Part shown: positions 1 through 39,065 of the stretch, piece after piece
How positions within the stretch are numbered: the stretch's first letter is position 1
How the letters are laid out: each line of letters opens with the position of its first letter
NCBI GenBank assembly: GCA_017608625.1
Contig: JAFCFN010000008.1
Location: forward strand, 1-39,065
Direction of reading: 5' to 3'
Length of the DNA: 39,065 nt
From: Candidatus Woesearchaeota archaeon
GTDB taxonomy: Archaea > Nanobdellota > Nanobdellia > Woesearchaeales > JAFCFN01
The notes under the pieces: generated by a model
The model's input: the letters and a program-made list of their open reading frames with translations, nothing else
Database searches by the model: none
What the model was told of the DNA's origin: nothing
Position numbers and translations under genes: made by a program

Positions 1-2
1 TT

Positions 3-266
3 TTAAATAATATCCTCTTCGGCGATTACAACAAAGTCTCCTACTGCTACTACTGCTGAAAAAGGTATTAGTGTTTTATTTTCTCTGTCTTTTTCTAGTT
101 CTAGTTTTTCAGCATAAGTTGTTGGATTTGCTAAAACTAAGTTAATTAACTCTCCAGAGTGGGTTTCAAATACAATATCTCCTACTGTACCAAAGTTCTT
201 TCCTGTTTTACTTACTACACTTTTACCTATTAGTTGTTTTGAAAAGATTTTTTCTTCTTCAGCCAT
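3..266 (-). CDS. PRC-barrel domain protein
   Basis: 87 aa ORF; 'LIGKSVVSKTGKNFGTVGDIVFETHSGELINLVL' fits PRC-barrel; GGGGGTTAT SD-like sequence just upstream of the ATG on the minus strand. Confidence 0.85.
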   Translation of the reverse strand: MAEEEKIFSKQLIGKSVVSKTGKNFGTVGDIVFETHSGELINLVLANPTTYAEKLELEKDRENKTLIPFSAVVAVGDFVVIAEEDII

Positions 267-316
267 AAATATAACCCCCTTTGAATATTATAGCTCTAAA
301 TATGGGGAAGTAATAT

Positions 317-1135
317 TTAAATCTTTTGTTTATAACATATGTCTTTTAGACCGCAGGAATTACACTTGTTTTTGTTTAGGCAGAAATCTGGTAATTTAGA
401 GCTTTCTAATAGGGATATTACTTTTCTAGTTAAATCAAGAACTTCTTGCTTTAAAAAAGGGTTTATGATAAGCTGTCTTTTTTGTTTATAGTCTAAGTAA
501 TGTACAAAGCCTTCTTTAACAGGAATTCCAAATTGATCTTCTAGGAGTAGTGCATATGCTGCTAGTTGTATTCTATGAGATGGCCATATACCTTCTTTTG
601 GTAGTTTTCCTGTTTTTAGCTCTACAGGAATAAAGTGATTATCATATTTCTCCAACTGATCTATAACTCCTTTTAGCTGTAGATTACTAGATGATATTTT
701 GAATTCTGATTCTATTTTTGGTGTTAGAGCTTGCCATAGCTCTTTACCAAATAGCTGATGAGTTTGGATAAAGTTAAAAAGATTGTTTGCTCTTGTTTCT
801 GTTTCTTCTAAAACAATTGGCCAGATCTCTTTATAAGTATTAAACAAAGAGAGATTAAGATTTAGCAATTTGGATTTATTATTCATGATAATTTTTCTCA
901 ATATTGCCGAATAATTTCTTTTATATAATGCTTGTAGATCTTCCAAAGGTGTTTCTTCCTCAATTGATGTAACTATTCCTTGTTCTGCTTTGTTTATTTT
1001 ATCATACAATTCATGTCTAATTAAACCTTTGATTAATGCCTCTTTTGGAGGTTCTTCATATCCAAGAGTCTGTTCTAAAAAGAGCTTTCTTCTACAATAA
1101 AGATATGTTGATAGAAAACTAACTGGGATTAGCAT
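317..1135 (-). CDS. Cas4/RecB-like PD-(D/E)XK exonuclease, stand-alone
   Basis: N-terminal 'YCRRKLFLEQ', GVID...PVELKTGK nuclease core, QLAAYALLLE motif, C-terminal Cys cluster 'C..NKCNSCGLKDIC' (Fe-S Cas4-like). Confidence 0.8.
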   Translation of the reverse strand: MLIPVSFLSTYLYCRRKLFLEQTLGYEEPPKEALIKGLIRHELYDKINKAEQGIVTSIEEETPLEDLQALYKRNYSAILRKIIMNNKSKLLNLNLSLFNTYKEIWPIVLEETETRANNLFNFIQTHQLFGKELWQALTPKIESEFKISSSNLQLKGVIDQLEKYDNHFIPVELKTGKLPKEGIWPSHRIQLAAYALLLEDQFGIPVKEGFVHYLDYKQKRQLIINPFLKQEVLDLTRKVISLLESSKLPDFCLNKNKCNSCGLKDICYKQKI

Positions 1136-1226
1136 AACAATCTAGATATTTTATCATTTAAATATGTTGTGTGAGGGGTTGTCCAGTGGAAAACATTTAA
1201 ATAATAGCATATTTTAAAAATAAAAT

Positions 1227-2243
1227 ATGAATATGAAAAAAAGATTAGAGTTGATAAAAAGAGGTATTCAAGAGATTCTTACAGAAGAAGAGCTTGTTAG
1301 ATTATTAAAAGAGAAAAAGAAGATAACAGCTTATTGGGGTACTAGTCCTACTGGACCATTTCATATGGGTTATCTGGCTTCTTTGGGCAAGATATTTGAT
1401 TTACAAAAAGCTGGTATTAAAACAAAGATATTAATAGCAGACATACATGCTGCTTTGGATGACTTAAAGGCTCCTTGGGATGAGATAGGAAAAAGGGCTG
1501 AGTATTATAAAAAATGTATTGAATTGAGTTTTCCTTGGGAGGAAAAGCCAGAGTTTATAATAGGAAGCTCTTTTCAGCTAAAAAAAGATTATTTTTTAGA
1601 TGTTCTTAAGATAGCTACTTTATGTACAGTTGCAAGAGCAACAAGAGCTGCTTCTGAGGTATGTAGATTAAAGAATCCAAAGGTATCTGAAATGATTTAT
1701 CCTATAATGCAGGCATTGGATGAAGAATATTTAGGAGTTGATATACAGTTGGGTGGAATAGATCAGAGGCATATTCTAGCTTTTGCAAGAGAGTATTTGC
1801 CAAAAATAGGTTATAATCCAAGAGTGGAAATTATGAATCCTTTAATGGCTTCTCTAAAAGGTCCAGGAACAAAGATGTCTGCATCCATTCCAACAAGCTA
1901 TATTAAAGTTTATGATTCAGAAGAACAGATTAAAGAGAAAATAAAAAATGCTTATTGTCCTGCTGGCAATTTAATAGAAAACCCTATTACTCAATTATGT
2001 CAGTATGTGATATTTCCTGTTAAAGGTAAATTAAAAATAGAGAGGCCTATAAAATATGGTGGAGATGTCTTATTTAATTCTTTTGAAGAGCTGAAAGTAG
2101 CTTATACAGCTAAAAAGATTCATCCTTTGGATTTAAAGAATTCTGTTGCTATTGCTTTAATTGATATATTTAAAAAGACTAGAAAGTATTTTGAAAAGAA
2201 CAGAGACAAATTAAAAGAATTAGGAGAAGCTTTTTTGGCGTAA
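1227..2243 (+). CDS. tyrS: tyrosyl-tRNA synthetase
   Basis: Class I aaRS: 'GTSPTGPFHMGYL' (HIGH-like) and 'KMSAS' loop; archaeal-length TyrRS (338 aa). Confidence 0.9.
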   Translation: MNMKKRLELIKRGIQEILTEEELVRLLKEKKKITAYWGTSPTGPFHMGYLASLGKIFDLQKAGIKTKILIADIHAALDDLKAPWDEIGKRAEYYKKCIELSFPWEEKPEFIIGSSFQLKKDYFLDVLKIATLCTVARATRAASEVCRLKNPKVSEMIYPIMQALDEEYLGVDIQLGGIDQRHILAFAREYLPKIGYNPRVEIMNPLMASLKGPGTKMSASIPTSYIKVYDSEEQIKEKIKNAYCPAGNLIENPITQLCQYVIFPVKGKLKIERPIKYGGDVLFNSFEELKVAYTAKKIHPLDLKNSVAIALIDIFKKTRKYFEKNRDKLKELGEAFLA

Positions 2244-3443
2244 TTATTTCTGTTGGATTATGGTTAAAGTATAATTTTTGAAGTATTTGTTAACAACTTT
2301 TTTTATGTCATTTAAACTAACTTTTTTTATTTTTGATATATACTTAGTAAACTCTTCTGCATTTTTTATTATTTGCCAAAAATTTAACTGATTTGCAAGT
2401 TTTTGAGAATCTTCTGAATTCAAGATAAACTCTCCCTCTAAAAATGTTTTAGCTTCTTTGAGTTCTTTTGAAGTTATATTTTGTAGTTTTTTAATCTCTG
2501 TTAAAATAATTGACTTAACTTTTGATATATTTTTCTTATCTGTGCTGACATGTATGGCAAAGAATCCATAATCTATGCTTGGTTGGTGCTCTACACCAAC
2601 ATCGTAGCCAAGTCCTCTTTTTGTTCTTATTTCATTAAATAGTTTTCCTGATTGCCCTCTACCTAAAATTGATTTGATTACATCCAGAACATAAGAATCT
2701 TTATGAGATCTTGGAACTGTTTTATAACCAAGTATTAAATAGGATTGATTAATTGGCCTTCTTTCTATTTTTTGTTTTGATTTAAGTTGTTTTGGTTCAA
2801 TAATTATTTTTGTTTTTGGTAAATTTTTCTTTTTAAACTTAAAATACTTCTTGATTTTTGGAATAACTACCTTAACATCTCCAACAATAGATATAATCAT
2901 GTTATTAGGGATATAATATTTGTTATAAAATTCAACTAAATCTTCTCTGCTTAATTTTGAAACTGTTTCCCTGCTCCCATATATTGGATTTTTTGTTGGA
3001 TGTTTTTTGTAAAGTGTTTTGAGGAAAAAGAACCATTGATAAAAAATAGGTTCATCCATAACAAGATCTACTTCAGAAAGAATAACTTGTCTTTCTTTTT
3101 CAATTATTTTGTTATCAAAAATAGGATTTTGAATTATGTCTGAGAGAACATCCAAGGCTATGTTAAAATGTTTTTTCGGTATTTTTACATAATAAAAAGT
3201 TCTATCATGAGTTGTTGCTGCATTAATTTCTCCTCCTTTTGATTCTATTTCATTTACTATTTGATTTGCTGTTCTTTTCTCTGTTCCTTCAGACAACATA
3301 TGTTCTACAAAATGTGCTACTCCTCCCTTTTTAGGATCTTCATTATTTGAGCCTGCTTTAACTGCTATCTCAATTGTAACTGTTTTAAGAGGCTTCTTTT
3401 CAAGTATCACTGTCAATCCATTTGGTAAGATGACTTTTCTCAT
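2244..3443 (-). CDS. M16 family zinc peptidase
   Basis: HxxEH inverted zinc motif in 'GGVAHFVEHMLSEGT'; 'GRGQSGKLFNEIRTKRGLGYDV' C-terminal M16 signature. Confidence 0.9.
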   Translation of the reverse strand: MRKVILPNGLTVILEKKPLKTVTIEIAVKAGSNNEDPKKGGVAHFVEHMLSEGTEKRTANQIVNEIESKGGEINAATTHDRTFYYVKIPKKHFNIALDVLSDIIQNPIFDNKIIEKERQVILSEVDLVMDEPIFYQWFFFLKTLYKKHPTKNPIYGSRETVSKLSREDLVEFYNKYYIPNNMIISIVGDVKVVIPKIKKYFKFKKKNLPKTKIIIEPKQLKSKQKIERRPINQSYLILGYKTVPRSHKDSYVLDVIKSILGRGQSGKLFNEIRTKRGLGYDVGVEHQPSIDYGFFAIHVSTDKKNISKVKSIILTEIKKLQNITSKELKEAKTFLEGEFILNSEDSQKLANQLNFWQIIKNAEEFTKYISKIKKVSLNDIKKVVNKYFKNYTLTIIQQK

Positions 3444-3487
3444 ACAATCAATATATTTTTAAATAGTATTTAATCTTTACTAAAAAG

Positions 3488-4147
3488 ATGTCTATAAACA
3501 ATATTAAGAAATCTTGTAAAATAACTGATCATATCCTTCAAAAATGTATCAATAATATTAAGAATTTTAAAACAGAAAAAGAGATTTATGATTTTTTAAT
3601 AAAAGAAACAAAATTATATGGTTGTAAGCTTGCTTTCAAGCCAATTGTAGCGAGTGGTAAGAATAGTGCTGAGATGCATCACAAAGCTAGTAACATTAGA
3701 TTAAAAAAAGGTTTTCTTGTTCTTGATTTTGGAGTAAAATATAAAGGCTATTGCTCTGATATGACTAGGACCTTGTATTTAGGAAAACCTAGTAAAAAAG
3801 AAGTTAAGTTTTATTATTTGGTATTAAAAGCTCAGGAAGAAGTTATAAAAGAGTTAAAACATAGTATAAGATGTTTTGAATTAGATGGTGTTGCAAGAAG
3901 TGTCTTTGGAAAGTATGCCAAATACTTTAAGCATGGTTTAGGACATGGAGTTGGAAAGAGGATTCATCAAAGTCCTTCATTAAACCCTTGGAATAGAAGA
4001 AAGATCAAGAAAGGGGTTGTTTTAACAATAGAACCTGGTTTGTATTTTAAAAATAAGTTTGGAATTAGAATTGAGGACACAATTTTGTTAAAAGATAAAC
4101 CTGTTATTTTAACAAAAACTAGAAAAGATCTTATTATAGTCCAATAA
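3488..4147 (+). CDS. M24 family (Xaa-Pro/methionyl-type) metallopeptidase
   Basis: M24 metal-ligand pattern 'LDFGVKYKGYCSDMTRT...HGLGHGVG...IEPGLYF...GIRIEDT'. Confidence 0.88.
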   Translation: MSINNIKKSCKITDHILQKCINNIKNFKTEKEIYDFLIKETKLYGCKLAFKPIVASGKNSAEMHHKASNIRLKKGFLVLDFGVKYKGYCSDMTRTLYLGKPSKKEVKFYYLVLKAQEEVIKELKHSIRCFELDGVARSVFGKYAKYFKHGLGHGVGKRIHQSPSLNPWNRRKIKKGVVLTIEPGLYFKNKFGIRIEDTILLKDKPVILTKTRKDLIIVQ

Positions 4148-5216
4148 ACTTTCCATTCTTCTGTACTAGCCTATCATCAACCCAGATCTCTCCTTTATCT
4201 TTTTTCAGATCTTTGATCATATCCCAGTGAACTGCTGATTTGTTTTTACCATTACATTCTTTGTAAGCCATTCCTAATGCGAGGTGTATGCTTCCTCCTA
4301 TTTTTTCATCAAACAATATTTCCTTTGTAAATTTGTTAATATGATAGTTACAGCCTAATCCAAATTCTCCTAAATATTTTGCTCCTGGATCTGTTGCAAT
4401 TATTTGTTTTAAGAATTTCTCATTTTTTTCTGCTGTTGCTTTTACTACTTTACCATTTTTGAATTCTAGTTTTATACCATTAACCTCTCTTCCACCATAG
4501 ATTGCTGGATAGGTATAGGAGATATAACCATTAACTGTTTTTTTGAGAGGTGCCCAGAATATCTCGCCACTAGGCATATTCTCAACCTTGTCTGTATCAG
4601 CAATAGCAGGTCTTCCTTTTATACTAAATGTTATGTCTGTGTCTTTTCCAAGAATCCTTATTTTATCTGCATTTTTAAATAATCTTTTGATTTTATTTAT
4701 TTTCTTGGCTTCTTTTTGCCAATCAATGTTTATGGCATTGTATACAAAATTCTCATACTCTTCCAGACTCATCTCTGCTTCTTGTGCTAGAGCTTTTGTT
4801 GGGAATAAAGTAGTTACCCTTCTTATTTTGTCTCTTCTATTTGCAATATAATCTCCAATTGGTTGTACTACTTTTTGCCTTATTGCTATTCTTTTTGGAT
4901 CTACATTTGTTAGCTCTCTTGTATTAGAATTTGAAATAATTGAGATATAAACCTGGCTATTTTTAACCTCATAATCAAATATTTTTGGAAATTTTTTTAA
5001 TTGTTCTAAAGAAGCATTTTTGAAATAAATATAAGATGTTCCTGGCAATCCAATATGAAGTCTAGGATAAGCACCTTTTTTAATAACTTGTCTATAGAGT
5101 TCTAAAATTAAAGGTTTGGCTTCTACCTCTCCACTAATAACTACTGTTTCTCCTTTTTTGACATTGGTTGAATAATCAACCAAGATTTTTGCAAATTTAA
5201 TGATTCTTGGATCCAT
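4134..5216 (-). CDS. M29 family aminopeptidase (AmpS-like)
   Basis: 'MDPRIIKFAKILVDYSTNVKKGETVVISG' N-terminus and 'LGEFGLGCNYHINKFTKEILFDEKIGGSIHLALG' M29 motif. Confidence 0.88.
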   Translation of the reverse strand: MDPRIIKFAKILVDYSTNVKKGETVVISGEVEAKPLILELYRQVIKKGAYPRLHIGLPGTSYIYFKNASLEQLKKFPKIFDYEVKNSQVYISIISNSNTRELTNVDPKRIAIRQKVVQPIGDYIANRRDKIRRVTTLFPTKALAQEAEMSLEEYENFVYNAINIDWQKEAKKINKIKRLFKNADKIRILGKDTDITFSIKGRPAIADTDKVENMPSGEIFWAPLKKTVNGYISYTYPAIYGGREVNGIKLEFKNGKVVKATAEKNEKFLKQIIATDPGAKYLGEFGLGCNYHINKFTKEILFDEKIGGSIHLALGMAYKECNGKNKSAVHWDMIKDLKKDKGEIWVDDRLVQKNGKFIGL

Positions 5217-5247
5217 TTTTATTCAATAATTAATTGAATATTTAAAA

Positions 5248-6021
5248 TTAACTAATTCTGAAGTCTACACAGATTCTATATTTTCTTGGTGAGTATTGAC
5301 CGCATTTAACAACTTTCAGTATCTTGAATTTCTTTTTTTGTTTTTTACAGGCTTGAGCTATTTTTTCTATTGATTTTTGAGGTATATCTTTTTCTTCCTG
5401 AAAATCGTAAAAATGAATAATTCCATTTCTTTTTATTGATTTTAATGCTAAATCTAAATAATCTTCTGCTCCTTTTGGTAAAGGCATTGCAATTCTATCA
5501 AATTTTTTGTTTATTTTTGGAAGGACTTTTCTTACATCTCCTTTGAATAATTTAATATTGTCTACTTTATTTAGTTTTAAATTTTCTAAAGCATATTTAT
5601 GGGCAGCAGGGTTTATTTCTATTCCATATACTTTTTTTGGCTGAGCATTTTTGGCTATAACCAAAGGATAAGGAGCTACTCCTGAAAACGTGACTAAAAC
5701 TGTTTCTCCTTTTTTGACTTGTTTGGCTATTCTTAATCTTTCCGTTGCCAATCTTGGTGAAAAATAGAGCTTTTCTATATTGAGTTTTAATCTAACTTTA
5801 TTTTCCTTATATTCTGTCTCTTTTTTTCTTTGGCCAGCTAAGTAAGTGTATTTCTGTAATCTATATTTACCTTTATGAATTCCTGATTTTTTAACTACTG
5901 TTTTTACATTTTTATGTAGTTTTAATAATTTATTTGCTATTTGTTTCTGATTCTTCAATTTATCTGGAATCTCAATTATTAAGATGTCTCCTACAATATC
6001 ATAACTAGATGGGATTTTCAT
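5248..6021 (-). CDS. Trm5-family class I tRNA (guanine37-N1)-methyltransferase
   Basis: 'SPRLATERLRIAKQVKKGETVLVTFSGVAPYPLVIAK...VYGIEINPAAHKYALENLKLNKV' SAM fold and Trm5 signature. Confidence 0.85.
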   Translation of the reverse strand: MKIPSSYDIVGDILIIEIPDKLKNQKQIANKLLKLHKNVKTVVKKSGIHKGKYRLQKYTYLAGQRKKETEYKENKVRLKLNIEKLYFSPRLATERLRIAKQVKKGETVLVTFSGVAPYPLVIAKNAQPKKVYGIEINPAAHKYALENLKLNKVDNIKLFKGDVRKVLPKINKKFDRIAMPLPKGAEDYLDLALKSIKRNGIIHFYDFQEEKDIPQKSIEKIAQACKKQKKKFKILKVVKCGQYSPRKYRICVDFRIS

Positions 6022-6022
6022 T

Positions 6023-6886
6023 TTAAATTATAATTAAAACTGTGCCCACTATCATTAGAATGCATGCTATTATTCTCTGAATTAATCCATGTTCATAGAA
6101 GAATGTTCCTCCAATAATTACTGTCATTAAAGTTGATAATCTTTTAATTGGTATTACTAAACTGACCATTGCTAATGAAAGTGCTTTAAGATAAAATAAA
6201 GCTGCGGCTATTGCAATCACTGAAATAAACAAAATTAATTTACCATGTTTGGTTATCCCTTTTTTAAATCCTTCGTAACCATCGTAAAGAATTGAGTGAT
6301 ATAATATAAATATAATTAAGTAAAAGAATTTTATGATAAAATAAAAACTAAAATAATCTACTTGGGTCAAGATAAATTTGTCAAGTGTTGCTGTAATACT
6401 ATAACCAAACATTGCAAGAAGAACATAAACATAATATTTGCCTTTAAATATTTTAAATGGTTTAAAAAAATCTTTATGTCTATAATCTATCTCTAAGGAA
6501 TAAGCTCCTAAGACAATAAAAAATATTCCAAAAAATTGTGATAAGGAGAGGGTCTCTCCTAAAAATAACATTGCAATAAAAAGCAAAATAATAGGACTGA
6601 GATTTGTTAATGGAGCTACTTCCGAAATCTCTAGATGCTTATAACTTTTGCATAATAAAAGTAAAGAGGTAGATCCAATTAAAGATTTTATAAAGATAAT
6701 AGTATACCATTTAAAAGAATATGAGAAATTTACATACTTATAAAAAGGGAGAATAATTAAAAAACTGATAAAATAAAAAACAACTAAATACTCTGCAACA
6801 TGTTCTTTTAATAATACCTTCTTTCTAAGTATTAAGCCTAATGATACAAAAAAAGCTGACAATAAAGCAAAAATATACCATTCCAT
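6023..6886 (-). CDS. EamA/DMT-family transporter
   Basis: About 10 hydrophobic TM segments, 287 aa, EamA-like 'LSPIILLFIAMLFLGETLSLSQFFGIFFIVLGAY'. Confidence 0.8.
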   Translation of the reverse strand: MEWYIFALLSAFFVSLGLILRKKVLLKEHVAEYLVVFYFISFLIILPFYKYVNFSYSFKWYTIIFIKSLIGSTSLLLLCKSYKHLEISEVAPLTNLSPIILLFIAMLFLGETLSLSQFFGIFFIVLGAYSLEIDYRHKDFFKPFKIFKGKYYVYVLLAMFGYSITATLDKFILTQVDYFSFYFIIKFFYLIIFILYHSILYDGYEGFKKGITKHGKLILFISVIAIAAALFYLKALSLAMVSLVIPIKRLSTLMTVIIGGTFFYEHGLIQRIIACILMIVGTVLIII

Positions 6887-6900
6887 AATTTACCTCTTTT

Positions 6901-7860
6901 TTAAGCTATTAAACCTTTAACATAAAATTCAATAATTATAAAAAACATGTAAAGCAAGATTAGTGATATTCCTTCTTTTATATATAGCTTATTGCCACTT
7001 TCTACAAATGTTGCAAATAAAAAAGTTATTATCAACATATAAACTCCTGCTGTAATAAATAAGAGAAAATCTGAGGAAATAGGATAAATTAAAGCTGTGA
7101 CACCTAATATAAAGGTTAAATTTGCAATATTGGAACCTATTAGATTGCCTAGAACCATCTCGGAGTGACCTTTAATAGCTGCTTGAGAACCAAAAGCTAG
7201 TTCTGGGAGGGATGTTCCAATAGCAATTAAGAAGATACCTATAATAATTGGTGGTAAAGCAAGATCTATAGATAGGGCTGTTGCATATTTAACAACAAAA
7301 GTGGCTGCAAAGAAAAGTATGGCTAGGCTAATTACAAATAAGAGGGTTGTTAAAAATATTAGTTTTCTTTTGACTCTATCTTCTTCATACTCCTTCTTGA
7401 ATATTTTTCTTTGGAGATACATTCTTCTAGCATAAATAAAAAAGACTACAATGAGTATTGCTCCATCAATTCTATCTAATTGTCTACCTATTAACATTAA
7501 AGTTAGTGGAATAATAGAAATAAAAACTAGGTATAATGCATCTGTTTTTGTTCTGCGAGATTTAATTTTCATACCTCTGGCAAGAAGGATGGGAATGCCA
7601 GCAACAATAGTTAAATTTGCAATATTGGATCCAATTACAGTACCAAGTAATAAAGCTGTGTTTTTTGTCAAAGCAGAAGTTATACCAACAAATAATTCTG
7701 GTAAAGATGTTGCTAAAGCCATTATAATAAAACCTGCTACAAACTCGCTTAAATGTAAGAAAGATGCTATTTTTGAAAGACTTTTTACCAACCATGAACC
7801 TGCTAGAACTAAAACTATACAGGAGAGGAGAAATAATACAAGATTAATTATTAAAGCCAT
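6901..7860 (-). CDS. calcium/sodium antiporter (CaCA family, YrbG-like)
   Basis: Two alpha-repeats: 'ATSLPELFVGITSALTKNTALLLGTVIGSNIANLTIVAG' and 'GTSLPELAFGSQAAIKGHSEMVLGNLIGSNIANLTFILG'. Confidence 0.9.
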   Translation of the reverse strand: MALIINLVLFLLSCIVLVLAGSWLVKSLSKIASFLHLSEFVAGFIIMALATSLPELFVGITSALTKNTALLLGTVIGSNIANLTIVAGIPILLARGMKIKSRRTKTDALYLVFISIIPLTLMLIGRQLDRIDGAILIVVFFIYARRMYLQRKIFKKEYEEDRVKRKLIFLTTLLFVISLAILFFAATFVVKYATALSIDLALPPIIIGIFLIAIGTSLPELAFGSQAAIKGHSEMVLGNLIGSNIANLTFILGVTALIYPISSDFLLFITAGVYMLIITFLFATFVESGNKLYIKEGISLILLYMFFIIIEFYVKGLIA

Positions 7861-8876
7861 GTTGATAGACCTTTTTGTTTTTGTTTTTCTTGTATTTTTA
7901 ATAGTTTAGATAATAACTTATTTACTCTTTCTTCTGAAAAATCGTGCTCATCTACAAGTATTTTTTTAATTTTTTCTTTATCATAAGGTTTCCATTCTAA
8001 TTTGTATTTATCTGTAACTGGCATTTTTTTGATTAAATAGAAAACCTCCTGCCACGAATAATTAAAAAAATTATTCCAACCAACATCTTTGAATAAATCA
8101 TCCATATCTGTTTTGTATTGTTTGACTAATTTTAGAGCTTTTTTTGGACCTATATTCTTGATTCCTCCTGGGTTATAGTCTGTACCAACTAACATTGCTA
8201 GTGCTATTAATTGATCTTGATCTATACCTAAGGTGTTGAGTGCATTATTTAAATCAATTAGTTCTGGTTTTATTGTTGTGTATGCTTGTTTTCCTGGAAG
8301 TTTTCTTTTTTTTGTTATAGAGAGATTTCTTATTAAACGATAAGTTCCAAAAAGTAAAGAATCTGCATCCTGACTCACAGAAGCGTAAGCATTATTGTTT
8401 TTAACAAGTGCTGCGCATTGAGCTTCTCCTTCTGAAGGCGCTTGTATTACAGGGCAACCTAAAGCTTTGATTAATGATTTTGCTTCCTCTATCATCTCTG
8501 TTGTTAATTTGGATGTCATTGCAGCATATTTAAGTTTTTCTTCATCTGTTTTTGCTTTTTTTAGTTTTTCTGACGCTTCTTGTTTTCTTTTTTCCCTTTC
8601 TCTTAATTCTTTTTCTTTCAGTTCAGGTGTCTTACCATCAAATACAAAAATAGGTTTTAAGCCTTTTTGTAAGAAATTGCTTGCTCTTGTAAATAAACCT
8701 GCTAAATGTGATGTAACCCTTCCTTTTGAGTCCATTAATAGTGTGCCATCTTTCTGTCTTATTGAAGATAAAAACTGATATAGCATATTAAAAGAATCTA
8801 TTGCTAAGGCCTTGTCTTTTAGATCGTCTATACTTATTTCCTTACCTTGAATTATTTCGAATATTTTTGTTCCCAT
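7851..8876 (-). CDS. fen: flap endonuclease FEN-1
   Basis: FEN1/XPG motifs 'FDGKTPELKEKELREREKRK', 'PSEGEAQCAALVK', 'QDADSLLFG', 'GTDYNPGGIKNIGPKKAL'; C-terminal PIP-box 'QKGLSTWL'. Confidence 0.95.
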   Translation of the reverse strand: MGTKIFEIIQGKEISIDDLKDKALAIDSFNMLYQFLSSIRQKDGTLLMDSKGRVTSHLAGLFTRASNFLQKGLKPIFVFDGKTPELKEKELREREKRKQEASEKLKKAKTDEEKLKYAAMTSKLTTEMIEEAKSLIKALGCPVIQAPSEGEAQCAALVKNNNAYASVSQDADSLLFGTYRLIRNLSITKKRKLPGKQAYTTIKPELIDLNNALNTLGIDQDQLIALAMLVGTDYNPGGIKNIGPKKALKLVKQYKTDMDDLFKDVGWNNFFNYSWQEVFYLIKKMPVTDKYKLEWKPYDKEKIKKILVDEHDFSEERVNKLLSKLLKIQEKQKQKGLSTWL

Positions 8877-9712
8877 TATATTTTTTTAATTATAATGCCT
8901 TTTAGTTCATTATTTAAGATTTGTTGAGCTTTCTTTGTTAGCTGGCCCGTTGTTAAGAATAGAGCTGGAAGTTTTTTTAGTTGAGCTTGGACAAATGCTG
9001 AACTTATGTCAGAATCTGTTATTTTTTTCTTGTTTTTAGCTTTACAATAGTATGTGATCTTACCAATCGTAGAAGGTATATTAACTAATAATTCTATTTC
9101 TTTGTTGTTTTTTAGTATCTTTTTTTCGATTATTTCAATATTGTTTTGATTTAAGAAAGTTGTGATGTTATTAAGAAAATTATCTTGTTTTTGTTTATTT
9201 GAAATTATTATTGGTTTTTGTTGTGTTTCTTTTTTCTCTTCTTTTTTACTAACTTGTTTTTGGATTGGTTTTGGCTGAAATTGTTGTTTTAATAAAAGTT
9301 CTGCTTCTGAGTTTGATAATAAATACCATTTCCAAAACAGTTCTTTTTGGCCTGTTATTTCTGTTGTGAATGGTTTCGCGAAATCTTTTATTCTTCGTAA
9401 AGCTACTCTTATAACCGGCTCGAGTATTTTATCTCTAAGAATTTTTTTCTGTTTTAACAAATCATACGCTTTTTTCTCTTTTTCTTGAAGATATTCATAA
9501 AGCGTTTGTAATTTGTGCTCCTGACCATTAATATAGTAAAGAGGTGAGCCACCTATTTTAGCATGAGATATGAAAACTTTTTTTTGACTAACAAGATCAG
9601 AAAGAACTGCTGAAGCAAGCAAGATGTTTGTATCTATCTCTTTTGCTAGTTGAACTGGTAGAATAGGACCTTTTGTTCTTATTAATTCTAGGATTTTTTG
9701 ATTATCCAGCAT
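8876..9712 (-). CDS. wHTH protein with Mrr/restriction-endonuclease-like C-terminal domain
   Basis: N-terminal winged-helix pattern 'ILELIRTKGPILPVQLAKEIDTNILLASAVLSDLVSQKKV'; C-terminal 'IELLVNIPSTIGKITYYCKAK...SSAFVQAQLKKLPALFLTTGQLTKKAQQIL' resembles the Mrr fold; overlaps the fen start. Confidence 0.55.
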   Translation of the reverse strand: MLDNQKILELIRTKGPILPVQLAKEIDTNILLASAVLSDLVSQKKVFISHAKIGGSPLYYINGQEHKLQTLYEYLQEKEKKAYDLLKQKKILRDKILEPVIRVALRRIKDFAKPFTTEITGQKELFWKWYLLSNSEAELLLKQQFQPKPIQKQVSKKEEKKETQQKPIIISNKQKQDNFLNNITTFLNQNNIEIIEKKILKNNKEIELLVNIPSTIGKITYYCKAKNKKKITDSDISSAFVQAQLKKLPALFLTTGQLTKKAQQILNNELKGIIIKKI

Positions 9713-9744
9713 AGAAATTTTTAGAAACTATAGGTATATATATT

Positions 9745-10320
9745 TTATGGCCTTATCCACCTAATTTCATAATATGTAACATCTCCCTCATCATCAACAA
9801 TTCCTATAAGAAGCCTTTTCTTAGTGCTGTGGGCAACTCTATTTTTTGCTGCAAACTCGTACCATGTTGTTGTTGAACCTTCATGAACAGGGTAAACGAT
9901 CCATTTTGCGTGATCTTCTCCAGGTTTTATCCCTCTATCATATACTCTAAAATCTGCACCAAACTTAAGAGCAGTTTTGATTATATATCCTCTATTTCTT
10001 ATGTCCTTAAAAACACAGTACCTTATCCAGAAGTTTGGTTCTATTTTTTGGGCTTTTCTGATAAATGAGTCAATATCTAATTTTTTTCTTCTGTAGTCTA
10101 AGATTTTAATCTTCTTTTTTTCCATTAAATAAAGAGCTTCTGGAAGTGATAACTGTAATCTTCCATTCTCTAGGACATCTCCGTATCTGCTTTGGTTATA
10201 AAGATCTCTTGCTGCTTCTGATGCTTCTGTAAGAACTCTCTCTTTTGCAAATATTGCTTTGATCAGTTTTTTCCTTTTTGGTTTTTTTGGATTCTCTTCT
10301 GTTTTTGCTTCTTTCGCCAT
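9745..10320 (-). CDS. endA: tRNA-intron (splicing) endonuclease
   Basis: EndA C-terminal domain 'YIIKTALKFGADFRVYDRGIKPGEDHAKWIVYPVHEGSTTTWYEFAAKNRVAHSTKKRLLIGIVD'. Confidence 0.9.
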   Translation of the reverse strand: MAKEAKTEENPKKPKRKKLIKAIFAKERVLTEASEAARDLYNQSRYGDVLENGRLQLSLPEALYLMEKKKIKILDYRRKKLDIDSFIRKAQKIEPNFWIRYCVFKDIRNRGYIIKTALKFGADFRVYDRGIKPGEDHAKWIVYPVHEGSTTTWYEFAAKNRVAHSTKKRLLIGIVDDEGDVTYYEIRWIRP

Positions 10321-10407
10321 AGTTATAATTTATTCTGTTTTAGTTAATAAGTTTTTCTTTTTTAATAAACAAAAAGATTATAAACATATATGGATTAAGT
10401 AAATAGA

Positions 10408-11298
10408 ATGGAAATCATATTTTTAGGAACAAGCTGCATGGTACCAACTAAAGAGAGGAATCATCCTGCTGTGTTACTTAATTATAAAGGAGAAAATATT
10501 CTTTTTGATTGTGGAGAGGGTACACAAAGACAGCTTAAAATAGCAGGAATCAAACCAACTAAAATAACTAAAATTCTGATTAGCCATTGGCATGGTGATC
10601 ACTGTTTGGGATTGCCAGGTTTGATACAAACATTAGATAAAGAAGGTTATAGTAAAACTCTTGAAATTTATGGACCTATTGGTACTAAAAAATATATGAA
10701 TTATATGTTTAAGGCATTTATTTTTAACAGAACAATTAATATTAAAATAAAAGAGATTAGAAAAAAAAGATTTTTTGAAAATGAGGATTTTATTTTGGAA
10801 GCATTAGAATTAAAACATAGTGTAAGGAATTTAGGATTTTCTTTTATTGAAAAAGATAGAAGGAAGATTAATTTAAGTTATATTAAAAAATTAGGAATTC
10901 CTGAAGGACCTTTGCTTGGTAGGTTGCAAGATGGTAAATCAATCAAATGGAAAGGAAAAACAGTAAAACCTAATAAGGCAACATATATTGTTAAAGGTAA
11001 AAAAATATCTTATATTGTTGATACTATTCCTTGCAGAAATGCTTTGTTGCTTGCAAAGGATTCTGATTTATTAATTGCTGAAGGTTGCTATACATGTGAG
11101 TTAGAAGATAAAGCTGAGGAATTTATGCATATGACAGCAAGGCAAGCTGGATTATTGGCAAACAGAACAAATTCAAAAAAATTGATTTTAACACATTTTA
11201 GTCAGAGATATAAAAGTGCAGCTGTTTTAGAGGAAGATGCTAGAGCTGTTTTTGATAATGTTGTAGTTGCAAAGGATTTTATGAGGGTAAAGCTATGA
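10408..11298 (+). CDS. rnz: ribonuclease Z
   Basis: MBL fold, 'SHWHGDHCLGLPGLIQTL', 'FLGTSCMVPTKERNHPAVLL', 'LTHFSQRY'. Confidence 0.93.
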   Translation: MEIIFLGTSCMVPTKERNHPAVLLNYKGENILFDCGEGTQRQLKIAGIKPTKITKILISHWHGDHCLGLPGLIQTLDKEGYSKTLEIYGPIGTKKYMNYMFKAFIFNRTINIKIKEIRKKRFFENEDFILEALELKHSVRNLGFSFIEKDRRKINLSYIKKLGIPEGPLLGRLQDGKSIKWKGKTVKPNKATYIVKGKKISYIVDTIPCRNALLLAKDSDLLIAEGCYTCELEDKAEEFMHMTARQAGLLANRTNSKKLILTHFSQRYKSAAVLEEDARAVFDNVVVAKDFMRVKL

Positions 11299-11696
11299 GT
11301 AGAAAGAGCAAAGGAATGAATGTTGAGAGAGAGCTGATACATATGTTTTGGGCTACTAAATATTGGGTTGCAGCACGTTGTGCAGGTAGTGGAAGTATGA
11401 GATACCCAAGTCCTGATATAATTGCAAGTGATGGTAAAAGAGTTTTAGCTATAGAATGTAAAAGTAGCAAGAAGAATTATATTTATTTAACCAAAAGTGA
11501 AATAAATGATTTAACAAAATTTGCTAAGTTATTTAGGGCTATTCCAATAATAGGAGTGAGATTTAATAGAGAAGGGTGGTCTTTTGTTAAAATAAAAGAT
11601 TTGGATGAAACTGAAAAAAATTTTGTTGTTTCTCTTAAAAAAGCTAAAGAAAAAGGATTAAGTTTTAATGAACTTATAAAAACAAAAGTTTTATAA
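11295..11696 (+). CDS. hjc: Holliday junction resolvase Hjc
   Basis: 'KGMNVERELIHMFW...AARCAGSGSMRYPSPDIIASDGKRVLAIECKSSKK' archaeal Hjc nuclease motif; ATGA overlap with rnz. Confidence 0.92.
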   Translation: MSRKSKGMNVERELIHMFWATKYWVAARCAGSGSMRYPSPDIIASDGKRVLAIECKSSKKNYIYLTKSEINDLTKFAKLFRAIPIIGVRFNREGWSFVKIKDLDETEKNFVVSLKKAKEKGLSFNELIKTKVL

Positions 11697-11730
11697 AGTT
11701 TTTTACCCATAAATTAGTATAATTTCTAAC

Positions 11731-12240
11731 ATGAAATTAACAAACAAGATTATAGAATCTGTTGTAGCAGAGGTTGCTGGAGACGATGTACTTCCTTTGG
11801 TTAAATATTTGAAAGGAAGGAAGAATGTTTCTGAATTTAAATTGGCTTCTTCTATTAAAAAAGAGATCAATGCTACAAGAAATATGTTATACAGACTTTA
11901 TGAGAATAATCTTGTTTCTTTTATAAGAAAAAAAGATAAGAAAAAAGGGTGGTACATTTACTATTGGACATTTAATCTTAAAAGAATTAAAGATTTAGTC
12001 AAAAATTTAAAAAAAGAAAGATTGGAGAAATTAAAAGCAAGATTAGAGAGGGAGAAAAAAGGTAATTTCTTCCTCTGCCCAAATAAATGTATAAGATTGA
12101 ATTTTGAGCAAGCAACTGAATTTGAATTTAAGTGTCCTGAATGTGGTACTTTAATGGTCCAAGAAGATAATAAAGAGAGAATAAAAAAAATAGAAGTTGA
12201 GATAAAAGAGTTAGAAAGAGAGGTTAAAAAAATTAAGTAA
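11731..12240 (+). CDS. tfe: transcription factor E (TFE alpha)
   Basis: N-terminal wHTH and zinc ribbon 'FFLCPNKCIRLNFEQATEFEFKCPECGTLM'. Confidence 0.9.
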   Translation: MKLTNKIIESVVAEVAGDDVLPLVKYLKGRKNVSEFKLASSIKKEINATRNMLYRLYENNLVSFIRKKDKKKGWYIYYWTFNLKRIKDLVKNLKKERLEKLKARLEREKKGNFFLCPNKCIRLNFEQATEFEFKCPECGTLMVQEDNKERIKKIEVEIKELEREVKKIK

Positions 12241-12242
12241 TA

Positions 12243-13145
12243 TTAAAACATCCAAGGATAGTTCTCTTTAATAATTTCTATAAACATGCTTGGTCTGTAA
12301 ATTCCTAATTCTGAGATTATTCCTGTTATTAATTCTGGTTTAACTTTTTCAAAAGCAAGATTAGATATGGTTATGTTTTTTGGTGGGTTTCGCCAAACTT
12401 CTCTAGCAGCTCTTTTTTCTATTTTTTCTTCTATACCATAAACTGTTTTTGGGTCATATTTCCAGCTATCTGTACAAGAAAATATAGGGATGTCATATTT
12501 ATAAGCTATTTCTGCAAAAAGTTCTGTTCCTATTTTATTGATTACTTTACCTTCTGATGTTATTGCATCTGCACCGAATAAAAACAAGTCTGCTTTTTTT
12601 AAGGCAATTCTTGCTGCTGAATCAACAAAGATTGTTACTGGAATCCTTGCTTTTGCTAATTCTGTTGCTGTTATTCTGCCTTGAAATAAAGGTCTTGTTT
12701 CAGTGACATGAACTTGAAATCTTTTTCCTTGTTTTTTCGCCTGTTTTAGAATAGACATGACGGTTGATGAGTGGCAGTGAGTAAAGATAGTCATTCCATT
12801 TTTTATTTTCTTGGAGCCAATTGCTGCTATAGTTTGTCTTGTTTTGCATATATGCTCTAGAGCTTTTTTGATTCTCTCATCTAGCAATGCTTTTAGTGAT
12901 ATTATATCCTTAACATCTAAATTTGTTAAAATATATTTTAATGTGTTTCTCATACATGGTTCTGTTGGTCTTGTTGTAATAAGAATTTTTCTTGTTTTCT
13001 TGAGCTCATCAATTAATCTATATTTTGTAGCTGCACGAGATTTTTTAATAACATCTTTTAAAGCAAGAACAGATGCTTTAGCAATGGCTTCTGCTCCTTG
13101 GATTTTTAGTGTTTTTATATCTCTTACTATTTTTTCAAAAGACAT
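12243..13145 (-). CDS. eIF2B-alpha-like / ribose-1,5-bisphosphate isomerase family
   Basis: 'ILITTRPTEPCMRNTLKYIL', 'FTHCHSSTVMSILKQA', 'VTETRPLFQGRITATELAKARIPVTIFVDSAAR', 'LFGADAITSEGKVINKIGTELFAEIA'. Confidence 0.85.
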   Translation of the reverse strand: MSFEKIVRDIKTLKIQGAEAIAKASVLALKDVIKKSRAATKYRLIDELKKTRKILITTRPTEPCMRNTLKYILTNLDVKDIISLKALLDERIKKALEHICKTRQTIAAIGSKKIKNGMTIFTHCHSSTVMSILKQAKKQGKRFQVHVTETRPLFQGRITATELAKARIPVTIFVDSAARIALKKADLFLFGADAITSEGKVINKIGTELFAEIAYKYDIPIFSCTDSWKYDPKTVYGIEEKIEKRAAREVWRNPPKNITISNLAFEKVKPELITGIISELGIYRPSMFIEIIKENYPWMF

Positions 13146-13158
13146 TTTTAATTAAGAA

Positions 13159-13347
13159 TTATTTTTTCTTTTTCTTTAGTTTTCTTTCTATTTTTATTTC
13201 TTCTTTCAAAATCTTGTTAACCAGCCTTTCTATATGTTTTTCCATGTTTGCTATTCTTCTTTCCATTAAAACTAAAATTCTTAATGAGTAAACTATTGCT
13301 GCTAGTACACCTATTATAATATAGAGAATAACCTGTTCTAGTGCCAT
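13159..13347 (-). CDS. small membrane protein with one TM segment and a basic tail
   Basis: 62 aa; hydrophobic 'VILYIIIGVLAAIVYSLRILVLM' then a charged helix ending in a Lys run; little evidence beyond ORF and spacing. Confidence 0.45.
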   Translation of the reverse strand: MALEQVILYIIIGVLAAIVYSLRILVLMERRIANMEKHIERLVNKILKEEIKIERKLKKKKK

Positions 13348-13415
13348 TTTTCACCTCTTTTTTATTTAATTATTATGTTTAAAAAAGAAAAAGAGTTGGT
13401 TTTTAAATAGTTTTC

Positions 13416-14196
13416 TTATTTCACTTTGTTAAATTTAAAATCAAATAATTCTTCTAAGTGAGTAGCAAAATTAGGTGCATTTATCCATACTCCTGAATCA
13501 TATGTTGGATGCACTTCTTTGTCATCTGACAACATTATTAGAACTTCTTTTCCATCTACTATGCAAAATCTTGTATTATTATTTATGTTTTTGATCTGCA
13601 CACCAGAATTTATTTTTTTGATTATGTTTGAGTTTTCTTTTGTAATGGGCGCTGCAATTTTTATTATTACTTTGTTATCTTTTGCTTTTTTAAGATGATT
13701 TTTGAAAGAATTTAGTTTTCTTATCAAACCTTGATCAGTTGTAGAAATATATATTGATTTCTTGGCTTTTTTAATCATAGATTCTATATGATTATATAAA
13801 TTGTTTCTACCTCTTATAACACCAGAAAGATCAACAGGTGTTACAGATTTTATTCCTTGTTTATATAACAAGTTTAATTCGTTTAGAATGTTTGTTGTTT
13901 TTATTTCATTTAAAATTTTGAGTTTTGTCATAGCATTTTCTTGTATCTTTTTCTTAACTCTTTCAACAACTTCATTAGGAGCAACTGCTAAGTATTTTAT
14001 AGGTTTGCCTAATTTTAGTATTACAAAACCCTTCTTTTCTAATGATTCGAGAACATCATAAAGGGACATTTGCTATATCAGATAATTCTCCTGCTGTGCT
14101 TACTCCTCTGCTAAGCAAAGCCACCCATATTTTGCTTTCATAAGAGTTTAGTCCAAAATCTTTAAGTTTATTCAAAAGTTCTGGTTGTATGATCAT
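13416..14196 (-). pseudogene. TrmB-family transcriptional regulator, frame-disrupted (two fragments)
   Basis: Minus-strand ORF from SD AGGAGGT (14204-14210 region), ATG 14196: 'MIIQPELLNKLKDFGLNSYESKIWVALLSRGVSTAGELSDIANVPL*' (stop 14058-14056); rest of the protein in a different frame (ORF 14069-13416 'MSLYDVLESLEKKGFVILKLGKPIKYLAVAPNEVVERVK...'). Together a canonical TrmB except at the junction. Confidence 0.75.
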
Positions 14197-14210
14197 ATTT
14201 CAAACCTCCT

Positions 14211-14455
14211 ATACTACCATAAAGTAATAACTCATATATAAATGTTTCTATTTTTATTATTTCAGAGTGATTAAAATATTGGGGACCCCTTTATTTCTTG
14301 TAGAGTATGCAATAAAAAATAAAGAAGATTTTTATTTTAATTATAATTTTTTATTTTCAATATTGAAAAATATGGTATAAACTTATTATCTCTTTTTTAT
14401 TAAAATATGTTTTCCAATAGAAATAAAGCTGTGTGTATTTCCAAATGCAATAATG
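14211..14455. other. candidate replication origin (oriC) region upstream of orc1/cdc6-DP1-DP2
   Basis: About 245-bp very AT-rich intergenic region with a 16-nt palindrome TTTTCAATATTGAAAA (14354-14369), GGGGACCCC (14281-14289), ORB-like TTTTCCAATAGAAATAAAG (14410-14428) and CCCCTTTATTTCTTGTAGAG (14286-14305); position matches known archaeal origins. Confidence 0.55.
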
Positions 14456-14463
14456 TTTATATA
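14456..14463 (+). promoter_or_regulatory. TATA box of orc1 operon (TTTATATA)
   Basis: TTTATATA centred about 26 nt upstream of ATG 14486 (MGQKGLTNFF...), consistent with a leaderless archaeal transcript. Confidence 0.65.
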
Positions 14464-14485
14464 CCTTTGCTTCTGCTGGAAGTAT

Positions 14486-15694
14486 ATGGGGCAAAAAGGT
14501 TTAACTAATTTTTTTGAAAAATTTCTTGATAAAGAAAGTTTATTTGAGAATAAAAGAGTTTTACAAGCAAATTATATTCCTGAAACTATAACTCATAGAG
14601 ATAAAGAAATTAAGAAAATAGCCACTATTCTTGCTCCATGTCTTAAATTAGAAAAACCTTCTAATTTGTTTATTTATGGTAAAACAGGTACAGGTAAAAC
14701 ACTAACAATTAAACATGTGACTAATAAAATATTACAAGTTGCTAGGGAGAAAGACATTAATGTAAAAATATTTTATATTAATTGTAAACTGAAAAGAGTG
14801 GCTGATACTGAGTATAGATTAATAGCACAATTTACAAGAGATCTTGGTAAGGAGATACCTCCTACAGGGTTGCCTACAGATGAGGTATATAAGATATTCT
14901 TTTCTGCAATTGATGCAGAACAACAATTAGTTATTTTGATTTTAGATGAAATAGATTACTTGGTTAAAAAAGCTGGTGACGAATTACTTTATAATCTTAC
15001 TAGAATAAATTCTGATTTGAAAAACAGTCAAATATCTTTAGTAGGTATAAGCAATGATCTTGTTTTTGTAGATCATTTAGATCCGAGAATTAAGAGTTCA
15101 TTATCTGAAGAGGAAGTTATTTTTCCACCTTATAATGCATTGCAGTTACAAGATATTTTAAAACAAAGGGCAAAAAAAGCCTTCAAAAAAAATGTTTTAG
15201 AACAAGGGGTTATTGAGAAATGTGCTGCTTATGCTGCAAGAGAACATGGAGATGCAAGAAGAGCATTAGAGCTGTTAAGAGTAGCAGCAGAAATAGCTGA
15301 AAGAGATGGTTTTTCACGTATTAAAATAGAGCATCTAGATAAGGCAGAACAAGAGATAGAAAAAAATAGAATACAAGACATAGTTATTGCACAACCAAAA
15401 CAACAACAAGCAGTTTTACTTTCAATTATTTCAATATGTTCTAAAAGAAAAAGAGGAATTTTTACTGGAGAGGTTTATGAAGTTTACAAAGGAATTTGTA
15501 TACAAACAGGATTAAGACCTTTAACTCAGAGAAGAGTTTCTGATATTATAGCAGAGTATGATATGTTTGGTATTATTAATACTAATGTAATATCAAAAGG
15601 AAGATATGGGAGAACAAAAGAGATTTCTTTAGCAATAGATCATTCAATTATTCCAAAAATAAAAAAGATAATAGAGAATAATTTAAATTTGTAA
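14486..15694 (+). CDS. cdc6: Orc1/Cdc6 replication initiator
   Basis: 'YGKTGTGKT' Walker A, 'ILDEIDYL' Walker B, 'ESLFENKRVLQANYIPETITHRDKEI' N-terminal motif, C-terminal wHTH. Track start at 14453 lies upstream of the TATA box, so ATG 14486 is preferred. Confidence 0.92.
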   Translation: MGQKGLTNFFEKFLDKESLFENKRVLQANYIPETITHRDKEIKKIATILAPCLKLEKPSNLFIYGKTGTGKTLTIKHVTNKILQVAREKDINVKIFYINCKLKRVADTEYRLIAQFTRDLGKEIPPTGLPTDEVYKIFFSAIDAEQQLVILILDEIDYLVKKAGDELLYNLTRINSDLKNSQISLVGISNDLVFVDHLDPRIKSSLSEEEVIFPPYNALQLQDILKQRAKKAFKKNVLEQGVIEKCAAYAAREHGDARRALELLRVAAEIAERDGFSRIKIEHLDKAEQEIEKNRIQDIVIAQPKQQQAVLLSIISICSKRKRGIFTGEVYEVYKGICIQTGLRPLTQRRVSDIIAEYDMFGIINTNVISKGRYGRTKEISLAIDHSIIPKIKKIIENNLNL

Positions 15695-15695
15695 A

Positions 15696-17147
15696 ATGGA
15701 AGAATATGAAAAAAAGAAAGAGATTATTAGATTTTGTTTTGAAAACAATATTCTAGTAGATCCTAATTTTTTGAATAAATTATGTCAAGAAGATCTTAAA
15801 AAAGTATATAATATTGTATTAAAAAATAAAGATTTAACTGTTTTAGATAATAGAATATTTGAAGAAAAAAAACAAACACACCAAATAACCAAGGGCAGGG
15901 TAGAAGTTTTATTTAATTATAAAGAAAACTCAAAAAAAAGAGAAGAACAAGATTTTATATCTTACTTTAATTCTAGGTATAAAGCCCTAGAAAAAATTTT
16001 GAAAAACAGGGTTGAGTTACAAGACGCAGTTTCTATTAATAGGGCTTTAATGAAAAGAGAACGAGAAAATATTGCTTTGATTGGTTTAGTAGAGAGCAAA
16101 CAAATAACGAAAAATAACAATATTTTATTAACTCTAGAAGATCCTACAGGAAAAATTAGTGTTTTAATCACTAAAGAAAAAAAAGATTTGTTTCAACAAG
16201 CATTGGATATAGTTGAAGATGAAGCAATAGGTATAACTGGAGTTATTAGTAACAGAATAGTTTTTGCAGATAATATTTTGTGGCCTGATATTTCTATAAA
16301 TAAAGAATATAAAAAATCAAAAGAAGAAGGCTATGCCATATTTATTTCTGATATCCATGTAGGTAGTAATCTTTTTTTGGAAGACAAATTTAATCAATTT
16401 CTTGCATGGGTTAGAGGAGAGGTTGGTAATGAAGAACAAAAAGAAATAGCCAGAAAGATAAAATATATTTTTATTTTAGGAGATTTGATTGACGGATGTG
16501 GTATATATCCTGAACAAGATTCAGAATTAGTTATTAAAGATGTTTATGAACAATATAAAAAATGTGCAAGTTTACTAGCTAAAATACCTTCTAAAATTCC
16601 TATAATAATTTCTCCTGGAAATCACGATGCATTAAGAATAGCAGAACCCCAACCAGCGTTATATAAAGATTTTGCTGCACCCCTTTATGAATTACCTAAT
16701 GTAATAATAGTTTCTAATCCAGCTTGGATTAATATTGATAAAACAAAGGATTTTCCAGGTTTTGATGTTCTTATTTATCATGGTTATTCTTTTGATTATT
16801 ATGTAGCTAATGTAGATTCTATAAGGATTAAAGGAGGTTATAACAGACCTGATTTAATTATGAAGTTCTTGTTGCAGAGAAGACATCTTGCTCCAACACA
16901 CACATCAACTTTGTATATACCTGATTCTAATAAAGATCCACTAGTTATAGATAGAGTACCTGATTTCTTTGTTACCGGACATATTCATAAAGCAGGAGTA
17001 GCTAATTACAAGAATGTAACAATGATTTGTTCTTCTTGCTGGCAGAGCAAAACAGTTTTCCAGGAAAAAGTAGGTCATAATCCTGAGCCAGCTAGGGTGC
17101 CTGTTGTTAATTTAAAAACAAGAAAAGTAAAAATATTGAAATTTTAA
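15696..17147 (+). CDS. polB: D-family DNA polymerase small subunit DP1
   Basis: Calcineurin-like phosphoesterase motifs 'FISDIHVGSN', 'LGDLIDGCG', 'SPGNHDALR', 'YHGYSFD', 'TGHIHKAG' after an OB-fold; operon with DP2. Confidence 0.93.
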   Translation: MEEYEKKKEIIRFCFENNILVDPNFLNKLCQEDLKKVYNIVLKNKDLTVLDNRIFEEKKQTHQITKGRVEVLFNYKENSKKREEQDFISYFNSRYKALEKILKNRVELQDAVSINRALMKRERENIALIGLVESKQITKNNNILLTLEDPTGKISVLITKEKKDLFQQALDIVEDEAIGITGVISNRIVFADNILWPDISINKEYKKSKEEGYAIFISDIHVGSNLFLEDKFNQFLAWVRGEVGNEEQKEIARKIKYIFILGDLIDGCGIYPEQDSELVIKDVYEQYKKCASLLAKIPSKIPIIISPGNHDALRIAEPQPALYKDFAAPLYELPNVIIVSNPAWINIDKTKDFPGFDVLIYHGYSFDYYVANVDSIRIKGGYNRPDLIMKFLLQRRHLAPTHTSTLYIPDSNKDPLVIDRVPDFFVTGHIHKAGVANYKNVTMICSSCWQSKTVFQEKVGHNPEPARVPVVNLKTRKVKILKF

Positions 17148-17148
17148 A

Positions 17149-20100
17149 ATGCAATTTAGTAAAGATATTGGGGAGTATTTTAAAAAAATAGAAGAAGGTG
17201 TTAAAAGAGCTTATTCTATAGCTAGTGAAGCAAGGAAAAAAGGTTTGGATCCAGAAGATAAGGTAGATATACCTTTGGCCAATAATATGGCTGAGAGGGT
17301 AGAAGGTTTAATATCAACTGTTGCACCCCAATTAATTAATTCTGGAATTACAAAAAGAATACAACAACTTGAAAAGAAATACGGCTTATTGGATTGGAGA
17401 GTAGCTTTGGTTATAGCAGAGGAAGTTGCTAAAGAAAAGTTTTGCAAGTTCAATTCAAAAAAAGAAGCAATTGAAGTAGGAATTAGAACTGGTTTTGCAT
17501 ATCACACTTTAGGCATAGTTGCAGCACCTTTAGAAGGTTTTATAGAAGTAGTTATAAAAAAGACAAAAGATGGTAAAGAGTATCTTGCCTTAAAATATGC
17601 TGGACCTGTTAGAGGAGCAGGAGGAACTGGTGCGAGTGTTTCTGTAATAATAGCAGATTATGTAAGAAAAAAATTAGGATTTTCTGCTTATGATCCTGAT
17701 GATAAAGAGATTGAGAGATATGTTACTGAGTTGTATGATTATCATGAAAGGGTTACTAATTTACAATATAAACCTAGTCCAGATGAGATAAGATTTTTGA
17801 TAAAACATATCCCTGTGGAAATAGATGGAGATCCAACAGAAAGAATAGAAGTTAGTAATTATAAAGATTTACCAAGAGTAGATACAAATAGGATAAGAGG
17901 AGGAGTTTGTTTGGTTATTTCTATGATTGCTTTGAAAGCACCAAAATTGTGGAAAAGATTAGCTAAATGGGGAAAAGAATTTGAGTTGGAATGGGATTTC
18001 TTATCAGAGTTTTTAACAATACAAAAAAAGGCAAAATCAAAACAAGAAGTAGGAGTAGAAGAGAAAATAAAACCAGATTATACTTTTATTTCTGATCTTG
18101 TTGCTGGAAGACCTGTTTTAACATATCCTATGCAAAAAGGAGGATTCAGATTAAGATATGGTAGAAGTAGAATCTCTGGTTATTCTGCAGCATCAATACA
18201 TCCAGCAACAATGTATTTACTCAATAAATATATTGCAACTGGCTCCCAGCTTAAAATAGAGAGACCTGGAAAAGCAGCTGCTATTACACCTTGCGATACA
18301 ATAGAAGGGCCAATTGTTAAACTAAAAAATGGGACTGTTTTAAGAATTGAAACAGAAAATCAAGCCAAACAATTATTGAATGAAATAGAAGAAATTCTTT
18401 TTTTAGGAGATCTTTTAATTAGTTATGGGGATTTTTCTGAAAATGGGCATAGACTAATTCCTTGCGGTTATAATGAGGAATGGTGGCAACAAGAGTTAGA
18501 AAAAGCAATTGTAAATAATTTTGGATCAATTGATTTATATAAATTGTCTGAATTAGTTGATATTCCATCAAAATATTTGGAGAAGGTTTTAAACCAACCT
18601 TTTGATTTTGTTCCAACAGCAGAAGTTGCAATTAAATTATCTGAAAAACTAAACATACCACTACATCCTAGATATACATATCACTGGGCAGATATAGATG
18701 GGGAGCAATTTTTTAGATTAATAAAATGGCTAGATAAAGCAAAGGTTAAGAAGAATGAAGATAAAATAGATAAAATTGTTATACCTGTGGGAGAGGAGAA
18801 AAGAATTCTAGAAGAAATAGGCATACCTCATTCGGTTGTTACAAATGAATTTATTATTATTGATAAAAATGAAGCCCTAGCATTACTTTTTAGTTTAGGA
18901 ATAACAAAAAAAGAAGACATTACTAAAATCATGAATCTTGCTGAAGAAAACCTAGATAAAAATGCTTTAGAGATAATAAAGGCAACAGGAATTAATTTAA
19001 GAGATAAGTCTGGAATTTATATAGGCGCTAGAATGGGGAGACCAGAAAAAGCTAAGATGAGAAAGCTAACTGGTTCTCCACAAGTGCTTTTTCCTGTGGG
19101 TGATGAAGGAGGAAGGTTAAGAGCTTTTCAAGCAGCGTTAGAAGAAGGTAAGGTAAGAGCAGATTTTCCTTTATTTTTTTGTCAGAAATGTAATAGGGAA
19201 ACTATTTATTCTATTTGCGAGGTTTGTAATTCTAAAACAAAAAGAAAATATTACTGCAAATTTTGTGGAGTAATAGACAGAAAAAAATGTAGACATGGTA
19301 AGGCGCAAACATTCAAAAAACAAGATATTGATATAAAACACTATTTTGAGTTTGCTTTGAAAAAAATTAAAGAAACCCATTATCCAGATTTGATTAAAGG
19401 TGTTAGAGGTACTTCTAATAAAGATCATATTCCAGAAAGACTTGAAAAAGGAATTTTAAGGGCTAAGCACAAAATTTATGTTAATAAAGATGGCACAGTA
19501 AGATACGATATGACTGAATTACCTATAACACACTTTAAAATCAAGGAAATATCAACTTCAATAGAGAAATTGAAAGAGTTGGGCTATTATTATGATATTA
19601 AAGGTAATGAGATCAGGGATAGAGATCAAATTGTTGAGTTAAAACCTCAAGATATAATCCTGCCTTCATCAACACTTGGTTTGGATGAATCAGCAGATAA
19701 TGTGTTGTTTAGAGTTGCAAATTTTATTGACGAAGAATTGGTTAAATTATATGATTTAAAACCCTTTTATAATTTAAAAAATAAAGAAGATCTTATTGGA
19801 CAGTTAGTTGTTGGATTAGCTCCACATATTTCTGCAGGTATGGTTGGCAGAATAATTGGATTTAGTCAAACCCAAGCATTATTTGCTCATCCTCTATGGC
19901 ATGCAGCTTTAAGAAGGGATTGTGATGGAGATGAAGCATGCGTAATGTTGTTGATGGACGCTTTGTTAAATTTTTCTAGACAATATCTTCCAGATAAAAG
20001 AGGGGGCAGAACAATGGACGCACCTTTAGTTTTAACTTGTATTTTAAATCCTGCTGAGGTTGATGATATGGTTCATGGTTTGGATGTATGCTGGAGATAT

Positions 20101-20673
20101 CCTTTGGAATTTTATGAAGCTGCTCTGGAGTATAAATATCCCTGGGATATTGATATAGAACAATTAAAGAAAAGGTTGAATACAACATTACAATATGAAA
20201 AATTTGGATACACACATGATGTTAGCAATATAAATATAGGTGTATTATGTTCTGCTTATAAAACATTACCTACAATGGAAGAAAAATTAAAAGGACAAAT
20301 GGAAGTGGCAGAAAAAATAAGAGCTGTTAGTGAGAAAGACGTAGCAGCTTTGGTTATAGATAAACATTTTATTAAAGACATTAAAGGAAATTTGAGAAAA
20401 TTCTCAATGCAACAATTTAGGTGTGTAAAATGCAATGAAAAATATAGAAGACCGCCTTTAGCTGGAAAATGTTATAAATGCGGAGGAAGAATAATATTTA
20501 CTATTTCTAAAGGAAGCATAATTAAATACTTAGACCCAGCATTATCTTTAGCTGAAAAATATGATGTACCTAGCTATTTAAAACATACTTTAGAACTAAC
20601 TAAAAGAAGAATAGAAAGTGTGTTTGGTAAAGAAAAGGAAAGGCAAGAAGGACTTGGAAAATGGTTTGCATAA
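17149..20673 (+). CDS. polC: D-family DNA polymerase large subunit DP2
   Basis: 1174 aa; '[41 protein letters not shown]' catalytic region, Cys clusters, C-terminal 'QEGLGKWF' PIP-like. Confidence 0.95.
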   Translation: [1174 protein letters not shown]

Positions 20674-20677
20674 ATTT

Positions 20678-20974
20678 TTATTTTCTAATAATCACGCACT
20701 GACAAATGGGAATATTTTTGATATTGAGTATATTTTCTTTATTTATAACATTAGCTTTTAGACCAAAAGAAACAGCTTTCTTACCAACCAAATTTACAAT
20801 ATAAGCTTTTTTGAATAATTCAAGAACTTTGTTCTCAGGCATTTCCCCACCTTTGTAGAAGTTTGTTGTTAGATCAAGTTGTAATTTACCCTGTTCAAAT
20901 TTTTTACCAATTAATTCTTTATCACAAATAGCAACAACAATTCCATTAAAGCTTTGATGAACAGCAACAATCAT
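20678..20974 (-). CDS. DUF424 family protein
   Basis: 'GKKFEQGKLQLDLTTNFYKGGEM' typical of archaeal DUF424. Confidence 0.8.
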   Translation of the reverse strand: MIVAVHQSFNGIVVAICDKELIGKKFEQGKLQLDLTTNFYKGGEMPENKVLELFKKAYIVNLVGKKAVSFGLKANVINKENILNIKNIPICQCVIIRK

Positions 20975-21381
20975 TTTATTTCTTCAACAACTCTTCTTGC
21001 TCCACAAGCCAAACATCTTAATATAGTTCCTTTTTCTTCTTTGATCAATTTTGTATCAGGTTTTCCACACTCTTTACATAGTACAAATTCTTTTACATAT
21101 TCTTCTATTCTTTCATTTATTCGAGAAGAAGGAATTTTACTTCTTATTATAACTGAACCAGTTTTTTTGATTTCCCCAGGTGTTGCCAATTTTCTCAAAA
21201 TATATTTTAATAAATGCTCTGGATCTCTATGAATATAGTCTGCTATTTGGACAAAATTTGCTATGACTGTTGTATTGCCTTGAATATGACTTTTAACAGC
21301 AGGTATTTCAAATCTTTCTTTTTCAACAACTTTTTTTGGCACAGCTTCTCTCGCTTTTTTAAGTAATTCTTTATAGTCCAT
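20971..21381 (-). CDS. translation initiation factor aIF2 subunit beta
   Basis: 'GNTTVIANFVQIADYIHRDPEHLLKYILRKLATPG' and zinc ribbon 'FVLCKECGKPDTKL...LRCLACGARR'. Confidence 0.95.
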   Translation of the reverse strand: MDYKELLKKAREAVPKKVVEKERFEIPAVKSHIQGNTTVIANFVQIADYIHRDPEHLLKYILRKLATPGEIKKTGSVIIRSKIPSSRINERIEEYVKEFVLCKECGKPDTKLIKEEKGTILRCLACGARRVVEEIK

Positions 21382-21472
21382 AATTAAAAAAGAAAAGCTA
21401 GAAATTTATAAATCTATTGGATTACTGCTATTAAAAGAAAGATATTTAAATTAATTAAAATAAATTTATCTC

Positions 21473-22321
21473 ATGACATTAGAATCTTTGATCAATCCTT
21501 TAAAAGCAGAAAGACAACCATGGGATATGTTTTTTGTTGGTTTAGTATATTCCTCTATCGCTGTTTTATTGAGTTTGCTTATATTTGATGATGGAAAAAG
21601 TTTAGCTTTAGTTTTCTTAACGGTATTGGCAACAGTTCCTATAATGTATAACACACTAAAGATAGAAGAAAAAAAAGATATAAAATTTGACAAAGAAAGT
21701 TTTCTATTAAAAGAACATAGCAAGGCAATTACTTTTTTTGTGCTTCTTTTTATTGGATTTTTAGTATCTTTTACATTATGGTACATTTTTTTACCTTCAA
21801 CTCTTACACATGAATTATTCTTTTCTCAACAACAAGCAATAACAAGAATTAATAAAATAGTTACAACCGGTTTTTCATCAACTGATACATTTTTTTTGAT
21901 ATTAATGAATAACATGAGAGTTTTATTTTTTTGTTTACTGTTTGCATTTTTTTATGGAGCAGGAGCAATCCTTATCTTAACATGGAATGCTTCTGTGATA
22001 GCTACTGCAATTGGAAATTTTTTTAGGACGCAATTAGAAAATGTTGTGAGGGAAGTTGGTTCAGCAAGCCTTAGCGCATACTTTCACATTGGAACATTAA
22101 GTTTAATGAGATATATTTTTCATGCTATACCTGAGATTATTGCCTATTTTTTTGGCGGTTTAGCAGGAGGTATAATTTCTGTTGCTGTAATAAGACATGA
22201 TTTTAGAACAAAACAGTTTCAAAATATTGTTCTCGACTCTTCTTTGCTTATTTTGTTAGCAATAGTTTTTTTAATTATTGCAGCTTTTATTGAAGTGTTT
22301 ATTACTCCAGTTTTATTCTAA
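21473..22321 (+). CDS. SpoIIM/DUF95 family membrane protein
   Basis: Multi-TM 282 aa; 'NNMRVLFFCLLFAFFYGAGAILILTWNASVIATAIG...HAIPEIIAYFFGGLAGGIISVAVIRH' matches the SpoIIM family. Confidence 0.8.
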   Translation: MTLESLINPLKAERQPWDMFFVGLVYSSIAVLLSLLIFDDGKSLALVFLTVLATVPIMYNTLKIEEKKDIKFDKESFLLKEHSKAITFFVLLFIGFLVSFTLWYIFLPSTLTHELFFSQQQAITRINKIVTTGFSSTDTFFLILMNNMRVLFFCLLFAFFYGAGAILILTWNASVIATAIGNFFRTQLENVVREVGSASLSAYFHIGTLSLMRYIFHAIPEIIAYFFGGLAGGIISVAVIRHDFRTKQFQNIVLDSSLLILLAIVFLIIAAFIEVFITPVLF

Positions 22322-22915
22322 TATCTTTATCTTACCTGGTTTGACAAAGAAAATCTCACCTTTTTCTAATAAATAATTTAATTTATTTTGGTCTATTTTA
22401 AATTCTGTAATTAATTTATCAAAATCAACTCCTTCTCCAGAATCCAAGCTAGAAATTGTTTGTAAAATATCATCGTAACTTTTTTCCAAATTTTCCAATT
22501 TTTTTTCTTCTACATTTGTTACTTCATTATTTTTTCTTAACTCTAATTCTCTTACTTTTAACCATCTCTGATCTTTTAATTTTTTTATTATTTCTCCAAT
22601 TAGATATCTTTCGTTGTTATACTCTCGCGGTTTAGCTATAATTAATACTACATCACCAATTTCAAGATTGTTAAAAAAATCAGGATTATCAAAATTTCTA
22701 ATATTGATTCTTCCAGAACCATCATCAACTGTAACTTGAGAATAATTTGTATATCTCATTGGTGCGGAAATAATTGTAGCAAGAAGATTAACTCTTGAAA
22801 TATTGTTACCGTTTACAATTAAATAATTATTCTGTGTTTCTTCCTCTTTTATATATTGAGAATTAAGTAAATCTTTTATTCTAACTTTATAGGCTGTAGC
22901 TCTTAGCTCTGCCAT
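22313..22915 (-). CDS. OB-fold RPA-like/RPA-associated protein with C-terminal wHTH-like region
   Basis: 'VNLLATIISAPMRYTNYSQVTVDDGSGRINIRNF...LEIGDVVLIIAKPREYNNERYLIGEIIKKL' OB-fold; abuts MCM. Confidence 0.75.
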   Translation of the reverse strand: MAELRATAYKVRIKDLLNSQYIKEEETQNNYLIVNGNNISRVNLLATIISAPMRYTNYSQVTVDDGSGRINIRNFDNPDFFNNLEIGDVVLIIAKPREYNNERYLIGEIIKKLKDQRWLKVRELELRKNNEVTNVEEKKLENLEKSYDDILQTISSLDSGEGVDFDKLITEFKIDQNKLNYLLEKGEIFFVKPGKIKILE

Positions 22916-24933
22916 TATATTCTTTGAATAAAGCCTCTTCTAGGCTCAAAAACATCTCCAGATCTTTTCAATTTTTCAAGAACTTCTTCTACTTGATCTT
23001 CAGATATACCTTTTTCCTTTGCTTCTCTGAGAATATCTTCTATAGGTATTGTTTTTCCTAAAGTATTTTCTAAATCCTCTATTATTTCTCTTATTGTTGA
23101 TATCTTACTTCTTTGAGAAGCAGTTATTCCTGTTGTAATTCTATCAATATCTATTCTTCCTGTTTCAGGATCAATACCCACTTGGGTTAAACAGTAGTGT
23201 AATAAGTCTATAGCCCTCTTTGCATCTTTTTTAGTTACTCTATTACTTAACCTTACTCTTGCGTTAGCCTCAGCAAGTCTTACTAATGCTTCTAATTGTC
23301 TAGGAGAAATAGGAATTACTTTTACTTCTCCTTCTTCAGAGTATTTTGATCTCATCTTTAGATAATATTTTTTGATTTCTTCTAAAGCAGAATCAGTTAG
23401 CGTTGGATAAATCTTTTGTCTAGCGTATGCTATGTATTTTTTCATTAATTTAGTTGGAATCTCTTGTTCTTTTCCAATAGGTTGCTGATGTAATAAAAGA
23501 ATATGCTTTGCCATTTCCTCATCTTTTTCAGGATTTGGGAAATCTTTTATTGGAAAGATCAGATCAAACCTGTTAATTAATGTAACTGGAAGATCAATTT
23601 GTTTTGCTAAAGTTTCATAAGGATCAAATCTACCAAATTTTGGATTAGCAGCTGCTAGAACAGATGTCCTTGCCATAAGTGTAGCTTGAATATTTGCTTT
23701 TGATATTGTTATTGTTTGCTGTTCTAATGCTTCATGCATTGCCGATCTATCTTCCTGAGACATTTTATCCAACTCATCAATCATACAAATACCTTTATTT
23801 GCTAATACTAATGCACCTGCTTCCAAACTCCAACCTTTTAGGAATTCGTCCCTTACAACAGACGCTGTTAAGCCTGCCCCTGTTGCTCCTTTACCAGACA
23901 CGTATCTTCCTTTTGGAGCTATTACTGCTATTCTTTTTAGTAATTGACTTTTACCTGCTCCTGGATCTCCCACTAAAAGAACATGAATATCTCCTCTTGA
24001 GATAACGCCATCTTTTCTTGATTTTTGTACACCTCCCATTAATTGTAGCAGTAAGGCCTCTTTTATTCTTTCATAACCATAAATTGATGGTGCAATGCTC
24101 TTAATCATTTTTTCATAAATTTTTGGATCTTTTGACAATTCTCTTATTTCCTTTTCTTCCTCTTCTGTTATTTCAATATCATAAAAATCCTCTTCAACAC
24201 CTTCTACATAATTAGCTTCTATTAACAAATCAAATCTTGTTGATTTTACACCAGATCTTAGTGTTATAGGAACTTCCTTAATTATTCCAACAACTTTTAT
24301 CTTAGTTCCAGGATTTGTTTTTTTTTCAGACATTGGAGAAACAAGATCTGCTGTTAAGAAAACATTCATTCTCTTTGGTTGCTCTCCTCCTTCAAGATTT
24401 TCAGGAGCTTCTTCTAAAACAAGACCCTGAGCATCAACTAACTCTTTACTTAATAGCCTAAATTTACCTTTTCTTCCGCAAGAACATCTGTTTGGTTCTT
24501 TGAATGCTGTGTCAAGTTGCACCACACCTATTATATTGCCACAACTAGGGCACTCAAATTTAGCTGTTGTTACTTGTGGCCTTACATCTGATTTTTGTCT
24601 TACTATCCCTTCTATTGTGAGAAGTTTACCTATGTGAGCTGAACGTATATTTCTAATCATCATATATTGAGATTGAGGAAGATTTTTGAATCTGACTTTA
24701 AAGTTTTTAAGATCCTCTTCTACATCAAATTCTTGCACAGCCAGCTCAGCAGCTTTTATTGTTTCCTCTGGTTTATCCAATAGTTCTTCTGCTATAATTG
24801 GGTCGAATTTTGCAAGCAGAGAAAAATCTAAAACAATGTGACCTTCTCCTTTTCTGATTGCTTCTGCTAATTCTGCTTTGTAGTATTTTTCTAAAAAATC
24901 TTGAAATACTTTGATTTGCTCTAGTGCATCCAT
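22915..24933 (-). CDS. mcm: MCM replicative helicase
   Basis: Walker A 'VGDPGAGKSQLLKRIA', Walker B 'CMIDELDKM', arginine-finger region 'LINRFDLIF', N-terminal zinc site 'FECPSCGN...CSCGRKG'. Confidence 0.96.
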   Translation of the reverse strand: MDALEQIKVFQDFLEKYYKAELAEAIRKGEGHIVLDFSLLAKFDPIIAEELLDKPEETIKAAELAVQEFDVEEDLKNFKVRFKNLPQSQYMMIRNIRSAHIGKLLTIEGIVRQKSDVRPQVTTAKFECPSCGNIIGVVQLDTAFKEPNRCSCGRKGKFRLLSKELVDAQGLVLEEAPENLEGGEQPKRMNVFLTADLVSPMSEKKTNPGTKIKVVGIIKEVPITLRSGVKSTRFDLLIEANYVEGVEEDFYDIEITEEEEKEIRELSKDPKIYEKMIKSIAPSIYGYERIKEALLLQLMGGVQKSRKDGVISRGDIHVLLVGDPGAGKSQLLKRIAVIAPKGRYVSGKGATGAGLTASVVRDEFLKGWSLEAGALVLANKGICMIDELDKMSQEDRSAMHEALEQQTITISKANIQATLMARTSVLAAANPKFGRFDPYETLAKQIDLPVTLINRFDLIFPIKDFPNPEKDEEMAKHILLLHQQPIGKEQEIPTKLMKKYIAYARQKIYPTLTDSALEEIKKYYLKMRSKYSEEGEVKVIPISPRQLEALVRLAEANARVRLSNRVTKKDAKRAIDLLHYCLTQVGIDPETGRIDIDRITTGITASQRSKISTIREIIEDLENTLGKTIPIEDILREAKEKGISEDQVEEVLEKLKRSGDVFEPRRGFIQRI

Positions 24934-24953
24934 AATAACCTCAAAAGTTATTT

Positions 24954-24982
24954 AAGGAACACAAGCTTTTGCTTGGTTCCTT
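24954..24982 (-). terminator. hairpin between tbp and mcm
   Basis: AAGGAAC-A-CAAGC TTTT GCTTG-GTTCCTT: 12-bp stem with a 1-nt bulge and 4-nt loop, in the 60-bp tbp-mcm gap. Function (terminator, attenuator or mRNA structure) unproven. Confidence 0.5.
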
Positions 24983-24993
24983 TAAAATTAGTT

Positions 24994-25539
24994 TTATTTG
25001 GATTTAGCTCTCTTTAGGTTTTTAATTAAGAGATCTACTGCTTCATCAACTTCTTTTTCTGATTTTGTACCTGTACAGACAATTTTTCCATTAGAAAATA
25101 ACAAGAATGTTGCTTTTGCTTTTGCTAATTTATATACTAAACCAGGAAACTGCTCTGGTTCATATTCTGTATTGTGTAGCTTCATTGCTAGTTTATTAAG
25201 ATTTAGTGACATTCCAATATTTCCTGCTGCAACCATGTTTTGTATATTGATCTTTGGTTCAATTGTTATCTTGATATTTATTTTTTTGAGTGCATCTTTT
25301 ATTTTATTAATAGCTTCTCTTACTTTTTTAATAGATCTAGCACCCGTTACAACTATTTTTCCAGAGCTAAAAATTAAAGCAGAAGTTTTTGGTTCTTTTA
25401 TTCTTAATACTAAACCAGGAAACTGCTCTGGATTATATTCTGTGTTACTTAGTGTTGCTGCCATTTTCTCCAAAGGAACATCATGTTCTAGAGAAGAGGA
25501 TACAACAATATTTACAATTTTAACTGTTTTCTCAACCAT
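24994..25539 (-). CDS. tbp: TATA-binding protein
   Basis: Two TBP repeats 'NTEYNPEQFPGLVLRIKEPKTSALIFSSGKIVVTGARS' and 'NTEYEPEQFPGLVYKLAKAKATFLLFSNGKIVCTGTKS'. Start assigned to MVEKTVKIV (25539), preceded by SD GGGGGTG. Confidence 0.93.
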   Translation of the reverse strand: MVEKTVKIVNIVVSSSLEHDVPLEKMAATLSNTEYNPEQFPGLVLRIKEPKTSALIFSSGKIVVTGARSIKKVREAINKIKDALKKINIKITIEPKINIQNMVAAGNIGMSLNLNKLAMKLHNTEYEPEQFPGLVYKLAKAKATFLLFSNGKIVCTGTKSEKEVDEAVDLLIKNLKRAKSK

Positions 25540-25622
25540 ACAAACACCCCCAATTGCTTTATAAATGTGCTCAAAAATCACAGATTTTTGGCACCCTAAA
25601 AATGCTATTGCATTTCTATGGC

Positions 25623-25647
25623 TTTATAAATAAAGGTTATTTATAAA
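25623..25647. repeat. perfect 11-bp inverted repeat TTTATAAATAA-agg-TTATTTATAAA
   Basis: Read directly; contains TATA-like sequence on both strands in the divergent tbp / HTH-regulator intergenic region. Confidence 0.7.
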
Positions 25648-25700
25648 TACTGTTGTTTTTAAATACATAAGGCCCCTTCATTTCATGTGGAAATAGAAAT

Positions 25701-25730
25701 ATTTATATATAATTTCACTATTGTGAATTT
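25701..25730 (+). promoter_or_regulatory. TATA (ATTTATATAT) followed by palindromic operator-like TTCAC-tatt-GTGAA
   Basis: TATA 25701-25710; inverted repeat 25711-25730 (7 of 8 pairs) over the expected TSS, 3 nt before ATG 25733. Confidence 0.55.
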
Positions 25731-25732
25731 CT

Positions 25733-26086
25733 ATGAATTTAATGCCACAGGAGATAGAAGTATGGTATATTTTACCAGCTATTAGGGCAGAATTAGCTAA
25801 AATTATGTTTAAAAAAGGCTTAAAACAGAAAGAGATAGCTAAAATTTTAGGAATTGCTAATTCTGCTGTTTGTCAATATTTAAAACAGAGAAGAGCAAAT
25901 GAAATTCAGTTTGATGAAGAAATTAAAAAAGAGATAGAAAAAAGTTGTGACAATATAATTAAGAATGAGAGTTGCGCAATAAAAGAAATCCAACATATTT
26001 GTTCTTTTATTAAAAAATCAGGTTTTTTATGTTATATTCATAAAAAATACAATGAGGTGTGCGCAAAATGCAGACAATCTATCTAG
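25733..26086 (+). CDS. XRE-type HTH regulator (COG2522-like) with six Cys in the C-terminal half
   Basis: 'MPQEIEVWYILPAIRAELAKIMFKKGLKQKEIAKILGIANSAVCQYLKQRRA' HTH; Cys in 'SCDN..SCAIKEIQHICSFIKKSGFLCYIHKKYNEVCAKC'; overlaps iscS. Confidence 0.8.
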   Translation: MNLMPQEIEVWYILPAIRAELAKIMFKKGLKQKEIAKILGIANSAVCQYLKQRRANEIQFDEEIKKEIEKSCDNIIKNESCAIKEIQHICSFIKKSGFLCYIHKKYNEVCAKCRQSI

Positions 26087-27228
26087 ATAATGCAGCATCT
26101 ACTAGAGTAGATCCTGTTGTTGTAAAAGCTATGGAACCTTATTTTAGTGAGAAATATGGAAATGCGTCTAATTTACACCATAAAGGCAGAGAAGCAAAAG
26201 AAGCTCTTGAATGGGCGAGAAAAATAATTACAAAAAGAATAAATGCTAAGCAAAATGAGATAATTTTTACAGGTTCTGGAACAGAAGCTAATAATTTAGC
26301 TTTAAAAGGAATTGCATTTGCAAATAAAGATAAAGGAAAACACATTATCACGACAAAAATAGAACATGATTGTGTTTTAAATTCTTGTAAGTGGTTGGAG
26401 AAACAAGGTTTTAGTGTTACTTATTTAAATGTTGATGAAGAGGGTTTTGTGAATCTAGAAGAGCTTGAGAGAGCAATAAGAGCAGACACTATTTTAGTTT
26501 CTATTATTCATGGAAATAATGAGATAGGAACAATACAAGATATAAAAGAAATTGGAAAGATATGCAAAGAGCACAATGTTTATTTTCATACAGATGCTTG
26601 CCAGAGTTTTACAAAAGTTCCGATTAATGTAAAAAAACAGAACATTGATCTAATGACACTAAATGCTCACAAAATACATGGTCCAAAAGGCGTTGGAGCA
26701 TTGTTTATAAAAAAAGGTGTTAAGATAGAACCTATTTTACATGGAGGAGGACATGAGTTTGGTTTGAGAAGCAGCACAGAGAATGTAGCAGGAATTGTTG
26801 GATTTGCAAAAGCAGTTCAATTAGCAAATGAAAATCATGTTAAGTATATGATAAAGCTAAGAGACAAATTAATTGATGGTGTGCTAAAAATCCCTGATGT
26901 TAAATTGAATGGAAGCAGAGAAAAAAGACTTTGTAATAATACAAATTTCAGTTTTAAGTATGTTGAAGGAGAAGCAATAGGAGCATTACTTGATGCAAAA
27001 GGTATTTGCTCATCAACAGGATCTGCTTGTTCTGCTAAATCATTAGAACCAAGCCATGTTTTATTAGCAATAGGTTTGAAGCCAGAAGAGGCACATGGAA
27101 GTTTGAGATTAACAGTAAGTAGATTTACAACAGAACAAGAGATAGATTACGTTTTAGAGATCTTGCCAGGAATAATAAAAAAGCTAAGAAAAATATCTCC
27201 TTTTGCTAAATTTATAAGTAAGCTGTAA
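26068..27228 (+). CDS. iscS: cysteine desulfurase
   Basis: 'IYLDNAASTRVDP', PLP lysine 'LNAHKIHGPKGVG', active-site loop 'CSSTGSACSAKSLEPSHVLLAIG'. Start placed at MQTIYLDN (26068). Confidence 0.92.
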   Translation: MQTIYLDNAASTRVDPVVVKAMEPYFSEKYGNASNLHHKGREAKEALEWARKIITKRINAKQNEIIFTGSGTEANNLALKGIAFANKDKGKHIITTKIEHDCVLNSCKWLEKQGFSVTYLNVDEEGFVNLEELERAIRADTILVSIIHGNNEIGTIQDIKEIGKICKEHNVYFHTDACQSFTKVPINVKKQNIDLMTLNAHKIHGPKGVGALFIKKGVKIEPILHGGGHEFGLRSSTENVAGIVGFAKAVQLANENHVKYMIKLRDKLIDGVLKIPDVKLNGSREKRLCNNTNFSFKYVEGEAIGALLDAKGICSSTGSACSAKSLEPSHVLLAIGLKPEEAHGSLRLTVSRFTTEQEIDYVLEILPGIIKKLRKISPFAKFISKL

Positions 27229-27229
27229 A

Positions 27230-27619
27230 ATGCAATATAATAAAAAGATAATTCAGCATTTTATGCACCCAAAGAATGTTGGGGAGATAAAAAATGCAGA
27301 TGGAGTTGGTAAAGTAGGTAATCCAGTATGCGGAGATATTATGTGGGTTTATATTAAAGTTGGAAAAAATAAAAAAGGAGAGGAGATAATAAAAGATATT
27401 AAATTTAAGACAATGGGATGTGTTGCTGCAATTGCAACTAGTTCAATGATAACTGAATTAGCAAAAGGTAAAACATTGGATAAGGCAAGCAAAATAACAA
27501 GGGATGATATAGCAAAAAGTTTGGGAGGATTACCTTCTATAAAATATCATTGTTCTATTTTAGCTGCTGACGCATTGCACAAAGCAATAGAGGATTACAA
27601 GAAAAGAAAAAATGACTAA
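27230..27619 (+). CDS. iscU: Fe-S scaffold IscU/NifU N-like
   Basis: 'HFMHPKNVGEIKNADGVGKVGNPVCGD', 'GCVAAIATSSMITE', 'YHCSILAADAL' with three conserved Cys. Confidence 0.93.
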   Translation: MQYNKKIIQHFMHPKNVGEIKNADGVGKVGNPVCGDIMWVYIKVGKNKKGEEIIKDIKFKTMGCVAAIATSSMITELAKGKTLDKASKITRDDIAKSLGGLPSIKYHCSILAADALHKAIEDYKKRKND

Positions 27620-28601
27620 AGCATTAGTGCTTCTTTCAGGAGGATTAGATAGCAGACTTGTAATTAAAATTTTACAAGAGCAGAATATTAAAATTACAGC
27701 TTTACATTTTTTATTACCTTTTTCTGGTTGTTGTAAGCCAGATTGCGTATTTAATTTTGCACAACTTCAGAATGTTCCTTTAAAAATAATTGATTGTAGA
27801 AAAGGAAAAAATTTTGATGAATATATCAAATTGATAAAAAAACCAAAATATGGTTATGGTTCAGGTACAAATCCTTGTATTGATTGTAGGATTTTTATGC
27901 TTAAGAAAGCAAAAGAATTTTTGGAAAAAGAGAAAACAGATTTCATAGCAACAGGAGAGGTTTTAGGGGAGAGGCCAATGTCGCAATATAAAAAAGCTAT
28001 GAAGCTTGCAGAGAAAGAAGCTGGTTTAGAAGGCAGAATTCTTAGACCGTTGAGTGCTAAACTACTTCCTGAGACTGAAGTAGAGAGGAAAGGTCTTGTT
28101 AACAGAGATAAACTTCTGGCAATAAGTGGAAGATCAAGAAAAGAACAGATAGCTCTTGCAGAGAAATATAAGATAAGTTATCCAAGTCCTGCAGGAGGAT
28201 GTTTATTATGTGAGAAAGCTTTTGCATCAAGACTTAAAGATTTGTTTGAGTATAAAAAGAAAATCAAACCAAGAGATATTGAATTATTGAAATATGGAAG
28301 ACATTTTAGATTAGGAAAGAGTAAGATTGTTGTTGGAAGAAATAAAGAAGAAAATCAGGCAATACTAAAATTAAAAAACAAATCAGATTATGTTTTTGAA
28401 GTTCCTAATGTGGGTAGTCCGATTACATTACTGCAAGGCAAAATAACAAAATCTGCAATTGAAATAGCAGCAAGAATTACAGCAAGATACTCTGATGAAA
28501 CTTCTACTATTGTAAAAGTATGTTATGGGAAAGGAGAATTAAATAAAAATATCAAAGTTGTTAAACTGGATGAGGAATCACTTAATAAAATTAGATTATG
28601 A
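27612..28601 (+). CDS. PP-loop ATPase, MnmA/ThiI-like tRNA thiolation family
   Basis: 'VLLSGGLDSRLVIKIL' PP-loop; 'NPCIDCRIFMLKKA', 'SPAGGCLLCEKAFA'. Confidence 0.8.
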   Translation: MTKALVLLSGGLDSRLVIKILQEQNIKITALHFLLPFSGCCKPDCVFNFAQLQNVPLKIIDCRKGKNFDEYIKLIKKPKYGYGSGTNPCIDCRIFMLKKAKEFLEKEKTDFIATGEVLGERPMSQYKKAMKLAEKEAGLEGRILRPLSAKLLPETEVERKGLVNRDKLLAISGRSRKEQIALAEKYKISYPSPAGGCLLCEKAFASRLKDLFEYKKKIKPRDIELLKYGRHFRLGKSKIVVGRNKEENQAILKLKNKSDYVFEVPNVGSPITLLQGKITKSAIEIAARITARYSDETSTIVKVCYGKGELNKNIKVVKLDEESLNKIRL

Positions 28602-28640
28602 ACCAAAAAGGTTTTAAATCATTAAAATAAAGAGGATATT

Positions 28641-28838
28641 ATGGAATGCAAACAAGAAATGAATAAACAGGTATGCAATTGTAGCTACCCTAATTGTCCT
28701 AGAAAAGGGATTTGTTGTGAATGCTTGAGGTATCATTTATCAAGAAGAGAGTTACCTGCATGCTGTTTTCCAGATGATGTAGAAAAGACGTATGATAGAA
28801 GTTTTGAAAAATTTATTGAAATTAATAGAGTAGAATGA
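28641..28838 (+). CDS. small Cys-rich protein (DUF6485-like)
   Basis: 65 aa '[44 protein letters not shown]'. Confidence 0.7.
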
Positions 28839-29035
28839 TAACTAAAGAGACGAGTTTTAAGGAAGTTATTGAGAAATACCCCAAAGCAATTGAAATTTTT
28901 TTGAAATATGGGATGCATTGTATTGGATGTCCTATAGCAAGTCAGGAAACAATAGAGCAAGGATGCATAGCACATAACATTGATGTAGAGAAACTGTTAA
29001 AAGAATTGAACGAGGTTATTAAAAATGAAAGTTAA
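28835..29035 (+). CDS. DUF1858 domain protein
   Basis: '[44 protein letters not shown]'; ATGA overlap with upstream gene. Confidence 0.85.
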
Positions 29036-29258
29036 AGTTTATAGTACGCCTACTTGTCCATATTGTTATATGGTAAAGGATTTTCTAAAAGAAAACAATG
29101 TAGAGTTTGATGATATTGATGTTTCAGCTGATCCAGAAGCAGCAAAAGAGATGATAGAGAAATCTGGACAAATGGGAGTTCCTGTTATAGATATAGATGG
29201 TCAAATAATAGTTGGTTTTGATAAGGAAGCAATTAAAAAAGCACTTAATTTGGGATAA
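29025..29258 (+). CDS. glutaredoxin-family protein (CPYC)
   Basis: '[64 protein letters not shown]'. Confidence 0.92.
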   Translation: MKVKVYSTPTCPYCYMVKDFLKENNVEFDDIDVSADPEAAKEMIEKSGQMGVPVIDIDGQIIVGFDKEAIKKALNLG

Positions 29259-29278
29259 AAACAAAACATAACTAAAAA

Positions 29279-31075
29279 ATGAAAAAAAAGAGGTTTAATT
29301 CTAAACTTGATGTTAAAAAATTAGTTGATGAATATATAAAACAAGCTAAGTGGGAAATAAGAGAAAATGCGAATCTTTCTTATTCTTTTTCTTCAGTTTT
29401 TTTCAAACTTGCTGGAGAAAGTATGACAAGATACGCTTTGACAAAAGTTTATCCAAAAAAAATTGCATCAGCACATCTTAACGGGGATTTACATTTACAT
29501 AACCTCTATATGGGAATTGTTCCATATTGTGCTGGTTGGTCTATTGCAGATATTTTACTTAAAGGTTTTGGAGGTGTAGCATTTAAAACAGATTCAGCTC
29601 CTCCAAAACATTTCTCAACTGCACTGTTACAACTTACAAACTTTGTTGGAACAATACAAAATGAATGGGCCGGTGCTCAAGCTTTTAATTCACTTGATAC
29701 ATACTTAGCACCTTTTATTAGAGCAGATAAACTAAAATATAAAGAAGTAAAACAACAAATGCAACAATTTATCTATAATTTGAATATTTCTTCAAGATGG
29801 GGTGGACAAACCCCTTTTACTAATATCACTTTTGATCTTAAAGTTCCCAAAGATCTAAAGAATCAACCTGCAATTATTGGCGGAAAACTAACTAATACAA
29901 ATTATTCTGACTATCAAGATGAAGTCGATATGTTAAACAAGGCATTTATCGAAGTTTTGACAGAAGGGGACACAAAAGGAAGAGTTTTTACTTTTCCAAT
30001 TCCAACTTACAATATTACAAAAAATTTTGATTGGGATTCTGATGTAAGTGATGCTTTGTTCAGAATGACTGCAAAATTTGGCAGTCCATATTTTCAAAAC
30101 TTTGTGAACTCAGATCTTGATCCTAGAGAAGTTAGGTCGATGTGTTGTAGACTTAGGCTTGATTTAAGGCAGTTTTATAGAAGAATGGGTGGATTTTTTG
30201 GCTATGCAGATAAAACTGGCAGTGTTGGTGTGGTAACAATAAATCTACCAAGAATAGCTTATCTTTCCAATAATGAAAAGAAATTTTTTGAACGCTTAGA
30301 TTATTTGATGGAAATTGCAAAAGATAGCTTAGAAATTAAGAGAAGACTTGTTGAAGAAAATATAAATAAAGGTTTGTTACCTTTTAGCAAGATTTATTTG
30401 GGCAGTCTTAAATGGCATTTTGCAACAATTGGTATAGTCGGAGGTCATGAAGCATGCTTGAATTTCTTGGGCAAAGGTATTGAAACTGAAGAAGGAAAAG
30501 CATTTGCAATTAAAATTTTAAAACATATGCTCAAAAGACTTAAAGAATTCCAAAAGGAAACCGGTCATATTTATAATCTTGAGGCAACTCCTGCTGAATC
30601 AACTGCTTATAGGCTTGCAAGAATAGATAAAAAAAGATACCCAAAAATAAAAACATCAGGAGAAAAAGAACCTTATTATACAAATTCAACTTTTTTACCA
30701 GTTGATTATACTGATGATATGTTTGAAGCTCTTGAGCATCAGAACGATTTACAACCCCTTTATACAGGAGGTACTGTTTTTCATGGATTTGTTGGAGAAA
30801 GAGTTCCTGATCCTGAATCATGTAAGCAGTTAGTCAAAAAAATTGCTTATAAATTTAAGATACCTTATTATACAATTACACCTACTTTTTCTATTTGCCC
30901 TTCTCATGGCTATTTTCCTGGGGAAAAGAAAAGATGCCCAATTTGCAAAAAACCTTGTGAGATTTATTCAAGGATTGTTGGTTATTACAGGCCTATACAA
31001 AACTGGAATAAAGGAAAACAAGAAGAATTTAGGCAAAGAAAAAATTATATAGTTAGGTCAAAATGGTTCAAATAA
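29279..31075 (+). CDS. nrdD: anaerobic (class III) ribonucleoside-triphosphate reductase
   Basis: 'HLNGDLHLHNL', 'SICPSHGYFPGEKKRCPICKKPCEIYSRIVGYYRPIQNWNKGKQEEFRQR' zinc and glycyl-radical C-terminus. Confidence 0.93.
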   Translation: MKKKRFNSKLDVKKLVDEYIKQAKWEIRENANLSYSFSSVFFKLAGESMTRYALTKVYPKKIASAHLNGDLHLHNLYMGIVPYCAGWSIADILLKGFGGVAFKTDSAPPKHFSTALLQLTNFVGTIQNEWAGAQAFNSLDTYLAPFIRADKLKYKEVKQQMQQFIYNLNISSRWGGQTPFTNITFDLKVPKDLKNQPAIIGGKLTNTNYSDYQDEVDMLNKAFIEVLTEGDTKGRVFTFPIPTYNITKNFDWDSDVSDALFRMTAKFGSPYFQNFVNSDLDPREVRSMCCRLRLDLRQFYRRMGGFFGYADKTGSVGVVTINLPRIAYLSNNEKKFFERLDYLMEIAKDSLEIKRRLVEENINKGLLPFSKIYLGSLKWHFATIGIVGGHEACLNFLGKGIETEEGKAFAIKILKHMLKRLKEFQKETGHIYNLEATPAESTAYRLARIDKKRYPKIKTSGEKEPYYTNSTFLPVDYTDDMFEALEHQNDLQPLYTGGTVFHGFVGERVPDPESCKQLVKKIAYKFKIPYYTITPTFSICPSHGYFPGEKKRCPICKKPCEIYSRIVGYYRPIQNWNKGKQEEFRQRKNYIVRSKWFK

Positions 31076-31761
31076 AAGGATTACAACCCCTCACATTAAT
31101 TGATTATCCAGGAAAAGTAGCTTGCACAGTTTTTTTAGGAGGATGCAATTTCAGATGCCCTTTTTGTTATAATATAGATCTTGTGTTGAGGCCAAAAAAA
31201 TTACATTCTATTCCTGAAGAAGAATTTTTCAATTTTCTAAAAAAAAGAAAAGGATGGTTGGATGGAGTTTGTATTGGAGGAGGAGAGCCAACAATTTATG
31301 CAGATCTGCCAATTTTTATATCAAAAATTAAATCTCTTGGTTTTTTAGTTAAGCTTGATACAAATGGATCTAATCCAGAAATGATAAAAAGGCTTTTGAG
31401 AAAGAAGTTGTTAGATTATATAGCAATGGATATAAAAACAAGATTAAATCCAAAAAAATACTCAGAGGCAGTAGGTGTTAAAGCTGATATAGAGAAAATT
31501 AAAAAATCTATTACAATTATTAAAAAAAGCAAGATAGATTATGAATTCAGGACAACATGTATTCCTAAACTAGTTAGTAAAGAAGATTTGATTGCAATTG
31601 GAAAATCTTTGAGAGCAAAGCGTTTTGTAATACAACAATTTGAAAACAAAAAAACAATAAATCCAAAATTTCAAAAAATAAAACCTTATTCAAAAGAAGA
31701 ATTGGAAAATTTTGCTGAGTGTTTAAAACCTTATTTTAATGAGGTAAAACTCAGAATTTGA
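31063..31761 (+). CDS. nrdG: anaerobic RNR activating radical SAM protein
   Basis: 'TLIDYPGKVACTVFLGGCNFRCPFCYN' CxxxCxxC; overlaps nrdD. Confidence 0.92.
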   Translation: MVQIKGLQPLTLIDYPGKVACTVFLGGCNFRCPFCYNIDLVLRPKKLHSIPEEEFFNFLKKRKGWLDGVCIGGGEPTIYADLPIFISKIKSLGFLVKLDTNGSNPEMIKRLLRKKLLDYIAMDIKTRLNPKKYSEAVGVKADIEKIKKSITIIKKSKIDYEFRTTCIPKLVSKEDLIAIGKSLRAKRFVIQQFENKKTINPKFQKIKPYSKEELENFAECLKPYFNEVKLRI

Positions 31762-31771
31762 GGATATAAAA

Positions 31772-31947
31772 ATGCCGCCAATAATAAAAAAAAGATGCTT
31801 GTATGGGTTGTGGTGCTTGTGTTGCAACATGTCCTAGAGGAGCATTATCATTAGTAGATGGAAAAGCTAAAGTTGATAAAAAAATGCAAAGATTGCTGGA
31901 GATGCATAGCAGTATGTCCTGTACAAACTATTACAAAACCTATGTAG
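31772..31947 (+). pseudogene. 2[4Fe-4S] ferredoxin, disrupted by two +1 A-tract frameshifts
   Basis: Removing one A from A8 (31786-31793) and one from A7 (31878-31884) gives MPPIIKKDACMGCGACVATCPRGALSLVDGKAKVDKKCKDCWRCIAVCPVQTITKPM* (57 aa, CxxCxxCxxxC twice). Confidence 0.85.
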
Positions 31948-31994
31948 GATTTCTTTGCATTAAGTTTTTAAATCTTAGTTTTTATTAGTTATAC

Positions 31995-32909
31995 ATGGTT
32001 TGTAAAATATGTTCAAAAAGACCGGTAATAACAATTAGTGGGGTTAAGTTATGCAAGGATTGCTTTATTGATTATTTTGAAAGAAAAGTAAAGAGAACAA
32101 TAAGGCAGTATAAGCTAATTGATAAAAAAGATTCTATTTTGGTAGCAGCATCTGGTGGTAAGGATAGTACAACTGCTTTGTATATTTTGAATCAATTGGC
32201 TAAGCAAAGAAGACAGAAAATAGCAGCTTTTACAATTGATTTGGGTATTGGAGATTATAGCAAGAAAAATTTATCTAATCTCAGAAAGTTTTGCAAGAAA
32301 GAAAAAATAAAGTTATATGAATTCAGCCTTAGAGATGAGTTTGGATATTCTTTATGTTATATTAAATCTATACTTGCAAGCAAAGGAGTTAAGTTAAAGA
32401 GCTGTACTATTTGCGGAGTTTTAAGAAGGCATATGCTAAATAAATTAGCAAGAAAATTAAAATTTACAAAAGTTGCAACTGGACATAATTTAGATGATGA
32501 AGCACAAACTATTTTAATGAACCAATTTAAGGGAAATATTTGGTTAAGCGCTAAATTAGGGCCAATCGGAGGGGCTGTTAAAAGTAAAAGTTTTGTTCCT
32601 AGAATCAAACCACTATATTTTTGTTCTGAGAAAGAGATTACTTTGTATTCCAAATTAAAGAAATTTCCTGTTCAGTATCGCAGATGCCCTTGCAGTGTAG
32701 ATGCTTATAGAGCAAAGGTTAGAGCTATGTTGAAAGAGTTTGAGGAAAAATATCCTGGAACTTTGAATGGGATAATTAATTCATTTTTAGAAATAATTCC
32801 TTATTTAAGACAGAAACAGAAAGGCGAGGTAGGGCTTTGTGAGAGATGTGGAGAACCTAGTATGCAGAAATTATGCAAAGCTTGTGAAATTATAGAGAAA
32901 TTAAGATAA
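31995..32909 (+). CDS. TtuA/Ncs6-family tRNA 2-thiolation ATPase
   Basis: Zn finger 'CKICSKRPVITISGVKLCKDCF', PP-loop 'AASGGKDSTTAL', 'CTICGVLRRHMLN', 'ATGHNLDDEAQT', C-terminal 'LCERCGEPSMQKLCKAC'. Confidence 0.9.
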   Translation: MVCKICSKRPVITISGVKLCKDCFIDYFERKVKRTIRQYKLIDKKDSILVAASGGKDSTTALYILNQLAKQRRQKIAAFTIDLGIGDYSKKNLSNLRKFCKKEKIKLYEFSLRDEFGYSLCYIKSILASKGVKLKSCTICGVLRRHMLNKLARKLKFTKVATGHNLDDEAQTILMNQFKGNIWLSAKLGPIGGAVKSKSFVPRIKPLYFCSEKEITLYSKLKKFPVQYRRCPCSVDAYRAKVRAMLKEFEEKYPGTLNGIINSFLEIIPYLRQKQKGEVGLCERCGEPSMQKLCKACEIIEKLR

Positions 32910-32911
32910 AA

Positions 32912-33487
32912 ATGGAAATTGTTTTTCCTAAAAATAATGAAAAGGAGTTTTTAGAGATAGCTAATAAACTAGGTATTAAAGATTTAGTTTTTGTTTACTC
33001 TTTAAAGGATTTTAAGAAGAGTGATAAAGTTAGGACAGGCATCATAGTTAGTTCTGTTAGAGAAGCTGAGAAAGGAGCTAGATTAACAAATTTTATTATA
33101 GCTAAAAGTGATGATAAAAGGGATAGAGCTTTTTTGGAAAAGAGTAAGATTAAGTTGGTGTTTGATTTTGAGTCAAGTCCTAAAGAGGATTTCTTGCATA
33201 GTAGAAGAAGTGGTTTGAATCATATTTTAAATAGAATTGCTGCAAGAAAAGAGAAGATCATTGGCTTTTCTTTTAGCTCTATTTTGAATTCTACAAACAG
33301 GACAAGATTAGTGGGGAGAATGATGCAGAATATCAAGCTTTGTAGGAAAGCTAAATGCAAGGTTTTTATTGGAAGTTTTGCCAAAAATCCTTCTGAGTTG
33401 AGAAGCAAACATGATTTAAAAGCATTTTTTATTTGCTTAGGGATGCATCCTTCTGAAGCTAAGAAAGCTGTTACTCTTAGTTTTTGA
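32912..33487 (+). CDS. rnp3: RNase P protein component 3 (Rpp30)
   Basis: 'LNHILNRIAARKEKIIGFSFSSILNSTNRTRLVGRMMQNIKLCRKAKCKVFIGSFAKNPSELRSKHDLKAFFICLGM'. Confidence 0.88.
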   Translation: MEIVFPKNNEKEFLEIANKLGIKDLVFVYSLKDFKKSDKVRTGIIVSSVREAEKGARLTNFIIAKSDDKRDRAFLEKSKIKLVFDFESSPKEDFLHSRRSGLNHILNRIAARKEKIIGFSFSSILNSTNRTRLVGRMMQNIKLCRKAKCKVFIGSFAKNPSELRSKHDLKAFFICLGMHPSEAKKAVTLSF

Positions 33488-33504
33488 CAAAATTAACCAA
33501 AAGG

Positions 33505-33580
33505 TTTATATACTAATAGCCATATTTATATACTAAATAAGTTAAATCATTAAAATAAGTTAACTAAGTAAGCTTACTTA
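33505..33580 (+). promoter_or_regulatory. tandem TATA boxes and TAAGTWA half-site array with palindrome TAAGTAAGCTTACTTA
   Basis: TTTATATACTAA at 33505-33516 and 33525-33536; AAATAAGTTAA at 33535-33545 and 33553-33563; 16-nt palindrome 33565-33580; ends 20 nt before the RHH ATG. Confidence 0.6.
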
Positions 33581-33600
33581 TTATCAAAAAAGAGGCGTAA

Positions 33601-33741
33601 ATGACCAGAATTAATATCGAATTAGATAATGAATTACACAAAAAAGCTAAGATTTCTGCTCTTTTACAAAATAAAACTTTGATTCAATATATACATGAAG
33701 CTCTTGAAGAGAAGGTGAGGAGAGATGAGAGGAAGAAGTAA
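33601..33741 (+). CDS. ribbon-helix-helix (CopG/Arc-like) regulator, 46 aa
   Basis: Not in ORF track; MTRINIELDNELHKKAKISALLQNKTLIQYIHEALEEKVRRDERKK; SD GAGGCGT upstream; overlaps the next CDS by 17 nt. Confidence 0.8.
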   Translation: MTRINIELDNELHKKAKISALLQNKTLIQYIHEALEEKVRRDERKK

Positions 33742-35230
33742 GATAAAGATCTGGAACTGGAAGTTGTTTCTTTTTGTAATTATTTTTGGTTTACTAGCGC
33801 AGATTTCATTAGCTACATGTCCTCCTCCAAAAGAGCCAACAGGAACATCGGCAATGGTAATAGTGAACTACTGTGAAATTGATACTGGCACTATGTGTGT
33901 CTACGCATCTCCCGGTGTAGTTCCAGATGAAATTAAAGATAACCCAGCATATGAGGGCCCATACTACTCTGTTTCATGCACTCAGGGTAGTTCAACAGGT
34001 ACCTTGAGATCGGTATACGACACTTGCTTCAGTGATTGTTGCTCTGGCTCTTGCACAGGAAGCAATAATAAGTGTTATTCTGATGGCGCTACTTATTCAA
34101 ACCAATATTGTGATGCAGGTACTTGGCGGGATCAAGATTATAACACAATTGCATGCAATGCTTTGGGTGGTGTTTATGAACCTACAATAAGTAAATGTTG
34201 TAGTAATATTGACAGGGAAGGCTATGTAACCTCGAATGGAAAATGGCTTTGTGCAAAAAATAATGCTGGTGAATGGGAGTGGATGAATGCATCTTCTTTT
34301 ACTTCTGAGAAAATAATAAGAATAGGAAATCTTTATGATATTATTCCTGTATTTAATTATACAGTTCAGGATTATGTTTGGGCAGCATGCGATGCCGATG
34401 GAAATTCACAATTTGTTGGACAAAAATATAATGATCAACAAGTATTCAAAGTAAATAGCACTACTGTAAATGATACAATCTGTTTTAAACATAAAGGAGT
34501 TTCAACAATAGGTGCTTGTGATTGGGAAATTGCAGATGATTCTACAGGCGGTATTCAGTTTACTCAAGGTAAAGCAGCTCCATTTATGAATTTAAGTAAT
34601 TGGGATACATCTAACTGGGGACAGGAATCAATTTCTAGCTATTCATCAAATAATAAAAAAATTATTTACAATTTTGATGCAGGGGATATGCAACAAGGCA
34701 TTTTTACACTTAGTTTTTCTACAAATAACCCTGATATTAGAAATTGGGCTGACTACAATTATTTGGAGTTTGATATTAAGTATAATTCTTCTTTCCCTTT
34801 GAGATTAGAAATCAAAAATAATGGCATATCCATTTTTAATGACCTTATTAAAGGATATTCAGTTACTATTTTCAATTCTACAAAATGGAATCATATAAGA
34901 ATCCCTCTTAGTGGAACAAGAGACAATATTAATTTTCTCAATTTTTATGTAAATAGTAATGAAATAGATCCAGGTTCTTATGAAGTTTATATAAAAAATA
35001 TGTATTTAACTGGACCAGATACAAAGTATTGTGGAGGAGATCGTGGTTGGATAAGTGATTTGGATGGTGATAAAATGACATGCGAAGCTGCAGGTTTTGG
35101 CTGGACAGGTACAGCTTGTTGTGGTGATGATGGACAGGAAACAATAGCAGGACCTAGTCATTATGGAGGAGGATGCTATAAAGGACAATTTGTTAGGAAT
35201 AATAATTTAATTTGGCTTGTAATACCTTAA
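33725..35230 (+). CDS. secreted Cys-rich protein with CBM-like beta-sandwich region
   Basis: N-terminal signal/TM 'WKLFLFVIIFGLLAQISLATC'; 'CCSGSC','KCCSN','ACCGDDGQE' Cys motifs; 'NYLEFDIKYNSSFPLRLEIKNNG...WNHIRIPLSG...YEVYIKNMYL' CBM-like. Confidence 0.6.
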   Translation: MRGRSKIKIWNWKLFLFVIIFGLLAQISLATCPPPKEPTGTSAMVIVNYCEIDTGTMCVYASPGVVPDEIKDNPAYEGPYYSVSCTQGSSTGTLRSVYDTCFSDCCSGSCTGSNNKCYSDGATYSNQYCDAGTWRDQDYNTIACNALGGVYEPTISKCCSNIDREGYVTSNGKWLCAKNNAGEWEWMNASSFTSEKIIRIGNLYDIIPVFNYTVQDYVWAACDADGNSQFVGQKYNDQQVFKVNSTTVNDTICFKHKGVSTIGACDWEIADDSTGGIQFTQGKAAPFMNLSNWDTSNWGQESISSYSSNNKKIIYNFDAGDMQQGIFTLSFSTNNPDIRNWADYNYLEFDIKYNSSFPLRLEIKNNGISIFNDLIKGYSVTIFNSTKWNHIRIPLSGTRDNINFLNFYVNSNEIDPGSYEVYIKNMYLTGPDTKYCGGDRGWISDLDGDKMTCEAAGFGWTGTACCGDDGQETIAGPSHYGGGCYKGQFVRNNNLIWLVIP

Positions 35231-35231
35231 A

Positions 35232-37694
35232 ATGGTTAAATTTAATTTTATAAAATTTAGAAAAATAGCAATCAAGATTAAATTAATTTCATTTATACTT
35301 TTATTCTTAGTATTTGTACCATATGTTTGTGCTCAAACATGGTGTTTGGATCACTCCAAAACCTGCCAAGCTTATTTTAGCATGGATCAAAATGAAGATG
35401 AACTTAGTGATTACTTGAGCGAGTTTTGCGATAATGAATATCGAGACACTGACGCATTCCAAGACTGTATAGCATGGAGACAAGATAATTATGGAGAAGA
35501 TAAGGATGAAGCCGAAGATAAATGCATTCAAAGATGCAGAGACAATGAAGATGATGCTGTTGAAGTTTTTTGTGAAGAATATTATATCCCTAATTATGGA
35601 CAGCCAAATTATTATGGAGAGTTATGTGTTGATCAGGAACAAGGCTATTTTGAAGATCACTGTTTAGATGTGATTGATGATGCTGAGAAAGAAGAGGTTA
35701 GAGATGAATATTGTGCAGACGCTTTTGTTGGAAGTGACGAGTATTATGATTGTATTTCTGATTGTGAATCTTGGCTTGATGAATATCTTGTAGAAGAAGA
35801 TATTGGAGAAGGAGAATGTGTAGGAATAATTGATGGATATGAAATATGTGCTGATGATCCTGAAGGTTCTTGTGCTTCGAAGTGTCAATATGATTGCGAA
35901 AATAGTTATGCTTATGTGACACAGAGTTATTGTTACAGTTATTATGAAGATAATTTTTATGATCCTGACAAATGTCTTTCATATTTAAAAGATAAATATA
36001 ATCTCATGTGTTTGCAAGATACTTGCTATGATAGGGATGGAGATGGATATTTTGTTTATTGGTGTGGGGGTAGTGATTGTAATGATAATAACGCCCTAAT
36101 TAATCCTGACACTGTGTGGTATCTTGATAATGACGGAGATGGATATTATTCAGGCACTACTTATACAGGTTGCTCTCCTCCTTATGGCAATTATGTGTTG
36201 GAAAATCAAATAGTAGATTTAACTGTTATTGACTGTAAAGATTATAATCCAAATATTAACCCAGGAGCTACAGAAATCTATAATAATATTGATGATGATT
36301 GTAATGGAATCATAGATGATGTTGATACAGATGGTGATGGCGTAGCAGATAATATTGATAATGATGATGATAATGACGGTATAGAAGATTCATTTGATAA
36401 TTGCCCATTTGATGCAGGAACTGATGCAGATCCCTTAAGTGACAATCCAAATTGTTATGGTTGTCCAGAATCAAAATGCTATAATTTAGTATATTATAAT
36501 CAAAAATTTCATACATGTAATATCACTCCAGATAATTTTGGTTTAGATACAAATAATGCAGAGATTAATGATGTTTGTGAAGTTGTTGGTAGCTGGTATT
36601 GTGATAAAGATAATAAATGGAAACCCACAAACAATCAACAGTATGATGGAAACATAGATAATTCTCCAACTGGGGATTTTGGATGCTGTCCAGTAAATAA
36701 GTGTTGGAATAGCAACAGTAATAGTTGTGATCAGAGTGTAACTCTTCCAGCAGAGGATCATGATTTAGTTCCTTTTATGCTTCCAGAAGCAAGCACTGCT
36801 GAAAACTATGCATGTGTAGATGGAGAATGGATAAATTTAGTAAGAAAATGTAAGCCAGATTGGACTGATTGTACTAAATATTGTTTGCCAAATCAGTGCT
36901 ATAATGGAAGTACGTGTGTAGATCATAATTATTATAGTAAAGATCATTACTGTCAAAATGGAAATTGGACAACAAGAACAAAGTTTATTGCATTACAATT
37001 ATTGAATTATACAGAAACAAATTCACCAGATAATTATACATTATATTGTGATAATTATACAAATGTTTTGAATTATTTTGGAGAATATGATATAGATTAC
37101 CTTGAAAATGTTAACAATATCTGTGGCTTAAGAACAAAAGATGGAAATGTTATACTTGGATTTTCTTTGAATACTGAGATTAATAAACAAGGAGAGACTA
37201 TTCTTGAGAGGTTACCTGACATTAAGGAGGTTTCTTTTTGTAATAAGGCTCTTAGCAGTACCAGTACAGACTTTACTCAATGCAACAACAAAAAAGCTTA
37301 CTATAATCCGTTAATTAACTCTTTGATTTATAGTAAAAAAGAAATAAATCTTAAACCAGGATTTTTTACTAATTTATGGCAGAGCATTATTAATTTCCTT
37401 GTTGGATCAACTCAAACTTCAGATTATAGATTTGTTGAGAACTCAACTGCATTTAATAAATTGTATATTGATAAGTTGGATAATAAAGAAATAAGAGGAA
37501 TAATAGAGGAAATTGGACCAAATAAATATATGGCAATTGAATACATAAACATTGATACAGATGTAAGTCAATTTAAGCCACATCCTTCTGATCTTGAATA
37601 TCATACAACTAACAATCAACAATACATTATATCAAAAAATGAAGCAGATTTCAAATACTGGCAATATCTGACAACAAAAATAAAATTAAAATGA
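35232..37694 (+). CDS. secreted acidic Cys-rich protein with MopE-type metal-binding motifs and TSP3-like repeats
   Basis: Signal peptide 'ISFILLFLVFVPYVCAQ'; 'DRDGDGYF...SDCNDNNALINP', 'DNDGDGYY...DCKDYNPNINPGATEIYNNIDDDCNGIIDD', 'DTDGDGVADNIDNDDDNDGIEDSFDNCP'. Confidence 0.65.
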   Translation: MVKFNFIKFRKIAIKIKLISFILLFLVFVPYVCAQTWCLDHSKTCQAYFSMDQNEDELSDYLSEFCDNEYRDTDAFQDCIAWRQDNYGEDKDEAEDKCIQRCRDNEDDAVEVFCEEYYIPNYGQPNYYGELCVDQEQGYFEDHCLDVIDDAEKEEVRDEYCADAFVGSDEYYDCISDCESWLDEYLVEEDIGEGECVGIIDGYEICADDPEGSCASKCQYDCENSYAYVTQSYCYSYYEDNFYDPDKCLSYLKDKYNLMCLQDTCYDRDGDGYFVYWCGGSDCNDNNALINPDTVWYLDNDGDGYYSGTTYTGCSPPYGNYVLENQIVDLTVIDCKDYNPNINPGATEIYNNIDDDCNGIIDDVDTDGDGVADNIDNDDDNDGIEDSFDNCPFDAGTDADPLSDNPNCYGCPESKCYNLVYYNQKFHTCNITPDNFGLDTNNAEINDVCEVVGSWYCDKDNKWKPTNNQQYDGNIDNSPTGDFGCCPVNKCWNSNSNSCDQSVTLPAEDHDLVPFMLPEASTAENYACVDGEWINLVRKCKPDWTDCTKYCLPNQCYNGSTCVDHNYYSKDHYCQNGNWTTRTKFIALQLLNYTETNSPDNYTLYCDNYTNVLNYFGEYDIDYLENVNNICGLRTKDGNVILGFSLNTEINKQGETILERLPDIKEVSFCNKALSSTSTDFTQCNNKKAYYNPLINSLIYSKKEINLKPGFFTNLWQSIINFLVGSTQTSDYRFVENSTAFNKLYIDKLDNKEIRGIIEEIGPNKYMAIEYINIDTDVSQFKPHPSDLEYHTTNNQQYIISKNEADFKYWQYLTTKIKLK

Positions 37695-38722
37695 AGAGAA
37701 AAAAAGCCCAAATAACATTGTTTATAATAATTGGATTAGTTATAGTAGGAGCAGTTGCATTTCTCTATTATTTTATAACAACACCCAGAATAGAAAAAAA
37801 AGAACTTGATACAACAGCAATAGAAGAATATGTTACAAGCTGTCTTGATAAGACAGCAAAACAAGCTTTGATTAAGTTAGGAGAGCAAGGCGGATATTTG
37901 TTTGTTCAGGATATGCCAAAATCAAAAAGAATTGGTGAAATAGAAATAGCATATTTGATAACTGCACCAAGATTAATATCAACTGATGAATGGCAGATTT
38001 ATGATTATTTGGGAAGCAATCCTTTTCCATCTGATTGGAAGTATCCATGGGAGAATTTTCCTTACAAAAATGGAGAAGAGGTTTATACAGGATATTTTGG
38101 AAATGATAATGTGCCTGGTTTAGAGTCAGGAGAAATTTCATTTAAAATGCAACTTAAGAAATTTATAGAAAAAAATGTAACAAGTTGCTTGGATTTATCC
38201 ATTTTTAAAGAAAAGGGGTTTAATATAAAAGTAACTAGCCCGCCTCAAATAGACATAGTGATCACAAACGAGAATGTGATATTTACTTTAAATCTTGGGC
38301 TAAATGTCAAAAAATCTGGATCAAAGAAAAAGATAAATAACTTTGTTGCAGTAGAAGATGTAAAATTAAGAAATCTTTATCAGTTTTTGAAAACCTTAAT
38401 CTTTAATGATATAACAGATATTAGTTTTGATATAACAAAACAAGTTCCTATATATACAATAACAAAATCAGAGCAAGCTAATGATGATTTAATAATTATT
38501 ACAGACAGTTCTTCTATAGTGAATGGTAAGCCTTATTTATTCCAATTTATGAGAGAGAATAGAAAACCAGCATTACACAACAATACTATTTCCTGCGATA
38601 ATCTTGAATTAAATGTAAATTATTTTGATCCTGATGAAGATAATCTAGCATTTTGTAATGTACAAGATAACAGTTTAGTAATATCTGATGGATCTAAACA
38701 AGATTCAAAACCATTAGAATGA
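37691..38722 (+). CDS. pilin-like/class III signal-type surface protein
   Basis: 'MKRKKAQITLFIIIGLVIVGAVAFLYYF' N-terminus (basic, A|QITLFIIIG hydrophobic), 343 aa, translationally coupled to neighbours. Confidence 0.55.
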   Translation: MKRKKAQITLFIIIGLVIVGAVAFLYYFITTPRIEKKELDTTAIEEYVTSCLDKTAKQALIKLGEQGGYLFVQDMPKSKRIGEIEIAYLITAPRLISTDEWQIYDYLGSNPFPSDWKYPWENFPYKNGEEVYTGYFGNDNVPGLESGEISFKMQLKKFIEKNVTSCLDLSIFKEKGFNIKVTSPPQIDIVITNENVIFTLNLGLNVKKSGSKKKINNFVAVEDVKLRNLYQFLKTLIFNDITDISFDITKQVPIYTITKSEQANDDLIIITDSSSIVNGKPYLFQFMRENRKPALHNNTISCDNLELNVNYFDPDEDNLAFCNVQDNSLVISDGSKQDSKPLE

Positions 38723-39065
38723 AAACAAAAATAATAATTTTAATTAGTGCATTAATTTTGCTAGCAATCCCTCTGCTCAAAGCAGGTTCTTCAGATTGTG
38801 TAAGCTCAAAGCAGGTTCTTCAGATTGTGTAACAGATCCGAATAATTATGATGAATTCTGTATGCAGGATTCTTGTTCTGAAGAAGTAATTTGTACTGTT
38901 CCTTATTGTTGTTGTGATGATTCTCCTCAAAATTATTCTCCAAAAGCTCCACAAGAATGTTCACAAACTGGGGGGATATTTATCTCTGCTTGGAGTGAAG
39001 CTTATGAGCAGAAGTATGGTGGAGATAAAGAACACTGTCCAGAATTTTGTGGGGAATTAAATTGT
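38719..39065 (+). pseudogene. secreted Cys-rich protein interrupted by a 29-bp tandem duplication (runs off window)
   Basis: ATG 38719; as given reads MKTKIIILISALILLAIPLLKAGSSDCVSSKQVLQIV*. Removing one 29-bp copy gives an open frame to the window end: ...LLKAGSSDCVTDPNNYDEFCMQDSCSEEVICTVPYCCCDDSPQNYS.... Confidence 0.8.
38775..38832 (+). repeat. perfect 29-bp tandem duplication GCTCAAAGCAGGTTCTTCAGATTGTGTAA x2
   Basis: Copies 38775-38803 and 38804-38832, identical and adjacent. Confidence 0.98.

Follow-up and report, generated by a model that had tools for sequence, protein, structure and literature searches.

A 29-bp tandem duplication in a secreted Cys-rich protein gene of a woesearchaeote is very probably an assembly artefact

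The duplicated locus and its conserved gene cluster

The window, i.e. the whole stretch of DNA analysed here, is the entire contig C7 with a length of 39,065 bp, and its end is thus also the contig end. The contig is part of a draft genome of 14 contigs and 645,741 bp that is 98.7% complete. The small genome, the presence of genes for both subunits of DNA polymerase II (polymerase D) and a cluster of pilin-like genes suggest a DPANN-type archaeon. The features discussed below are compiled in Table 1.

The last gene of the window starts with an ATG at 38719 that overlaps the stop codon of the upstream gene in the form ATGA. The frame from this start codon reads MKTKIIILISALILLAIPLLKAGSSDCVSSKQVLQIV and is then terminated by a TAA at 38830-38832, i.e. 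at codon 38. Tandem Repeats Finder reported a repeat at 38775-38832 with a period of 29, 2.0 copies, a 100% match and zero indels, the 3′ end of which is 233 bp away from the contig end. Past the second copy, the Cys-rich frame is open to the end of the window and continues on contig C1, where 1,983 codons follow without a further stop or frameshift. The initial annotation had described a perfect head-to-tail duplication, a stop at codon 38 and a Cys-rich frame open to the window end; all three observations were reproduced, and the last one could be extended across C1. No rescue start was found for the shifted frame, as its earliest start codon, a TTG at 38796, is located downstream of the signal peptide. 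No other perfect tandem repeat in the window has a unit of 12 bp or more. After mononucleotide shuffling of its sequence (n = 20), perfect tandem units did not exceed 11 bp, which rules out a chance origin. A search of viral contigs with the 29-mer did not yield a match.

The part of the giant protein that is encoded on C1 contains Cys-rich segments, TSP3 repeats (PF18884), a hydrophobic segment and a basic tail, and no Pfam family was detected in the first 900 residues of the protein. Matches to it are present in 134 of the 292 genomes of the same order, this genome included. In G011, a relative with a single-contig genome, the cluster has the order secreted Cys-rich proteins, pilin-like protein, giant Cys-rich protein and then further pilin-like proteins. 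The conserved cluster, which encodes secreted Cys-rich proteins together with pilin-like proteins that have a KKAQ N-terminus, was noted at 33725-39065 of the window and at L003:1-11924.

The comparison of orthologous loci, which the initial annotation had proposed, comprised 29 loci, 18 of which cover the N-terminus. All 18 complete N-termini run from the signal peptide through the Cys-rich region in a single frame, and none of them contains a tandem repeat. The orthologue from the same genus was not recovered; its cluster is distributed over two contigs, C42 and C72, the latter of which starts with a run of Ns. The matches across the order, the similar cluster of G011 and the 18 repeat-free N-termini in one frame thus identify the giant gene as a conserved component of a cluster for surface structures or secretion, with a single unit as its normal state. 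Apart from the duplication, the gene is probably intact and encodes a conserved, secreted Cys-rich surface protein within a pilin-like cluster. A literature search for Cys-rich surface proteins of Woesearchaeota gave no match.

Table 1. Features of the window (contig C7) and further perfect tandem duplications in the same assembly
Feature	Position	Strand	Remarks
Two more secreted Cys-rich genes of the conserved cluster	33725..37694 (33725-35230 and 35232-37694)	+	
Upstream pilin-like gene	37691..38722	+	N-terminus KKAQITLF; translational overlap with the following gene; conserved position in G011
Beginning of the assembled gene for the secreted Cys-rich surface protein	38719..38832	+	ATG, signal peptide, premature TAA at codon 38; direct reading
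29-bp unit, copy 1	38775..38803	+	Tandem Repeats Finder
29-bp unit, copy 2	38804..38832	+	Tandem Repeats Finder; probably spurious; junction microhomology 0 bp
Cys-rich continuation in the shifted frame	38833..39065	+	Extended without decay by the 1,983 codons of C1:1-5952
Exact overlap of 114 bp with C1:1-114	38952..39065	.	k-mer overlap at contig break
53-bp duplication	C10:306-415 (L072:306-415)		RfcS frame shifted after ~codon 25
73-bp duplication	C4:30597-30742 (L071:10597-10742)		Mre11-type nuclease frame shifted
89-bp duplication	C10:82239-82417 (L135:2574-2752)		GCD14-type tRNA methyltransferase C-terminus frame shifted
27-bp duplication	C3:953-1006 (L067:953-1006)		Intergenic

Further duplications in core genes

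About 411 kb of the 646 kb, sampled as stretches, were scanned for perfect tandem duplications. Five perfect two-copy duplications with units of at least 20 bp were identified (27, 29, 53, 73 and 89 bp). Four of the five are located inside genes, and every one of these breaks the reading frame, while the fifth is intergenic. For comparison, we scanned 400 kb of three near-complete relatives as well as 143 kb of orthologous loci taken from numerous draft genomes, and perfect tandem duplications with units of 20 bp or more were absent from both sets. Two smaller ones (14 and 15 bp, likewise perfect) were observed in the assembly at L066:4218-4245 and L072:11636-11666, and they may be further instances of the artefact.

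The interrupted genes include that for the small subunit of replication factor C (RfcS), i.e. of the clamp loader, which was identified with 460 bits versus a curated cut-off of 303. A second copy of RfcS was not found in the genome; the other match has an identity of 27%, which fits the large subunit. Archaea that lack the small subunit of the clamp loader should not be viable. Because the loss of the sole gene for this subunit should be lethal, it is very unlikely that the RfcS duplication is real, and the 29-bp duplication of the window has the same form. The Mre11 fragment scores below the whole-protein cut-offs of the Mre11 models and above the cut-off for the metallophosphatase domain, and in its relatives the frame is open over about 400 codons. 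In G001, a genome of the same genus, direct alignment revealed that RfcS and Mre11 are uninterrupted, with a single copy at each site, and the tRNA methyltransferase is likewise open (276 codons).

Contig ends and the proposed assembly error

The terminal 114 bp of the window are identical to C1:1-114, and contig termini of this genome are linked in nine cases by overlaps of exactly 114 bp. Such overlaps are the signature of a k-mer assembler that halted at a branch; end overlaps of k-mer size have been reported for IDBA-UD and metaSPAdes assemblies (Chen et al. 2020, PMC7111523). At the other end of the window, positions 1-114 likewise form a k-mer overlap, in this case with the beginning of C10 in the opposite orientation, and therefore C10, C7, C1 and C11 can be ordered. 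As a cause of the contig break, we considered a mixture of strains with one and two copies of the unit. This mixture predicts graph breaks at 38690-38803 or 38804-38917, and it was rejected because these nodes do not match the actual break at 38952-39065.

For four of the five duplications the nearest contig end is at most 1 kb away (binomial p ~1e-4), and three of the five have a border no more than about 310 bp from such an end (p ~2e-4, same test); the Mre11 duplication is not close to a present contig end. The unit is shorter than the 114-bp overlap in all five cases. The microhomologies at the junctions are 0, 0, 0, 1 and 4 bp, which is close to random joining and offers little seed for slippage. 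The assembly thus has several characteristics of false duplication by unmerged contig overlaps, i.e. two perfect adjacent copies, units shorter than the k-mer overlap, blindness to gene content, an excess over the relatives and an enrichment at contig ends.

Because similar repeats disrupt indispensable genes in the same assembly and most of them are close to contig ends, the 29-bp duplication is very probably an assembly artefact and not a genetic switch. Two assembled pieces would have shared a short terminal overlap below the 114-bp k-mer overlap, and they would have been joined without merging it, so that the sequence of the overlap would be written twice. Joins of flanks without merging of a short overlap are a published class of error, and scaffold joins despite overlapping flanks were described for IDBA-UD and CLC assemblies (Chen et al. 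2020, PMC7111523). The local errors in metagenome-assembled genomes (MAGs) described in that study likewise duplicate the sequence at the join and involve k-mer-sized overlaps at scaffold ends, but they have Ns between the copies, whereas the repeat on C7 has none. Since the published error leaves Ns and none are present here, the pieces would have to have been joined by gap filling or by direct abutting. We infer this step, and the reads would be expected to show one copy. Points against the artefact are the lack of Ns, the position of the Mre11 duplication away from present contig ends and the possibility that a broken Mre11 could in principle be compatible with a genuine instability of the genome.

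The same cause would make no fewer than three core genes (RfcS, Mre11 and a tRNA methyltransferase) appear broken in an annotation. The analysis removes a false lead, an apparent switch in a secreted archaeal protein, and provides a reusable test: before a perfect tandem duplication that shifts the frame in a MAG is interpreted as a switch, the same assembly can be scanned for similar duplications in essential genes and close to contig ends.

Alternative explanations

Of the three readings that the initial annotation had offered, the artefact is favoured, the fresh mutation is less favoured and the reversible ON/OFF switch is not supported. It is unlikely that the population carries a real and recent duplication, which would be a simple frameshift mutation that inactivates the surface gene and would perhaps reflect a genome-wide tendency to tandem duplication. 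The exact copies and the undecayed downstream frame would fit a recent event, and several further duplications are present in the genome. However, the same process would have destroyed RfcS, which lacks a second copy, and the clustering at contig ends and the little or absent microhomology for the seeding of slippage also argue against it.

It is very improbable that the surface protein undergoes reversible phase variation in which one 29-bp copy is alternately gained and lost, and the locus should not be filed as phase-variable. It is true that perfect adjacent copies can contract by slippage and that the target is a surface protein. Yet the initial annotation's proposal of slipped-strand variation is opposed by the duplications of the same kind in the housekeeping genes for RfcS, Mre11 and the tRNA methyltransferase, by the clustering at contig ends, by the position of the gene in a conserved cluster and by a contig break that is not where a two-state mixture would place it. 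A contingency locus would be recognized by a same-site repeat of varying copy number in relatives, but the 18 orthologous N-termini are intact and repeat-free. Simple-repeat contingency loci are multi-copy tracts of short units. Such loci (reviewed in PMC11868660) likewise have a repeat in the coding sequence for a surface protein, whereas the site on C7 has two copies of a 29-bp unit that is found in no relative. A precedent is offered by pneumococcal capsule genes, in which tandem duplications control phase variation (Waite et al. 2001, 2003, cited in PMC4022640). There, a tandem duplication in a coding region likewise inactivates a surface-related gene, but switching was observed in culture, whereas the present case is known from an assembled sequence and housekeeping genes have the same lesion. 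Very little weight is also given to the combination of a real duplication, a mixture of cells with one and two copies, an on/off giant Cys-rich surface protein and a DPANN-type lineage that is unusually prone to duplication.

A fixed pseudogene in decay, for which the broken frame as assembled would speak, is hardly conceivable, as the remaining 1,983 codons on C1 contain no other stop or frameshift and the relatives are intact, i.e. neither the same fixed stop in relatives nor the downstream decay that the initial annotation had associated with an ordinary pseudogene was found.

Apart from the tandem pair, the window contains a 25-bp exact direct repeat at 25134 and 25407, i.e. 273 bp apart, among the overlapping open frames at 24994-25581.
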